Part shown: positions 1-64,000 of the stretch, piece after piece
Layout of the letters: each line of letters starts with the position of its first letter
How positions within the stretch are numbered: the stretch's first letter is position 1
Assembly (NCBI RefSeq): GCF_034366625.1
Contig: NZ_JAXMIH010000023.1
Span: 372,001-436,000, forward strand
Direction of reading: 5' to 3'
Origin: Prosthecobacter sp.
GTDB lineage: Bacteria > Verrucomicrobiota > Verrucomicrobiia > Verrucomicrobiales > Verrucomicrobiaceae
Length of the DNA: 64,000 nt
Translations under genes and position numbers: made by a program
Notes under the pieces: model-generated
Database searches by the model: none
What the model was told of the DNA's origin: nothing
The model's input: the letters and a program-made list of their open reading frames with translations, nothing else

Positions 1-380
1 CATCAAAGCTTCGATGTAATAGGGCTTTCCAGCCTCCAGCGTGATCTTGACCGACTTCTGCTCTGAATACTTCGTCCACTCCAGCGATCCGGTCCATACC
101 AGCACGCGGGCGATGAGCGCGGCGTTGGCGGTTGTCTCGTCCGTGCTGAGGAAAAGCTGTGTCTCGTCATCACCGGACACCCAGAAGGTGTACTCACCGC
201 TGACGGGAGGATAAATCCAGCCGCGCATGCGCTGCCCCATGTTGTCCGCCCAATCGACCGGGGCGGTGAAGTTGGTGCGATAGTCGTAACCCGTGGGGGT
301 GTTGGGGTAATTGCCATTGCTGGTCAGATTGACAACGCTGCTGCCACTGATGCCGGTCCAGTACTCGCGCAGAATGGTGC
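1..380 (-). other. PA14 domain in the giant protein (cut by the window edge)
   Basis: Translation gives [20 protein letters not shown] followed by LFLSTD and, near the edge, [15 protein letters not shown]. This is the usual PA14 pattern, a beta-barrel found in secreted glycosidases and adhesins that often binds carbohydrate. The domain continues past position 1. Confidence 0.85.
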
Positions 381-3300
381 CGGTGTTCATCGGGGAGATC
401 AACCGGGCCGCTTCCAAACGCTCGCCGCCGCTGCCGAGGGTGGCGTTGTTGAGCACCCCATCGTTGTTGAAGTCGATCCAGGCATGCAGCCAGGCGTTGG
501 CACCGGAATTGTTCTGTACTGTGAGGGGAAGAGTGGCGCTGGAGCCGGGATCAATGCTGGCAGGCACGACCACACCGTCTTCGTCATCGAGGCCGGTGGT
601 GTCATCTCCCATGGCCGTGGCATTCGTGGTGGCGGCAAATTCAGTGTCCACGGTGGCTCCAATTAGCAGACTTGCGTTCCGCGTGCTGCTGGCGGCGGCC
701 AGGTTTGAATGGTCGCCGAAGTCCGTCGTCGGGGCGGCGATGGCCACGGCGTAGTCTTCAATTTCACCGGCTAGGGGGTTGGTGCCGGTGGGACCAAGGC
801 CGCTGGGCGCGGAAAGGCGGAAGCGCAGGCCGAGATTTGTGCCGGTGACCGTCGTGGCGGGCACTGTGACAGTCAGATTGGTGACGCCGTCGGTTGTGCC
901 GGTGGGGACAATGATGTTCGTGGCCACCTGCTCGCCGCTGTCGGTCAGAACGCCGTTGTTATTGAAGTCGATCCATGCGTTGAGGAAGCCATTGGCACCG
1001 GTTTCATTGGTCATTGTGACCGGGATCGTCACCGTCTGGCCGGCGATCATGGAGGGTACCGCCACACCGTCCTCGTCATCCACGCCCGCAGTGTCGTCAC
1101 CGGTGGCGGTGGCGTTGCGGATGGAGACGAATTCAGGGTCGAGCAACGTACCTATGTGCAGAGCGGGGTTGACCCCTTGTGAAGCGTCGGCAAAGCCGCT
1201 GAAGTCGCCAAAATCCGTCGTCGGCGCGAGGATGGTGACGAGGTGATCCTCCACCTCGCCGTTGCCGCTGCTGCCAGACACGCCCGGGCTGGTGGTGCTG
1301 GTGAAGCGGAAGCGCGCGCCGAGATTCACACCGGTCAGCGATGCGGCGGGGACGGTGAAGTTCAGGTTCTGCGTGACGTTGTTCGTACCCGAGACGATCA
1401 GCACGTTGGTGGCGATCTGCTCGCCCGCATCGGCGATGCTGCCGTTGTTGTTAAAGTCGATCCAGGCGTTCAAGTAGGCATTCGTGCCGGTCACGTTGGT
1501 CACCTGCACCGGGATGGAGGCCGGAGCGCCTGCGGTCATGGCAGGGAAGACCACGCCGTCCTCGTCATCTTGCGCGATGGTGTCATCCCCGCTGGCGGCG
1601 GCGTTGATGGTGGCGGTGTACTCGGTGTCAATCAATGTACCGAGGCGCAGTCCAGATGCCGCCGTGCTGCTGGCGCTGCTGAAGCTGGCAAAGTCGCCGA
1701 AATCCGTCGTCGGGGCGGCGATGTTGATGACATAGTCCTCCACTTCACCCACGCCGCCCGCGCTGGTCGAGCCAGGTGAGAGGTCATTGGAGATACGCAC
1801 GCGCACAGCGAGGTTTGTTCCGGTGACGGCGGTGGGCGGCACCGTGAGATTGATGCTGCGCGAGGCATTGCTGGTGCCGGTGGTGATCGAGCCATTGTTG
1901 GCCACCTGCTCGCCGCTGTCGTTGAAGACGCCGTTGTTATTGAAATCGATCCAGGCGTTCAGATAGGCCGTGGAGCCGGTGTTGTTGGTCACCACCGTGG
2001 TAATCGTCGCCGGCGCGCCGGCGGTCATCGACGGCAGCGTGACGCCGTCCTCGTCATCCACGCCGTTGGTGTCATCGCCGGTGGCGGAGGCATTGCGGGT
2101 GGAGGCGTATTCCGTGTCCACCAACGTGCCGAGGCGCAGGTTGGTGCTGGCGGTGTTGGAGACTTCCGGTGCGCCGCTGAAATCGCCAAAGTCGGTCAGA
2201 GGTGCCAGAATGACGATCGGATGATCTTCCACTTCCCCCTGGCCTGCCTGGCCGGTAGGGCCTGGATTTTGGATGTCTGTGAGCCGGAACCGAGTGCCCA
2301 GGCTGGTGGCGGCGGTGACGGCATTTGTCGGGATGTTGAAATTGAGGTTCAGCGTGTCGTTCGTAGTTCCGTCGGACACGATGACATTGGTGGCGACCTG
2401 TTCGCCCGCGTCGGTGAGCACGCCGTTGTTGTTGAAGTCAATCCAGGCGTTGAGATAGGCTTCTGCGCCCGATGTGTTTGACACCGTCACCGGCAGTGTC
2501 ACCGGCTGGCCGGCGGTGACGGAGGGGAAGGACAATCCATCTTCGTCATCACTGCCGGTGATGTCATCACCATCGGCATTGGCGGTCTTGCTGGGCGAAC
2601 CTTCCGCGTCCACCAGCGCTCCGAGGCGGAGGTTGGTGCTGATCGTGCTGCTGGCATTTGCCAGATCGAGTTCATCGCCGAAATCAGTCGTGGGTATGAC
2701 AATCGTCGCGGTGTGGTCCTCGACTTCACCATTCCCATCCAGGCCATCAACTCCAGGTGTGGTGACGCTGGTCAGACGCACGCGAATGCCCGCCGTTCCA
2801 AGGCTCGCAGCAACAGGCGCGGTGAAATTAATGGCACTGCTGGCATTCGAGGTGCCGGTGACGATGGCGGTGTTCACCGCAACCTGTTCACCAGCATCCG
2901 TGAGCACGCCATTGCGGTTGAAGTCGATCCAGGCGTTCAAGTAAGCGGTGCTGCCGCTGGTGTTGGTGAGATTGACCGTCAGACTGCCTGCGGCCCCCTG
3001 GGCGATACTGGCAGGGATAGTTACACCGTCCTCGTCATCGCTGCCGTTCAAATCGTCCGTTGTGGCATTGGCATTCGTGTCGAGGCCACCTTCCGAATCC
3101 GTCAGGCTGCCGATGCGCAGCGTGTTGTTGGTCTTGCTGCTGGCGCTGGGGAATGTGGCAAGATCGCCGAAGTCTGTGTTGGCCACGATGGTCGTCGTAT
3201 AGTCCTCCACTTCGCCACTTCCATCCTGACCATCCGGTCCGGGACTGCTCGTGCTGGTCAGGCGCACACGCACGCCTGCCGTGCCGACCTTCACAATGGC

Positions 3301-6300
3301 AGGCACAGTGAAGCCAACCGTGCGGTTCGAGTTTGAAGTGCCGGAGGCGACCGTCGTGTTGCTGGCGACCTGCTCGCCTGCGTCGGTGAGCACGCCGTTG
3401 CCGTTGAAGTCGATCCAGGCGTTCAGATAAGCGGTGGAGCCGATGGTGTTGGTGACGTTCACCGTCAGGCTTGTGGCTGTGCCTTGGGTGATGGACGCAG
3501 GCACGGTCACGCCGTCCTCGTCATCGCTGCCGTTGGTGTCGTCACCTGTCGCGGCGGCATTCGTCGCGGCCTGGCCTTCCACATCCACCAAGGCACCGAT
3601 GCGCAACCGGTTGTTTGCGACGCTGGTGGCGGACGAAAAGAGATTAAAGTCAGCGTAGTCCAAGGTCGGCGCGGCGATGGAAACGACATAGTCCTCTACC
3701 TCACCCATGCCGTTTGTACCCGTCGGGCCAGGAGTGGCCGTGCTGGTCAGGCGGAAACGCGCTCCGCGCCCTCCGCCCACCGAGGCACTCGTGGGAACGT
3801 CGAAGGTGACGTTGATCGTGGCTCCAGTCGTTCCATCCGACACGAGCACGTTGGTGGCGATCTGTTCGCCGACGTCGGAAGCACTGCCGTTGTTGTTGTA
3901 GTCGATCCACGCATTCAGATAGGCGGCGGCTCCGGTGTTGTTGGTCACATTGACCGGAACTGTGATCAGGCCACCTGCGACGATCGATGCGGGCATCGTC
4001 ACGCCGTCTTCATCATCGACCCCGGTGGTATCGTCGCCAGTGGCGGCGCTGTTCGTGGTTTGGGCGCCTTCCAAATCGGTGAGCGCGCCTATTTTAAGCG
4101 CGGAGTTGGCGGTGCTGCTGACGGAGGCAAAACCGCTGAAGTCACCGAAGTCCTGCGTGGGTGCCAGGAAGGCAACCACATAATCTTCCGTCTCGCCCTT
4201 GGCGCCGCTGCTCACCGGTGTGGTGGCGGCATTGTCAGTGAAACGGAAGCGCACGCCGCGCTGCGGGCCGACACTGGCATTCATGGGGACGGCAAAGTTG
4301 ATGTTGACGGTCTGCAAGGACGCGCTGGCGGGGACGGCGGCGTTGTAGATGCGCTCGCCACCGCTGGCGACATCGGTGTTGTTGAACGTGCCGTCATTAT
4401 TGAGGTCGATCCACGCCTGAAGGTAACGGTTTGCCGTGTTAAGATTGAACACGCTGACCGGAATGACCACGTTCGTTCCATGTGTCATGCTGGCGGGCAT
4501 GATCACGCCGTCCTCGTCATTGCCATCGGCGGTCGCGTCGGCGTCGGGAGTGACGCTTTCCTCCTCATCCACGATCTCACCGAGACGGATGTTGGTGGTC
4601 AGGATGGTGCTGGCCGTGGTGGTGGCGGCACCGCTGCCATTCCAGTCGCCGAAGTCGAGCGGGATGGGGATGACATCGAGGAAGTTGTTGTTCGGATAAC
4701 TGATGAGCATCGTGACATTCACCGGGATGCGGTTGTCATTGGCACCGCCGGTGTCCGCGACGTTCACAAAAGTCGGGAGATTGTCCTGCACGATGACATA
4801 ATCACCCGCACCGAGGTTGAGGAACTCGTAGTAGCCCGTTTCGTCGGTGGTGGTGAAGGCTTGAACGCTGCCATCCGCAGGATCACCGTCGGCATCTGGA
4901 TCGCTGTAGAGAGTGATGGTCACGTTTTCCAAGGCGGTGTCGCCGCCGCCGAAGCCGACGGTGCCGATGTCCTCGTAAACCGAGCCGGAAATCGTGGCGG
5001 CGAGCAGTTGGAGGCTGGCGGAACTGCTGGAGGAAGGCACGGGATCGCCATTGGCATCAAACGCGTTGGTGACTGCCACGGTGTTGCTGGCCGGGTTGGC
5101 ATTGCCCTTGGCACGAAGAGTGACGGTGACTGTGAAGGTTTCGCCGACGGCGAGGCTGCCAACATCGGTGACGTCATTCCAAACAAGGCTGCCAGCACCG
5201 AAGGCGTCGGGCGTGATGGTGGCAAAAACGTAATCGAAATTGGCATCGCTGAAGGTGTCTTCCAGCGGCAGGGTCGTGAGCGTCGTGGTGCCGGTGTTTT
5301 GCAGCGTGAGGTTGAACACGACGTCGTCACCCTTGCTCGCCGGGCCGGGGTTGGGGCTGACGAGCGTCTTGGTCACCGTCACGGCCGGGCGTGTCACGAT
5401 GACGGGGACGCTGGAGGACGCGGTAGGGCCGCCGCTGGTGGTGACGTTCACCGTATTGAGGGCGGGATTCGCAGCGGCAAGGCCGGTGAAGTTCACGATC
5501 AAGTCCACGCTCTGTCCTGAGTTCAGCGGTCCCACATTGGTCCAGGTCAGGCTGCCACTGGCCACGGTGGTGGGAGTCGCGGAAGCGGAGACATAGCTCA
5601 GGCTGGCGGCGGGGAAAGTGTCCACCACTTGAACGGTGTTGAGCGTTGTGTTGCCCGTGTTCGTCACACGGATGCGATACTGGGCTGCCTCACCCACGAT
5701 GATCTGGCCGTCGGCGGGCGAGAGCAGCGTTTGGATCACCGAAACATCAGGCATGATGGCGGGAACGGTGGCGGTTGCGTTGCTCGTGTCGGTTGAATCT
5801 GTGGGGTCCACATAAGACACGGTCAAAACAGCACCTGCCGGAACATAAAGAGTTCCATTGTTACTGCTGCCTGCCACCGTGGAACTGGCGGGGATGCTGT
5901 AAACGAAGACGCCGGTGTCGATGCCCGTCTCGGTCAGCGTGACCTGCTCGCTGTCACCGCTGCTGCTGGTGATGGTGGCGAGGAGAGTCTCGGCGACAGT
6001 AATGTTGATGTTCTGGTCGATGTCCGTCACACGCACCGCGACCTGTTCGTTGAGAGCAAAGGTCGTCGTTTCGGTGCCATTCGAACCCGTGGTGAAGACC
6101 GCGAAGCCTAGCGTTCCGAGATCGAGCGAACTCAGTGTGACGATGGCCGATTTCGACGAGGTGATGGTGTTTTCATAGCCTTCCTTGGCGGTGGCGGAGA
6201 TGGTGACGGGGCCTTCGAGGCTGCCAGCAGTCCAGACGTATTGATAGGTCTTCGTCGCCGCAGTGGTTTCGACCACATTGGCCACGGTCAGCGTGGCGGA

Positions 6301-9300
6301 AACGTCGCTGGCACTGCCAGGCGCGTCGATGGTGAAAGGAACGGTCGTGATGTCATAGGCACCGAAGGGATCGCCGACGGTGACGCGCACATACACTTTC
6401 TCGCCGAGATTTGGCGCGGTGGTGGCAGTGCCACCGGGATACGGGGCGTCATAAACAGCGATGGAGTCAGTGTGGATGACGGTGTTTGTCGGCAGGCTGA
6501 CTTTGGAAGGATAAGTACTGCTGTCGTAGAGCACGGAGAAGTCAGCCTCGCCCGCGTTTGCGATGGTGAGGCTGAGAGACTGGCCGGAGACGAGATTCAC
6601 GGCACTGGCGAGCACGGTGTTCCAGTCGAGACGGTAGATCGAAGTGCCGGTGGTGGCCGGTTTGATCGAAACCGCCCCCAGTGCCCAGGAATCAGGCGAG
6701 GTCGTCCAGGACATCGACACCGAGGAGGCCCCGGCCTTGGTGCTCGCAGCTCCAGTGATGCCGGAGTCGCTATCGGCTTGGGTCAGTTTCATGCGCTGCG
6801 TCTGTCCACTGCCGGGCGCTGTGATCGTATCAGCATCATCCAGCGCCAGAACATCAAACACCAACTCTCCTGATGCGGAGACGAGTGTGAGCGAAGGGGC
6901 GGGTGCTGAGTCGCCCTGATCCGACTGGGCGGAAGCAAAGGTGCCCAGGGGTGTGCTTTGATGCACACCGCTGAACGTGGAGGCCACGGTCACCACCGCG
7001 TCGTCACAGGCCTGATTGAGCGTGACCACGACATTGGCTGTTCCGCTGGGAGGATTGACGAGCCGCCAGATTTCCATGCGGGCCTCGCCTTCCGCAGATT
7101 GTTGAGATCCAACTTTCACCAGGGACTGGCCGGAGTAGGTGACACTGTTCACCAAGGTGCTTTGGATGTCCGACTCAATGGCGACACCGACGAGCAGCAG
7201 CCGGTTGCTTCCCGTTCCGGTGGTGTGAGCCCAGGTGTGAGAGGAAAAAGTCGGGCTTGTGCCAGTTCCGGTGCCTGCGCGCTTCTGTGATGTCGAAGTG
7301 GCGTCCAGGGTCACCGGCTGCCCTCCGCTGCCGCTCACCAGCGTCGCGTTGGGGCTGTCCAATGAGGCTATGGTGACGCCGCCATTTTTGAGCGTGGCGG
7401 TGATGGCCGGGGTGGCCGGGAGCACCGCAGGCGGAAACTCCGCGTAGGCGGTGACGCCCAGATTGCCACCGGCCGGCATGCTGAAGTTTTCGGCAAACGC
7501 GGGTGTCTGTGTCCAGGTGGCGCCACTGCCCGCGGCATCGGCCGCAGGCTTGATCGACACGGCGGCCATCACCGCGTCCTCGTAGTCGAGAATGTCATAG
7601 CGCAGGGACACGGATGCGGCGCCAGGCTTGGTGCTGGAAGCGCCGCTCACATAATTGAAGCCGCTGTTGTTCCAGAGCTGCGTCTGCCCGGATGCGGAGG
7701 AAACGCCTTGGTTGACGGATGAATACTCGTCCACGGCGACGCTGGAATAAACAAGTTCGTCCGTGGCCGAGGCGAAGGTGCCGGAGACGAAGTAATCACT
7801 ACCGTTGGCGGCATAATTGGAAGACGAGCCCAACGGCGTGGTTTGATGGACGCCGGTGAAGGTGGTCGCAGAGGCGATGACGGATGACGCCGTGGAACCG
7901 ATGGACACAACCACATTGGCAGCGCTCGAGGACGGATTGATCAGGCGGTAGATGTAAGTGCGGACTGCGGCACCGCTGTAAGCGGCAGCCACCTGGGTCA
8001 TGGCGGTGCCACCAAAGGTCACACCCGTCACGGTACCGGGAGCAGGGTCGGCATCGTTCGCGGTGGTGTTGCCCACGGAAATGGCCACCAGCAGCAGGCG
8101 GTTGTCACCACTGCCCGGCGTGTGGGAGAAACTGAGCGTGCCTCCGGAGGCGACGGATCCGCTGGAACCCGAGGTGGTCGCGGCGGCGACAATGGCGGAA
8201 ACGCCTCCTGGGGCCAAAGTGGCTGTTTCCGACGTGGTGCTGTCACCCGTGACCACAGGATCAATGCGGTCGAGATCGCCGGTCATGTCGCCGTTGGCAC
8301 CATCGGCGTCGAGGTAGAGTTGCTTGAACAGGCTCGGTGAGACGATCGTGGTGGTGTCCATGCCCGTCTCCCCGGTCACTCCGTTCGTGTAAGTTCCCGT
8401 GACGACGACGCCAACCTGAACGTTGAGTGTGCCGTCGGCTGTTCCCAGGCCGGCGGTCGTGGAAGTTGGCAGCGGCGTTGTGTTGCGGAAGATGCCGGTG
8501 TTCGGGCCGGTTTCAGTCAGCGTGATCGTCTCCACGTCCCCTGTGTTCGTGTTGGTAATATGGGCTGTGATAGTCTCGACCGCCGCCGTGGCGGTGTTGG
8601 CATCGTTGTCGTTGACAGTGGCGTGGATGCCGTCACCGGGCTGGTAGGAAACGGAGGTGCCGACATTGTTGGTGAAGTCGAGGGTGCAGACAGAGGAGGA
8701 GCCTCCTCCAGGAATCACTTCGACGACATCGGTCGCGGCCAGGCCAGGATAACCAGCAGCACTGACGCTGTTGCTGATGGTGCCCGACGCTGTGATTGTG
8801 GCGCGGAATTTGATGACGGTGCTTTCCTTCGGATTGAGGATCGGAATCACCAGGCCGCTTTCATCCAGCGGGAACGGTGTGGTTCCACTCTCTGTGACGG
8901 CCATGCCATCGCGGATCGTGGAATACCGCACGTACGTCAGCTTGGCGTTTGGCAGCGTGTCCACGATGCTGATCGCCGTGAGGGCGAAGAGGGTTTTGTT
9001 CTCGAGCGTGACCGTGTATTCGAGAACGTCGCCGATGCTGTATCCGGCCGGTGCGGTGTCCAGCACGATGTTCGACACCTTGGAGAGGAGAGGCGCAGGA
9101 TAGTTTGGCAGAGTGTTGCCAAGATCGAGGAAGGGGCGTGCCGGACCCGCGACAGCGGGATCCTGACCCCAGGCACCAATGATCTGCGTGCCGTCCAGCG
9201 TGTACAAGCGGGTGCCGGACTGGTCTTTGTCCGATTCATAGATGCGATTGACGGACAGCAGGCTGGCGTTCAACGCGAGGTCATATTTTTGGCCTGAGGG

Positions 9301-12300
9301 ATCGGTCAAAGGGCCATTGCGGTCACCATTGTAGTCCACATAGATGGTGGTGGACTTGGTGGGCGTGACCCAGATCGGACTGCCATTCTGACTGCCGTCA
9401 TCGCTGCCAGCTCCCCAGCCGACGACGACCTCGGTGCTCAAGAAATCCTTGGGCACCAGAGCATAAGCCCAGTCATGCACATTGTTTTGGTTGGCCTCCG
9501 CGCCCACGGTGCCGAGACCCCAGAAGGGTTTGCTGCCGACGCTGGTGAAACGTGCTCCGGAGTTCTGCGGCATGAGGTAACGGTAGGTGCTCTTTGCAGG
9601 AATCGAGAAGGAGCCGGAACCCGTCTGGGTCGCATAGTTGACCGTGATGGCAGCCGTGTCCGGATTGTAGAGGAAAACGTGCGTGTCATCTCCGTCAGCG
9701 GCGGTGCCGACAGGCGCATAGTACTCGCTCGACCATTTCTCGCGTGGCGGCACGTTGGCGCCACGGGTTTCGAAGTTGGCATTGATGTCACCAAAGAACT
9801 CGATGACCTGCGCGGGCTTGGAAGTGGTGATGGCGGCCCCTTTCTTGATGCCGGAGTTGATCAGATAGGATTCGCCTTTGTTGAGGGTCACGGTGGTTTC
9901 CACGGTGCCGTTGGCGTCCTTGTCGATTTGCACCGTGGTGCCATTCTCCGCCGCCATGATGTACGCAGCGCAGTGCTCGAACATGGAACTGCTCAGTGGC
10001 GACGGATAGATGATGTCTTCACCCACGGGAAGCACGAAGGTTTTGCCCCAGTCATTCAAAGCACGCACTTCGACCGAGTTGGCGAGAAGTGGCCCGGGAT
10101 CCGTGAACCAGGCGGCCCGGGTCATCACAATGCCATAAGTCGAGCCAAGGCGGTCACGTCCGTCATACAGAATGGCGGATGCATTACGCGGCAACGGCAC
10201 GTTGTTGCGCATGGTGATGACGGAACCGGCAGTGAACGAGGCCGGATCGTTCGCATAGCCTGGAGGTTTGCCGTTGGCGTTATTGCCGTCTCCCCAGATC
10301 AAGGTGCCCGGCTGCACTGGGTTTTTGAGATCCATCTCATAACCATCCTCCCAGTGGTCGAACACGATCTTGGTGGCTGCAATGGGCACGGTGACAGTGA
10401 TGACGGAGTCCGCGATCGCATTCACCTTGGGAGCCAGCACGAGGTAGTCTTCCCGGATCTGGGCTTCCGGCTGTGGCACAAACCATTCCTGAACGATCGG
10501 CAGTCCCAGATTGCCGGTGGCCGGCGGGCTGGCGATGGTGACGGCGTAGTCTTCGGTTTCACCATTCGCACCACTGCTGGTGGGTGTGGTGGCCGCGTTG
10601 TCGGTGAAACGGAAACGCGCACCGCGCTGCGTGCCAGCACTTGCACCCGCAGGCACGGTGAGAATGACGTTGAGCGTCTGCGAGGATGCGCTGGCAGGAA
10701 CCGCCGCATTGTAAATGCGCTCGCCACCGCTGGCGACATCCGTGTTGTTGAACGTGCCGTCATTGTTGAAGTCGATCCATCCCTGGAGGTAGCGGCCAGC
10801 CGCGTTGTTGTTGAACACGTTCACCAGGATGGTCACGTTGGCTCCCTGCGTGAGGTAGGCAGGAATGGCCACGCCGTCCTCGTCATCCGTGCCAGCGAGG
10901 TCGTCCGTGGTTGCGGCAGCGTTCGTGGTGGTGGCCGCCTCGGCATCGACCGTGGCACCGAGACGAATGTTGGTGTTGCGAATCGTGCTGGCTGAGGCCG
11001 TGGCGGCACCGGAGCCGTTCCAGTCACCGAACTCAATGTTCACCGGTGCGATCGTATAGCTGCGTGTGCCGGTGCATCCATAGTTGTCCGTGGCACGAAC
11101 CGTGAACGTGGCTGCTGTTCCGTTGACAGGCGTGCCGGTGATCGCACCGGTACTGGTGTTCAAGCTCAGTCCAGCAGGCAGCGCACCGCTTGTTACCGCG
11201 AAAGTGTAAGGCATGGTGCCAGTGCCGCCGCTCAAGGTCTGGTTGTAAGCAAAGCCCGCCACGCCATCAGGCAGTGTCGCGGGATTCACCGTGATGGTCG
11301 GGCAGGCGGGGGTGATGGTGTATTCCCGCGTGCCCTGGCAGCCATTCGCGTCCACGGCGCGGATGGTGAACGTGGCGCTCGTGGTGCTGTTCGGCGTGCC
11401 ACTGATCACGCCCGTGCTGGGGTTCAAGGTGGCCCAGGAAGGTAATGCACCGCTGGTCACCGCGAAGGTATAAGGCGCGGCACCGCCGCTGCCGCTCATT
11501 GTCTGTGGGTAGCTGGTGCCAACCACCGCACTCGCTGCGGAGGCTGGATTCACCGTGATGACAGGGCAGACTTGCACGACGTAGGACCGGCTGAACTGAC
11601 AGCCGTAGGTGTCGGTGGCCCGAATCGTGACGCTGACACCTGCGCCGTTGCTGGTGGTGGGAGTGCCGCTGAGCACGCCGCCAGTGCTCAAGGACAAGCC
11701 CGTCGGCAGCGTGCCTGAAGTCACTGTATAAGTGTAGGGGGCTGTGCCACCAGAAGCCGTGAGTGTCTGGCTGTAGGCGCTGCCCATGTAGGCATCTGGA
11801 ACCGTGGTGGGTGTCAGACTGATCGTGGGACAGACCGGGGTGACGGTATAAGCACGCGAACCGGTGCAGCCATTCGCCCCCGTCGCAGTGACGGTGAAAG
11901 ATGCCGCCGCGCTGCTGGTAGGAGTGCCGGAAAGAACACCGGTGTTCTCATCAAGACTCAGCCCTGCCGGCAAAGCGCCGGAGGTCACGTCATAGGTGAA
12001 TGTGGTGGTGGAGCCGGAGGCGGTGAGCGACTGCGAATACGCCGTGCCTACGCCCGGGACCGCCGGAGTCGTGGGACTGATCGTGACGGTGGGGCAGGCC
12101 AGTGTCATGACATAGTCCTCGACCTCACCACTGCCATCTGCACCATCGGGGCCTGGGGTGCTGGTGGAGGTTAAACGCACGCGCACCCCCGCCACACCTG
12201 GAGTGGCTGTGGCTGGCACCGTAAAGTTCACGGTGCGGTTCGAGTTCGAGGTTCCTGAGGCCACCGTGGTATTCGTGGCGATCTGCTCGCCACTGTCCGT

Positions 12301-13674
12301 CAGCACGCCGTTGCCATTGAAGTCGATCCACGCGTTCAAATAGGTCGTGGAGCCAATCGTGTTGGTGACGTTCACCGTCAGGCTGCCCGCCACTCCCAGT
12401 ACCACGCTGGCCGGAACGGTCACACCATTTTCATCATCTAGGTTGGTGGTGTCATCGCCCGTGGCCGTGGCATTGGTCGTGGCGGTGATCTCGGCATCCG
12501 TGGTGGAACCGATTTTCAATGTCGAGTTTACCGTGCTGCTGGCGCTGGGGAAAGACGCATGGTCACCGAAATCGGCTGTTCCCACCACGATCGCGTAATC
12601 TTCGACCTCACCCTTGAGTGTCGATGCCCCGCTGAAGATGGGAGCCGTGCTGCTTTCACTGATGCGTATGCGCAGATACTTGGTTCCAGCCGTGATGCCC
12701 GCAGGCGGTGTGAGTGTGAAATTGTAAGTGCCGGAAATGTTGACCGTCTGGGCCGACAGGGTTTCGTTCGTGTCCACCACATCGTTGTCGCCATTCCAGT
12801 CGGCAAACACATTGATGCGCGCGGTGCTTCCTGAAAGCGAGGCTGCGTTCACCGTGACAGGGATGGCCAGCATCGTCGATGTGCCCGCCGTCAGCGCAGG
12901 CATGGTGAGGTCTTCATCATCCACACCCGTTGTGTCATCCGCCGTTGCAGTGCCTGTACTCGGATTGCTGGCCTCCGTGTCGGTGGCGTTCGTGCCGATA
13001 CGGATGTTGGAGTTGGCCACCTGCGTGGCAGAGGCAAACAACCCGTAGTCACCAAAATCCGTTTCAGGAATGATGGTGAGCAGGTGATCCTCCACCTCGC
13101 CATTCCCATCGGCGCCGTCGGTTCCGGGACTGCTGACGCTCGTCAGACGCACACGCACACCCACTGCTCCCAGTGTGGCATTGGACGGCACGGTGAAATT
13201 GAGCGTGCGGTTCGAGTTCGATGTGCCGGAGGCGACGGTGACGTTCGTTGCGATCTGTGACCCCGCGCTGGTGATGTTGCCATTGTTGTTCCAGTCGATC
13301 CAGACATTGAGATAAGTGGTGGAGCCCGTGGTGTTGGTCACATTCACCACCAGACTGCCGGAGACACCTCGAGCGATGGTCACAGGCACCGTGACTCCGT
13401 CTTCGTCATCACTGCCGGTCAGGTCATCGCCAGTCGCCGTCGCATTGGTCGTGGCGGCGGATTCCTTGTCCGTGGTGGCACCGATCTTCAGGGTCGTCAC
13501 CACCGTGCTGCTGGCGCTTGAAAACAAACTGAAGTCACCAAAGTCCGAGGTCTGAGCCTGTGCCACCCCACTGGTCATGAGCACGGCCGCCAGCGCGCCG
13601 CACAACGAAGCGACAAAGCGCCCCGCTGGCAGGCGGCACGCTGGGGCGTCGGTTCGTGATGTGTTCTCCCTCAT
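1..13674 (-). CDS. Giant secreted modular surface protein (GEVED/Ig/DUF11/SdrD_B/PA14), C-terminus beyond window
   Basis: One reading frame runs from ATG at 13674 to the window edge, at least 4558 codons with no stop seen. Residues 1-41 form a long signal peptide ending near VAQAQ. Order of modules: three GEVED modules (about 39-520), four putative-Ig He_PIG repeats (523-877), a fourth GEVED module (877-1045), a region resembling IgGFc-binding N-terminal domains (1049-1519), a DUF11-like module, a duplicated module with [14 protein letters not shown]-type motifs (1812-2350), two DUF11-like modules, an SdrD_B-like domain (2895-2992), eight more GEVED modules (3009-4312), one truncated GEVED module and a PA14 domain. 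It starts 9 bp after the PEP-CTERM gene stop, so the two are probably cotranscribed. The role is inferred: cell-surface adhesin or matrix protein, PA14 suggesting carbohydrate binding. No anchoring signal is visible because the C-terminus is missing. The frame was confirmed at both ends and several interior points. Confidence 0.93.
430..4650 (-). repeat. Tandem array of eight GEVED modules plus one truncated module
   Basis: GEVED(Y/H)-type motifs occur at about 752, 1243, 1733, 2221, 2714, 3200, 3692 and 4182, a period of 486-493 bp (about 163 residues). Each module opens with DFGD, carries TGDDTxGxDDEDGV, then [12 protein letters not shown] and ends with GEVEDY or a variant. DNA is also similar between copies: an 18-20 bp core around gtcgatccaggcgttca recurs in most modules. 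The last copy (735-430) loses its end and passes into the PA14 domain. Confidence 0.92.
11045..12108 (-). repeat. Four tandem putative-Ig (He_PIG) repeats in the giant protein
   Basis: Four modules of about 260 bp each follow the pattern CPxIxxxP...Y.QTLxASGGxxPYTYxVTSGxLPxGLSL..TGxxSGTP...FTVxAxDxxGC. The ISGTP-type motifs sit near 11930, 11670, 11400 and 11130. Each module begins with Cys-Pro and ends with Gly-Cys, so disulfides within or between modules are possible. They separate GEVED module 3 from module 4. Confidence 0.85.
12110..13560 (-). repeat. N-terminal triplet of GEVED modules in the giant protein
   Basis: Three modules follow the signal peptide, ending in GEVEDH or GEVEDY motifs at about 13083, 12596 and 12115. 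Spacing (about 485 bp) matches the array at 430-4650. The first and third modules are closest to those in the C-terminal array at protein level (NRTxx[20 protein letters not shown]). Confidence 0.88.
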
Positions 13675-13683
13675 GGGGTGCTC

Positions 13684-14385
13684 TCAGGACATGGTCAGGC
13701 GTGTCAGGCGTCGGGCTCGGCGTGTCAGGTGCGCAGCTGCGGCTGCGAACAGCAGGAAGGCAGAGCCGGGTTCCGGCACGACGGCGGTCTGCAGACTAAA
13801 AGTCCCTGGATTAACCGAGAAGGTTCCGTCGCCCTGCATGTCGTTCACTCCGCCGATGATGGGGGTGTCCGCAGTGATAAGATCCCAGTTGTAAGAGCCC
13901 GAGTCATCAGCGGGATCGGGGAAGCGCCAGATGTTGGCTGTGTTGCTGCCGTCCGTCACCAGCGCCCATTCACTGCTGGGCACGATGCTCTTGGAATTGT
14001 ACACCCACAGGTAGGCCACCTCATCTTGGGCAAAAACATCGGCAGGATTCGCATCAGGTGAGTCCGAGCCGCCTGCGAGATTGTGGTTCACCGTGCCCAC
14101 GAAAAATTGCTCCGCCGCATTCCAGCCATTCGCATCCGGGTCAAACGCACGGTCAAACACCTTCCAGTTCGCCTCCCACTGATCGACGTTTTGATAGGTC
14201 GGCACGAAACTGCCAAACGAGCCGATTTCGAAGGAATAGCTCGTGTCCAGCGGCTGGCCGTTGCTGTCGAACAGCAGGTCGTTGAACTGGCTGCCCCAGA
14301 AGATCGTGCTGGCATGCGCGCCATGCATCCAGGCCAGCGCTAGCACGAGGCAGAGGAACCTTGGGATGGAGGAGTGTGTTTTCAT
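13684..14385 (-). CDS. PEP-CTERM sorting domain protein
   Basis: The 233-residue product has an N-terminal signal peptide (cleavage near HGAHA, residue 25) and a C-terminal tripartite PEP-CTERM tag: VPEPGS, a hydrophobic stretch rich in Ala/Leu/Phe, then the basic tail TRRARRLTR. Such tags are processed by exosortase (EpsH family), which is not in this window. The mature part (residues 26-200) is acidic and Trp/Asp-rich and I do not recognise a catalytic domain. It is the first gene of a probable operon with the giant surface protein 9 bp downstream, and the promoter at 14489-14517 serves both. It may be a surface or extracellular-matrix partner of the giant protein; that role is inference. 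Confidence 0.93.
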   Translation of the reverse strand: MKTHSSIPRFLCLVLALAWMHGAHASTIFWGSQFNDLLFDSNGQPLDTSYSFEIGSFGSFVPTYQNVDQWEANWKVFDRAFDPDANGWNAAEQFFVGTVNHNLAGGSDSPDANPADVFAQDEVAYLWVYNSKSIVPSSEWALVTDGSNTANIWRFPDPADDSGSYNWDLITADTPIIGGVNDMQGDGTFSVNPGTFSLQTAVVPEPGSAFLLFAAAAAHLTRRARRLTRLTMS

Positions 14386-14488
14386 GGGCTTTTTTTTGCG
14401 TATTGGGGGCGGTCAGATGAGCTCGGGCTGGCCGAGAGGCGTTAGCATGCAAGAGAGGCTTTGGGTCTAATATACCAGATATATTATA

Positions 14489-14517
14489 ATTATAATAACA
14501 ACAAATCCAGCTAACAA
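14489..14517 (-). promoter_or_regulatory. Sigma-70-like promoter for the PEP-CTERM/giant protein operon
   Basis: On the minus strand TTGTTA (14517-14512) is followed after 17 bp by TATAAT (14494-14489). A second overlapping TATAAT lies directly after it. The block is strikingly AT-rich against GC-rich surroundings. It predicts a leader of about 95 nt before the ATG at 14385. The remaining intergenic DNA (14386-14579) shows no ORF or RNA gene that I can recognise. Confidence 0.6.
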
Positions 14518-14579
14518 GGCTGAATTCTGCTTTATTTTAGACCTCTGAACTGTCTATCAGCACTCCCCGCCCTGCCGGG

Positions 14580-15398
14580 TTAGCCATTCATCGCTTCCCA
14601 CGCCAGCAGTGCCCGTTTCCGCTCGTGCCCCCAGCGATACTGCCCGATCACACCGGTTTCCCGGATCACGCGATGGCACGGGATCAAATAGGCCAGCGGA
14701 TTTGTGCCCACCGCCGTTCCAACAGCCCGGGCCGCCCCCTGATGTCCAATCGCCGTCGCCAGATGTCCGTAACTGACCATCCCGCCCGGCGGAATGCGCA
14801 GCAGCGCACGCCAGACACGCAGTTGAAACGGTGTTCCACGCACCAGTGCCCGCAGATGCGTTTCCCCTCCTGGTTGGAACACCTCAGCGGCGATCCGTCG
14901 GGCCGTCACGTTGTTCCAGCGCAGTTCCGCTTTCGGCCATAAAGCCAGAATGGCCTCGCTCACTGTCGTTCTCTCCGCGCTTTCGACAAATGCCAGATGA
15001 CAAACTCCTCGCGGCCCGTTTCCGATGCAACACAGGCCGAACGGAGTCGCCGCCAAACCCGCCTCAATCGTCCACCCTTCTCCACCGCCCTTGATTTCAC
15101 CCGGCGTGGCCGCCTCCAATGTCACGCACAGGTCATGCAGCCTGCCCGGGGATGACAAGCCGACGTCCAGCGCCGCATCGAACACGCTTTCCCCCTGCCG
15201 CAGCCGTTCACGCGCATGCTCCAGCGTCAGGCATTGCAGGAAATCTTTGGGAGTGACTCCCGCCCAGCGTGAAAACAACCGGTGAAAATGAAAACGGCTC
15301 AGGCCGAGGTGGGCCGCCAGTTCCTCCAGACCGGGCTGCTCCACATGGTGGTCGTCCAGGTGGCGGATAATGCGGGCCACACGTTCATAATCATTCAT
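14580..15398 (-). CDS. AraC-type regulator fused to methylated-DNA--protein-cysteine methyltransferase (Ada-like)
   Basis: Residues 1-100 hold an AraC-type double helix-turn-helix (LAAHLGLSRFHFHRLFSRWA). Residues 105-270 hold the O6-alkylguanine transferase domain with the suicidal-cysteine motif IPCHRVI and the helix GAARAVGTAVGTNP. It repairs O6-alkylguanine by transfer to its own cysteine and may regulate genes. The N-terminal zinc-cysteine domain of E. coli Ada (phosphotriester sensing) is absent, so regulation, if any, must sense alkylation differently. I chose the ATG at 15398 (MNDYERVARI), which opens the HTH. An upstream ATG at 15500 would add 34 unconvincing residues and overlap the divergent gene's leader. 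Confidence 0.9.
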   Translation of the reverse strand: MNDYERVARIIRHLDDHHVEQPGLEELAAHLGLSRFHFHRLFSRWAGVTPKDFLQCLTLEHARERLRQGESVFDAALDVGLSSPGRLHDLCVTLEAATPGEIKGGGEGWTIEAGLAATPFGLCCIGNGPRGVCHLAFVESAERTTVSEAILALWPKAELRWNNVTARRIAAEVFQPGGETHLRALVRGTPFQLRVWRALLRIPPGGMVSYGHLATAIGHQGAARAVGTAVGTNPLAYLIPCHRVIRETGVIGQYRWGHERKRALLAWEAMNG

Positions 15399-15511
15399 GC
15401 CCCGAATTTCTGCGCAAATCGGCCACACACCACCCGCTTCTTGCTCCTGATGGGTGCGAACCCATGTGGAAATCTCATGGCGCGAGCAGGCACCGGGCAT
15501 TAGAGGGGCCG

Positions 15512-15748
15512 ATGAACTTGGAACAAGGCCAGATCTGGAAAAAAGGGGATGATTACCTCCGCATCGTCGAATGGGCGCGGCTTTCCATCGAGTACAAGAT
15601 CATGAAAGACCCCGCCACCAGGGAGGGGACGCTGCATCGTGTCACCAAGAAGGAGTTCTGCCGCCTGCTCAAAGGCGCGGTGCTGCTGGTGCCTGAAAAG
15701 CTGCCTGATTCAGAGGTCAATCCCGAGGCTTCTCCAGAAATAGAGTGA
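15512..15748 (+). CDS. Small conserved-looking hypothetical protein
   Basis: The 78-residue product begins MNLEQGQIWKKGDDYLRIVE, after an AGAGGGG ribosome-binding site 4 nt from the ATG, one of the clearest in the window. It has a compact, basic, soluble composition, fits an SH3- or KOW-like small barrel in length, and has no signal peptide. I do not recognise the family. Its 3' end overlaps the convergent RlmM-like gene by 32 bp. It is divergent from the Ada-like gene, sharing a short intergenic region. Confidence 0.75.
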   Translation: MNLEQGQIWKKGDDYLRIVEWARLSIEYKIMKDPATREGTLHRVTKKEFCRLLKGAVLLVPEKLPDSEVNPEASPEIE

Positions 15749-16805
15749 ACTCATGCCGGTTGTAAGTCAGGTGCGTTTGCGCCAACAGGCTCAACCCCGC
15801 AGCCTTGGACATCGAGGCGATCAGCCGGAACAACTCGCACGGTTCCTCCACATTCTCGATGCGCGGCACTTTGAGCGTGAAAACCACCAGCCCGCCTTTC
15901 TTCAAAGAGCGTGAGAGGCGGATCACCTGCTCGATGGATTCCTCCGGCGGACCGTTCATGTCGCACAGCAGCGCATCATACGTCGTTCCAGCGCGTGGTT
16001 GAAATTCGGCCACATCAGCAAGCACAAACTTCAACCCAGGCCGGCCATCGAGACGTTTGTCCAGTGGCGCACGATCAATCGCTGTCACGCGCTGGCCGCG
16101 TGCGAGCAGTTCCGACGTCATTCCTCCCGGACAGGCTCCCAGTTCGAGCCAATGACTGCCCTCCTTCAGCGGCGGCCGGTGCAGCAGCAGGTAATGCAGT
16201 GCCTCGGCGATCTTCGCACCCGCACGGCTGATCGTGTCCGGCGCATCTTGGTCGATGTACTTGCTGCCACCGGCATACAGGCCGTTCGAAGCACGCGGAC
16301 TCTGCATCCCGCAAAACAAACCCTCTTTGCCCACGAGGCAAAACAGCGTCTCCGCCGTCGCATCCTGCTCCTCCACCGCGCCGGCGGCCAGTTTCGGGAA
16401 CAATTGCAGCACCCGCCCGCGCAGGTTCGAAGCGAGGCCCTTGTAATACTTGTCCGGCGACGTCGGATGCAGCGTGCCAATGAAAATCCCCTGCGGCTTC
16501 CTCTCGCCGAACTTCTTGATGAGCGTCTGCGCCGCCTTCTCGATGAAGCCGTCCATCTTCTGCGCATTGCACGGCCAGGTGTGGTCCATCGGCAGATTCC
16601 ACCGCGCAAATTTCGCCACCTCCGACCTCTGAATCGCCTCCGGCGTCGCTGTCTTGATCAAATAATAGTCCTGACCCAGGCGGGTGCTCGAAATCGCGCC
16701 GAACCGCTGCAAAACATCGGCAGCGATCCCTTCAAAAATCTCCGGCAGGCGCACCAGCCACGCACAGGCGGCTTTGGGAGGCTGGTTCTCGTGGGTGTCT
16801 GTCAT
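15717..16805 (-). CDS. RlmM-like SAM-dependent 2'-O-methyltransferase
   Basis: The 362-residue product has an N-terminal THUMP-like/variable part and a C-terminal FtsJ/RrmJ fold: SAM motif I LELGACPGGMTSELLARGQ, then AIDRAPLD, the catalytic Asp in LLCDMNGPPEES and the catalytic Lys in VVFTLKVPR. This arrangement matches RlmM (YgdE), which methylates the 2'-OH of C2498 in 23S rRNA, though length and N-terminal sequence diverge. It stands alone, convergent with a small gene and followed after about 290 bp by the kinase/regulator operon. The exact RNA target is not shown by the sequence. Confidence 0.85.
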   Translation of the reverse strand: MTDTHENQPPKAACAWLVRLPEIFEGIAADVLQRFGAISSTRLGQDYYLIKTATPEAIQRSEVAKFARWNLPMDHTWPCNAQKMDGFIEKAAQTLIKKFGERKPQGIFIGTLHPTSPDKYYKGLASNLRGRVLQLFPKLAAGAVEEQDATAETLFCLVGKEGLFCGMQSPRASNGLYAGGSKYIDQDAPDTISRAGAKIAEALHYLLLHRPPLKEGSHWLELGACPGGMTSELLARGQRVTAIDRAPLDKRLDGRPGLKFVLADVAEFQPRAGTTYDALLCDMNGPPEESIEQVIRLSRSLKKGGLVVFTLKVPRIENVEEPCELFRLIASMSKAAGLSLLAQTHLTYNRHEFTLFLEKPRD

Positions 16806-16878
16806 GCGAGCATGACCTCGACGTATTGCGTGCCGTCTGCAAGCGGGTGAATCGAAGTCCGTTGCCGGGATGATGCCC

Positions 16879-17586
16879 TCAGGTCGTTCTGCGGCCTGCC
16901 TCGCGCTGGGTCACCCACTCGACCGCGGCGCGCACAAGCTGGGGGGCGGTGGACAGCCCGAGCTTGGTTTTGATGTGAGCACGGTGCGCCTCAATGGTTT
17001 TGACACTCACATGGAGGTCGTGCGCGATCATGCTGGTGCCCCGGCCCTGGCCGAGCAGTTCGAAGATTTCCAGTTCGCGGTCACTGAGTTGTTCGATGGA
17101 ACTCGTGTTCTTGTCGCGCTGGCCCGACGCAAAGGCGTTCAGCATCAGGAAGTTGGCTGTGGAGCTGAGGTGCAGTTCCCCGCGCAGCACCTGCCTGATG
17201 GCGGTCACGACTTGATCAGGCGGGGCTTGTTTCATCAAATAGCCGCGTGCTCCGGCACGCAGGGCGCGTTCGGCATACAGGGATTCGTCATGCATGGACA
17301 ACACCAGCACTGGCAGGTGTGGATACATGGCCTTGAGGGATTTCACCAACTCGATGCCATTCACGTCCTTCAAAGAAATGTCTGTGATCACGAGGTCGGG
17401 GGCGAGGCGTTCCGCCAGTTGCATGGCCTGGGCGGCGGTTTCCGCCTCGCCACAAATGACAAAATCTGGCTCATGCTCGATGAGCATGGCGATGCCCCTG
17501 CGAAAAATGGGATGGTCATCGACGATGAGAAGGCGCTGCTGGCAGCCCGCATGATCCAGTTGCTTCTGGTTGGGAATGGTTTTCAT
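16879..17586 (-). CDS. NarL/FixJ-family response regulator
   Basis: Residues 18-135 form a receiver domain with the acidic pair in LLIVDDHPIF, the phospho-acceptor Asp in LVITDISLKDVNG and the Lys in GYLMKQAP. Residues 165-225 form a LuxR-type HTH (LSDRELEIFELLGQGRGTS, VSVKTIEAHRAHIKTKLG). The start overlaps the stop of the upstream sensor kinase by 4 nt (ATGA), so the two are translationally coupled and the kinase is its cognate partner. DNA targets are unknown. Confidence 0.95.
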   Translation of the reverse strand: MKTIPNQKQLDHAGCQQRLLIVDDHPIFRRGIAMLIEHEPDFVICGEAETAAQAMQLAERLAPDLVITDISLKDVNGIELVKSLKAMYPHLPVLVLSMHDESLYAERALRAGARGYLMKQAPPDQVVTAIRQVLRGELHLSSTANFLMLNAFASGQRDKNTSSIEQLSDRELEIFELLGQGRGTSMIAHDLHVSVKTIEAHRAHIKTKLGLSTAPQLVRAAVEWVTQREAGRRTT

Positions 17587-20501
17587 CGTTTTCCCTGCTC
17601 CCGTGCAAGAGTCTGTGGTTGATATGGGTCGGCGTCAGGCATGCGCAGAGAGCACGTCATCCGGGTTCCCCGGAGTTTACGCCGCTGGATGGAAAAATTC
17701 CCCCCGATCACGTCAGCACGATACCGCATCAACCGCAGCCCCATACCATTGCCTGTTTGAACCGGATCCGCAAGCCCATGGCCGTCGTCCGCGACGCTCA
17801 AGGTAAGCAGGTTCTGCCACAGTCTGAGACTCAGGGTGATGGTGCGCGCCCTGGCGTGCTTCAAGGCATTGGCCACCGCCTCTTGCGCGATGCGATACAG
17901 GTGCAGAGCCGTCATGTTGTCAGCGATGGGAACCATGCGCTCGCAGCGCAGCCTGCAGGACACTTCACCATTGCTCTGCGCGGCAAGCTCACGCAGGGCG
18001 GACACCAGGCCCTCGGCATCCATGACAACGGGGTGCAGTCCTCGGGCAATGCCGCGTGCCTGCTCCACGGATTGATGAATCAAGTCCGCCAGACGCGCCG
18101 CTTTGGCGGTTGGCTCGGCGAGGTTCCGCTCCTCCAGTGTTTTCATCAGTGATCGGGCCATGAATGCGAGACCAGAGAGCGACTGGCAAAGGCCGTCGTG
18201 CAAATCCTGGCCGAGTCTTCGCTGCTCCTGCTCGGAGATGTCGAGCAGTGCGTTTTCGAGCCTGGTCCGCTCATCCATCTGAGCCAGCAGTTCGGAGGTG
18301 CGCTCCGCCACGCGCTGTTCCAGCTCCGCCTTGGCGTGTTCCAGCCTTTGCAGCGCCTGTCTGCGCTCGGTGATGTCCGTGGCCACACCCAGCACCTTGT
18401 CGCAAGTTCCGTCATCATTGAACAACGGCACCTTGCCCGTACTGAACCAGCGCACCTGCCCGTCTGCCTGGGTGATCTCCTCTTCGGGAGTCCGCAGGGC
18501 CTTTCCACTCGACATGATTTCATGATCGATTTTCTGAAAGTGGGCGATCTGCTCGGGGGTGCGGTGGAAGCTGGCATCGGTCTTGCCCGTGAGATTTTCC
18601 ACCGTGGTGCCACAACTGCGGGCGAGGGCTTCATTGCCCAGGAGGAAACGTCCCTCCCGGTCCTTCACAAAGATCATGCTCGGAGTTGCATCGATCACCT
18701 GGCGCAGGAAGGCGCGTTCGCGCTGCAGCTCGTTCTCGATCATCCGGCGCTCGGTGATGTCGGTGATCGAGGCCAGCCAGCCCGTGACTCCGCCCAGTGC
18801 ATCCGTGTCAGGTACATAGACCACATGCACGGTGCGTCGGCCAGACTGCGGATACGGAATCTCCGCCTCGTATTCAACACGTCTTCCCTGCAGCACCTGC
18901 TCGATGTGCGGTCGGATGAGCTCGAACGCCGCGCTGCCGAGCACTTCAATGATTGGCCTGCCAATGATCTCCTCGGGTTCCAGGCGGAGCATGTTAGCGC
19001 AGGCGCGGTTGGCGAACGTGTAGGTCAGGTTGCGGCTGCACTGGGTCAGCATCACGGGGGTGTTCTGCGTGATCAGCCACAGTTGCGCCTCCTTGGCCCG
19101 CACAGCCGCCTCGGCGATCTTGCGGTCGGTGATGTCCACGCAACTGCCGATATAGCCGGTGAATTCCTGCGCAGAACCATGGAGAGGGATGCCTTTGTCG
19201 AGCAACCAGCGGTACTCGCCATCGTGACGGCGCAGCCGGTAGGACATCTCGAAAGGCACACGTGCATCGAAGGCGGTCGTATAGATCGTGAGGCAGCGGT
19301 CCAGATCATCGGGATGCACGTTCTCAGCCCAGCCGTTGCCGAGTTCCAGCTCCATCGTCCGGCCCACAAACTCCAGCCAGGGCTTGTTAAACCACGTGCA
19401 GAGCTTTGTCGTGTCACTCACCCAGACCAGCACCGGCGCACAGTCCATGATCACGCGGAAACGTTGCTCACTCGCCGCCAGCGCCTCCTTGGCGCGGATC
19501 CGATCGGTGATGTCCCGCAGAATGACAGTGAAGAGCTGGTGGCCTGCGATCTCGGTTTTAGAAATGGACGCTTCGATGGGAAACTCCTCGCCATCGGCAC
19601 GCCGGCCGCTGATCGCGCCCAGGCTGCCCATCGCACGGCTGGTTTCACCCGTCCGGCCGAAGCGCTTGATGTGCTGCTCATGCCGCTGGCGGAATTGTTG
19701 CGGGATGAAGAGTCCGATGTCGGTGCCGACCGCCTTCTCCGCCGGGCAGTGAAACATCCTTTCCGCCGCCTTGTTGAACAGCAGGATGCGCTGACCGGCA
19801 TCTACAGTGATGATGGCATCCATCGCGGAGGCGACGATGCCCGCCAGCCGTTCCTCGCTTTCGCGCACGGCCTTCTCCGCCTGCTTGCGCTCGGTGAGAT
19901 CAATGATCGCCGTGAGAAAACGCCGCGCCTTCTCAGAGCCTTTTGGGATGGAGATGATCTGCACCTGTCTGACGGTCTGCATGCCGTGACAGGCAAGGTG
20001 CAGGTCCGTGATCACGTTGGAACCGGAAGATTGGCAGGACTCGAGATGTTTCTGAAACAAGGCACGATCGTCCTTGTCATTCAGGAACTGCGAAAATGGC
20101 TGGCGAGCAGCCTCCGGGCGGGCATAGCCCAGAAGGATGCTGCCCGTGATGTTGATCTGCATGATCCGTCCCCGCGTGTCCAGGGTCATGTAGCCGAGGG
20201 GGGCCAGATCATAGAGCGCGGCGTAGCTTTGGAGACCCTCCTCAATTTCTGTCTGGGCGCGCAGCAACGCCTCGTTTCGCAGCTCAAGCTGGTTGCGGAT
20301 ATGCTGCAATGCCTTGTTTTGCGAACGCAATTTCGACTGCAACTGGCGTTTCAGAGTCGGTGTGGCGGCTGCGGATTTTTTGTGCCGTTTCTTCGATGTC
20401 TTCTTGTCGGGGGCTGACATTGCCGAACGGCTCTGTGCCGCTTTCACCCTCTTGGCTTTGGGGCCGGTCGTAGATGGTCGCCTGGAAGATGCGCGAGGCA
20501 T
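17583..20501 (-). CDS. Five-PAS sensor histidine kinase, HisKA_3 (NarX/UhpB) type
   Basis: The 972-residue product has a Lys-rich N-terminus, a coiled coil (residues 45-90), five PAS/PAC modules (about 90-210, 215-340, 345-465, 470-590, 600-725), each ending in a DITERK-like PAC motif, and a second coiled coil. Next come the HisKA_3 phospho-acceptor motif QDLHDGLCQSLSGLAF and an HATPase_c domain (ALKHARA, ADDGHGL, GNGMGLRLMRYRA). No transmembrane segment is visible, so it probably senses a cytoplasmic signal. It lies third or fourth in an operon beginning with the DUF2934 gene and is coupled by a 4-nt overlap to the response regulator. Confidence 0.95.
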   Translation of the reverse strand: MPRASSRRPSTTGPKAKRVKAAQSRSAMSAPDKKTSKKRHKKSAAATPTLKRQLQSKLRSQNKALQHIRNQLELRNEALLRAQTEIEEGLQSYAALYDLAPLGYMTLDTRGRIMQINITGSILLGYARPEAARQPFSQFLNDKDDRALFQKHLESCQSSGSNVITDLHLACHGMQTVRQVQIISIPKGSEKARRFLTAIIDLTERKQAEKAVRESEERLAGIVASAMDAIITVDAGQRILLFNKAAERMFHCPAEKAVGTDIGLFIPQQFRQRHEQHIKRFGRTGETSRAMGSLGAISGRRADGEEFPIEASISKTEIAGHQLFTVILRDITDRIRAKEALAASEQRFRVIMDCAPVLVWVSDTTKLCTWFNKPWLEFVGRTMELELGNGWAENVHPDDLDRCLTIYTTAFDARVPFEMSYRLRRHDGEYRWLLDKGIPLHGSAQEFTGYIGSCVDITDRKIAEAAVRAKEAQLWLITQNTPVMLTQCSRNLTYTFANRACANMLRLEPEEIIGRPIIEVLGSAAFELIRPHIEQVLQGRRVEYEAEIPYPQSGRRTVHVVYVPDTDALGGVTGWLASITDITERRMIENELQRERAFLRQVIDATPSMIFVKDREGRFLLGNEALARSCGTTVENLTGKTDASFHRTPEQIAHFQKIDHEIMSSGKALRTPEEEITQADGQVRWFSTGKVPLFNDDGTCDKVLGVATDITERRQALQRLEHAKAELEQRVAERTSELLAQMDERTRLENALLDISEQEQRRLGQDLHDGLCQSLSGLAFMARSLMKTLEERNLAEPTAKAARLADLIHQSVEQARGIARGLHPVVMDAEGLVSALRELAAQSNGEVSCRLRCERMVPIADNMTALHLYRIAQEAVANALKHARARTITLSLRLWQNLLTLSVADDGHGLADPVQTGNGMGLRLMRYRADVIGGNFSIQRRKLRGTRMTCSLRMPDADPYQPQTLAREQGKR

Positions 20502-20538
20502 GGGATGATCCTAATGACTCAAGATTCTGGCATCAATC

Positions 20539-21222
20539 TCAATTGCATGATTCACCCAATATGGCCGTGGGCCCGGCGGCAGGAGAGGTCTGTGTTTGCA
20601 GCAGGTGCTGCAGACGGTTTGCCTCCGCCCCGTCATCCAGAAGCATTGTCCATCGGCGCTTCCACCAGAACCACCGGCAGAGGATTTCCAAACGGATGCA
20701 GGGGCTGTCATGCTCGTCCGGCATCACATGGTAATCAAACGACCAACGCAGGATTTGCCCTGGCTTCAAGGTGCCGAACCCGGACAGCCGGATACTCCCG
20801 TTCTGGAAACTCACGAAGCGGGGGGCTGCGAGGCAGGTGAACATTGCCAGCCGGATCATCCAGGTGATAAACCAGCCTGATCCTACGCTGTAAAGCCATC
20901 GCACAGGCGTGATGTGCTCTCCGCCGGCCGCTTTCCATCCCAGCATGATCATGGCCATGACAGTCACCATCACCCCTGCCGCAGTGATTTTCCCATGCAG
21001 CGTACGCGTCACTCGCTCGTATCGCGCCCAGTTCAACCGTATGGGTTGTACGAACCGGACGTTCGGGTATGACGCGCTCCTGATGGTGGCGGATTGAAGC
21101 GCCCGCCTGCGTTTTCGCTCCAAGTCTTGTTTGCGCTCATCATGCGTCACCAGCCCCGTGTGCGTCGCTCTTGGAAGCGCAACGCCCGCGAGAAGACGGC
21201 TTCCTCGGAAATATCCGTTCAT
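20539..21222 (-). CDS. Hypothetical protein with two transmembrane segments
   Basis: The 227-residue product has a basic N-terminus (many Arg/Lys to residue 75), two hydrophobic segments (about 77-97 and 108-135) and a C-terminal soluble part with FWWKRRWTMLLDDGAEA, resembling small membrane proteins with a PH-like or YcxB-like tail. I do not recognise a family with certainty. It lies 37 bp upstream of the PAS kinase and 33 bp downstream of a tiny gene, so it is probably part of the same operon and might be a membrane partner of the soluble kinase (inference). Confidence 0.7.
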   Translation of the reverse strand: MNGYFRGSRLLAGVALPRATHTGLVTHDERKQDLERKRRRALQSATIRSASYPNVRFVQPIRLNWARYERVTRTLHGKITAAGVMVTVMAMIMLGWKAAGGEHITPVRWLYSVGSGWFITWMIRLAMFTCLAAPRFVSFQNGSIRLSGFGTLKPGQILRWSFDYHVMPDEHDSPCIRLEILCRWFWWKRRWTMLLDDGAEANRLQHLLQTQTSPAAGPTAILGESCN

Positions 21223-21255
21223 GAGAACCTCCTGTCATTGGATGGAATACGGGAA

Positions 21256-21483
21256 TTATTCGTTGATCCCGCCGTGATACCAGCTCGCGACGGATCTGTA
21301 CGCCAGACGGACTCCCGCCGTCTGCTTCAACACGTCTTTTGCACCGTGGCCATTTGACGCCTCGGTGTTCCCAGTCAGGTGCTTGTGGGTGGACTGGCTG
21401 CTGGCGGACGCCGCGCTGTCTGCAATGCCCGGATCAGGTGACTCCATGGATTCCGATGCATGGGGCATGTTGGACTCGTTCAT
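21256..21483 (-). CDS. Small hypothetical protein coupled to the DUF2934 gene
   Basis: The 75-residue product starts at an ATG whose last bases form the stop of the preceding DUF2934 gene (ATGA, 21483-21480). This overlap is the main evidence that it is real. The N-terminal half is Ser/Ala/Asn-rich and acidic, and the C-terminal half has KDVLKQTAGVRLAYRSVASW. No signal peptide or known domain is seen. An ATG two codons upstream (21489) is an alternative start. Confidence 0.55.
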   Translation of the reverse strand: MNESNMPHASESMESPDPGIADSAASASSQSTHKHLTGNTEASNGHGAKDVLKQTAGVRLAYRSVASWYHGGINE

Positions 21484-21788
21484 GGCCATCCTTTCGTTGT
21501 GAGATTGAGTTCATTGCTGTGGGCAAAACCGGAGATCGTTTCTGTCTCCTTCTCCCAGAATTCCTCCAGCCTGTCAGAATCCGCCGGAGCAAAAGCCCCT
21601 CCCTGCGCCGCATAAGCCTCCATCAGCTCCTTTTCGGCATTGAGCCAGTGTTCCGGGCGCAAATGTGAGCAGCCCTCCAGCTTCCAATGTTCAAAGGCGA
21701 GGAGGGCGATTTCCTTGTCGGATGGATATGAGCCAAGGCTGGATGATTCGCACGGCGTGGTGAGCACTGGGGCATGCAGGGTGATCAT
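21480..21788 (-). CDS. DUF2934 domain protein, first gene of the kinase operon
   Basis: The 102-residue product contains a DUF2934-type helix pair: EIALLAFEHWKLEGC followed by EHWLNAEKELM. Such proteins are small, cytoplasmic and of unknown function, often in genomes with stress-response loci. The ATG at 21788 is chosen because the domain starts about 25 residues later and the longer upstream ORF would run into the divergent nucleoid-protein promoter. It appears to head a five-gene operon ending with the response regulator. Confidence 0.75.
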   Translation of the reverse strand: MITLHAPVLTTPCESSSLGSYPSDKEIALLAFEHWKLEGCSHLRPEHWLNAEKELMEAYAAQGGAFAPADSDRLEEFWEKETETISGFAHSNELNLTTKGWP

Positions 21789-22026
21789 GGTTTTGGGGGG
21801 TGAAGTGGGAAATGCGAAAGGCTGTTTTTCCGGCCAGTCTGAACAATTCCAGTTTTTTCCGCAATCAGCTCTTCCCCTGCTTGGCGCATCAGGGAAAACC
21901 CCGACGGAGCTGTCTCTGCCACCACTACTCCTGTCTTGCTCTGGCGCATGTCGGCTGCGCATAGGCGACGGTACCGTCATGAAATGCTTGGCGAATCCCA
22001 TTCCCTTTCTACCCTCCGCGCCCCGC
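21789..22026. promoter_or_regulatory. Divergent intergenic promoter region
   Basis: This 238-bp region separates the minus-strand kinase operon from the plus-strand nucleoid-protein operon and should carry both promoters. No perfect -35/-10 pair stands out to the eye and no inverted repeat long enough to name an operator. Confidence 0.4.
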
Positions 22027-23094
22027 ATGTCCGTCAAGCTCCGCCTCAACACCGCCACCGTTACCAACGTCGTCCTCGCCAAGGTCGGCAATCCTCAGCG
22101 CGAAGAGCCGCTGCAAACCTCCCGCGAAGTCTTCAAGGTCGCCGAGGAAGACCAGGAGAACCTCACCGCGCTCTTCATTAAGCCCTTCAAAGCCTGCATC
22201 GCCCATCGTTTCACGCATCACGCCTCGCTGGCTCAGCACGAGGTGAACAACTGCGCCAAAGCCATCTTTGCCGACAATGACAATCTCCTCGCCAAAGGCA
22301 TCGAGATCGCCCAGCGCCTCTACGCCAAGTCCAATCACCCCAACATCAAGGCGGGCGACCTCTGCATCGCCATGCTCAAGGAAGTTCATATCGAGGGCGA
22401 ACTGGTGAATGGCCTCTGCATCTTGAAAAGCGACAGCGTGGTGCCCTTCCTCACCATCACGCCGCGCAACGGCGACCTCCAGCTCAGCACCGAGCACGGC
22501 ATCAATCCCGACAAGATCGACAAAGGCTGCCTCATCCTCGATCACTGGGCCGAAAAAGGCTACTACGTCCTCACCTTCGACCGCAGCGGCAGCGATTCAC
22601 GCTTCTGGGTCCGCGAATTCCTCGGCGTGGAGGCCGTGCCCGACGCCGCCTTCCTCACCAACGCCTACGCGAAGATGGCCGTCTCCTTCCTCGAAGAACA
22701 AAAGTCCACCGATGACGACACGCCGCCCTGGGAAACCGCGAACGCCGCCAAAGACGCGCTCGACTACTTCGAAGACCGTGAAAAATTCGAGCTGCAGGAG
22801 TTTGAGCGTGATGTGCTCAAAGATCCCGAAACCATCGCCCAATTCGGCGAGCACCGCGCCCGCATCGAAGAAGAGCAAGGCCAGTCCTTGGAGACCAGCT
22901 TCGAGATTTCCAAGAAAGACCTCACCAAGGCCAGAAAACGCATCGCCGCCGTCCTCCGCCTCGACACCGGCGTCGAAATCCACATCAAGCCCGGCAGCAG
23001 CGACACCGATCCCCAGATCGAACGCGGCTACGATGACAAGAAGGGCATGAAGTTCGTGAAGGTCTATTACAACAAGGACATCAGCGCGAACTGA
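22027..23094 (+). CDS. Nucleoid-associated protein, NdpA/YejK (NA37) family
   Basis: The 355-residue product matches the family length. The N-terminal half carries FKVAEEDQENLTALFIKPF and the HEVNNCAKAIFADND region. The middle has AGDLCIAMLKEVHIEGELVNGLCILKS, typical of NA37 proteins (family pattern GDLLVV..., beta strands binding the nucleoid). The C-terminal third is charged, with DRGSD, GVEIHIKPGS. The ATG at 22027 is preferred over 21640, which would run backwards into the intergenic region. A SUI1-family gene follows 15 bp downstream. Confidence 0.85.
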   Translation: MSVKLRLNTATVTNVVLAKVGNPQREEPLQTSREVFKVAEEDQENLTALFIKPFKACIAHRFTHHASLAQHEVNNCAKAIFADNDNLLAKGIEIAQRLYAKSNHPNIKAGDLCIAMLKEVHIEGELVNGLCILKSDSVVPFLTITPRNGDLQLSTEHGINPDKIDKGCLILDHWAEKGYYVLTFDRSGSDSRFWVREFLGVEAVPDAAFLTNAYAKMAVSFLEEQKSTDDDTPPWETANAAKDALDYFEDREKFELQEFERDVLKDPETIAQFGEHRARIEEEQGQSLETSFEISKKDLTKARKRIAAVLRLDTGVEIHIKPGSSDTDPQIERGYDDKKGMKFVKVYYNKDISAN

Positions 23095-23109
23095 GTCATT
23101 TTAGGCGCC

Positions 23110-23397
23110 ATGAATCCGAACGCCGATCCTGATTCCCCGCAGCGACTCTGGAAAATGGGGCGCGTCGTCCTCCAGCGCGAGACTGCGCATCGCGGCGGCA
23201 AAACAGTCATCGTCATCAAGGACTTCGCCACGCACCTGCCGGTGTCTGTCATCGAAACCATCGCCAAACGCGTCCGCGCTGCCTGCGGTTGTGGCGGCAC
23301 GGTGAGGGACAAACGCATCGAGATTCAAGGCGATCAGGCCGCCAAGGTGCGTGCTGTGCTCGAGGCGGAAGGTTTTGAAGTGCGCGGTGTGAAGTGA
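23110..23397 (+). CDS. SUI1/eIF1-family translation factor (YciH-like)
   Basis: The 95-residue product contains the SUI1 core: VVLQRETAHRGGKTVIVIKDF, then the CGCGGTVRDKRIEIQGDQ segment and a C-terminal helix ending in EAEGFEVRGVK. In E. coli YciH affects start-site fidelity under stress. It lies 15 bp after the nucleoid-protein gene, so the two are probably cotranscribed. Downstream, an imperfect hairpin (ATGAAATGGCG / CGCCATTCAT, 23424-23458) may end transcription from both converging sides. Confidence 0.9.
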   Translation: MNPNADPDSPQRLWKMGRVVLQRETAHRGGKTVIVIKDFATHLPVSVIETIAKRVRAACGCGGTVRDKRIEIQGDQAAKVRAVLEAEGFEVRGVK

Positions 23398-23488
23398 TCC
23401 CATGTGTTTTTCGCCCCGAAAATGAAATGGCGACTGGTTTCCCGGCCGCCATTCATCGCACTGGATGCGGAGTGATGAGTTGAAGCGC

Positions 23489-23698
23489 TTACTTGATCTT
23501 GCCCGCGTATTTTTTTGGATCGGCTTTGAATTCTTTGAAGCACTTGCCACTGCAGAAGCCCACTTCCTTGCCTTCGTAGGTGGTCTTGCAGTTCGGAATG
23601 ATTGGCTTGCCGGTGACCGGGCAGCACTTGTTGACGGGATCGGCTCCAGCGATCCCGGCGGCGAAACTGAGGGCGAGGATGGTAAGCAATGATTTCAT
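23489..23698 (-). CDS. Exported YHS-like metal-binding protein
   Basis: The 69-residue product has a signal peptide (MKSLLTILALSFAAGIAGA) and a short YHS-type domain with CCPVTGKPI, CKTTYEGKEVGFCSGKC and DPKKYAGKI. YHS domains bind metal, often near copper or heavy-metal systems. No metal transport gene is adjacent. The ATG at 23698 opens the signal peptide; the longer start at 23749 adds no plausible sequence. Confidence 0.8.
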   Translation of the reverse strand: MKSLLTILALSFAAGIAGADPVNKCCPVTGKPIIPNCKTTYEGKEVGFCSGKCFKEFKADPKKYAGKIK

Positions 23699-23866
23699 GG
23701 CAGTCGGTGTTGGTTTGATGGGTGTAAGAGCGTGACCATGCCCATTCATTGGGCAAGAATGTCACGAATGACAAAACGCATTTCCTTCCGGGACGGCCTG
23801 TGCCGATCTTGTGTGAGAGTGCGCGGAAAATGCGCGCTCAGTCCGGGCGAAAGCATACGACCGGAG

Positions 23867-24892
23867 TCATCCACGCACGGCTCGCAGGGCATGGCGCAGG
23901 ATGCGTTCGATGAGCTGAGGATACGACAGCCCGGCCTTCAGTGCGGATAGCGCGAAGTCCTCGTCGGAGGCAAGAATCGGATTCGGATTGGCCTCGATGA
24001 AATAGACCTTGTTGTCCTCAGTCAGGCGCAGGTCCATGCGTGCGTATCCGTCGAGCGTGAGCAGGCGGTAGATGCGTTTGCAGGTCTGCTGGATGTCGCG
24101 CACCACGGCTGGATCGAGATCCTCGGCGAACTGGTTCTTGAGACCCCAGCGTTCGCGATATTCATCGTCCCACTTGGCTTTGAAGGTGGCTATCTTGGGC
24201 TCGTCGGGCGGCACCTCCTTGAACACCAGCTCGCGAATCGGGAACTCATCCAGTCGGAGATTGCCGATCAGGCTCACATACAGCTCGCGCCCGTGGATGT
24301 ATTCCTCGGCGATGACGTCATTGGCATACTTGTCGTGGATGAACTGCACGCGCTCCTTGAACTGCTCGTCGTTGGACACAAACGATGCCTGGGAGATGCC
24401 GAGAGATGCCTCTTCCTTGAGCGGTTTGATGAGGATGGGAAAGCGCAGCTTTGCCGGACGCGCGATGCGTCGCCCTCGTGCGATGACCACAAAGGCGGGT
24501 GTGCGGATGCGATGATAGCTGAGGATTTTTTTCGAGATGCCCTTGTGCTTGCACAGCGTGAGCCCGGTCGAGCCGCAGCCGGTGAACGGCACGCCGTTCA
24601 TCTCGAGAAACGAAACGATGTTCTGGTCAAAAGCACGGTTGTTCTTGAACTGATCGGCCAGATTGAAGATCACATCCGGCTGGAAGCTCTGCAGCTTCTG
24701 CTGCAGCAGGTCGAGATCATCGAAAATGGCAAGATACTCCGTCGTGTGGCCCAGTTCACGCAGCGCATTCAGCACATGGACCTCGGTCTTCCAGTCCTCC
24801 GTCAAAAACTCCTCACTTAGATCCTGGTCGAGTGTTGTTGGCGCGATGGCGTCGAACAGCGCGAGGACTTTGAGCTTTTTTTTCGGCGTCAT
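23867..24892 (-). CDS. ATP-grasp (D-Ala-D-Ala ligase-like) protein
   Basis: The 341-residue product shows an N-terminal NAD-like domain, the ATP-binding lysines and small loop (PILIKPLKEEASLGIS), EEYIHGRELYVSLIG, and the metal-binding end ARMDLRLTED with FIEANPNPIL. These are the hallmarks of carboxylate-amine ligases of the Ddl type. It is probably not the main peptidoglycan Ddl, because its start overlaps the stop of an upstream metallopeptidase gene (TAATG, 24894-24890), which suggests a dedicated two-gene function. A ligase forming a peptide bond that its partner cleaves or matures is possible (inference). Confidence 0.88.
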   Translation of the reverse strand: MTPKKKLKVLALFDAIAPTTLDQDLSEEFLTEDWKTEVHVLNALRELGHTTEYLAIFDDLDLLQQKLQSFQPDVIFNLADQFKNNRAFDQNIVSFLEMNGVPFTGCGSTGLTLCKHKGISKKILSYHRIRTPAFVVIARGRRIARPAKLRFPILIKPLKEEASLGISQASFVSNDEQFKERVQFIHDKYANDVIAEEYIHGRELYVSLIGNLRLDEFPIRELVFKEVPPDEPKIATFKAKWDDEYRERWGLKNQFAEDLDPAVVRDIQQTCKRIYRLLTLDGYARMDLRLTEDNKVYFIEANPNPILASDEDFALSALKAGLSYPQLIERILRHALRAVRG

Positions 24893-25920
24893 TACTTGGT
24901 GCGTTTGAATTTGCCGGTAAACAGATAGTTCATCACCAGCGTGGTCACGTAGGCGGACACGCGCAGGTCCAGTTGGGCATCGTCGTGCTTCACATGGAGG
25001 TCGAGCTGGTTGCAGCGCTCGATGAGGCGCGTGAGCAGCTTGTTCACGCGGTATTTGTTTTCGTTGGTCCACTGGCAGACCGACTCCATCAACACCCGGC
25101 GCCGGTGGCGCAGATGCACGGATGCTTTCACACGCCCTGCGACTTCCGGCCCGGCGGCAAACAGATGGCGCAGGTCGTTGTCGTAGAAATCGGGATACGA
25201 GTCCTCGTAGAGCTTGCGCTTCTTCGCGTAGTGCGTCTTGAGCTTGATGTTGAGGAAATCGTAATCCTTCACGTGATACTCCGGCTGATGCACCGGCGGT
25301 TTGCCCGCAAGCGAGCGCATCAGTTCATCCACGTATTCGAGTTTCGGCAATGCCCCCCAGTCTTTGTAGCGCTCGCGCCAGTCGAGTCCAGGTGTGAGCC
25401 ATACGGCGAAGGTTTCCGCGAAATCTTCATCAGGATGACTCTGCGCATACCAGTCGTCGAGATGCACGACATACGAACGGCTGTAAGGTCGCGGGCGGTA
25501 GAAGTCGGTCTCCTCCGTCGAAGCCAGCCCGAAAGTCTGCTGCCAGCGCTTCTTTTTGTAGAGCTGATAGGCGTAGGAGTAGGCGTGCCCGGCCTCGTGT
25601 CGCATGAGTTTCATGAACCACTCGGGCGTTTCGCCTTCGACTTCGAGAATCATCTTCCGCTCCAGCTTGCGCAGCCGGTCATTCACCAGGAAAAAAGGGA
25701 TGAAGATCGCCGGAATGCCCACCGGCACGAACCACTCATCTCCCACATGACACGGAGGAAGAAAAACCAGGCCTTTCGCGGAAAGTTCGTCATAAAGCTG
25801 CTGGATCAGCGGCTGTAATTCCGTCGCTTCGAGCTTCAACCCGAGATGGGAGATTTTTTTCTCCAGCAGCTCATCGTCGCCGAGCGCGGCCCATGTGGCG
25901 GGTTCCATGGGCCCGACCAT
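24892..25920 (-). CDS. Putative zinc metallopeptidase coupled to ATP-grasp gene
   Basis: The 342-residue product has an HExxH zinc motif in MRHEAGHAYSYAYQLY and a plausible third ligand Glu in DEDFAETFAVWLTP about 60 residues later. It has no signal peptide. This matches a family of uncharacterised zinc-binding metallopeptidases often found beside ATP-grasp ligases in Verrucomicrobia and other phyla (recalled, not searched). Two in-frame starts are close (25920 and 25908). I use 25920. The C-terminal third is basic (KASVHLRHRRRVL) and might bind nucleic acid or an acidic partner. Confidence 0.8.
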   Translation of the reverse strand: MVGPMEPATWAALGDDELLEKKISHLGLKLEATELQPLIQQLYDELSAKGLVFLPPCHVGDEWFVPVGIPAIFIPFFLVNDRLRKLERKMILEVEGETPEWFMKLMRHEAGHAYSYAYQLYKKKRWQQTFGLASTEETDFYRPRPYSRSYVVHLDDWYAQSHPDEDFAETFAVWLTPGLDWRERYKDWGALPKLEYVDELMRSLAGKPPVHQPEYHVKDYDFLNIKLKTHYAKKRKLYEDSYPDFYDNDLRHLFAAGPEVAGRVKASVHLRHRRRVLMESVCQWTNENKYRVNKLLTRLIERCNQLDLHVKHDDAQLDLRVSAYVTTLVMNYLFTGKFKRTK

Positions 25921-26022
25921 AACACGCGCATGCCAACGTGCGCAAGGTTTGTGAAGGGCAGGGGGGCGGTCAATCCCGATTCCGCGCTTGCTGCATGTGC
26001 GGTTCCGCCGTTGCATGGCGGC

Positions 26023-26352
26023 ATGTTCCCTTACATCGCACTCGCTGAAGACAAACCGTGGCAGCCGGGGCCATATGAAGGCGTCGAGCTGAAGATCCTG
26101 CACAAGAACGAATCGACCGGTGGCGTGGTGGTGCTGCGGAAGTTTCACGCAGGCAAAACCATCCCGGCTCACACGCATCCTGTGGCCAATGAATGGGCCT
26201 GGATCCTCTCCGGCGAATGGGAGGAAAGCGACATCGCTTACACTCCAGGCACCTTGTTCTTCGCCCCGAAAGGCGTGCAGCACGGACCACATGTGGCGAA
26301 GACAGAAGTCGTCAGCCTGACGATGTTCGACGGGCCGCTGACGATAGCGTGA
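26023..26352 (+). CDS. Small cupin-domain protein
   Basis: The 109-residue product contains a cupin barrel: PAHTHPVANEWAWILSGEWEE supplies the two His and Glu metal ligands of motif 1, and FFAPKGVQHGPHVAKTE supplies a His of motif 2. It could be an ectoine-synthase-like, ChrR-like or dioxygenase-like protein; substrate not predictable. It is divergent from the metallopeptidase gene (103 bp apart) and its stop abuts the stop of the convergent methyltransferase gene. Confidence 0.85.
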   Translation: MFPYIALAEDKPWQPGPYEGVELKILHKNESTGGVVVLRKFHAGKTIPAHTHPVANEWAWILSGEWEESDIAYTPGTLFFAPKGVQHGPHVAKTEVVSLTMFDGPLTIA

Positions 26353-27120
26353 TCAGCGGCCCACATGCAGGCGCGTGTCATATTCAAAGCAAACCTGCCC
26401 TGAAGTCTGATGCGCGTCGAAGATGTGCCGCAGTTCGACGATCATCTCGTCATGGCGTGACTGGCCTTCGGCGGGAGCGTAGGAACTGGAAAGAAGACGA
26501 CCTTTGAGTCCCTCAAAGTCGAAGTGCTGCTCGTTGGCAAACGCATGCGTGGCATACGGGCCGATGAAGAAGCATCTCAATTCGCCAGCGTCGGTGTTTT
26601 CATGTCGCACCTTGGTGTAATCCGTCGCGAAAGTGAGCAGCAACTGCTCGTAGGCACGCAGGAACGGAGTGGCGTCGAGCTTGCGTTCGTTCCAGATGAG
26701 CGCCACTTGCCCGGCGGGCTTCAAAATGCGGGTGAACTCGACGCGAGTCTCGGGCGTGTTGAACCAATGAAACGCCTGCGCGGCAACAATGAGATCAACG
26801 CTGTGGTCCGGCAGTGTTGTTGCCTGCGCACTGCCGTTCACGCTGTGAAAACCGCCATGATGGCTGAGAAGACGCTCAGCGGCCTCGCGCATCTCGCGAT
26901 TCGGCTCCACGGCATGCACGGTGCAGCCAGCGCGCAAAAACAACTCCGCTGAAATGCCGGTGCCAGAGCCGATGTCGGCGATGACTGACTGCGGAGTGAG
27001 TCCGGACTCGCGTTGCAACATCGTGGTGATTTCCTGCGGGTAGCGCGGACGGTAGCGCACGTAATTCTCCACACGATCCGAGAAACGCTGTTCGGGAGAC
27101 GGTGAGGTGGGGACATTCAT
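26353..27120 (-). CDS. Class I SAM-dependent methyltransferase
   Basis: The 255-residue product has motif I ADIGSGTGISAELFLRAGC, motif II acidic Glu in VHAVEPNREMREAA, and the motif DLIVAAQAFHWF typical of UbiE/COQ5-like Methyltransf_11 proteins. Substrate is not visible. Its stop codon abuts that of the cupin gene. The start is divergent from fabV with 79 bp between, enough for promoters only. Confidence 0.9.
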   Translation of the reverse strand: MNVPTSPSPEQRFSDRVENYVRYRPRYPQEITTMLQRESGLTPQSVIADIGSGTGISAELFLRAGCTVHAVEPNREMREAAERLLSHHGGFHSVNGSAQATTLPDHSVDLIVAAQAFHWFNTPETRVEFTRILKPAGQVALIWNERKLDATPFLRAYEQLLLTFATDYTKVRHENTDAGELRCFFIGPYATHAFANEQHFDFEGLKGRLLSSSYAPAEGQSRHDEMIVELRHIFDAHQTSGQVCFEYDTRLHVGR

Positions 27121-27199
27121 GCGCCCATGATGTCGGAGGCGGGCCGGGAAAACAAGTTGCCAGCCCCCTCGCGGCTGCTAACGCTCAAATCATCCAACT

Positions 27200-28393
27200 A
27201 TGATCGTCGCCCCTAAAATTCGTGGATTCATCTGCACCACCGCGCATCCCACCGGTTGTGCCAAACACATCGCTGACCAGATTGCCGTCGTCAAAGGACG
27301 CGGCCCCATCGCCAACGGACCGAAGAAGGTGCTCGTGATCGGTTCTTCCACCGGCTACGGCCTGTCCTCGCGCATCGCGGCGGCATTTGGCTCGAACGCG
27401 GCCACCATCGGCGTGTTCTTTGAAAAACCCGCCGAGGCCGATCGCTGCGGCACCACGGGCTGGTACAACTCCGCCGCTTTCGAAAACGAGGCCAAGGCCG
27501 CCGGATTGTATGCACGCTCGTTCAACGGCGACGCTTTCTCGGATGCGATGAAGACCGAAGTCATCGAAGCGATCAAAAAAGACCTCGGACAGGTCGATTG
27601 CGTCATCTACAGCCTCGCCTCCCCACGCCGCACGCATCCGAAGACTGGAGAGGTCTTCAAGTCGGTGCTCAAGCCCATCGGCAGTTCATCTTACACGAAC
27701 AAGAATCTCAACACCGGCACAGGCGTGGTCAATGAAGTGACCATCGAGCCTGCCAACGACGACGAGATCACCCAAACTGTGGCTGTCATGGGCGGTGAAG
27801 ATTGGGAGATGTGGATCGATGCCCTGCTTGGCGCGGGAGTTCTCGCCGACGGTGTGCAAACCGTGGCCTACAGTTACATCGGCCCTGAAGTGACCTGGCC
27901 GATCTACAAGAACGGCACCATCGGCCGCGCCAAGGAAGACTTGGAGCGCGTGCAGCGTGTGCTCGACACCAAACTGGCCACCATCAAGGGCAAGGCCTGG
28001 GTTTCCGTGAACAAGGCGCTTGTTACACAGGCCAGTTCCGCGATTCCCGTGGTGCCGCTGTACATTTCGTTGCTCTACAAGGTTATGAAGGCCGAGGGCA
28101 CGCATGAGGATTGCATCGAGCAGATGGACCGCCTCTTCCGCGAGCGGCTCTACAACGGCAATCCGCAGCCCGATGAAGCCGGACGCATTCGTGTCGATGA
28201 CTGGGAAATGGCTCCCGCTGTTCAAGCACTCGTCGGCAAACGCTGGGCCGAGGTGAACACCGAAAACTTTGCCGAACTCGGCGACTTCGAAGGCTACCAG
28301 TCCAGCTTCCTGCGCCTCTTTGGCTTCGGCCTCGCAGGCGTGGACTACAATGCCGATGTCGATGTGAATGTCCGCGTGCCATCGCTGGCGTAA
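27200..28393 (+). CDS. fabV: Enoyl-ACP reductase FabV / trans-2-enoyl-CoA reductase
   Basis: The 397-residue product matches FabV length. It contains the NAD-binding region [21 protein letters not shown], the catalytic Tyr in the conserved [18 protein letters not shown] stretch (FabV proteins use Y-x8-K) and the following Lys. It reduces the enoyl double bond in the last step of fatty-acid elongation. FabV is resistant to triclosan in other bacteria (known of the family). The gene stands alone, with 7 bp to the convergent VOC gene. Confidence 0.96.
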
Positions 28394-28400
28394 ACCATGA

Positions 28401-28751
28401 TCAGTGCGTGCGTTTGCGCGTGAGCATGATTTCGTTGCCCTCGGTGTCCACGCACATCGCCAGATGCGGCGGTTCGCCGTTTTCGGGCTGAGGCTCACGC
28501 GTGAGCTGACCGCCTGCGGCGACGATTTCACGCGCGCCTTCGATCACATCAGGCACTTGGAAGCTCAATCCGGTCCAGGTGCGGTTGCCTTCGCCGCCGC
28601 CATGGATGCCGATGATGCCGTCGCAGATGGACACCTCGCTGATGATGTCGTTCTGCTTGAGGATGGTGCCGCCAAAGACCTGTGCGTAAAAATTCACGGC
28701 GCGGTTCATGTCGGCGGCCCAGATGACGTATTTGAGGCGTTCTACTTTCAT
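28401..28751 (-). CDS. VOC-family (glyoxalase-like) protein
   Basis: The 116-residue product (start at 28751 after AGGA 5 nt upstream) has the VOC fold signature: LKYVIWAADMNRAVNFYAQ with the typical beta-alpha start, and PHLAMCVDTEGNEIML at the end. Metal ligands His/Glu are only partly evident. Family members include glyoxalases, dioxygenases and resistance proteins, so substrate is unknown. An alternative start at 28769 adds six residues. Confidence 0.85.
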   Translation of the reverse strand: MKVERLKYVIWAADMNRAVNFYAQVFGGTILKQNDIISEVSICDGIIGIHGGGEGNRTWTGLSFQVPDVIEGAREIVAAGGQLTREPQPENGEPPHLAMCVDTEGNEIMLTRKRTH

Positions 28752-28801
28752 GTTCCTCGTCTGTGCCACAGTTCAGACGACGAGGACAGCGAATCCTCCA
28801 C

Positions 28802-30196
28802 TCAACTGGCGCCGCTGCCGCGAATCACGGCGGGAAGTGTCTGCGCGAGGATTTTGAGATCGAGCCAGAAGGACCAGTTGTCGATGTACTTGAGATCGAG
28901 TGCGACCCACTCCTCGAAGTTCTTGATGCCGTTGCGGCCGGTGACCTGCCAGAGACACGTCAGGCCGGGTTTGACGCTCAAGCGGCGGCGCTGCGCATGC
29001 TTTTCGATGCGCTGGATCTCATAGACGGGCAGGGGACGCGGACCGACGAGGCTCATCTCGCCGCGCAGCACGTTGATGAGCTGCGGCAGTTCGTCGATGC
29101 TGTTGCGGCGCAGCCAGCGACCGAAGGCGAAGATGCGCGGGTCGTTGGTGATTTTGAAAACGGGACCGTCCATCTCATTGTGTTCTTCGAGTTCCGCACG
29201 CTGTGATTCGGCATCCTGATGCATGGTGCGGAACTTCCACATGGTGAAGGCCTTGCCGTAATGCCCGGCGCGTTCCTGCTTGAAGAAAATCGGGCCGCGT
29301 GATCCGATGCGGATGCCGATGATCGCCACCAGCCAGACCGGCAGCGAAAGCAGCAGTAGAATGAGCGCACCGACACGATCGACGATGCCTTTGAAGAGCA
29401 GTTCCCATGAGGCCTGTGGCGTGCTGTGAAACACGAGCATCAGGCGTCCACCGAGCACGTCGAAGGTCGGCCGCGCGATGGCGGTCTGGAAGAAGTCAGC
29501 GGCAATCCAGGCCTCGACACCCTCGGTTTCGCAAGCCTGTACGGCTTCCTCGATCTTGCTGAAATGCACATGCTGGGCGGCGAAGAGCACGCGGCTGATG
29601 GAGTGCTCGTGCAAGGCCGCCACCAGTTCTACCACCGGGCGCTGCGTGATGTCGATCTGCCCCACGACTTCGATCTCGGCGCGTTGTTCGGCGCTCATGT
29701 TCATGAGGAAGGCGTCCAGGTCGGTCTGTGCGCCGGCGATGATCACGCGCTCACGGCCTCTGCCAGAAATCATCTGCTGGCGCAGCATGTCGCGCTGCCA
29801 GGCCTCGCGCAGCAGCAGTGACAGCGCCCCGAGGGAGACGGAGAAGATGACCACGGCGCGGCTCTCGATCGACCATTTGAAGAACACCATGCAGAAGGCG
29901 ATGCACATGCCGATGACGGCCAGCGCTTCCGCAAGCTGGCGTACCGAGCGTCCGAGCGTCTTGTTGCTGATGTTCGAGTAAAAACCGCGTGCCTCCAAAA
30001 CAATGGGCATGAACGGGGCCACAACCGCGATGACCCAGTAAAACTTCTCCAGTGGCGGAATCACCGCCACATCTGGCATGAACACCGGCACAAGCTCCGA
30101 GCGCAGGAAATGCCCGAACCAGAGGCAGAACGCCAGCAGAGCGCTGTCGAACAACTCTGTGAGCTGCAAATTGATTTCTTGCTTCCTGCCCAGCAT
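28802..30196 (-). CDS. Exopolysaccharide polyprenyl glycosylphosphotransferase (WcaJ/PssY type)
   Basis: The 464-residue product has four or five N-terminal transmembrane segments (residues about 15-130), a central CoA-binding-like cytoplasmic domain (residues 145-260), another membrane segment (near 280) and the catalytic bacterial-sugar-transferase domain (285-460) with QERAGHYGKAFTMWKFRTM, NEMDGPVFKITNDPR, SIDELPQLINVLRGEMSLVG and PGLTCLWQVTGRN. It transfers a sugar-1-phosphate to undecaprenyl phosphate, the first step of exopolysaccharide. No other EPS gene is adjacent. PEP-CTERM/exosortase systems are often tied to EPS, so it may contribute to the same matrix (inference). Confidence 0.93.
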   Translation of the reverse strand: MLGRKQEINLQLTELFDSALLAFCLWFGHFLRSELVPVFMPDVAVIPPLEKFYWVIAVVAPFMPIVLEARGFYSNISNKTLGRSVRQLAEALAVIGMCIAFCMVFFKWSIESRAVVIFSVSLGALSLLLREAWQRDMLRQQMISGRGRERVIIAGAQTDLDAFLMNMSAEQRAEIEVVGQIDITQRPVVELVAALHEHSISRVLFAAQHVHFSKIEEAVQACETEGVEAWIAADFFQTAIARPTFDVLGGRLMLVFHSTPQASWELLFKGIVDRVGALILLLLSLPVWLVAIIGIRIGSRGPIFFKQERAGHYGKAFTMWKFRTMHQDAESQRAELEEHNEMDGPVFKITNDPRIFAFGRWLRRNSIDELPQLINVLRGEMSLVGPRPLPVYEIQRIEKHAQRRRLSVKPGLTCLWQVTGRNGIKNFEEWVALDLKYIDNWSFWLDLKILAQTLPAVIRGSGAS

Positions 30197-30257
30197 AATG
30201 TCGTTAATAGTGGCTGAAATTTATTCAGTTCTATTGAAATTATAGTCAACCTAGCCA

Positions 30258-30968
30258 ATGGCACAACTTGTTTCCTCCAAAAACTTGCTCTTCTCCTCCC
30301 GGCCGCTCGCTGTGGGGGTGGTGGCCGATCCAGCAGCCTTGGAGCATTTCACGTCCCTGGATGCGACTTCACGCGCCGCCTTGTGTGACGTGGCAGAGCT
30401 GCGGCTGGACCAGTTGAAGCTGCCTGCGGACGATTTACGTGCCCGGCTTGCCGGAAATGAGCTGCCGCTGCTCCTGACCGCCCGCCACCCAGCCGAAGGC
30501 GGCCAAGGCCCGGAAGATCCGGCGGCCCGTGCCGCCATGATCGAGCCGCTGCTGGACCTCGCCACGCTCATCGACCTCGAACTGCGCAGCGCCGCCCAGA
30601 TGCAGGGCACCATTGCCAAAGCGCGTGCCGCCGGTGTGCCGGTGGTCGGCTCGTTTCACGATTTCCAGGCCACACCCGCCGATGAAGTACTCCGTGGCGC
30701 GGTAAACTTTGCCCAGCAGGCCGGACTGGATGCCGTGAAGATAGCCACCTACCTGAACACGCAGGACGATTTGATCCGCCTCATGAAACTGGCGGGCGAA
30801 ACGCACCGCCTGCGTCTTTCCGTCATGGGCATGGGCCCTTGGGGTCGTGTTTCACGACTGGTGCTGGCAAAATGTGGCAGTCTGTTGAATTACGGCTTCA
30901 TTGGCGCTTCGAATGCTCCCGGCCAGTGGCCAGTTGCCCGCCTGAAGGAACTCCTCGCCGAACTCTGA
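30258..30968 (+). CDS. aroD: Type I 3-dehydroquinate dehydratase
   Basis: The 236-residue product has the type I DHQD motifs: AELRLDQL (substrate binding), LLTARHPAEGG, the catalytic His in VVGSFHDFQATP and the Schiff-base Lys in DAVKIATYLN. It converts 3-dehydroquinate to 3-dehydroshikimate in aromatic amino acid synthesis. It is followed after 1 bp by a D,D-carboxypeptidase gene, an unusual pairing with translational coupling likely. Confidence 0.93.
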   Translation: MAQLVSSKNLLFSSRPLAVGVVADPAALEHFTSLDATSRAALCDVAELRLDQLKLPADDLRARLAGNELPLLLTARHPAEGGQGPEDPAARAAMIEPLLDLATLIDLELRSAAQMQGTIAKARAAGVPVVGSFHDFQATPADEVLRGAVNFAQQAGLDAVKIATYLNTQDDLIRLMKLAGETHRLRLSVMGMGPWGRVSRLVLAKCGSLLNYGFIGASNAPGQWPVARLKELLAEL

Positions 30969-30969
30969 A

Positions 30970-32025
30970 ATGATCACCCGCTTCCATTTTCGTCATGCAC
31001 GCCGCGCTTTGCTCGCCGGCCTCTTTTGCGCCTCCATCACCGGCTGTGATGACCCCAAACGTGAGCAGCAGCTCCAGTGGCGCGAGGAGGAGGTGGAGGC
31101 TAAAGTCGCCGGTGTTGCCAAGCGCGAACGCGAAATCGCCGCCGAACGTCAACGTATTGAGCAGGACAAGGCGGCTGTTGCTGCCCGCGAAGCCACGGTC
31201 GCACAACTCAAGGCGCAACTGGCCGAGGAGATTGAGAAAACGAAGAAAGTCCGTCACGAGATCGAGATCAAAAACCTGCGCGGACCGATTCCACAAATCA
31301 CCGCCGGACGCTGCATTGTCATCGATGCTGAATCGGATGACGTGCTCTTTGAGAAGAATCCTGATCTGCGCGGAGCCATCGCCAGCACGACCAAGATCAT
31401 GACCGGCCTGCTCATTGTCGAAGCAGGTGATCTCGACAAGATTGTCACCGTTGAACTGGCGGACACGCAATGCGCTCCAGTGCGCATCGGACTCAAGGTG
31501 GGCGAGACCTACACCCGCCGTCATCTTCTCAGCGCCATGATGGTGAAAAGCTCCAACGACATCGCCCAGGCGCTCGCCCGTGACAATGCCGGCAGCGTCG
31601 CCGCCTTCGCTGCGAAGATGGATGCACGGGCGAAAGCGCTCGGCCTGGAGAACACCCACTTTGTCAATCCTCACGGCCTCCCATCGCTCAGCGACGACGA
31701 TCCTTACAGCACCGCCCGCGATCTCGCCGTCATCGCCAAAGCCGCCGACAAGCTGCCTGACATCCGCAAGATCGTGAAGCTGCAGAGTTTCAAATTCATG
31801 CGGCCTGACGGCAAGTCCATCGACCTTGCCAACACCAACCGCGTCCTGCGCAGCGCCAGCTATTGCGACGGCATGAAAACAGGCTACACCGAGGCGGCTG
31901 GTTACTGCCTCGTTGCCACGGGCGAACGCAATGGCCGCCGCCGCATCGTCGTCATCCTCAATGACACCAGCGAAGGCGTCTGGAAGGATGCCCAATCGCT
32001 GCTCGACTGGGCGCTGAAGGCGTAA
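30970..32025 (+). CDS. Penicillin-binding D,D-carboxypeptidase (DacA-like) lipoprotein
   Basis: The 351-residue product has an N-terminal export signal ending in the lipobox SITGC (Cys 26), a coiled-coil linker (residues 30-100, Glu/Lys/Arg/Ala-rich), then a transpeptidase-fold domain with SXXK in AIASTTKIMTG, SXN in VKSSNDIAQA and KTG in MKTGYTEAAG. It trims D-Ala from peptidoglycan stem peptides in the periplasm. The coiled coil may place the enzyme away from the membrane. The C-terminal PBP5 beta domain is absent. It is coupled to aroD (1 bp gap). Confidence 0.93.
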   Translation: MITRFHFRHARRALLAGLFCASITGCDDPKREQQLQWREEEVEAKVAGVAKREREIAAERQRIEQDKAAVAAREATVAQLKAQLAEEIEKTKKVRHEIEIKNLRGPIPQITAGRCIVIDAESDDVLFEKNPDLRGAIASTTKIMTGLLIVEAGDLDKIVTVELADTQCAPVRIGLKVGETYTRRHLLSAMMVKSSNDIAQALARDNAGSVAAFAAKMDARAKALGLENTHFVNPHGLPSLSDDDPYSTARDLAVIAKAADKLPDIRKIVKLQSFKFMRPDGKSIDLANTNRVLRSASYCDGMKTGYTEAAGYCLVATGERNGRRRIVVILNDTSEGVWKDAQSLLDWALKA

Positions 32026-32092
32026 ATTCTCGCGGGTGTGGAATCACGCTTGCCAGTTTCATGGCTCCCCGGCATCATCGCCGCCTCCGACC

Positions 32093-32836
32093 ATGAAATC
32101 ATTCGCCATTCTCCTCGCATCCCTCTGTTTCGCCGCTGTCAGCCTCGCTGAAACCGCCAAGAATCTCGCCATCGACCCGAAACCGCGTGAAGGCGGCTGG
32201 GTGAAGCGGCACGAGTCGTTCAACGAAATTTCCAAGAAGGGCGAGGCACAGTTGGTCTTCCTCGGCGATTCCATCACGCAGGGTTGGGAAGGCAATGGCA
32301 AGGAAGCCTGGGCCAAAACTTGGGCACCGCTCAAGGCCGCGAACTTCGGCATCGGCGGCGACCGCACCGAGCACGTCATCTGGCGCCTGCAAAACGGCAA
32401 CTTCGACGGCATCAAGCCGAAACTCGTCGTGCTCATGATCGGCACCAACAATACCGGCCATCAGGGCCGTCCCGCTGTGGAGCACGGTGGCGTCGTTTAC
32501 ACCAGCTCTGCCGAGCAGACCGCTGAAGGCGTGAAGATGATCCTCGACATCCTCGGCAAAAAACTGCCAGAGACCAAAGTGCTGCTGCTCGGCATCTTCC
32601 CACGCGGCGCGACGAAGGATGACGCGATGCGCAAACAGAACGTCGCCACGAACAACCTCATCTCCGGCTTCGCCGACGGCAAACGCATCCACTACATGGA
32701 CATTGGCAACACCTTTCTCCAGCCCGACGGCACGCTGCCGAAAGAAATCATGCCCGACCTGCTCCACCTCAATGCCAAAGGCTACGACATGTGGACTGCC
32801 GCCATTGAAGGCAAGGTCAAGGAACTCATGAAGTAA
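32093..32836 (+). CDS. Secreted SGNH/GDSL-like hydrolase
   Basis: The 247-residue product has a signal peptide (MKSFAILLASLCFAAVSLA) and the SGNH blocks: VFLGDSITQGW (catalytic Ser), the block II Gly in NFGIGGDRTEHV, GTNNTG (Asn), and DLLHLNAKGY with the catalytic His (block V). This resembles platelet-activating-factor acetylhydrolase beta/gamma-type or carbohydrate esterases. The start at 32093 opens the signal peptide. It is followed by a strong hairpin and then the heme-binding dehydrogenase gene on the same strand. Confidence 0.9.
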   Translation: MKSFAILLASLCFAAVSLAETAKNLAIDPKPREGGWVKRHESFNEISKKGEAQLVFLGDSITQGWEGNGKEAWAKTWAPLKAANFGIGGDRTEHVIWRLQNGNFDGIKPKLVVLMIGTNNTGHQGRPAVEHGGVVYTSSAEQTAEGVKMILDILGKKLPETKVLLLGIFPRGATKDDAMRKQNVATNNLISGFADGKRIHYMDIGNTFLQPDGTLPKEIMPDLLHLNAKGYDMWTAAIEGKVKELMK

Positions 32837-32843
32837 CCAAGGA

Positions 32844-32864
32844 GTGGGGACATCCTGTCCCCAC
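32844..32864 (+). terminator. Perfect 9-bp hairpin after SGNH gene
   Basis: GTGGGGACA (32844-32852), loop TCC, TGTCCCCAC (32856-32864) lie 7 bp after the stop codon. The following ATTTCATT is only weakly T-rich. It may terminate or stabilise the SGNH transcript, or be a copy of an interspersed repeat. The latter cannot be judged from one window. Confidence 0.55.
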
Positions 32865-32888
32865 ATTTCATTCCATCGTCATACCACC

Positions 32889-35366
32889 ATGAAATCCCTC
32901 CTCCTCCCGCTGCTTTTCGCCACCACGGCCGGCTTTGCCCAGATCGCCGACCAGGCCACGCCGGTTTCCGCCATCAAGATGGCGAAAGGCTTCAAGGCCG
33001 AGCTGCTGTATTCCGTTCCCAAGGCGGATCAAGGTTCCTGGGTTTCGATGACGCAGGATGACAAGGGACGCATGATCTGCAGCGATCAATACGGCGCGCT
33101 CTATCGCATCACACCGCCTGCGTTGGATGGCAGTCCGTCGGAGACGAAGATCGAGAAGCTCAGCATCGACTTCGGCCACTGCCAGGGCCTGTTGTTTCAC
33201 AATGGCAGCCTCTATGGCGTGGTGAATGACGAGGCGTATCAGGGCCGCGGCCTCTACCGCTGCAAGGACACCAATGGAGACGATCAATTCGATGCCGTCG
33301 AACTGCTGCGCTCGTTTCCTGGCAAGGCGGGCGAGCACGGACCGCATGGCGTGGTGCTCGGACCCGATGGCAAATCGCTTTATGTGATGTGCGGCAATCA
33401 AACGCCGGAACCGAGCTGCGAAACCAGTCGCGTGCCGCGTCATTGGGGCGAGGACCAGCTTTTCCCGATGATACTCGGACGTGGCTTCATGCGTGACGTT
33501 CTTGCGCCCGGCGGCTGGCTGGCGAAGACCGATCTCGACGGCAAAAAGTGGGAACTCATCAACACCGGCACCCGCAACACCTACGACATCGCCATCAACC
33601 GCCACGGCGACATCTTCGGCTTCGATGCTGACATGGAATGGGACACTGGCATGCCGTGGTATCGTCCGACGCGTGTCTGTTTCATGCAGAGTGGCGGTGA
33701 GTTCGGCTGGCGCACCTGTAGCAAGAAATGGCCCGCGCGCTGGGAGGACAGCCTGCCCGCCGTCTGCGACATCGGCCCCGGCTCTCCCACTGGCGTTGCC
33801 TTCGGCTACGGTGCGAAGTTTCCCGCCAAATATCAAGACGCGCTCTACATCTGCGATTGGAGCTACGGCAAGATGTATGCCGTGCATCTCGCTCCAAACG
33901 GCGGCGGCTACACCGGCGTGCAGGAAGAGTTCATGAGTGCCTCACCGCTGCCGCTGACGGACATCGAGGTCTCGAAGAAGGATGGTGCGATGTATGTGAG
34001 CATCGGTGGCCGCAAGGTGCAGTCGGGATTGTATCGGGTCACTTACACAGGGACCGAATCAGTATTGCCAGCGCCCCAGCCTGAGCGGAAGCCGCCGGTT
34101 CGCGGTTACTTGGAACCCTTCCACGGCAGGCAAGATCCGAAGGCGGCCGAAACCGCATGGCCGCACCTTGGCGATGCAGACCGCCACCTTCGCTTCGCTG
34201 CTCGCATCGCCATTGAGCATCAGCCTGTGGCCTCATGGAAGGACAAGGCGCTCAATGAAACTAATCCGCGCGCCGCATTGACCGCGCTCATGGCCCTCGC
34301 TCGCAGCAGTGGCGGCGACAAATCACTTCAGCAGCCGATTCTCGCCGCGCTGAACAAGATCGACTTCAAAGCGCTCAAGGGCATCGACCGCGTGACGTTG
34401 ATTCGCGATTACATGCTCGCTTTCACACGTTTGGGCGAACCGGATGCCGAAACGAAGGCGACGCTGATCAAACATCTGTCGCCATTGTATCCCACCAACG
34501 ACCCGGCGCTCAATCGCGACCTGTGCGAGGTGCTCGTCTATCTCGGCGATGCCAGCATCGTCGCCAAGGCGGCCCCGCTGGTGAATGAATCGCCCACGCA
34601 GGAGGAACAGATCGACTACGCCCGCATCCTGCGCTTCGCGAAAACCGGCTGGACGAAGGAACTGCGCGCCGACTACTTCCGCTGGTTCCTGCGTGCCGCG
34701 AACTACAAGGGCGGTGCGTCGTTTGACCTGTTCATCGGTGAGATCAAGCAGGACGCGCTCAAAACGATGAGCGAGGAGGAAAAACTCGCCATCAAGGATG
34801 TGCTGGATGCCAAACCGGAGGCCAAAGCCCCGAGCTTCACCGTGAAGCCGATGCAGTTTGTCAAAGCGTGGACGCTCGATGAACTGAACAAATCCCTCGG
34901 TGTCGGTCTGGAAGGCAATCGCAACTTCGCCAATGGCCGCAACATGTTTGGCGCGGCCACCTGCTTCGCTTGTCATCGCTTCAATCAAGAAGGCGGTGCC
35001 GTCGGCCCCGATCTCACCAGCGTGGCCGGCAAATACAGCCCGCGCGACCTGCTGGAACACATCCTCGATCCGAACAAGGAGATCAGCGACCAGTACGGCA
35101 GCACCGTCTTCACCAAGAAAGATGGCAGCACAGTCATCGGCCGCATCGCCAACATGAAGGAGAACATCATGATGGTCTGCACCAACATGATGGACCCGAA
35201 CAACTTCACCAACGTGGATGCCCGCGATGTGGTGAAGACCGAGGAAAGCAAGATCAGCATGATGCCGCCCGGCTTGATGTTCATGCTCAAGGAGGACGAC
35301 ATCCTCGACCTGCTGGCCTACCTGCTGAGCAAAGGGAACCCGGATGACCCGATGTTTGTGAAGTGA
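32889..35366 (+). CDS. Secreted TIGR02603-type heme-binding dehydrogenase
   Basis: The 825-residue product has a signal peptide (MKSLLLPLLFATTAGFAQ), an N-terminal beta-propeller of the glucose/sorbosone dehydrogenase type (FSYGAKFPAKY, GVVNDEAYQGRGLYRCKDTN, PHGVVLGPDGKSL), a central helical region of about 290 residues, and a C-terminal cytochrome c-like domain with CFACH in GAATCFACHRFNQEGGAVGP and PPGLMFML as a likely axial Met. These proteins are expanded in Planctomycetes and Verrucomicrobia and probably oxidise sugars or polyols outside the cytoplasm. Start at 32889 is chosen for the signal peptide. Confidence 0.92.
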   Translation: MKSLLLPLLFATTAGFAQIADQATPVSAIKMAKGFKAELLYSVPKADQGSWVSMTQDDKGRMICSDQYGALYRITPPALDGSPSETKIEKLSIDFGHCQGLLFHNGSLYGVVNDEAYQGRGLYRCKDTNGDDQFDAVELLRSFPGKAGEHGPHGVVLGPDGKSLYVMCGNQTPEPSCETSRVPRHWGEDQLFPMILGRGFMRDVLAPGGWLAKTDLDGKKWELINTGTRNTYDIAINRHGDIFGFDADMEWDTGMPWYRPTRVCFMQSGGEFGWRTCSKKWPARWEDSLPAVCDIGPGSPTGVAFGYGAKFPAKYQDALYICDWSYGKMYAVHLAPNGGGYTGVQEEFMSASPLPLTDIEVSKKDGAMYVSIGGRKVQSGLYRVTYTGTESVLPAPQPERKPPVRGYLEPFHGRQDPKAAETAWPHLGDADRHLRFAARIAIEHQPVASWKDKALNETNPRAALTALMALARSSGGDKSLQQPILAALNKIDFKALKGIDRVTLIRDYMLAFTRLGEPDAETKATLIKHLSPLYPTNDPALNRDLCEVLVYLGDASIVAKAAPLVNESPTQEEQIDYARILRFAKTGWTKELRADYFRWFLRAANYKGGASFDLFIGEIKQDALKTMSEEEKLAIKDVLDAKPEAKAPSFTVKPMQFVKAWTLDELNKSLGVGLEGNRNFANGRNMFGAATCFACHRFNQEGGAVGPDLTSVAGKYSPRDLLEHILDPNKEISDQYGSTVFTKKDGSTVIGRIANMKENIMMVCTNMMDPNNFTNVDARDVVKTEESKISMMPPGLMFMLKEDDILDLLAYLLSKGNPDDPMFVK

Positions 35367-35375
35367 GCGTGTGAC

Positions 35376-36047
35376 TCAGGCCTGCGGCGTTTCCAACTGC
35401 TTCAGCAGACGCTCGGCGGTGCCGCGAACCAAGACGTCGGCATCCTTGATGTGGCGGCGGATGATGGCGATCACCTCGCCACCACCGATGCTGGCGAGGG
35501 CCTCCAGCGCAGCTTCGCGCACCCTGGCATCCTCCCGGGCCACCGCATTTACATCATAGCCGATGTCGATGCCTGATCCGCCGACGCGCTTTTTACGGCT
35601 GGGATACCAGAAAGCGTCATCCGCGATCTTTTTCAGCAGCGGGATGACCGCCGGATCACGGATCTTGCCGAGTGCGCGGGCGCAAAGCTCCTGCACCTGG
35701 CGAAAAGTGAAATCCTCGACGCCTCGTGCCAGCGCATACATGGCATCCTGGCCACCGATGCTGCCCAGAATCTCGGCGGCACACCGCCGGGTGCCGAGCT
35801 CCCAGGACATGAGCAGATGGTGGCGCAGTGCACTGACAACACGCGGTGTGCTGTGTTTGAGCACCCTTTCACGCGCAGCCATGAAGCAGTCCATGTCCGG
35901 GTCGGCCACCGCCATCTTGGTCACGAGATCCGCGAGCTGTGGATCCTCGAGATCAGAAATCATTTCCAGCCCGGCCTTCCGTTTCGATGGATCTTGCGCT
36001 GCCAGTGCCTGGCGTGCGCGACGCAGTTTGAACCAGCGGCCAATCAT
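35376..36047 (-). CDS. HEAT-repeat protein
   Basis: The 223-residue product consists of helical repeats: RVVSALRHHLLMSWELGTRR, AAEILGSIGGQDAMYALA, ARALGKIRDPAVIPLLKKIA and REAALEALASIGGGEVIAII. These are HEAT-like repeats of the PBS-lyase type. It is cytoplasmic, with no signal peptide. It probably serves as a protein-interaction scaffold; no partner gene is linked. It is convergent with the heme-binding dehydrogenase, 9 bp apart. Confidence 0.85.
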   Translation of the reverse strand: MIGRWFKLRRARQALAAQDPSKRKAGLEMISDLEDPQLADLVTKMAVADPDMDCFMAARERVLKHSTPRVVSALRHHLLMSWELGTRRCAAEILGSIGGQDAMYALARGVEDFTFRQVQELCARALGKIRDPAVIPLLKKIADDAFWYPSRKKRVGGSGIDIGYDVNAVAREDARVREAALEALASIGGGEVIAIIRRHIKDADVLVRGTAERLLKQLETPQA

Positions 36048-36107
36048 GCGGAATGACTATCGTGCTTTCCGGGTTTCGCAAGCGGACCGGCTGCACAAGG
36101 GGAGATG

Positions 36108-36152
36108 GCGGCAAAAAACAAAAAAGGCTCCGGGCTTGATCAGCCGGAGCCT
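36108..36152 (-). terminator. Rho-independent terminator for the small basic protein
   Basis: Read on the minus strand: AAGGCTCCGG, loop, CCGGAGCC, then TTTTTTGTTTTTTG. The stem spans 36124-36152 and the T-tract ends near 36108. It lies about 35 bp after the stop codon of the gene at 36187-36423. The hairpin also lies upstream of the HEAT-repeat gene. Confidence 0.9.
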
Positions 36153-36186
36153 TCTCGTGCGGTCGTTCAGACCGGATGAGGAATGA

Positions 36187-36423
36187 TTACTTCCCCTTCT
36201 TGTCAGGAGCGGCGGCCTTCTGCTTGGCCCAGCGGGCGCGTTGGGCGGCGGCGATCTTCTTGCGCGCGGAGGCGGACATCGTGCGCTTTTTCTTCGCGGG
36301 CTTGCCGTCGGAAGTAGAGGAGGAGGAAGAAGCACCGAGCAGAGCGGCGAGATCCTTCTGGAGGACTTCGATTTTTTCTTGAAGCTTGGCGGCGCGGTGC
36401 AGTTGAGAGGCGGATAGGTTCAT
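36187..36423 (-). CDS. Small basic DNA-binding-like protein
   Basis: The 78-residue product has an N-terminal helix (AKLQEKIEVLQKDLAALLG), a Ser-rich linker (residues 31-42) and a Lys/Arg-rich tail with the SASARKKIAAAQRARWAK motif, resembling the histone-like or H-NS-like KRR tails of small nucleoid proteins. Start at 36423 is chosen as the 14-residue extension to 36465 looks unlike coding. A strong terminator follows. Function as a nucleoid protein is inference from composition. Confidence 0.75.
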   Translation of the reverse strand: MNLSASQLHRAAKLQEKIEVLQKDLAALLGASSSSSTSDGKPAKKKRTMSASARKKIAAAQRARWAKQKAAAPDKKGK

Positions 36424-36492
36424 GAGTAGGTTATATTGAATGGGCAAGTGCCTGTTTATGAACAATCAGAGCCGCTGTCAAGCCATGAACAG

Positions 36493-36515
36493 GGCCGCTG
36501 CCGCTCACAGCGGCC
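36493..36515 (-). terminator. Hairpin spanning the stop of the Gfo/Idh gene
   Basis: GGCCGCTG (36493-36500) and CAGCGGCC (36508-36515) form an 8-bp perfect stem with the TGA of the oxidoreductase gene in the loop. No T-tract follows on the minus strand, so termination is uncertain. Confidence 0.4.
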
Positions 36516-37773
36516 GGTCGTAGATGCGCTGGAACACCTCCGCCGCGTTCGGATCGATGATGGTGATGCCATCCGGGCCGAAGCGGGCGGTGACGGTCGC
36601 GCCCTTGCCTTCGTTGATGTATTTGAAGTTCAAATCACGCACACGGGCAGCGGCATCGACGATGGCGCAGGTGATGCGGGCCTCTTCGGCGGTGGGATAG
36701 AGTTCGGCGACAGTATCGCGTGATTCATTGGCAAACTTCACACGGCAGACCGCCACGAGGCCGACGGTGAGACTATCCACACCATAGCCGATGTAGCCTT
36801 TGGTGCCGTCTGGGCGCGTCACTTCGCGGGTGAAGTGGTTGTTGCTGGTGCGCGAGCCGCCACCGGCGTTCCACCAGCGGAATCCGCGGTACTGCTGGTC
36901 ACTCTCCACCTTGCCGTCCGCGCCGAGGATCTCGTGGCCTTGATTGACCGGGCCTTCAAAGTCGGCGGGCGTGATCCAGTTGTTGTGGTAGTTGATCGAC
37001 ATGCCGTTGTCGTAGTCCACGCGTACCTGCACGGCGTCGAAGGCGTTGATGCCATCGCGGATGAGGCGCTGCTTCTGGCCCACGGCGGTGAGGCTCACGG
37101 GCTTTGATTTGTAGTAGCTCCAGATCAGATCCGTCCAGTGCGGGCCGACGTAGCTGAAGGGATCGCTGCTTTCCACCCACTTGAAGGTGCTGGTGCTCAC
37201 TTCGAGCGGTTCTTCGAGATAGGCGGTGCCATAGAGCGGCGCGCCGATGCGATTTTGAATGTCATCGCGGATGCGCAGGTGGTCGGGGTCGTAGCGCTTG
37301 TGCATGTCCACGGCGACGATGAGGTTCTTCGCCTTTGCCGCGTCGATGATCTGATCCGACTCCTGGATCGAGAGACACATCGGTTTTTCCGTCAAAACGT
37401 GAACGCCTGCGGCCAGTGCCGCGAGGATCGGCTGCGTGTGCAGATGATCCGGCGTGGCCACGGCCATCACATCGAGATCGGGAAACGCCTTCAAGATGTC
37501 ATTCCACGGCTCATCGCCGTGAAAAGCACGCGGCTCGTGTCCGGTGATGTCCTTGAAGGCGGCGGCGGCTTTCTTCGCTGATTTCTCGCTGCGCGTGGCC
37601 ACGGCGACGAGATCAAACTTCACCCCGGCGAGTTCGCGCGAGTATTTGTCCAATCCGACACGTGCGAGTTGGCCGGCGATGCCGAAGCGCTGCAAGTCCG
37701 CGTAGGCGCGTGCGTGAACATCTCCGCCGAACATGCCGGCACCGACGAGGGCGATCTTGATGGTGGGTTCCAT
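36505..37773 (-). CDS. Gfo/Idh/MocA-family oxidoreductase
   Basis: The 422-residue product has an N-terminal Rossmann fold (ALVGAGMFGGDVHARAYADL), the family EKP motif in VHVLTEKPMCLSI and substrate-binding residues DMHKRYDPDH. Family members oxidise or epimerise sugars, inositol or related substrates with NAD(P). It has no twin-arginine signal. Start at 37773 (MEPTIKIALV) is preferred over 37785. A 718-bp non-coding stretch with a long inverted repeat lies upstream. Confidence 0.92.
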   Translation of the reverse strand: MEPTIKIALVGAGMFGGDVHARAYADLQRFGIAGQLARVGLDKYSRELAGVKFDLVAVATRSEKSAKKAAAAFKDITGHEPRAFHGDEPWNDILKAFPDLDVMAVATPDHLHTQPILAALAAGVHVLTEKPMCLSIQESDQIIDAAKAKNLIVAVDMHKRYDPDHLRIRDDIQNRIGAPLYGTAYLEEPLEVSTSTFKWVESSDPFSYVGPHWTDLIWSYYKSKPVSLTAVGQKQRLIRDGINAFDAVQVRVDYDNGMSINYHNNWITPADFEGPVNQGHEILGADGKVESDQQYRGFRWWNAGGGSRTSNNHFTREVTRPDGTKGYIGYGVDSLTVGLVAVCRVKFANESRDTVAELYPTAEEARITCAIVDAAARVRDLNFKYINEGKGATVTARFGPDGITIIDPNAAEVFQRIYDRPL

Positions 37774-38491
37774 GGTAAACCGCATGGAACGCGGACCCGA
37801 TCTCTGCGCAAGACAGGATGCTGATACCGGAGTGCCGATTTTAGGTATGTTTGAGGAAGCCCAAGATCATCGTTCGGAGGGACGAAGAACCGTGCAGGGA
37901 CTCCTTGCGCTCGACGCTGGCGCAGAGGGACAAAGCTTCCGATGCGCAGTGCGGTGAGTTTGAGTCGGCATCTGCGGAGTTTTGAACGAACGAGGACGCA
38001 TGCGAAGCTGCCGGGGATCATGAATGCATTTCTAAAACAATCTGCCGCCTGACTCAGGTTCCCATTCCTGTTCCCACGATTTCGCTCCGTGTGCTTCTGC
38101 GACGCTCCAGAGCTGCTGAGGTGAAGGTAGCGGGGGCAAGATGTGACGGAATGGAGGCTCAGATCCGGCCAAAAAGATGACCGGGTGGCATCTTGGGGCT
38201 ACCTCCAGGGCCCGCCACCCGGTTCATCCTTTTGCCAACCTTGATGTTTTTCTGCCGAAAGAAGCTGTCCTGCTGAGAGACTGCCTGATTCAGTAGACAA
38301 ATACAAATTATCAGCCTAATTTGATATTATGCAATTCAAAAGTGAAAAAATTATCAAAGATGGCTTTTTCGCAGGCTGCGTGTCACAAATTTCCCGTTCT
38401 TCTTTGTGGGGAATATGGTGAGCAGAGCTCGGGACAGATAAGGACCGCTCAAGACGCACGGCTCCAACTTTCTCGGTTCTGACAGCGATCA
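37774..38491. other. Intergenic region without a convincing gene
   Basis: No ORF here shows coding character; a 133-residue minus-strand ORF reaching 38021 overlaps the Gfo/Idh start and lacks any recognised motif. The region contains the inverted repeat at 38167-38236 and an AT-rich block (about 38285-38370) that could hold the promoter of the Gfo/Idh gene. It could hide a small RNA or the remains of a lost gene. Confidence 0.6.
38167..38236. repeat. Long imperfect inverted repeat
   Basis: The left arm ggccaaaaagatgaccgggtggc (38167-38189, 23 bp) pairs with the right arm gccacccggttcatccttttgcc (38214-38236) with a few mismatches and one bulge, around a 24-nt loop that is itself CTTGG/CCAGG-rich. 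As RNA it would form a very stable stem. It is isolated from any ORF. Confidence 0.6.
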
Positions 38492-39460
38492 TCATTTTGG
38501 TGCCGACACCGGAGGCTTCGGAAACGGCTGCCCGCCCTGCTCAATGAAGGCCTTCTCCACCTGCGCGAGGAGGAAGTTGCCGACGTAGCGGGCGATGCGC
38601 TCGTTCTTTTTCAGCGTGGACATGATGGTGGGCACGGCGGCTTCTAATTCAGCGGGATCTTTGCCGGCGAACTTCTTCACCTCATCCTGCAAGGCGATGA
38701 AGAAGGCCTGCTGATCCTCCAGCAGTTCCGGACCGCCCATGGGGCCGTGACCGGGGCAGACAACCTTTGCGCCGAGTTTCTTCACCGCTTCGAGAGTCTT
38801 GATCCACTCGCCGATGTTGCCGTCGCCAGTGAAGTTGTAGGCACCGTTGACACAGGCATCGCCGCTGAAGAGGATTTTTTCGTTCGGCAGCCAGGCCCAG
38901 CCGTCGCCGTGCGTGTGCGCGGTGCCGAAGTGCAGCAACTCGACGCGGTTCTTGCCATCGTCGAAGATCATCTCGCTTTTGTACAGCAGCGTCGGTGCCT
39001 TGAGCTTGCTCTCGGCGACATCTTTGCGGCCCTTCGCGGCATCCTGCCAGCGGCCGGGTTTGTCGCCGAAGAGGCCGGTTTCGTATTTCTTCATCTCTTC
39101 CAGCGCGCCGACATGCGCGACGGGTGTCGCGCCTTTTTCGAGCCAGACCTGGTTTCCATACGCGTGATCGCCGTGGTGATGCGTGTCGAAGGCAAAGCGC
39201 ACCGGCTTGTCCGTGAGCGCCTCGATCTTGGGGATGATGACGCGGGCACCGGAAGGGAAATTGGCATCAATCACGAGCACGTAGTCCGCAAAGATGATCC
39301 AGCCGTTGTTGCAGTGGCCGTAAGGTTTGATCTCGCCCTCATGGAAATAGACATTCGGGGCGATGTTTTCGACTTTGTTCACCTCCGCGTGAGATGGGAG
39401 CGCGGAGAGACAGAGGATGGCGAAGACGGCTGACAGGTGAGTGAAGAAGATGGATTTCAT
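38492..39460 (-). CDS. Secreted metallo-beta-lactamase-fold hydrolase
   Basis: The 322-residue product has a signal peptide (MKSIFFTHLSAVFAILCLSALPSHA) and the zinc-binding motif FDTHHHGDHAYGNQVWLEKG, plus the second-half ligands in AHTHGDGWAWLPNEK, SGDACVN and CPGHGP. It belongs to the SoxH/quinoprotein-relay-like MBL group (periplasmic). Substrate is unknown. It is divergent from the RlmI-like gene. Confidence 0.92.
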   Translation of the reverse strand: MKSIFFTHLSAVFAILCLSALPSHAEVNKVENIAPNVYFHEGEIKPYGHCNNGWIIFADYVLVIDANFPSGARVIIPKIEALTDKPVRFAFDTHHHGDHAYGNQVWLEKGATPVAHVGALEEMKKYETGLFGDKPGRWQDAAKGRKDVAESKLKAPTLLYKSEMIFDDGKNRVELLHFGTAHTHGDGWAWLPNEKILFSGDACVNGAYNFTGDGNIGEWIKTLEAVKKLGAKVVCPGHGPMGGPELLEDQQAFFIALQDEVKKFAGKDPAELEAAVPTIMSTLKKNERIARYVGNFLLAQVEKAFIEQGGQPFPKPPVSAPK

Positions 39461-39532
39461 GATGGCTGGTGGTGAAACGCTGCCAAAAGCGGATTTTCAC
39501 ACGGCCAAATATCCGCGCCAATTCATGAGGAT

Positions 39533-40516
39533 GTGTTGCCGGGGCGACGATTCTGCGACAGGCGTTGCCGGGTGAACCCATCATCCTTCCGCAACCATGC
39601 CATCCAACCCGCGACCTGGATTGCTACGGCTGAGCGCACCGCCTTTGAAGCGGCAGGCACGACGGCACATCGGCTGGCGTCGGGATCGGAGGGCTGGGTG
39701 GAGCGGCTGGGTGATGATGCGATGATCTCGCACAAGAATGGCGCTGCGCTGAACGAACTGGCCGCCGGGCTAGTGGTGTGGAGCGCGCAGGCGCAGTGGA
39801 CACCGGCGCGAGTCTTCACGCGCTTCCTGCCATTGAAGAATCATGAGCGTGTCTCGCCCATCCTGAGATCGGGAGATGCCTCATTGCCGATCACGACAGT
39901 GGTGACGGAGGCAGGGATCCGCTATGGGCTTGATTTCGGCACGGGCTACAGTCACGGCCTGTTTCTGGATCAACGTGCAAACCGCGCCAAGCTGCATGCA
40001 CTGAAGCCAAAGCGCCTGCTGAACACCTTTGCCTACACCTGCAGTTTCAGCGTCGTGGCCGGCCTCGCGGGCGCGGAGACGGTGAGCGTGGATCTGTCCC
40101 GCAAGTCGCTGGATCGCGGCAAACAGAACCTTGCCCTCAATGGCATCGCAGAGGCCGGGCATCGCTTCATCAATGATGATACGCTGGAGTTGCTGCCGAA
40201 GCTGGGGCATCGCGGCGAGCGCTTTGATGCCATCGTCCTCGATCCGCCGACGTTCTCGCGCGGCAACAACGGTCGCCTTTGGCAGGTGGAGCAGCACTTT
40301 GAGGATCTGATGCTCGCCGCGCTGGAGGTGGCGGCACCCAAGTGCGCGATCCTGCTGTCCACCAACTGCACGAAGCTCAATCCTACCGTCATGGAACGAC
40401 AGGCACGTGCCTGTGCGAAGATCAAGCGCCGCACCACGGAATACATGCGCATGGCAGCGGCGGTGGATTTCCCGCCAGGTCATGGTGCCAGCACCCTTTG
40501 GATGATGGTTCGCTAA
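39533..40516 (+). CDS. RlmI/RlmK-like class I SAM-dependent methyltransferase
   Basis: The 327-residue product shows FLDQRANR, the SAM-binding NTFAYTCSFSVVAGLAGAE, the VDLSRKSLDRGKQN motif II and the DPPTFSRG motif, all typical of RlmI-family rRNA cytosine methyltransferases. The N-terminal PUA domain of RlmI is not evident. Start uncertain: ATG at 39533 gives a Cys/Arg-rich 13-residue extension; GTG at 39572 (VNPSSFRNHA) is an alternative. The RNA target is inferred from family only. Confidence 0.88.
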   Translation: MLPGRRFCDRRCRVNPSSFRNHAIQPATWIATAERTAFEAAGTTAHRLASGSEGWVERLGDDAMISHKNGAALNELAAGLVVWSAQAQWTPARVFTRFLPLKNHERVSPILRSGDASLPITTVVTEAGIRYGLDFGTGYSHGLFLDQRANRAKLHALKPKRLLNTFAYTCSFSVVAGLAGAETVSVDLSRKSLDRGKQNLALNGIAEAGHRFINDDTLELLPKLGHRGERFDAIVLDPPTFSRGNNGRLWQVEQHFEDLMLAALEVAAPKCAILLSTNCTKLNPTVMERQARACAKIKRRTTEYMRMAAAVDFPPGHGASTLWMMVR

Positions 40517-40517
40517 A

Positions 40518-41147
40518 TCAGTCCACCAGCCACGATTTCATTCGCTCACCCATCACTTTTGCGATGGCGGCATTTCCCGCCGCATCGGGATGCACGCCGT
40601 CTTTAAGCAGAGCGACATCGGGCACGACACCGAAGAGACTGACGAACTCGCTGTGCGTCTCGGTGGCGAGTTTCGCAAAGGCATCACTGAGTTCACGCAG
40701 CTTCGCCTCACGTTGATCACCGATGGGCTTCGTTGGCCCGAGTGCGGCCTTGTTGATGTTGGTGGGACCGACGAGGAGCAGGGGAAGCTTCACGCCATAA
40801 GCAGCGCGCGCTTTCTCGATCATCGCACGCAGATTCGCCACGGCCTTCGGCACGCATTCAGCCGTGATGTCGCGGGAGTCATTCATGCCGAGTGCGATCA
40901 CCAAAGCGTCCGTTTTCAAATGCCGTTGCAGCATCGCTTCGAACTCCTTCACCGAGTTCGTCGGGCGACCGCCCTTGCCTTCGTTGATCAGCGTCAGCGT
41001 CCCGGCGGACTCTTTCTCGACCTGCTTCACCCAAGCTCCGCCAGCCGTGATCGAGTCGCCAAACACGATCACCGTGCGCGGCTTTGTGCTATTCTGAGCC
41101 AAGACACCCAACGTCAGAGCCAGGAGGAGAAGAAAAGCACGGATCAT
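40518..41147 (-). CDS. Secreted SGNH/GDSL hydrolase
   Basis: The 209-residue product has a signal peptide (MIRAFLLLLALTLGVLAQ) and SGNH motifs: VIVFGDSITAGG, INEGKGG, ALGMND and DGVHPDAAG with the catalytic His. It is an esterase- or acetyl-esterase-like protein, possibly acting on plant or algal polysaccharide. A tiny protein gene lies 12 bp upstream on the same strand (41160-41336). Its stop abuts the RlmI-like gene stop. Confidence 0.92.
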   Translation of the reverse strand: MIRAFLLLLALTLGVLAQNSTKPRTVIVFGDSITAGGAWVKQVEKESAGTLTLINEGKGGRPTNSVKEFEAMLQRHLKTDALVIALGMNDSRDITAECVPKAVANLRAMIEKARAAYGVKLPLLLVGPTNINKAALGPTKPIGDQREAKLRELSDAFAKLATETHSEFVSLFGVVPDVALLKDGVHPDAAGNAAIAKVMGERMKSWLVD

Positions 41148-41159
41148 GATTTCTCGAAG

Positions 41160-41336
41160 CTAACGCTGTGGTGGAGGTGGTTCAGGTGGCGAGGAACTGT
41201 CAGGCTTTTTCACGCGTAGCACGACTTTGGGACCAGGAATGAAGCCACTGCTTCCACTGCCACCGGTCCACTTGCCGTCGGATGAATTGCTCTTAAAGGG
41301 CCGGGGCGCTTTGTTGTTTTGTTTCTGACTTCTCAT
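41160..41336 (-). CDS. Tiny protein of the RPFK/GG family, copy 1
   Basis: The 58-residue product starts MRSQKQNNKAPRPFKSNSSD and continues KWTGGSGSSGFIPGPKVVLR before a Pro-rich tail. It shares RPFK(S/N)xSSDxxWxGG with the protein at 44110-44355. Codons for the shared residues differ (Ser tca versus agt, Phe ttt versus ttc), so conservation is at protein level, arguing for real coding. There is no signal peptide. It sits 12 bp upstream of a same-strand SGNH hydrolase gene. Function unknown. Confidence 0.55.
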   Translation of the reverse strand: MRSQKQNNKAPRPFKSNSSDGKWTGGSGSSGFIPGPKVVLRVKKPDSSSPPEPPPPQR

Positions 41337-41480
41337 CGTCTTGTGTGTGCTGGTTGGGCCGGATGCGATCTGCATCATTCGCAGCCCCATGAATCGTTGC
41401 GGCAGATGACGAATTTGGCAAAGCAAAATCCCATCCTTCAACCTCGCAACGATTGGGGGAAAGGTCCGGCCCGCATTTCC

Positions 41481-42152
41481 TCAAGCGCCCTGCTTCTTCT
41501 TCGGCGGTTTGGGCGATTGATCAGACGCTTTGATCTTGGCGAATACCTTTTGAGCATAGTCCGAGGTTTGTTCCGGCGTGAGCTCGGGATGCTTTTCTTG
41601 ACGCGATTTCATGAGTTCTTTGAACTTGTCACGCGCTTCAGGCGAGAGAGAGGCATACATCTCACGGCCCTGCTCACCGAGGAAGGAAGACGGGCGCATT
41701 TTGTCGCCATCCTTCTTACTGGAGCCGGCCATTTGAGCCCTTGAGCCGTCTTTTCCTGCACTTCCCGGGGAAAGCTGCTGCCCCTGATAGTGCATGGCGA
41801 CGATCTCCTCCCCGACCTGCATCTCAATCTGCGTCTGATAGAGATCGGCACCGGCGCTGGCCGTCATGAGCCGCCATCCTTGCGCGTTGGGCTCCTCCGA
41901 AACCACGAATCGCTGCTTCGTCTCCTTGTTTAACACAGTGGCAATCGGATGGCCATCGACATAGGCGATGCCGGTGAGTTGCAGGGATTCCTGTAGATTC
42001 ACGGCGCGGGTGAAGGGCGAGTGGGTCACCAAATCGTCCGCGAAACTGAAATCGAGCGGCTGCGGCAGATCGGGATCTGCCACAGGAGCATCACCAGCCC
42101 GCAAGCAGGACACGGACAAGAGAATGGCGCTGACACGAACGAGGAACTTCAT
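41481..42152 (-). CDS. Exported hypothetical protein
   Basis: The 223-residue product has a signal peptide (MKFLVRVSAILLSVSCLRA). The centre (residues 50-115) looks like a beta-rich domain: ESLQLTGIAYVDGHPIATVLN, KQRFVVSEEPNAQGW. The C-terminal part is Lys/Pro/Ser-rich with EQTSDYAQKVF near the end. I do not recognise the family. Start at 42152 opens the signal peptide. Confidence 0.75.
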   Translation of the reverse strand: MKFLVRVSAILLSVSCLRAGDAPVADPDLPQPLDFSFADDLVTHSPFTRAVNLQESLQLTGIAYVDGHPIATVLNKETKQRFVVSEEPNAQGWRLMTASAGADLYQTQIEMQVGEEIVAMHYQGQQLSPGSAGKDGSRAQMAGSSKKDGDKMRPSSFLGEQGREMYASLSPEARDKFKELMKSRQEKHPELTPEQTSDYAQKVFAKIKASDQSPKPPKKKQGA

Positions 42153-42242
42153 TGGGGCCACCACAAACGACCGTCTGCCAAGGGTCTATCATGATTCCAT
42201 ACAGCCTCATAAACTCGCGTTGAACCGGTCCAAGTGTGCTGC

Positions 42243-42707
42243 TCAAAAGAGTTCGCCCTGCAAAGGCGGTTTCGGAGGCGGCGGTGGCAGAGGTGAGATG
42301 ATGGTAATGCTGCCTTCGGGGTTGAACGTGCCGAAGAGCGCGAAGCGAGTGTCACGGAAGTAAGCGGCTTCTTCAGAAGTCGTGGCGGTAGTCACCAACT
42401 TGGCGATCCGGTAAGGTTCGCCGTTCTTTCCTGTGATCGGCGGTTCCAGCACAAAGAACAACCTCGCTCCGGTCGGTGCCGGTCCCCAGTTGATTTCATC
42501 GGTGTCGTCGTCTCTGACCGCGACCTCAGCGACTCCCTCGGTTTGCGCGAGATCGTGCCCCGGCTTGCTGAGCCACCACTGGAGTTTCTCGTTCTGTGCG
42601 GAGCCGCCCCAGAGCCCCTTGATCTTCGTGCCGTCGGCGAACGTCAAGGAAAGGGACTGACTCGCCTTCCAAAGCGTGCCATCAAGAGTGCGGAAGAGGT
42701 GGGGCAT
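42243..42707 (-). CDS. Hypothetical protein
   Basis: The 154-residue product starts MPHLFRTLDGTLWKASQSLS. It is beta-rich and has a Pro-rich C-terminus (PPPPPKPPLQGEL). No signal peptide or known motif is visible. It is in the same direction as the exported hypothetical gene and the lactonase-like gene, so the three may form a run. A start at 42752 would add 15 residues. Confidence 0.6.
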   Translation of the reverse strand: MPHLFRTLDGTLWKASQSLSLTFADGTKIKGLWGGSAQNEKLQWWLSKPGHDLAQTEGVAEVAVRDDDTDEINWGPAPTGARLFFVLEPPITGKNGEPYRIAKLVTTATTSEEAAYFRDTRFALFGTFNPEGSITIISPLPPPPPKPPLQGELF

Positions 42708-42761
42708 TTGATGAGAGCATTTCCACATTGGGGAAATGCAGTCAAACCGCATGAAGCATGC

Positions 42762-44045
42762 TTACTGCGTCTTCGCCATATCACGGAACACGATCTGCGA
42801 CGGATTGCCGACCGGTGTGTAGTGGCCGGTGAAGGTCAGCTTGCCGGTTTTCTTGTCCACGCGGAAGACGGCAATGTGATCAGCACGCTGATTGCAGCAG
42901 TAAAGGAAGCTGTTGGTCGGATCGAACGTGAAACTGCGCGGGTAGTCGCCGTGCGTCCACTCTTCGGCCACGAAAGTGAGCGTGCCGTCCTTCCCGACAG
43001 CGAAGATGGCGATGCTGTCGTGGAGGCGGTTGCCGGCATAGACGAACTTGCCATCGGTGGAGACAGCGATCTCGGAGCAGAAGTTGCTGCCCGCATAGCC
43101 CGGTGGCAGGCTGGGGAGTGTCTGGCGTGAGGTGAGGCGGCCTTTGTCCGCATCATAGTCGAACAGCACGACGGTGGAGCCTTCCTCCTGGATGGAATAG
43201 AACCAGCGTCCGTTCGGGTGAAACGCGAAGTGACGCGGGCCATCGCCCGCTGGCAACGAGACAAAGGGCGGATCGTTCGCGGTGAGCGTGCCTTTCTCCG
43301 CATCGAATTTCCACACGAGTATTTGATCGAGGCCGAGATCGACGTGAATGACAAATTTGCCTGAGGGATCGGCCTCAATCATGTGCGCATGAGTTTGATC
43401 ATGGCCACTGATGGCAAAGCTGCCCGGTGCGGCGTTTGTGGCCTTGGTGGATCCGATCTTGCCAGCGTCCTTCTTCACATCTGTTGCTTCGCCGAGACTA
43501 CCATCCGGTTTGATCGGCAGCACGGCCACGGAACCGCCGAAATAGTTCGCCACGAGCACAAACTTGCCGCTGGGATGGACGCTCAAATGCGCCGGGCCTT
43601 TGCCGCCGGAACTGACGCTGTTCAGCAGCTTCAGCGAGCCGTCTTTCTCGACAGCGAAGGCGCTGACGGTGCCGGATTCATTCTCACCGAGACGCTCAGT
43701 CTCATTGCCGGAATAAAGACGCGTTTTGTCCGCATTGAAGGCGAGGCAGCTCGGACTTGTGCCCATTTCATACACACCCGCAGGTTTCATCGCCCCAGTG
43801 GCACGATCCACCTCAAACAAATGGATGCCGCGTCCGTTCCCAGGCGGCAGATCGACCTGCGTGGCCTTCATGTTCTTCAACGGCGAGGTGTAGGTGCCCA
43901 CATAGGCCATGAGCGGCGCCCTGGCCCTGCCGGACTCTGCTCCGAAAAGTGGCTCCAGGGCAGCACTGAACGCGAAGGCGGAGGAGGTTTTGAAAAAGGA
44001 ACGGCGGGCAAGGCCGGGCGGAGTCACAGGGAAAGGAGGCATCAT
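42762..44045 (-). CDS. Tat-exported lactonase-family (6-phosphogluconolactonase-like) beta-propeller
   Basis: The 427-residue product starts near 44045 (MMPPFPVTPPGLARRSFFK), where ARRSFFKTSSAFAF is a twin-arginine signal. The rest is a seven-bladed propeller of the YbhE/Pgl-like family with repeats such as GKGPAHLSVHPSGKFVLVAN, HMIEADPSGKFVIHVDLG, GDGPRHFAFHPNGRWF and CSEIAVSTDGKFVYAGN. These proteins hydrolyse sugar lactones in the periplasm or are relatives without that activity. A tiny RPFK-family gene lies 64 bp upstream. The long ORF reaching 44243 is an unlikely start. Confidence 0.9.
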   Translation of the reverse strand: MMPPFPVTPPGLARRSFFKTSSAFAFSAALEPLFGAESGRARAPLMAYVGTYTSPLKNMKATQVDLPPGNGRGIHLFEVDRATGAMKPAGVYEMGTSPSCLAFNADKTRLYSGNETERLGENESGTVSAFAVEKDGSLKLLNSVSSGGKGPAHLSVHPSGKFVLVANYFGGSVAVLPIKPDGSLGEATDVKKDAGKIGSTKATNAAPGSFAISGHDQTHAHMIEADPSGKFVIHVDLGLDQILVWKFDAEKGTLTANDPPFVSLPAGDGPRHFAFHPNGRWFYSIQEEGSTVVLFDYDADKGRLTSRQTLPSLPPGYAGSNFCSEIAVSTDGKFVYAGNRLHDSIAIFAVGKDGTLTFVAEEWTHGDYPRSFTFDPTNSFLYCCNQRADHIAVFRVDKKTGKLTFTGHYTPVGNPSQIVFRDMAKTQ

Positions 44046-44109
44046 GGTGAGTGATGGGGCTACGTCACCAACCATCACGGCTTTGCAGCCTCTCGCTTCC
44101 TTCGGACGC

Positions 44110-44355
44110 TCAATCGCCCGATACAGACGCTTCACTTGCTCCTGCCGTGCCATCCGCAGGCTTCGCCGCAGATGGAATGAAGGACGAGGCGGCGGTCTTT
44201 TTCGTCGCCCCCGAAGTGGCCTTTGCAGGAGGCAGATAAGCATTGTGCTTGCGGCCTCCTGACCAACCGCGATCAGAACTGCTGTTCTTGAACGGTCGGG
44301 AGGCTATTTGTTCCGAATGGAAGGCCTCCGCGTGTTCGGAGAACAGCAGGTGCAT
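44110..44355 (-). CDS. Tiny protein of the RPFK/GG family, copy 2
   Basis: The 81-residue product contains SRPFKNSSSDRGWSGGRKHN, matching the core RPFK(S/N)xSSDxxWxGG of the protein at 41160-41336, followed by a Pro/Ala/Ser-rich tail. It lies 64 bp upstream of the Tat-exported lactonase-like gene on the same strand and divergent from a secreted SGNH hydrolase. The start at 44355 is uncertain. Function unknown. Confidence 0.5.
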   Translation of the reverse strand: MHLLFSEHAEAFHSEQIASRPFKNSSSDRGWSGGRKHNAYLPPAKATSGATKKTAASSFIPSAAKPADGTAGASEASVSGD

Positions 44356-44411
44356 AGGAGCCGCGGCAATGGCATTCGCTAGAATGCTGTCTGGAAAATC
44401 GTTGGCTGAGA

Positions 44412-45644
44412 ATGAAGCTCTTCTGGATCCTCCTGCTGGCCGTTGCTGTCCCGCTCCGTGCAGAGTTTGCTTTTCAGGATGGCGACACCGTGGTGTTTCT
44501 TGGCGACAGCATCACGGCAGCGCGGCGCTACGACCGGATCATTGAAAACTACACACTGCTCCGCTATCCGCAGCGGCATGTGAAATTTTTCAATGCCGGC
44601 AAGGGCGGCGATACGATGACGGGCGCCCTGGATCGATTGCAGCGCGAGGTCTTTGATCGTCATGCGACGGTGCTTACGGTGGCTTTTGGCGTGAATGACA
44701 TCGGCTGGGGCATGAAGGCGGATGAGGAGCACAAGGCGGCGTATCTCCGCTCGCTGCGCACGCTCATCGAGCGTTGCCAGGAAAAGCAGGTGCGCGTGTT
44801 TCTCTGCTCACCGGCCATCACCAACGAAGACCCGGATCGCTCGGAGAGAGGCTTTTTGCAGCAGATGTGCGATGAGGGGCTCGCGCTGGCAAAGAGTCTC
44901 GGCGCGGAGACGGTCGATATTCTGCGCTCGATGCGGAAGGTGCAGCGCCATGTGCTCGTCGTGAACAAGACGCAAAAAGATCCGGCCAGGCACACGAAGC
45001 TGCATGTGGAGGACGGCGTGCATTTGAATGAACTCGGCCAGCTCGCCATGGCGGTCGCCCTCTTGAAAGGCCTCGGTGCGCCTGCGGAGGTTTCATCGGC
45101 GGAGATCGATGCGGCATCCGCGCGTCCGCTTGCCGCGAGCGGATGCACGATCACCAATGTGAAGGCGACGGCGGACAGCGTGGTGTTTGACCGGCTCGAC
45201 GAAGGGCTGCCGCTCAACTTCGGCACCTTCGGTGCGCTGAACTTCATGTTCATCCCCGTGCCCCAGGAGCTGAACCGCTATATGCTCACCGTGCGTGGCC
45301 TCGCGGCCGGAAAGTATGATCTGCGCGCCGGTGGACGGGCCTTGGGCAAGTTTACCAACAAACAACTTGCCGCCGGTCTGAACATTTCCTCCATGACTGC
45401 GAACGGCTGGGAACCGGGTGGTCCGTGGGATGCCCAGGCCGCCGCACTGAAGATGGTGACTGATGCGCGTATGGAGATCCTCGGCTCGCAATCCTACAGC
45501 GAGAATTTCCTGTCAAACCATCCAGGCGTGGAGGCCGTGCGCCAGGAAACCCAGGCCACACTGGAGAGCCTGGAAGCTCTCCAGCGCAAGTATGCGTCAC
45601 CCGCCACGGTTCATTTCGAAGTGAAGAGGACGGGCGATGAGTGA
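44412..45644 (+). CDS. Secreted SGNH hydrolase with C-terminal extension
   Basis: The 410-residue product has a signal peptide (MKLFWILLLAVAVPLRAEF), SGNH motifs VVFLGDSITAARR, FFNAGKGGDTMTG, AFGVNDIGWG and DGVHLNELGQ with catalytic His, and a long C-terminal region of about 180 residues absent from typical single-domain SGNH proteins. It belongs to the group of carbohydrate esterase-like hydrolases common in Verrucomicrobia. The 3' end is convergent with yjdM. Confidence 0.92.
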   Translation: MKLFWILLLAVAVPLRAEFAFQDGDTVVFLGDSITAARRYDRIIENYTLLRYPQRHVKFFNAGKGGDTMTGALDRLQREVFDRHATVLTVAFGVNDIGWGMKADEEHKAAYLRSLRTLIERCQEKQVRVFLCSPAITNEDPDRSERGFLQQMCDEGLALAKSLGAETVDILRSMRKVQRHVLVVNKTQKDPARHTKLHVEDGVHLNELGQLAMAVALLKGLGAPAEVSSAEIDAASARPLAASGCTITNVKATADSVVFDRLDEGLPLNFGTFGALNFMFIPVPQELNRYMLTVRGLAAGKYDLRAGGRALGKFTNKQLAAGLNISSMTANGWEPGGPWDAQAAALKMVTDARMEILGSQSYSENFLSNHPGVEAVRQETQATLESLEALQRKYASPATVHFEVKRTGDE

Positions 45645-45650
45645 TGAAGG

Positions 45651-45992
45651 CTAGCTCACCACCTTCTTCACAAAGCAGGCCCTCAGGCCAATGAGCACTC
45701 CCTCCATCTTGCAGGAGATCTCGTGATCGCCGTCCACAAGGCGGATGGGCTTGGACTTCATCCCGATTTTGAGAACCTGAGAAGACCCCTTCAGTTGCAA
45801 GTCCTTGATCATCGCCACGATGTCACCATCGGCGAGCACTGCACCGTAGGCATCCTTGACGACACGTTCGGCATCGGGCGCATCCGGCGCGGCTTCTTTG
45901 GGCCATTCGTGACCGCAGGTCATGCATTCAAAGCGTTCGGGGTGGTCCAAAACGTCGTTCATCTCGCACATCGGGCAGGCTGGGTTGCTCAT
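45651..45992 (-). CDS. yjdM: Zinc-ribbon protein YjdM (PhnA family)
   Basis: The 113-residue product starts MSNPACPMCEMNDVLDH with two Cys pairs (CPMC, CMTC) making a zinc ribbon, and the PhnA domain: DAYGAVLADGDIVAMIKDLQ, VLKIGMKSKPIRLVDGDHEI. Once linked to alkylphosphonate use, its real role is unknown. Its length matches the family. The start at 45992 is chosen; an ORF reaching 46325 is antisense extension. Confidence 0.92.
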   Translation of the reverse strand: MSNPACPMCEMNDVLDHPERFECMTCGHEWPKEAAPDAPDAERVVKDAYGAVLADGDIVAMIKDLQLKGSSQVLKIGMKSKPIRLVDGDHEISCKMEGVLIGLRACFVKKVVS

Positions 45993-46101
45993 AGGCAGAC
46001 AGAAGAACCACATCCTGCTCGAACACAACAGGTTCCACCCAGCTCTTCGAACTCGTCGAGGAGGAAACCGTGCCTCCTCGACGACTGGAGTGAACTGTTT
46101 G

Positions 46102-48021
46102 TCAGCGTTGCCGCCTTTCCTCAGGCTTTTTCTCCTGCGGGGCGGCCGGCTGAGGAGCAGGCGGGGGTGAGGGTGCCTGTCTTGCTGGGGGAGGTGGGCG
46201 GAGTTGAGGTGGGGTCTCCTGGCCCTGAGGCGACGGCTGGGGTGCCGCCAGCGGCGGCTGAGGCATGGGACGTGCTTGGGGCTGGAAGGGGCGGAACTGC
46301 GGAGTCTCCGCACGTTTCTCCTCACGAGCTTTCTCAGGGACGTCGGGGCGGCGCTGAATCTCTGGTGGACGAACTTGAGGCGGTTGCACAGGTTGCGGCA
46401 TGGGAGCTGGCTTCACACTGGGAGCTTCCGGTCGGGGCATCGGGCTCGGCGGTCGTGCCTTGGGCTCGGATTGAGGTTCTGGCATGGGCACCGGGCGCGC
46501 TTTGGGTGGGCTGGGTGGCGGTGAATCGGGGGCCAAAGGGCGACGCCCTCCCGGTCCGAAATCAAGCCTGCCATCACGATTCCCAGGCAGATCAGGCCTC
46601 ACCTTGGGAGGCGTTAGATTAGGCTCTGGTACCAGCTTGGGGGTGGCGGGCTTACCATCCGCTTTCGGACTGGTTTCAGTGCCGGGTTTGCCGGGAACGA
46701 GTTGCGGCTTTGAACCCTCCCCAGGCTTGATCCCGGATGGACGGTCATCGCTGTCAGGGCGGCCATCGGGACCACGGCCGGGACGGCCATCGGGGCGTAA
46801 ATCTGGACGACTGTCCGGCCCCAGACCGGGGCGGTCCGCACGGCCCGGCATGCTAGGACGGCGTGCCTCGCCCGGTGCAGGAGGATCCTCCTTCACGCCG
46901 GGTTTGCCCTCGGGGCTTAATGGCTGAGCTTTGCGCACTTCATCATCGACGCGGCGTGGATCGGGGCGCTGGGCGGTGCCCCAGCGTTCCTGAGGTTGCA
47001 GAGCCCGGCCCACAGCAGGCGGCGGCACATCGCTGGTGGCGACCAGAGGCGTTTTTTCCGGCAGTTTTTCCGCTTTGGCCTTCGCGAGTTCCTCACGCTG
47101 TCGAGCACGCAGACGCTCCGCAGCATTGGAGTCGCTGAGGCCGCTCCAGCCACGGTCAATTTCCGGGCGGTCAAAGCGTTCACGCACGCGCGGCGGCAAA
47201 GCTCGTGTTTCTTCTTTCTTCACCGTGGGGGCGGCAACCACCAACTGATCATTCTCGATGCGGGAGAGGCTGCGGAAGCCTCCATGACGTGCGTTCTGAT
47301 TGTCGATCCAGTCGCGGCGGAAGCTGTCTTCGTCGCGACGAAGTGTCAGGCGTCTCACGCGGTTTTCACCCAGCCTGTCGATGCGGGTCGGATCGGGGCC
47401 GCCGACAAAGATGTTGTTCACAACATTCTGCTGATACGTGATGTTGGTGATGTTTACCGAGCGGTCGATGAAGGTGAAGTTACGGCTGCGGTCCACGATG
47501 AAGGGACGCAACGACGAGCGCGTGGCGAACGAGCGGATGGGGACAAAGCTATAGTAAGCGGGACCGACATCGTAGTAGCTGTCCGTCCACCAGTTGAAGC
47601 CAATGCTGATGTTCCAGCGTGCTTCGGGTGGCAGCGGTGCCCAGCCGATGTAGTCATCGGTTTGTCGCCAAGACACCCAGGCTGGCGCCCATTCGTATCC
47701 GGGCACCCAAACCCAGCGACCAAACATGCGCAGCCAGCGACCATAGTGATAAGTGGCCCAGCCGAAGTCCTCATTCGAGATCCAGGTCCAGCCGGCGTTT
47801 GTATAGGCCCAGTAGCCGTCGGAATAAGGCGACCAATAGGCATTTCGTGACGCCCTCGGCTCCCAGACATAACCGTAGTTTCGGGTGTAAATCCAATCAC
47901 CGTAGGAATCGAGAGCATCGTAGAAGAAGTCGATGGATATCCCCACGTCCGCGCGGGCAGTCGGCACTGGTGTGGCCACCGCGAAAAGGGCGGCGCACAG
48001 CAGAAAAGAAAGATGTTTCAT
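46102..48021 (-). CDS. Exported DUF6600-like protein with long proline-rich tail
   Basis: The 639-residue product has a signal peptide (residues 1-24), a Trp/Tyr/Gly-rich domain (25-200) with GYVWEPRASRNAYWSPYSDG, AGWTWISNEDFGWATYHYGR and APAWVSWRQTDDYIGWAPLP, characteristic of DUF6600. The tail (about residues 290-639) is Pro/Arg/Glu/Asp-rich with RPD repeats such as DSRPDLRPDGRPGRGPDGRP and many PMPQP motifs. Predicted disordered. Likely a periplasmic or surface protein reaching through or along the envelope (inference). It is antiparallel to no other gene of note. Confidence 0.85.
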   Translation of the reverse strand: MKHLSFLLCAALFAVATPVPTARADVGISIDFFYDALDSYGDWIYTRNYGYVWEPRASRNAYWSPYSDGYWAYTNAGWTWISNEDFGWATYHYGRWLRMFGRWVWVPGYEWAPAWVSWRQTDDYIGWAPLPPEARWNISIGFNWWTDSYYDVGPAYYSFVPIRSFATRSSLRPFIVDRSRNFTFIDRSVNITNITYQQNVVNNIFVGGPDPTRIDRLGENRVRRLTLRRDEDSFRRDWIDNQNARHGGFRSLSRIENDQLVVAAPTVKKEETRALPPRVRERFDRPEIDRGWSGLSDSNAAERLRARQREELAKAKAEKLPEKTPLVATSDVPPPAVGRALQPQERWGTAQRPDPRRVDDEVRKAQPLSPEGKPGVKEDPPAPGEARRPSMPGRADRPGLGPDSRPDLRPDGRPGRGPDGRPDSDDRPSGIKPGEGSKPQLVPGKPGTETSPKADGKPATPKLVPEPNLTPPKVRPDLPGNRDGRLDFGPGGRRPLAPDSPPPSPPKARPVPMPEPQSEPKARPPSPMPRPEAPSVKPAPMPQPVQPPQVRPPEIQRRPDVPEKAREEKRAETPQFRPFQPQARPMPQPPLAAPQPSPQGQETPPQLRPPPPARQAPSPPPAPQPAAPQEKKPEERRQR

Positions 48022-48156
48022 GGTTGGATGGTGGTTGAGTTGTGTTTATCATCGTCATTGGATACGACGGTTGCTCTTTATCATCCGGCTCAAAAGGGGT
48101 TCCTGGCTGCCTGATAGATGCCTCAGGAGGACTGGTTTCCTTCCCTCCCCATCCTC

Positions 48157-48954
48157 ATGTCTCTCCTCGAACGCCTCTTTTCCATCCCGGTCATCCGCAA
48201 AGGCATCTGGCGGCTGTGGTATCCTTTTCTCACGCGGCGGTTGCAGGGTGAGGAGGTGCTGTTTCTCAACTACGCCTTTGAAACCGATCCACCGGTCGGT
48301 TTGAAGCTCGATCCTGATGACGAACCGAACCGCGCCTGCATCCAGCTTTATCATCACGTCGCCACCCAGGTCGATCTGCGCGGCAAAGAGGTGCTCGAAG
48401 TGAGCTGCGGCCATGGTGGTGGCGCGTCGTGGCTCACGCGCACGATGCAGCCGTCTGGCTATACCGGTCTCGATCTCAATCCCACGGGCATTCATTTTTG
48501 CCAGCAGCGCCATCGCGTGTCCGGCCTCACCTTTGTACAGGGAGATGCACAGAAGCTCCCCTTGCCCGACAACTCGCTCGACGCCGTCATCAATGTCGAA
48601 GCCTCGCACTGCTACCCTGATTTCCCCGGCTTCCTCGCCGAAGTCGCGCGCGTGCTGCGCCCAGGCGGCCACTTCTTATATGCCGATTTTCGTTTTCGCG
48701 ATCAGTTCGCTGATTGGGAAAGCGTCATGGCCAACGCACCGTTGCAAATCGTGCAGACACGCAACATCCGTGACGAAGTCCTGCGTGGCATGAATTGCAA
48801 TGCGGCACGCAGCGAGGCGCTCATCTGCCAGCGTCTGCCCAAGTTTCTGCATTCCCTGGGCCGCGATTTCGCCGGTCTGCCCGGATCACGCGTGTACGAG
48901 GCGCTGAAGGGCGGCGATCTGGCCTACCGCTCGTGGTGCCTGCGCAAAAGCTGA
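48157..48954 (+). CDS. Class I SAM-dependent methyltransferase (UbiE-like)
   Basis: The 265-residue product has motif I VLEVSCGHGGGASWLTRTM, motif II GLDLNPTGIHFCQQRH, GDAQKLPLPDNSLDAVINVE and ARVLRPGGHFLYADFRF. It resembles the phthiotriol or fatty-acid O-methyltransferase branch, which acts on lipids. The N-terminus is hydrophobic/aromatic (GIWRLWYPFLTRRL), perhaps membrane contact. The start at 48157 gives MSLLERLFSIPVIRKGIW; 48118 is an alternative with 13 more residues. Confidence 0.88.
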   Translation: MSLLERLFSIPVIRKGIWRLWYPFLTRRLQGEEVLFLNYAFETDPPVGLKLDPDDEPNRACIQLYHHVATQVDLRGKEVLEVSCGHGGGASWLTRTMQPSGYTGLDLNPTGIHFCQQRHRVSGLTFVQGDAQKLPLPDNSLDAVINVEASHCYPDFPGFLAEVARVLRPGGHFLYADFRFRDQFADWESVMANAPLQIVQTRNIRDEVLRGMNCNAARSEALICQRLPKFLHSLGRDFAGLPGSRVYEALKGGDLAYRSWCLRKS

Positions 48955-48978
48955 ACCAAAATGGGCAGACGTGTGCGC

Positions 48979-49947
48979 TCAGCCTTCCGAAGCATGGCTG
49001 CGGCGACGGATGACGCGGTCTTCCCGTGGCGCAGCCATGGCAAGAGTGCGCTTGTCGTCTGCCTTGCGGTTCATGACGAAGTGGTTGTTTTCTCCATACT
49101 CGGCCCACGGTCCCTCGGGGATATCCGCGAACTCCACGAACTTCCAGTCCGTCATGTCACTGCCATCGAGGCCGAGAAAATCGCGCACGGCGGGCGAGAC
49201 ATCGAGACCGGCGTTGTGATTGGGATTGGGCTTCGGACGCGCATCGCCAAAGACGTACTCCGAGTCATTTGTGGTGAAGGGTCCGGCATCCTCCCACTGC
49301 GCGTAGCAGACGCGGTCGCCTTTGCGAATGGCGATCCAGCGGCCCTTGCACACGGACTTCCACTTGCTGGTGAAGCCCTCCTTGAACCACGGGATGAGGC
49401 TGCGAGCTTCTTTCTTATGACCATTCTGCGCGATGTCGTTGTAGGGGAGCGCCACATAGAACGGGTTCTGCTTCGGAGTGAAGTTGGCAGGCAGAAAGCC
49501 CTTTCGAGCCTTGGGACTGGGGTCGTCGTAACCGCCGTAATGCTTCGCCCAGTTCTCGTCCCAACTGCTCGCATGGTTGGGCACGGGATTATTCGCTGAG
49601 GGATCTTCACCGATCCAGAAGACCGTGGTGTTAATGTGGCACTTCCACGCGTGGCTGTCCGCAGTCTCGGCTTGGCTCACTTTTTCAGCAGGGGGAGAGT
49701 GCGTCACATGATGTGCGGTTGAGAGGTGTCGAGTTTGTGATTTCCCATGAGGAGGACGGTCTCCAAACGGCGGGCTGCTGTCCTCGTACTCCTCACCCGC
49801 GACACAGGAGAACGGGGACTTGGACTTTTTGCAACCCTTGGAGGGTTTCGTCTCCTTGGACAGATTGATCTTCCCCGTGGGTGCCGCCATTGACACCACG
49901 GCGGACAAAATCAGGCTGGACCGTTTGAACCACGTGCGTTTTTTCAT
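48979..49947 (-). CDS. Secreted protein with double-psi beta-barrel-like domain
   Basis: The 322-residue product starts MKKRTWFKRSSLILSAVVSM, a signal peptide. After a Lys/Ser-rich, low-complexity segment (residues 25-95) comes a domain with CHINTTVFWIGED, FYVALPYNDIAQ, RVCYAQWEDAGPFTTND and LDVSPAVRDFLGL. The pattern YAQWEDAGPF / GLDVSPA resembles RlpA-like double-psi barrels of peptidoglycan-binding proteins. Function is inference. The ATG at 49947 is chosen over 50124 because it opens the signal peptide. Confidence 0.8.
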   Translation of the reverse strand: MKKRTWFKRSSLILSAVVSMAAPTGKINLSKETKPSKGCKKSKSPFSCVAGEEYEDSSPPFGDRPPHGKSQTRHLSTAHHVTHSPPAEKVSQAETADSHAWKCHINTTVFWIGEDPSANNPVPNHASSWDENWAKHYGGYDDPSPKARKGFLPANFTPKQNPFYVALPYNDIAQNGHKKEARSLIPWFKEGFTSKWKSVCKGRWIAIRKGDRVCYAQWEDAGPFTTNDSEYVFGDARPKPNPNHNAGLDVSPAVRDFLGLDGSDMTDWKFVEFADIPEGPWAEYGENNHFVMNRKADDKRTLAMAAPREDRVIRRRSHASEG

Positions 49948-50449
49948 GGCTGGCCTCCAAAATGGCGAAGTTGGTTGGCGCAAAGCACCCTTCGCGCACC
50001 TCCCCGCCACGCCGGGCAGGACGGCACTTGGAAGCATGGTCAATGATCTTGGGAACACAATGAAAAATTGGTTGTGACCATGGCATGGCCTATGCGGCTG
50101 ACCGGAGCATCGGCAACACTTCACATGGCTTCAAAGCTCCATCGCAAAGCGATGCACGTGATGTTCATGCTCCTGCACCGTTAGAATCGCGGCACACCGG
50201 AATCGAGATGGAGCCGGGCACAGCCTGCTTGCTTCGCTCGGCTGGTGGATCAGCGCCAGTGCCTGCAAACTTCCCTGTTTGTCGGTAAACTTTGCCCGCC
50301 ACCACCCCGGGACAATACGGAGGTGTTTTTAAGCCTTTGCTTACCGTCCACTTCCGTCTGTCCGGTTTAGCGTTGTGAAGTCTGATCGAGGCGCTCGGGC
50401 CTGACGAAAGCCGTCGGCGGCTCTGATCCTAAGTTTTTCCTGCTTTCCC
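49948..50449. other. Intergenic region upstream of the signalling operon
   Basis: This 502-bp gap between divergent genes has no credible ORF. Just before the start of the thioredoxin-like gene (about 50378-50430) lies GC-rich sequence that can fold, with GCCTGACG pairing CGTCGGC. It is a possible structured leader or attenuator, but no known riboswitch class fits by eye. Confidence 0.45.
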
Positions 50450-51127
50450 ATGAATGAAATAAAACCCCAAGATACCAACGCCGCTGAGCGGGCACTGCAT
50501 CTGCTTGGCCGGCCGGCTGTCAGTTTCACCCTGGCCGCAGGTACAGCCTGGCTCGTGGTCGTTCTCGCCGGCATGTTCCTGCTGCTGCGTTATTCCCAAG
50601 CGGCCGGCCTTGCAGGGAATCCTCCCGCACAATGGCCGGTTGCAAGCCTGGTGCCGCAGTCAACCGGCATGCACAGCCTGATCTTGTTCCTGCATCCGCA
50701 CTGCCCATGCTCCAGAGCCAGCATCGGCGAACTGGAACAGATCATGACGCACTGCCAGGGGCAGGTCAGCGCTCAGGTCCTGTTCGTCCAGCCTGCGGAG
50801 ATGTCCGAGGCGTGGGCGCACACCGGCTTATGGCATACCGCGGCAGCCATTCCCGGCGTGAGTGTTCGTTGTGATCACGCCGGCGTCGAAGCCCGACGCT
50901 TTCAGGCGCTGACATCAGGCCAGACGTTGCTCTACGATCCTGCCGGGGCCTTGCTGTTCCAAGGCGGCATAACCCTTTCCCGCAGTCATGCCGGGGACAA
51001 TCCCGGGCGCAGTGCCGTGGAGTCTCTGGTGCGGCACGAGAGTTCTGATCCTGCCCAAACATGGGTCTTCGGCTGTGCTCTGGGTGTGGCAGAAATTCAG
51101 AAAGGATGTGTGGCATGCAAACCATGA
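50450..51127 (+). CDS. Membrane-anchored thioredoxin-like protein
   Basis: The 225-residue product has one transmembrane segment (residues 26-48, FTLAAGTAWLVVVLAGMFLL) and an extracytoplasmic thioredoxin-like part with HPHCPCSRASIGEL (a C-P-C motif rather than CxxC), followed by helices and a strand with QTLLYDPAGALLFQGGIT, where the family's cis-Pro should lie. It may act as a redox or metal sensor. Its stop overlaps the start of the histidine kinase gene, so its output is probably read by that kinase (inference). Confidence 0.8.
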   Translation: MNEIKPQDTNAAERALHLLGRPAVSFTLAAGTAWLVVVLAGMFLLLRYSQAAGLAGNPPAQWPVASLVPQSTGMHSLILFLHPHCPCSRASIGELEQIMTHCQGQVSAQVLFVQPAEMSEAWAHTGLWHTAAAIPGVSVRCDHAGVEARRFQALTSGQTLLYDPAGALLFQGGITLSRSHAGDNPGRSAVESLVRHESSDPAQTWVFGCALGVAEIQKGCVACKP

Positions 51128-52656
51128 TCGCAAACACACCTCCGCCGGACACCGCGTTGCAACAACGCGCGATGGCGCTGTTTCAGGCCGCAGAAAACGA
51201 CCTGCACAAGCACACGGATCAACTGTTTGCCAAGCTGATGATCTTCCAGTGGGTGGCCGGCATTGCCGCCGCGTTGTGGATCTCTCCCCGGACCTGGATC
51301 GGCGTTTCGAGCGAGACCCATGTGCATGTATGGGCCGCGCTGTTCCTCGGCGGAGCGATCAGCGGTCTGCCGGTCTGGATGGCCTGGCGGCAGCCCGGCC
51401 GGCCCTTGACACGCCATGTCATTGCCGCCGCCCAGATGCTAACCTCAGCGCTGTTGATCCATCTGACCGGCGGACGTATTGAAACACACTTCCATGTCTT
51501 CGGTTCGCTGGCTTTTCTCGCGTTCTACCGGGACTGGCGTGTGCTTCTGACGGCCACGGTGGTGGTGGCCGCAGATCATCTGGCCCGTGGCCTGTTCTGG
51601 CCGCAATCCGTCTTCGGCGTGCTCACCGCCAGCCCCTGGCGCTGGCTTGAGCACGCAGGCTGGGTGCTCTTTGAAGACGCCTTTCTGCTGCTCTCCAACG
51701 GCAGGATGCTGGGTGCCATGTTCGAGGTCGCCATGCGTCGTGCCAGACTTGAGGGCAATAATGTGGAGATCGAACGGCAGGTGACGGAGCGCACCGCGCA
51801 ACTCAGCGCCGCGCAGGCGCAGTTGGTCAATGCTTCGCGTCAGGCTGGCATGGCGGAGATCGCCACCAACGTCCTGCACAACGTCGGCAACGTGCTCAAC
51901 AGCGTCAACGTTTCCGCCGAGTCGGTGGCAGGGAAAGTCCGGCAGTTCAGAATCGGCCGTCTCAAAAGTGTGGCCGCCTTGCTCACCGAGCATCGCGAAA
52001 CACTGCCCGAGTTTCTCACCAGCGACCCGAAGGGCCGTGTGCTCCCGGATTATCTGGTGAAACTTGCCGATGAACTGGCCGGACCCCAGAATGAGATCTT
52101 GGAGGAGGTGGAGTCGCTCAAGAACAACATCGAGCACATCAAGGAAGTCGTGGCCATGCAGCAGGCCTACGCCCGCCGGTCGGGTGTGGTGGGAACCTTC
52201 CCGGTCATCGATATGGTCGAGGACGCCATCCGCATCAACAATGCCGCTTTGCACCGCCACGGTGTGCATCTGGTCCGGGAATATGAAACCGTGCCGCCCG
52301 TGGTGACCGACCGCCACAAGGTGCTGCAGATACTCGTGAATTTGCTGAGCAATGCCAAATACGCCGTGGACCACAACACTGGAGACAAACGGCTCGTGGT
52401 ACGCGTGACCCTCGTCGAGGCGGATCATGTCGAGATCGCCGTCATCGACAATGGCACCGGCATCGCGGCGGAAAACCTCACGCAGATCTTTGGCCATGGC
52501 TTCACCACCAAGGACGAAGGCCACGGCTTCGGCCTGCACAGTGGTGCCCTGGCGGCCCGTGAGCTGGGCGGCGCTCTGACAGCAAGCAGCGACGGTCCGG
52601 GCCAGGGCGCGGTCTTCACCTTGCGGCTGCCCATCAACAACCCAGACCTCCAATAA
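51115..52656 (+). CDS. Membrane histidine kinase
   Basis: The 513-residue product has about six transmembrane segments (residues 35-195), a coiled coil, a histidine box in EIATNVLHNVGNVLNSVN (phospho-acceptor His) and HATPase_c motifs NLLSNAKYAV, VIDNGTGIAAENL, FGHGFTTKDEGHGFGLH. No PAS domain is seen, so input is probably through the membrane and its partner. The start ATG at 51115 follows AAAGGA; 51124 is also possible and would give a 4-nt overlap with the upstream gene. Its stop overlaps the start of the next kinase (TAATG). Confidence 0.93.
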   Translation: MQTMIANTPPPDTALQQRAMALFQAAENDLHKHTDQLFAKLMIFQWVAGIAAALWISPRTWIGVSSETHVHVWAALFLGGAISGLPVWMAWRQPGRPLTRHVIAAAQMLTSALLIHLTGGRIETHFHVFGSLAFLAFYRDWRVLLTATVVVAADHLARGLFWPQSVFGVLTASPWRWLEHAGWVLFEDAFLLLSNGRMLGAMFEVAMRRARLEGNNVEIERQVTERTAQLSAAQAQLVNASRQAGMAEIATNVLHNVGNVLNSVNVSAESVAGKVRQFRIGRLKSVAALLTEHRETLPEFLTSDPKGRVLPDYLVKLADELAGPQNEILEEVESLKNNIEHIKEVVAMQQAYARRSGVVGTFPVIDMVEDAIRINNAALHRHGVHLVREYETVPPVVTDRHKVLQILVNLLSNAKYAVDHNTGDKRLVVRVTLVEADHVEIAVIDNGTGIAAENLTQIFGHGFTTKDEGHGFGLHSGALAARELGGALTASSDGPGQGAVFTLRLPINNPDLQ

Positions 52657-54821
52657 TGCACTCCTCCATGACCAACCGGCGCATCCTTGTCATCGACGAC
52701 AACCGCGCCATCCACGCCGATTTCCGTAAAATCCTGTGTCCGCCCGCCACCACGGGCGATGATCTGCTGGCCGACGAGGAGATCCTGTTTGGCACCAGTG
52801 CATCGAAGTCCACGATGTTCTGTGAAATTGACGTCGCCTCACAGGGTGAGGAAGGACTGGCCATGGTGCAGCAGTCCCTTGCTGAAGGCCGGCCCTATGC
52901 CATGGCCTTTATGGACATGCGCATGCCGCCTGGCTGGGACGGGATCGAAACAACGCGGCAGATCTGGGCCGTCTGCCCGGACATGCAGATCGTGATTTGC
53001 ACCGCCTACTCCGACTACTCCTGGGATCAGATGCAGGAGCAGATCACACCGCGTGACCGCCTGCTCATCCTGAAAAAGCCTTTCGATACCGTCGAGGTGT
53101 TGCAGATGGCCAATATGCTGACCGAAAAATGGCGGCTGCTCCAGGAATCCAGATGGCAGATGCACGATCTCGAAGAACGGGTGCAGATGCGCACGCAGGA
53201 GCTGGAGTCATCCCGGCTCGCCGCCATGAACATGATGGAGGAAGCCGTGCGCAACCGCGAAAGTGAGCGGCAGGCCTGTGAAATCCTCCGGCATGAAATG
53301 GTGGAGCGCGGCAAACTGGAGGAACGCTTTCGCGAACAGGCCGCCCTGCTCGATAAAACCCGTGATGCCATCGTTGTCCGCGACCTTGGGCATCGCATCA
53401 CCTACTGGAACAAGGGCGCCGAGCTGATCTACGGCTGGACCGCCGGGGAAGTCATCGGCCGCAGGATCACCGAGCTGCTCTATCGTGAGGCCGCGCCGTT
53501 TGAACGGGCCTGCGCCACCGTCGTTCGGAATGGTGAGTGGAACGGAGAGCTGCACGAGGTCAACAAGGCCGGGGCGCCGCTGCTGGTCGAAGGCCGCTGC
53601 ACCTTGTTGCGCGACTCCTACGGTCAGCCGCATGGCATCCTCGCGATCAACACGGACATCACGGAAAAGAAGAAACTCGAACAGCAGTTCCTTCGCGCCC
53701 AGCGCATGGACAGCATCGGCACCCTGGCCGGCGGCATCGCGCATGATCTTAACAATGCGCTGACTCCCATCTTGATGTCCATCGAGCTGCTGAAGCTCCA
53801 GGAAAAAGACGCGGGCCGCGCGAGCGTGCTCTCAACCATTGAAAGCAGCGCCAAACGTGGCGCCGGCATGGTCAGGCAGTTGCTCTCCTTCGCCAGCGGG
53901 GTTGAAGGGCGGCAGTTGGTGGTGCAGGTCGGCCATCTGCTCAAGGAGATTGAAAAATTCGCCAATGAGACCTTCCTCAAGACCATTGAGGTGCGCAGCG
54001 AAATCCCGGCGGATTTATGGACCGTTCAGGGCGATCCCACCCAGCTCCATCAGGTGCTGCTCAATCTCTGCGTCAATGCACGTGATGCCATGCCCAACGG
54101 CGGCATGCTCAAGCTCTCCGCCTGCAATCTGATGATCGATGAGAACTACGTCGGCCTCAATGGTGAGGGCAACCCGGGCCCGCACATTATGATCCAGGTG
54201 GAGGACACCGGTACCGGCATGCCGCCGGAGGTGATCGAGCGTATCTTCGAGCCGTTTTTCACCACCAAGGAGCTGGGCAAGGGCACCGGCCTGGGTCTGT
54301 CCACCACCCTGGGCATCATCAAGAACCACGGCGGCTTCATGCGCGTTCACAGCGAGGTGGGGAAGGGCGCCCAGTTCCGTGTCCATCTGCCATCGCAGGA
54401 AGTGCCCGAGGCAGGAACTGTCTCCCCCCTTCCCATGGAGCTGCCTCGCGGGCACGGCGAACTCGTGCTCGTCGTGGATGACGAGTCCGAGGTGCGGCAG
54501 ATCACCCGGCAGACACTGGAGGCCTTTGGCTACCAGGTGCTGCTGGCGGCCGACGGAGCCGAGGCGACTGCACTCTACGCGTCCCGGCAGCATGACATCG
54601 CGGCGGTGCTCACCGACATGATGATGCCCACCATGGACGGACCGGCAACCATCCAGGTGCTCATACGCATCAATCCGGAGGTCCGCATCATTGCCGCGAG
54701 CGGCGTGAATGCCAACGGCATGGAGGCCAAGGCCGTCAACGCTGGCGTCAAACACTTCATCCCCAAGCCCTACACCGCCGAAACCCTGCTGAAAACACTG
54801 TGCTGCACACTGGGAGCCTGA
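52656..54821 (+). CDS. Hybrid sensor kinase (REC-PAS-HisKA-HATPase-REC)
   Basis: The 721-residue product begins with a receiver domain ([16 protein letters not shown], phospho-Asp in [16 protein letters not shown], Lys in ILKKPFDT), then a coiled coil, a PAS/PAC domain (residues 228-345), HisKA with [20 protein letters not shown], HATPase_c ([33 protein letters not shown]) and a C-terminal receiver ([33 protein letters not shown]). Two receivers around one kinase suggest input from an upstream kinase and an output phosphorelay. It has no DNA-binding domain, so the final target lies elsewhere. Confidence 0.94.
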
Positions 54822-54822
54822 C

Positions 54823-56043
54823 TCACGCCATCACTTCCAGCAGCATCTTCTGGATGTTATTCTTCCCAGATTTCGGAAACGGACGCGGCATCGGTTGGGC
54901 GATGTCATTCGCATCAATCGTTCGGCAGCGCAGCTCGTAGCTGCCAGGGGCGATTTTGAGCGGTTTCGCAGCCCAGCGGCAGAGCGTGTGGCGCAGCGGC
55001 CATTCACGCGGCTTTTTCGTGACAGGATCAAACTGCGCTGGATGCAACGGCGCGCTTTTGAAGCCCGCAATCGTCGTGCCATCAAAGGGAACGATCTGCG
55101 CGTCCTGCCACGGAGCTTTGGTGAAGTGAGGATCATTCGCAGGAAGTGGCTCGCGCACATCGCGCAGCCAGAACTGCACCTTTTTCAGGCCGGAGATGCC
55201 GATCTGGGCGTTGCCGTGGATGGTGTAGGCGTCGCTGACGCTGATTTTGCCGGGCAGATCGGCGAAGCGGGCAAAGGTCTTGAGCCAACTGTTGATGTCG
55301 TTGTTGCCGTTCGCATAGGTGTCGTCGGACTGATGCGCGTTGGTGAAGCCGACGCGCTGCAGCCACTTCACCGATTTAAAACCATACGCCTCCGGCACAA
55401 TCATGCGCACGGGACCGCCGCGTTCACCGGTGAGGAATTCGCCGTTGAGCTTGTAGCAGAGAATCACCGGCAGTTCGCCCGGCGAATCTTCAAAGACGCG
55501 GTTCATCGGCAGGTAGCATTTGAACATCTGCTTCGGATCCTCGTTGTGATGACCGTGATACCAGACGTGGCGCAGATTTTCGACCGGACCACAGTGCCAA
55601 AGCACATCGCGCAACGGCACGCCCTCCCACAGCCCATGACCGAGCGGATCGGCGAGGTTGTTGCAGGTGATGACCTTCAAATAACTCACCGCCTTCGTCT
55701 TCGCGATCTCCATCAGCTTGTCGAACGTGAGAGCGGTGCCGTTGCTGCGCAGCATGGGGCGCTCGATCTTTGAGTTACTGGCCGGATCGGTGATGATCTC
55801 AAGCTGCCACGTCTCGCGCACCATGCCGATCTCGCGTTGTTTCTCGATGGGGAGCTTGTAGGGCAGCGGATTGCCGCGCTCCACGTTGTAAAAATCACCC
55901 GAAGGCGTGATGCAGCATCCACCGTCCTCGCACACTGGGCCGGCCTTCTTCCCGGCGGCCTGTACTTCTGCGCTGGTGAACGCCGCAGCCCCTGCGGCGC
56001 CGAGTTTGAACAAGTCGCGGCGGCTGAACGATTTCGGTTTCAT
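54823..56043 (-). CDS. Tat-exported sulfite-oxidase-family molybdopterin protein
   Basis: The 406-residue product has a twin-arginine signal (SRRDLFKLGAAGAAAF), and the sulfite oxidase/YedY Moco-binding core: VITCNNLADPLGHGLWEG with the predicted Mo-ligating Cys, HNEDPKQMF, GGPVRMIVPEAYGFKSVKWL and WLRDVREPLP. The C-terminal dimer domain is present (SAPLHPAQFD...). It probably transfers oxygen or reduces a sulfoxide/sulfite-like substrate in the periplasm. It lies 30 bp upstream of nothing on its strand and convergent with the hybrid kinase (1 bp apart). Confidence 0.9.
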   Translation of the reverse strand: MKPKSFSRRDLFKLGAAGAAAFTSAEVQAAGKKAGPVCEDGGCCITPSGDFYNVERGNPLPYKLPIEKQREIGMVRETWQLEIITDPASNSKIERPMLRSNGTALTFDKLMEIAKTKAVSYLKVITCNNLADPLGHGLWEGVPLRDVLWHCGPVENLRHVWYHGHHNEDPKQMFKCYLPMNRVFEDSPGELPVILCYKLNGEFLTGERGGPVRMIVPEAYGFKSVKWLQRVGFTNAHQSDDTYANGNNDINSWLKTFARFADLPGKISVSDAYTIHGNAQIGISGLKKVQFWLRDVREPLPANDPHFTKAPWQDAQIVPFDGTTIAGFKSAPLHPAQFDPVTKKPREWPLRHTLCRWAAKPLKIAPGSYELRCRTIDANDIAQPMPRPFPKSGKNNIQKMLLEVMA

Positions 56044-56072
56044 GGCGACAGATCAAACGGTCGCACCCTGGC

Positions 56073-56945
56073 TCACTTTGCCTGGAAATAGCCGCGCTGC
56101 TTCTCGCTGATGGGCAGGCCGAGCTTTTCCATGACCTTGAGCATGTCTTCCCACACCTGGCGTTTGGCACGAATGCCGTCGCCCATTTTCTCCTCACGCA
56201 GGAGATACGATGGATGATAAGTGATCATGGTGGGAATGCCGCTGGTGCTGTGAAAACGACCGCGCAGGCCGCCCACGCTGCCGGGAATACCGAGTCCTTC
56301 TGCGGCGGTGGCACCAAGAGCGACGATGACCTGCGGTTTGATGAGATCGATCTCGGTGAGCACGAAGGGCAGGCAGGCGCGCATCTCCTCGGCAGTCGGT
56401 TTGCGATTGCCGCTGCCCTGGTTGTCCATCGCGGGGCGGAATTTGCAGATGTTGCTGATGTACACCTGCGGTCGGTCGAGCCCCATCGCCTTGATGATGG
56501 CGGTGAGCTTCTGGCCGGCAGGGCCGACAAAAGGCTCGCGCAGTTTTTCCTCCTCCGCGCCCGGTGCTTCGCCCACAAACATCAAAGACGCATGTGGATC
56601 GCCCACGGCGAAGACCATCGTCTTGCGCAGACTGTTCATCGCACGCGCTGGCTCCCACGTTTCAGCCAGCGCACGCAGCGCGGCGAGCCTCTCCTCAATC
56701 GTATCGCCTGCGACCTCGATCAAATCGACTTTCTTCGTCTCCGCTGGTGGATTCTCGAGAATGCGTCGTGCCGAGGGCGAGGACTCGATGGAGATCGGCT
56801 CCGGTTCAGGAATATCCCGCGTTGCAGGTTTGCGGCTAAGTCCCTGCACCTTGTCCAGCGTTCCTGGACGCAGCGGGATGTGCGTCACGCCCTGAAGCTG
56901 GCGTTGCTGCAGGTGTTGTTTGAGAAGGCTGGAGGCGGCTGACAT
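56073..56945 (-). CDS. Uracil-DNA glycosylase superfamily protein (family 4-like)
   Basis: The 290-residue product has the family 4/5 motif FVGEAPGAEEEKLREPFVGP, a second motif VYISNICKFRPAMDN and the third motif MITYHPSYLLREEKMG. Such enzymes remove uracil from DNA, usually with a [4Fe-4S] cluster held by four Cys. Only two Cys are present (ISNICKF and MRACLPF), and the usual N-terminal pair (typically CxxC just before the NAVFGEGNP region) is replaced here by residues without Cys. The N-terminal 90 residues are a Pro/Glu/Arg-rich extension. See findings. Confidence 0.85.
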   Translation of the reverse strand: MSAASSLLKQHLQQRQLQGVTHIPLRPGTLDKVQGLSRKPATRDIPEPEPISIESSPSARRILENPPAETKKVDLIEVAGDTIEERLAALRALAETWEPARAMNSLRKTMVFAVGDPHASLMFVGEAPGAEEEKLREPFVGPAGQKLTAIIKAMGLDRPQVYISNICKFRPAMDNQGSGNRKPTAEEMRACLPFVLTEIDLIKPQVIVALGATAAEGLGIPGSVGGLRGRFHSTSGIPTMITYHPSYLLREEKMGDGIRAKRQVWEDMLKVMEKLGLPISEKQRGYFQAK

Positions 56946-57147
56946 GTGGGGAATGACAAATGGAGAGCCGAGCGAAGCGAGACAGACGACTGAAAGGAGC
57001 CCGGAGGGTAGCGAAGCGTATCAATGGCGAACGATGCATGAATGTCGAATGCGGAGATGGCCATGCTCGCTGCTGCGCGGTGGTGAATTTTAGCCCTTGC
57101 ACTTGGCGGCGGAGTCTTAACATCCGCATCAACCATCCACTCACGCC

Positions 57148-57534
57148 ATGAACCGAATCTTCACTCTCGCGGTCAGTGTGCTCCTCATCGTCGTCACCTG
57201 CGCCGCAGGAGCCGACAAGTCCAAATCACCGAAACTGCCGGACTACCCGAAGCAGAAGAACATCAACGCCGCCCTCAAGCAGCTCGCCAAGGCCAAGGAA
57301 CTCGCCAAAGGCAGTGCCAAAGAAGTGGCCGACGCCGTCGTGTATCTCAAAAAAGCCGAGATCCAATTGTCGAAGGACCGGGGCAACAAGCACGGTTCCT
57401 TCAAGGAAAGCGCCTACCGTCTCAGCGGTCAGGCTGCCAAGGATCTGGAGAACGGCCTCGCCGACAAGGCCCTGCACAACATCGAGGAGGCCATCGCAGC
57501 TACTCACAAGGCTGGCAAGGCCGGGGAGGATTGA
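57148..57534 (+). CDS. Small exported helical protein
   Basis: The 128-residue product has a signal peptide (MNRIFTLAVSVLLIVVTCAAGA) and a mature part made of two Lys/Ala-rich helices (ALKQLAKAKELAKGSAKEVA, QAAKDLENGLADKALHNIEE). A four-helix-like bundle without Cys or known motif. Likely periplasmic; function unknown. Confidence 0.7.
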   Translation: MNRIFTLAVSVLLIVVTCAAGADKSKSPKLPDYPKQKNINAALKQLAKAKELAKGSAKEVADAVVYLKKAEIQLSKDRGNKHGSFKESAYRLSGQAAKDLENGLADKALHNIEEAIAATHKAGKAGED

Positions 57535-57540
57535 AGAGGG

Positions 57541-58665
57541 TCACGCTCTGCGGCTCAGCCGCATGTCCATCCACACGGCGAGAATCAGCACGACGCCGCG
57601 GGCGATGAATTTGCGTTCCGGCGGCACGGACATGAGCGTCATGCCGTTCAGGAGGCAGGCGATGATCAAAGCGCCGAGCAGCACGCCCAAAACGGTGCCG
57701 CGTCCGCCGCGCAAGCTCACACCACCGATGACGCAGGCGGCGACGGCATCGAGTTCCATCAGATCACCGACCGTCGTCGTGGATGAACCTGCATATGCGG
57801 TCTGCATGAAGCCGGTGATGGCCACGATGGCTCCCATGCCGCTGTAAGCCGCGATGACGGTGCGTTTCATTGGCACGCCGGAAACGAACGCGGCCTCGGT
57901 ATTGCCTCCGATGGCATACAAATGCCTGCCAAGAGCCGTGTGCTGTGTCACGGCATAAACAATCATCGTTACGCCACCGAGAATGAGCGATGGCAGGGGA
58001 ATGCCGCGAAACTGGCCGGTGACGAGCACAAACAACGCGATGGCCTGCGCCGTGATGAACAGCCGCATGAAGGCCATCTCCTTGCTGTCCACGGCGAAAC
58101 CATGCGCGAGGCGGCGTTTGCGGGCGCTGATCGTGGTGAAAACCAACGCGAGCACGAGCACCGCTGCGAGCATCCAGCCGAGATGCACCGGCAGATAATA
58201 GGTGGTGAGCAGCGAGTAGAGATTGCTCTGGCCGCCGGGAGCTACGGGCACGGTGGCGTTGTCGATGACGAGCCAGAACAGGCCTTTGAAGATCAACAGC
58301 GCCCCAAGAGTGACGATGAACGATGGCATTCGCTCGCGGACGATGAACGCGCCCATCGCCATCCAGATCAGCACGCCGCAGAGCAGGCCCAATCCAAGCG
58401 CGGCAGGAGCGGGCAGGTGATGATGAAACACCAGCACGCTCGCAATGCCGCCGAGCAATCCCACGCCGCTGCCCGCGGACAAATCGATGTGTCCTGGCAG
58501 CAGGATGAGCAGCATGCCCATCGCCAGCGTGGCGGTGATCGACAGTTCCGTCGCGAGCATCGACAGATTGCGCGCGCCGAGGAACGCCGGTTCCTTGAAG
58601 GCAAAGAATGCGACAATCGCGAGCAGCGCGATGGCGATGGGCAGTTCTCGGAAGCGGAAGCTCAC
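57541..58665 (-). CDS. ABC sugar transporter permease (XylH/RbsC type)
   Basis: The 374-residue product has about ten transmembrane segments and the BPD_transp_2 signature EAAFVSGVPMKRT near the EAA loop, plus LLPGHIDLSAGSGVGLLGG, as in ribose/xylose permeases. No ATP-binding or solute-binding gene is within the window. Upstream, 6 bp away, is a zinc-ribbon membrane protein, so the pair is probably cotranscribed. Partners may lie outside the window or be shared. Confidence 0.9.
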   Translation of the reverse strand: MSFRFRELPIAIALLAIVAFFAFKEPAFLGARNLSMLATELSITATLAMGMLLILLPGHIDLSAGSGVGLLGGIASVLVFHHHLPAPAALGLGLLCGVLIWMAMGAFIVRERMPSFIVTLGALLIFKGLFWLVIDNATVPVAPGGQSNLYSLLTTYYLPVHLGWMLAAVLVLALVFTTISARKRRLAHGFAVDSKEMAFMRLFITAQAIALFVLVTGQFRGIPLPSLILGGVTMIVYAVTQHTALGRHLYAIGGNTEAAFVSGVPMKRTVIAAYSGMGAIVAITGFMQTAYAGSSTTTVGDLMELDAVAACVIGGVSLRGGRGTVLGVLLGALIIACLLNGMTLMSVPPERKFIARGVVLILAVWMDMRLSRRA

Positions 58666-58671
58666 AGCGGC

Positions 58672-59742
58672 TCAGTCTTGGAAGGCAAGGAAGATGCCGA
58701 TGATGATGAGTGCGATCACAATCGCGATGGTGATCTTCACCCAGCTCAGCGGATACTCGCCGGTGATCTTGCCGGTGGCTCCGTTCACGGCCACCTGGTA
58801 GTTTTTCGTGCCGTAGGTGTAAGTGAGCAACCAGACGGGCAGCAGGACGTGCTTGAAGGTCTGGGCGCTGAAGGTGGGGGAGATTTGCAGGTTGCGATGC
58901 GTGTCGCCGGGGATCTGGGCGATGCATTGGCTCCGCAGGATGTCATCCATGCGACCGCGTGAATCCTGCGCCGCGTTGATGAGATCGATCTGATACTGCT
59001 CCACGACCCAGCCGGAGAGATAGCCGGGATCGTAGGGCAACAAATCCGTCGTGGTGGGAAAGGGCTGGAGCTTTTCGAGCAGGTTCGGATGCACGCCTTT
59101 CGACGCAGGCACGAGCACGTCGTCAAAATCAGTGCTCACATGACCTGAGGCATATTCCCAGCGCGTGTGGCGCGTGCGGTTACCCTTGCTGTCGGTCGTG
59201 TAGTAATAGTGGCCTGCCTCCGCTTCCCACGGGCATTCGGCATGCGCGTCGAAGGTCCAGTAAGGCAGATACAGACCATGCAGCGTGTCGGTGAGCGCTT
59301 TTTGCCCGAGCGCGTTCGGTGCCCAGAAGTGGCTGCCATACCAGCGGCGGATGTCCTCGCGCACCTGGCTCTGCGCGATCTTGAATGGAAGCTGGCTGCC
59401 GGGCCGGATCGGCGCACCGACATCGTCCACGGCAAGAATCGCGGGGGAACCGCAGAAGTCGCAGTTCTGCGCCACACGTTTTTCATCGAAAACCGAGATC
59501 GCATGACAGCTCTGGCACTTCACGGTCTTGCGCACTGCCGCCCAGCCGCGTTGGTCATCCGGGATGGCTCGCAGCATGGCGACGAGGTCGTTTTCCTCCA
59601 CCAGAGTGCCGTCAGCCTTCAACTCAGCAGGCGACTCGGTGCCACAGTAGGGACAGACGAGCGCGTGTTTCGACGGCGTCCAGACAGCCTCGGCCCCGCA
59701 GGCCGGACAGGCGAATTTTGAAATGGCGGTGACTTCGGACAT
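58672..59742 (-). CDS. Double zinc-ribbon membrane protein
   Basis: The 356-residue product has two N-terminal Cys-pair ribbons (CPACG...CPYCG, and CQSCH...CDFCG), a long soluble middle with Trp/Tyr-rich segments (RWYGSHFWAPNALGQKALTD, YLPYWTFDAHAECPWEAEAG) and a C-terminal transmembrane anchor (ITIAIVIALIIIGIFLAF). Related proteins are conserved in several phyla and often annotated from the ribbon only. It lies 6 bp upstream of the orphan permease gene. Function unknown. Confidence 0.85.
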   Translation of the reverse strand: MSEVTAISKFACPACGAEAVWTPSKHALVCPYCGTESPAELKADGTLVEENDLVAMLRAIPDDQRGWAAVRKTVKCQSCHAISVFDEKRVAQNCDFCGSPAILAVDDVGAPIRPGSQLPFKIAQSQVREDIRRWYGSHFWAPNALGQKALTDTLHGLYLPYWTFDAHAECPWEAEAGHYYYTTDSKGNRTRHTRWEYASGHVSTDFDDVLVPASKGVHPNLLEKLQPFPTTTDLLPYDPGYLSGWVVEQYQIDLINAAQDSRGRMDDILRSQCIAQIPGDTHRNLQISPTFSAQTFKHVLLPVWLLTYTYGTKNYQVAVNGATGKITGEYPLSWVKITIAIVIALIIIGIFLAFQD

Positions 59743-59845
59743 GGGCGCGATTTACCGGAGAAATGCGCACTCTGTCCATTCCAAAAACCTGGCGAAGAAT
59801 TTTCCCGGCTTGCCTGACGCGGGCACTTCTGAGCAAAATGCGTTC

Positions 59846-61168
59846 ATGAAAGCAAAACTGCACCTCCCCGCCATCCTGCTTGCCCTTTCCGTGTCTGTTC
59901 ATGCCGCCACCGTCAAAGACCGCGAGGGCGCGGTGCGTGGTGAGAAGGCAAAGATGGAAAACGACACCCGCTGGAACTGGAGCGACATCGACGGCGGTTT
60001 CCGTATGGCCAAAACGACCGGCAAGCCGCTGCTCGTCGTGTTGCGTTGCGTTCCCTGCCTGTCCTGCGCGGGCATCGACGCCAGCGTGCTGCAGGAGCCG
60101 GAGTTGGTGCCGCTGCTGGATCAATTCGTCTGCGTCCGCGTCATCAATGCGAACGCACTCGATCTGGCCAAGTTCCAGTTTGATTACGATCTCTCGTTTT
60201 CGGCGATCATGTTCAATGGCGACGGCACGATCTACGGTCGCTACGGCTCCTGGCTCCATCAAAAAGACCCGCTGAACAAAACGACGGCCAGTTTCAAAAA
60301 GGCGCTCGATGCCACATTGGCGATCCATAAGGACTATCCGGCCAACAAAGCCACGCTCACCGGCAAACAGGGCGGACCCACACCTTACCAGACACCCGTC
60401 GAGTTTCCGACGCTCGCCGCCAAGTATCCGAGCAAGCTCGACTGGGAGGGCAAGGTCATGCAAAGCTGCGTTCATTGCCACATGGTCGGCGACGCGTTCC
60501 GCGCGCACTATCGCAGCCAGAACAAGCCCGTGCCGGTCGAATGGATCTATCCGCAGCCTTCCACAGAGACACTCGGCATTACACTTGCGACCGATGACAT
60601 CGCCAAAGTGGAGGCCGTGGCCCCGGATTCACCCGCGGCCAAGGCGGGCGTGCAAACCGGGGACACCTTCACTTCCCTCAACGGTCAGCCGCTCGTTTCC
60701 ATCGCCGATGTGAGCTGGGTGCTGCATCGCTCGCCGGATTCCGGCTCGATCCCGGCCAAAATTCTCCGTGGTGGCAAAGAAACCGCCCTCATCCTCGATC
60801 TCCCTGCCGGCTGGCGCTTGAAGTCGGACATCGGCAAGCGCGCCGGCACCTGGCCCATGCGTGCGATGGCCTTCGGAGGGATGAAGATGGATGACATTGA
60901 GGACGCCGAGCGCGGCACCCTCGGCCTCAGCAAGGATCAGATGGCCCTGCGCATCTTCCATGTCGGCCAGTACGGCGAGCATGCGAAGGCCAAGCAGGCG
61001 GGTTTCCAAAAAGACGACATCTTGGTCGAGGTCGGCGACCTCAAACAGCGCATCACTGAAAGCGCCATCATCGGCCACCTGCTGCTGCATCACCTGCCGG
61101 GAGAAAAACTTCCTGCCGCGGTCATGCGGGGCGGGAAGCGGGTGGAATTGAAGCTGCCGCAGCAGTAA
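59846..61168 (+). CDS. Secreted thioredoxin-like / CXXCH / PDZ fusion
   Basis: The 440-residue product has a signal peptide (MKAKLHLPAILLALSVSVHA), a thioredoxin-like domain (residues 45-150) with CVPCLSC in place of the CxxC active site, then a CVHCH motif (c-type heme-like, near residue 210) and a PDZ domain (about 245-330: VAPDSPAAKAGVQTGDTFTSLNGQ) with a second PDZ-like segment (QAGFQKDDILVEVGDLKQRI). Together these suggest a periplasmic redox/protein-binding factor. Start at 59846 opens the signal peptide. It is divergent from the zinc-ribbon gene. Confidence 0.85.
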   Translation: MKAKLHLPAILLALSVSVHAATVKDREGAVRGEKAKMENDTRWNWSDIDGGFRMAKTTGKPLLVVLRCVPCLSCAGIDASVLQEPELVPLLDQFVCVRVINANALDLAKFQFDYDLSFSAIMFNGDGTIYGRYGSWLHQKDPLNKTTASFKKALDATLAIHKDYPANKATLTGKQGGPTPYQTPVEFPTLAAKYPSKLDWEGKVMQSCVHCHMVGDAFRAHYRSQNKPVPVEWIYPQPSTETLGITLATDDIAKVEAVAPDSPAAKAGVQTGDTFTSLNGQPLVSIADVSWVLHRSPDSGSIPAKILRGGKETALILDLPAGWRLKSDIGKRAGTWPMRAMAFGGMKMDDIEDAERGTLGLSKDQMALRIFHVGQYGEHAKAKQAGFQKDDILVEVGDLKQRITESAIIGHLLLHHLPGEKLPAAVMRGGKRVELKLPQQ

Positions 61169-61170
61169 TG

Positions 61171-61217
61171 GAGCGCACGCGTCCCGCGTGCCGTTTCCCA
61201 CGTCCTCGCGGGAAACC
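61171..61217. repeat. Two adjacent hairpins downstream of the fusion gene
   Basis: Hairpin 1: GCACGCG (61175-61181), loop TCC, CGCGTGC (61185-61191). Hairpin 2: GTTTCCC (61193-61199), 10-nt loop, GGGAAAC (61210-61216). They directly follow the stop codon at 61168. The nearly adjacent arms suggest a REP-like or interspersed element rather than a single terminator. The rest of 61218-61424 contains another GC-rich hairpin (about 61303-61330) and no gene. Confidence 0.5.
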
Positions 61218-61424
61218 GTTCCCAGCACAAGCGCCAGCGTGACTGGATCATCATTCGCAGGGGGCTAAGCAAATGTCTTGTGCCAAAGCGTTCTTTCCCC
61301 GATGCTCGGGCCGCCTCGCTCTCGGGCGGGGTGTTTTTATTCCTTTCTGCGCGGCACCGTAAGGGTGTCCTGCCGGGCTGAATGGAAGATGCCGCGCCTC
61401 AACCTTAGCCGAAGGGAATACACC

Positions 61425-63125
61425 ATGGTCATACTTATCGTGAGGGGTTTTGCCCTGCTTGCGCTTGCCTCTGCCACCGTCCTGCACGCGCAGGTGCCAC
61501 AGCTCATCAGCTACCAGGGCCGCGTCGCCGTGGGCACGATGAACTTCGAGGGCACCGGCCAGTTCAAGTTCGCCCTCATGAATGCGGATGGCAGCACGAC
61601 CTACTGGAGCAATGACGGCACCAGCACCGCAGGCTCGCAGCCAACCGCTGCCGTCTCGCTCACGGTAACAAAAGGCCTCTACTCCGTACTGCTCGGCGAT
61701 GCCACGCTGCCCAACATGACCGTCGTGCCCGCCACGGTCTTTACCAACGCCGATGTGCGTCTGCGCGTGTGGTTCAATGACGGCACGAATGGATCGCAGT
61801 TGCTCACGCCTGATCAGCGCATTGCGGCGGTGGGTTACGCGATGATGGCAGGCAATGTGCCTGATGGCGCGATCACTTCCGCGAAGCTTGCCAACGGAGC
61901 CGTCACATCAACGCAACTCGCCAGCGGAGCCGCCGCTGCCAACCTGGCATCCGGCAATCAAAGCGGTGTGAGCAGCGGCGGCATTGTCCTGTCGGTCGAT
62001 TCCAGTTCACCCAGCCTGTTGAGTGCCGGCTACACGAAGTTCGGGAACTCAACGATTTCCCTCGGTGAATCCTGGACCGCCACGCAGACCACGGACACGC
62101 CGGCTCTAAGAGGCTACCATTGTGCCGTGTGGACTGGCACGGAAATGCTCGTCTGGGGAGGCTACGACGGCAGCTATCTGGACACCGGTGGTCGCTACAA
62201 TCCCGCGACCAACTCCTGGGCTGCCATGACGCAGACCAATGTGCCAGGCGCGCGGTGGAAGCAGCGTACCGTCTGGACCGGGAGCGAAATGATCGTGTGG
62301 GGCGGGAATGCCGGTGCTGCCAGCTTCAACACAGGCGGCCGTTATAATCCTTCCACCGATGTCTGGACCGCCACGTCCACCACCAATGCGCCAAGCAATG
62401 GCCGAACCCAGAACAGCGCCGTGTGGACTGGCACGGAAATGATTGTCTGGGGTGGCAGCAGCAGCGGCCCCACTTTTCACAACACCGGTGCCCGTTACAA
62501 TCCGTCCACCGATGTCTGGACTGCCATGTCCACCACCAACGCGCCGGTTGCGCGTTATCAGCATTATGCCGTGTGGACGGGAACTGAGATGATTGTCTGG
62601 GGCGGTGGCACGGGTGCGCTTTACTATAACGATGGTGCCCGTTACAATCCAACGACGGATACTTGGAGCGCGCCCATTGCTACAAGCAATGCACCGAGCG
62701 CGCGAAGAGACTCACTTCCCATAGCGGTGTGGACTGGCAACGAGATGATCGTGTGGGGCGGCTATGACGGCACTTACCTCGGTGACGGCGCCCGCTACAA
62801 TCCAACGACGGACATCTGGGTGCCGCTGTCGGCGACCGCTGCGCCCTCAGGTCGTGCGAATCACGGTGCTGTGTGGACCGGGGACAAAATGATCGTGTGG
62901 GGCGGCTTTGGCGGCTCCCGCGTTTCCACCGGTGCGTATTACACGCCCACCTCTGATGCATGGACGGCCACCTCCACTTCGAATCTCGCTGCGAGAGCCG
63001 ACCACACGATGGTGTGGACCGGCAGTGAAGGGATTGTTTGGGGCGGGACCAGCAGCGGCAGTTATTTCTCCGATGGCTCGCGGCTGACACCCGCCAGAAT
63101 CTTTTATCTCTACCAGCGGAACTGA
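61425..63125 (+). CDS. Secreted seven-repeat kelch-like propeller protein
   Basis: The 566-residue product has a signal peptide (MVILIVRGFALLALASATVLHA), a domain VPQLISYQGRVAVGTMNFEG typical of secreted Verrucomicrobia proteins, a KLANGAVTSTQLASGA-type Ala/Gly linker, and seven kelch-like repeats with the core VWTGTEMIVWGG at about 62130, 62280, 62425, 62575, 62730, 62880 and 63018. Each repeat is about 50 residues, so a closed seven-bladed propeller is likely. Ligand unknown. Followed 32 bp later by the next secreted protein gene. Confidence 0.9.
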   Translation: MVILIVRGFALLALASATVLHAQVPQLISYQGRVAVGTMNFEGTGQFKFALMNADGSTTYWSNDGTSTAGSQPTAAVSLTVTKGLYSVLLGDATLPNMTVVPATVFTNADVRLRVWFNDGTNGSQLLTPDQRIAAVGYAMMAGNVPDGAITSAKLANGAVTSTQLASGAAAANLASGNQSGVSSGGIVLSVDSSSPSLLSAGYTKFGNSTISLGESWTATQTTDTPALRGYHCAVWTGTEMLVWGGYDGSYLDTGGRYNPATNSWAAMTQTNVPGARWKQRTVWTGSEMIVWGGNAGAASFNTGGRYNPSTDVWTATSTTNAPSNGRTQNSAVWTGTEMIVWGGSSSGPTFHNTGARYNPSTDVWTAMSTTNAPVARYQHYAVWTGTEMIVWGGGTGALYYNDGARYNPTTDTWSAPIATSNAPSARRDSLPIAVWTGNEMIVWGGYDGTYLGDGARYNPTTDIWVPLSATAAPSGRANHGAVWTGDKMIVWGGFGGSRVSTGAYYTPTSDAWTATSTSNLAARADHTMVWTGSEGIVWGGTSSGSYFSDGSRLTPARIFYLYQRN

Positions 63126-63157
63126 GTCATCACTGCGGCGCACCTTTTTACCACGCC

Positions 63158-64000
63158 ATGAAAACACACGCTGCGTTTTTCCTCGCACTGCTCACGCTCA
63201 CCGCCCACGCCGATCCGCGCACCAGCACGAACTACATAGTGGTCACCGATGCTGCCGACAGCGGCGGCAAACGCACCACCAGCGCGAGTTACACCAATGA
63301 CGGCAGTGCAGGCGGTATCGTGGGCGTTTCCACCGTCGCCACACCCGCCGAAACCGCGAAGCACGGCTACATCGGCCAGCTTACCGAAGTGACCGCCCTG
63401 CAACTTGTCGCCACGCCCATGACCGTGAACGAAGGCGGCACGCGGCAGCTCAGCGGCGTGGCATTGCTCGATGATCTCACCACCAACATCGTGCCCGTCG
63501 CCAGCATCACCTGGAGCATCCAGAGCGGCCCGCTCATCGGGATCAACACGAACGGTCTGGTGACTGCGGCCACGGTCTATCAAGACACCCTTGCCACCGG
63601 CCAGGGCGTCTATGCCGGACACACCGGCACACTGGGCCTCACCGTGCTCAACGTGAACACCGATGATATCCCCGGCTACTCTAGTGATGGACTCGACGAT
63701 GCCTGGCAGGTGCAATACTTCGGCCTGAACAATCCCAACGCCGCGCCCACCCTCGATTCTGACTTTGACGGTCAGACGAACTTCTTCGAGTTCATCGCCG
63801 GCCTCAGCCCCATCAGCGGCACCTCCCGTTTCCTCATCGACAGCGCTCCCGTCCCCAATCAACCCGGCCAGATGAATATCGTCATCAGCCCGCGCCTGCC
63901 GGACCGCACCTACACGGTGCAGTGCAACACGACGCTCGCTTCTACGGACTGGGCTCCGCTCACCACCTTCACTACGACGGACGCTGGCCAGCAGCGCACC
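63158..64000 (+). CDS. Exported protein, 3' end beyond window
   Basis: The open frame from ATG 63158 runs to the window edge (281 codons). It has a signal peptide (MKTHAAFFLALLTLTAHA), a beta-rich region with Ig-like character (LVATPMTVNEGGTRQLSGVA), and a C-terminal Verrucomicrobia-type motif SDGLDDAWQVQYFGLNN followed by DSDFDGQTNFFEF, resembling calcium-binding type-3 repeats (DxDGxxxxxE). The window ends before a sorting tag could be seen. Probably cotranscribed with the kelch gene, 32 bp upstream. Confidence 0.85.
   Translation, partial: MKTHAAFFLALLTLTAHADPRTSTNYIVVTDAADSGGKRTTSASYTNDGSAGGIVGVSTVATPAETAKHGYIGQLTEVTALQLVATPMTVNEGGTRQLSGVALLDDLTTNIVPVASITWSIQSGPLIGINTNGLVTAATVYQDTLATGQGVYAGHTGTLGLTVLNVNTDDIPGYSSDGLDDAWQVQYFGLNNPNAAPTLDSDFDGQTNFFEFIAGLSPISGTSRFLIDSAPVPNQPGQMNIVISPRLPDRTYTVQCNTTLASTDWAPLTTFTTTDAGQQRT

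Follow-up and report, generated by a model that had tools for sequence, protein, structure and literature searches.

The window analysed here, a stretch of 64,000 nucleotides of a Prosthecobacter genome, opens with the N-terminal 4558 codons of a giant gene on the minus strand (positions 1..13674). The frame is free of stop codons from an ATG at position 13674 down to position 1, as an earlier preliminary description had read it, with the N-terminus in view and the C-terminus outside. Extension of the contig past position 1 located the stop codon at G000:C23:366442-366444, 5.6 kb past the window edge (G000 is the genome under study; its relatives are labelled G001, G004, G036 and so on). With the portion outside the window (G000:C23:366442-372000, without any N), the complete open reading frame of this Prosthecobacter-group gene of about 19 kb comprises 6410 codons, corresponding to a protein of 653 kDa with a pI of 4.05. 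The frame is not a product of chance, since G036 holds a colinear frame of 6433 codons with the same 17 GEVED modules and 71-90% identity per segment after the signal peptide.

All features described here lie on the minus strand. The protein begins with a putative Sec-type signal peptide, read by eye (residues 1-41, 13552..13674), and GEVED modules 1-3 (12094..13548). These are followed by four He_PIG Ig-like domains with about two cysteines each (11035..12093, Pfam), GEVED module 4 (10510..11034) and an IgGFc_binding-like domain (PF17517, 9085..10515). The latter escaped the whole-protein scan at E 0.01 but exceeded the cut-off when its segment was scanned in isolation (E 1.2e-8); no other segment compared with G036 is as conserved (90%), and a PDB search at E 1 gave no match for it. 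Positions 6625..8244 hold two copies of a roughly 230-residue domain, seen by eye and without a Pfam match over the cut-off, ahead of DUF11 repeats (5005..5754, Pfam) and an SdrD_B-like domain below the Pfam cut-off (4729..4983; E 1.4e-4, 22.5 bits against 29.7). GEVED modules 5-12 (727..4659) form the first eight of a 13-module terminal array. The N-terminal part of module 13, at array position -5 (400..726), precedes the PA14 domain that splits this module (1..399); PA14 is cut by the window edge and is complete as residues 4426-4592.

The mosaic of GEVED with Ig-like, IgGFc-like, DUF11-like and SdrD_B-like modules proposed earlier is borne out, and Pfam supports the count of 12 GEVED modules in the window and the PA14 match. 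Within the window the Pfam scan returned 12 GEVED stretches (E 1.4e-162), four He_PIG, three DUF11, one PA14 and one SdrD_B, and beyond it five GEVED, four He_PIG and two SdrD_B stretches. The whole protein contains 17 GEVED modules (16 intact and one split), eight He_PIG domains, DUF11, the IgGFc-like domain, SdrD_B, one PA14 and a C-terminal domain of about 400 residues.

Directly upstream, 9 nt before the ATG of the giant, lies a gene of 233 aa with a PEP-CTERM sorting signal (13684..14385; TIGR02595, 18.0 bits against a cut-off of 16). A homologous gene is found upstream of the giant in 12 of 17 loci of relatives, 11 of the 12 homologues carrying a PEPGS end; the other five loci show no upstream PEP-CTERM gene, one of them lying at a contig end. 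In G031 the PEP-CTERM gene is 5.3 kb from the giant. Three exosortase matches (PF09721) exceed the cut-off in the genome under study. The SprA_N profile of the T9SS matched nothing, controls included, and therefore carries no weight. Downstream of the giant lies an OmpA-family gene, which had no match in 14 relative sequences of varying downstream cover and for this reason does not enter the interpretation.

Age and order of the GEVED array

The DNA similarity between modules had been taken as a sign of ongoing recombination. Recombination of the GEVED array was tested four ways and is rejected for this protein. Besides the colinearity with G036, the closest relative of a GEVED module sits in a different genome for 189 of the 192 modules compared across 14 genomes; matches shorter than 140 profile positions, which include split halves, do not enter this count. 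For the ten final modules, the match falls on the same array position 98 out of 130 times in 13 other genomes (shuffles: mean 13, maximum 25). This comparison joined split-module halves, merged the two blocks of G004 and drew on 14 of the available frames; the relatedness of the genomes means that the counts are not independent. Furthermore, paralogous GEVED modules are near synonymous saturation, as four-fold third positions within the protein agree at 42.8% (2374/5549) against 39.2% expected from codon usage alone. This closeness indicates that the modules resemble one another in DNA chiefly because their protein sequence is conserved, and not through recent copying.

Two genomes fit less well at first sight. 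G044 shows no agreement at the same index for any of ten modules, but its block is interrupted by a truncated module that displaces the count by two; once this offset is allowed for, nine of its ten modules agree with those of G000, and the remaining one is opposite the module that carries PA14. In G026 the agreement stays poor (3/10). On these sequence comparisons, the GEVED repeats are old and fixed in order, and they are not being reshuffled in the giant protein.

The accompanying claim of copy-number change holds between species, though not as ongoing GEVED recombination here. The first GEVED block has three modules in G000 and G036 and five in G004, the terminal block ranges from 9 to 13 modules across 14 genomes, and He_PIG domains number 5 to 39 per protein among relatives. 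For He_PIG, the nearest neighbour often lies in the same protein in G031 (15/20), G024 (12/30) and G047 (10/39), less so in G022 (4/27) and G044 (1/11), and never in G000 (0/8), which shows local copying in other genomes and not in the G000 protein.

A model of a GEVED pair has low confidence (pLDDT 65), and a fold search with it returned generic beta-sandwiches, the best being a GH2 enzyme (Z 10.2, 2.4 Å, 103 residues). No PDB sequence relative of the pair was found (best E 0.31).

Inserted domains and the C-terminal domain

The protein had been described as ending in PA14. At the sequence level, this domain lies inside the 13th GEVED module and is internal, with 1852 residues past the window edge. 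It scores E 2.7e-6 as cut by the edge and E 1e-9 when whole (38.8 bits against a Pfam cut-off of 24); its resemblance to solved structures is weak, the best match (4.2e-5) being the PA14-domain protein 6qdi. In five genomes (G000, G036, G004, G017 and G031) the GEVED module interrupted by PA14 is the fifth from the array end, and G004 additionally carries a CBM96 domain (E 2e-19) inside the module at -7. G055 holds a third insert, for which Pfam gave no match at E 1. PA14 is absent at position -5 from relatives of the G001 group, G018 and G024, and a lectin at this place is therefore not essential to every member. The identity of PA14 to its counterparts in G036 (85%) and G004 (87%) exceeds that of the two halves of the host module (73/71% and 70/66%, respectively); equally high values in G036/G004 are reached by the IgGFc-like domain (90/86%), GEVED module 4 (87/87%) and the DUF11 pair (88/86%).

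Further giants terminate in the C-terminal domain as well, among them one of 11,247 codons in the same genome. It stands at the end of the frame in all 43 loci with a visible stop and is for this reason a concrete candidate anchor; at least 3333 open codons precede it in 27 of 45 loci. No known anchor domain was matched in the protein by Pfam and NCBIfam scans, and an LPxTG motif is absent from its last 50 residues. The second half of the domain resembles the TIGR02597 family weakly (E 0.0081, 15.1 bits against a cut-off of 50), and the ends of two other giants in the same genome match it at 7.0e-11 and 7.7e-9, also under the cut-off. In the giant this half is fused behind a domain that we call LEYALG, whereas the full-scoring family member in the same genome stands alone as a frame of 447 codons on contig C15.

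The domain was modelled on the G036 copy (L081), which is 83% identical to the G000 copy over 390 aa. The model is good (pLDDT 88.8) and has no PDB match at E 1e-3. Residues 196-271 of L081 gave a middling match to VIA of the phage lambda tail tip (Z 8.2, 2.5 Å, 72 residues), which we take neither as a relationship nor as a new fold.

Comparison with known adhesins and possible function

The function of such arrays had been called not known, which is too pessimistic, since fibrillar adhesins are built from this set of domains. PA14 is among their commonest adhesive domains, and nearly half of the proteins in a survey of the class lack a recognised anchor (Monzon et al. 2021, PMC8286594); it is here that the shared C-terminal domain offers a concrete candidate. 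The giant resembles the fibrillar adhesin-like proteins of that survey in its single long chain, its stalk-type domains (GEVED x17, He_PIG x8, DUF11 and SdrD_B, with the GEVED pair modelled at the confidence given above) and its PA14 adhesive domain. It differs in its length of about 6400 aa, in the internal, nested position of the adhesive domain, in a C-terminal domain found in Verrucomicrobia, a lineage whose stem 'Verrucomicrob' does not occur in the survey's main text, and in often lying beside a PEP-CTERM gene. GEVED was defined in fibrillar adhesins, and in the CshA-type class with GEVED, stalks of SdrD_B-like or DUF11 domains occur too (PMC10952558); the giant departs from this class with 17 GEVED modules, 13 in one array, and no LPxTG end.

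RTX adhesins such as AhLap project ligand-binding domains from split domains (PMC12077191), and the giant may be alike, since at the sequence level a domain of carbohydrate-binding type is nested in a split module; PA14 is the type that emerges from a split beta-sandwich in the ice-binding RTX adhesin. The giant differs in its by-eye signal peptide in place of a type I signal and in GEVED as the split domain. No RTX-repeat family was found among the Pfam matches at E 0.01 or in the last 409 aa at E 10, and the LapG protease (PF06035) had no match in its own genome (96.67% complete), while a Caulobacter control was matched; the giant is not an RTX adhesin. To our knowledge, split-domain projection of a carbohydrate-binding domain is familiar from RTX adhesins only, and a literature search for it gave RTX cases only. 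The design would here recur, at the sequence level, on another scaffold.

We regard it as reasonably probable, with considerable room for doubt, that the giant is a surface protein of fibrillar-adhesin-like type, with a side domain that binds glycans. The signal peptide would export it as a single chain made up of several dozen beta-rich domains, in which the acidic GEVED modules, probably stiffened by calcium, would form an old scaffold of fixed order. The module fifth from the array end is opened to hold PA14, which may be projected sideways and bind glycan on other cells, algae or matrix. The C-terminal domain common to the family's other giants would hold or dock the protein at the cell surface, and the small upstream PEP-CTERM protein may be its partner. 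Against an adhesin speaks the interior position of the adhesive-type domain.

The main competitor, which we consider a distinctly less likely but serious reading, is a structural sheath, S-layer-like or matrix protein, in which the protein functions purely as a fibre and PA14 only cross-links the cell's own polysaccharide. It would suit the very long, acidic, beta-rich chain, the finding that a genome holds two or more giants sharing the C-terminal domain, and the tie of PEP-CTERM systems to exopolysaccharide (PMC1569441). A fold search with the GEVED pair also matched the biofilm scaffold RbmA, but this match is generic (Z 8.2 at an rmsd of 14.3 Å). PA14, moreover, is better kept than its host module and G004 has a second carbohydrate-type insert, which together suggest selection on binding. 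A role in predation or cell-wall attack, a reading put forward for the giants of Omnitrophota and further PVC lineages (PMC12057145), is improbable here: Pfam and NCBIfam scans matched no catalytic family in the protein, and the NCBIfam thermolysin model aligns only over its last ~100 positions, which are its GEVED tail. Still less credible is an array reshuffled by recombination for phase or antigenic variation. The spread of He_PIG numbers, their local copies in G031, G024 and G047, and the two additional modules in the first block of G004 would fit it; the fixed order, near saturation, foreign nearest neighbours and colinearity of the GEVED modules already contradict it at the species level.

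A bolder extension of the adhesin reading is a display system of Verrucomicrobiaceae dedicated to giants, which we put forward only tentatively. It would pair, as a unit of two genes, a small exosortase-sorted PEP-CTERM protein with a giant whose LEYALG plus TIGR02597-like C-terminal domain serves as a new surface-retention signal, and whose GEVED array, of nearly fixed length and order, offers exchangeable socket modules, either intact or split and lectin-carrying (PA14, CBM96). If so, swapping intact for split modules would change what the cell binds. Giant bacterial genes were reportedly called strain-specific in an earlier survey (PMC11573180); against that statement, this giant gene has a colinear counterpart in another species, and the order of its array is preserved in most genomes of the comparison.

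Layout of the giant gene

The giant is a complete gene on the minus strand, with its ATG at window position 13674 (G000:C23:385674, contig C23 of the source genome, G000). The preliminary description had reported a single frame from this position to the window edge, which is borne out, and following it past position 1 leads to a stop codon at C23:366442-366444. The product comprises 6410 aa (653 kDa, pI 4.05), with a predicted Sec signal peptide, read by eye, at its N-terminus. The N-terminal part is made up, in order, of three GEVED modules, four He_PIG domains, a further GEVED module, an IgGFc-like segment and a DUF11-like domain. These are followed by two domains of ~230 aa that no Pfam family matches above its cut-off, DUF11, SdrD_B, a terminal array of 13 GEVED modules, four He_PIG domains, two SdrD_B domains and the C-terminal domain. 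At ~163 aa, the GEVED modules are twice as long as the Pfam model (78 positions), and the aligned modules of the window have many invariant acidic residues in common. Putative calcium sites in GEVED are suggested by the loop DFNNNGxxxDxGEQ, through its resemblance to such sites.

Order and age of the GEVED array

Among 115 genomes, the source genome included, GEVED was matched in 50 at E 0.001, with 48 of them above the cut-off, and the IgGFc-like segment in 17. The ORF of the nearest relative, G036, is 6433 codons long and has its 17 modules at corresponding places, and every segment past the signal peptide aligns with the giant along its length at 71-90% identity. The homologue in genome G004, split over two contigs, keeps the same order with two additional modules in the first block. 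In genome G020 the homologue (G020:C140, L132) lies in pieces, with frames of 958, 3084 and 556 codons, reflecting assembly error or decay.

All 16 intact modules of the giant are best matched in DNA identity by the same-numbered G036 module (73-93% identity in amino acids), and their best paralogs reach at most 73% DNA identity. Across 15 sequences from 14 genomes, the closest module in protein identity lies in another genome for 189 of 192 modules. With positions counted backwards from the last module of the terminal block, the giant's last ten modules gave a same-index match in 98 of 130 comparisons with 13 other genomes, where 500 label shuffles averaged 12.75 and never exceeded 25; over all genome pairs the count was 1147/1807. 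The terminal block holds 13 modules in three of these 14 genomes, ten in nine, and 12 and 9 in the others, the ten-module block of G044 being part of a longer block interrupted by a truncated module.

Four-fold third positions agree in 2374 of 5549 cases (42.8%) between paralogous modules, where codon usage alone predicts 39.2%, and in 815 of 1310 (62.2%) between modules of G000 and G036. Because the paralogous sites lie near this expectation and both order and nearest neighbours are kept across genomes, these between-species sequence comparisons indicate that the GEVED repeats are old. The ongoing recombination of modules proposed in the preliminary description is contradicted for the GEVED modules of this protein by the same-index, nearest-neighbour and four-fold figures. 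He_PIG behaves differently from GEVED, with a nearest neighbour in the same protein in 42 of 263 cases, none of the 42 in G000.

The split module and the likely role of the giant

PA14 is nested inside GEVED module 13, with profile positions 1-96 before it and 113-163 after it. The identical split, in the fifth module from the end (position -5), occurs in G036, G004, G017 and G031. The frames surveyed contain 367 intact GEVED modules and seven splits, comprising five PA14 inserts, one CBM96 and one unmatched insert. CBM96 (PF24517, E 2e-19) lies in the G004 homologue (L048:13712-14290, G004:C212) at a different point from PA14, close to the end of the GEVED profile. The third type, in another giant (L144:457-999, G055:C1), is 161 aa long and has no Pfam match. 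A few extra partial GEVED matches (G020, G044, G055, G056) were not accompanied by a second half.

PA14 is 85% identical to its G036 counterpart and 87% to that of G004, compared with 66-73% for the host-module halves; several other segments of the giant are as conserved as PA14. In the comparisons printed, the five host modules show 61-72% mutual identity, and intact modules at that position elsewhere reach at most 55% identity to the host module of G000. On a tree of the other array modules, the carriers of PA14 are a single cluster (G000, G036, G004, G031) plus G017, and modules at the PA14 position are intact in G018, in G024 and in the G001 group. So, by this tree, position -5 has held both module kinds through loss, gain or exchange, with at least two changes needed.

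The giant's domain set matches that of fibrillar adhesins. The definition of GEVED comes from proteins of this kind (PMC10952558), and a published survey of them counts PA14 with the most frequent adhesive domains (PMC8286594). The PA14 nesting follows the same design as the split domains from which RTX adhesins hold out their ligand-binding domains (PMC12077191), on a different scaffold; in the literature searched, where subscription journals are largely absent, split domains with an adhesin and PA14 were found described for RTX adhesins only. Because of this domain set and the split-domain nesting, the giant is most likely exported as a fibre, with PA14 as a glycan-binding side domain. A structural sheath is a less likely alternative for its role. 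No domain speaks for a lytic role: the sole enzyme name obtained, an NCBIfam thermolysin model, aligned through its GEVED tail alone. We also considered the giant as an RTX adhesin proper and rejected this identity, with no RTX match in Pfam and no LapG in the genome.

C-terminal domain and neighbouring genes

The last 458 residues of the giant match 13 places in its own genome at E <=1, with weak values (E 0.01 to 0.13) for the final three; every place lies at most 80 codons from its ORF's stop or, in one case, spans it. Four of these places carry the long form, in frames of 6413, 11247, 3076 and 2475 codons. The short form, a 'LEYALG' motif plus ~100 aa, ends nine other ORFs of this genome (L072-L080; three weak, E 0.01 to 0.13) and may serve exported proteins more generally as their C-terminal domain. 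A search of named genomes gave 45 loci, every one under a title of Verrucomicrobia of some rank, two of these being Akkermansia muciniphila. The domain lies at most 61 codons from the stop in all 43 with a visible stop, and the upstream open frame extends at least 3333 codons, the reach of the flank examined, in 27 of the 45. Of 288 genomes drawn from across the phylum, 58 matched at 1e-10, many through one half only. The second half of the domain is distantly related to TIGR02597.

The source genome encodes one more giant that is longer still (G000:C24:131446-165186, L126-L128). Its open frame runs to 11,247 codons; besides the shared long C-terminal domain, it contains many SdrD_B and He_PIG domains, as well as DUF11, Kelch, PA14 and Laminin_G_3. 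At least 12 other genomes have frames of 10,000 to 12,556 codons with a match to the domain (e.g. G057:C63, G001:C28, G005:C21).

A PEP-CTERM gene of 233 aa precedes the giant by 9 nt. Its homologue is present at 12 of 17 other loci, always on the strand of the longest frame and within ~300 nt of it in 11 (5.3 kb in G031); it was not found at the loci of G010, G026, G042, G041 and G020, where the G020 contig ends. The PEPGS end is kept in 11 of the 12, the G044 copy being cut short, and exosortase has three matches in G000. The open literature searched, with subscription journals largely absent, yielded no mention of TIGR02597 and, in the parts of the sources available, no earlier description of a fixed GEVED-array order or of the two-gene unit.

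An OmpA-family gene (L009:13727-14383), with no match among the 14 relative sequences searched, begins 58 nt past the giant's stop. Within the window, a histidine kinase of 972 aa with at least five PAS domains (window:17583-20501) has similar stretches close to the corresponding locus of five relatives.
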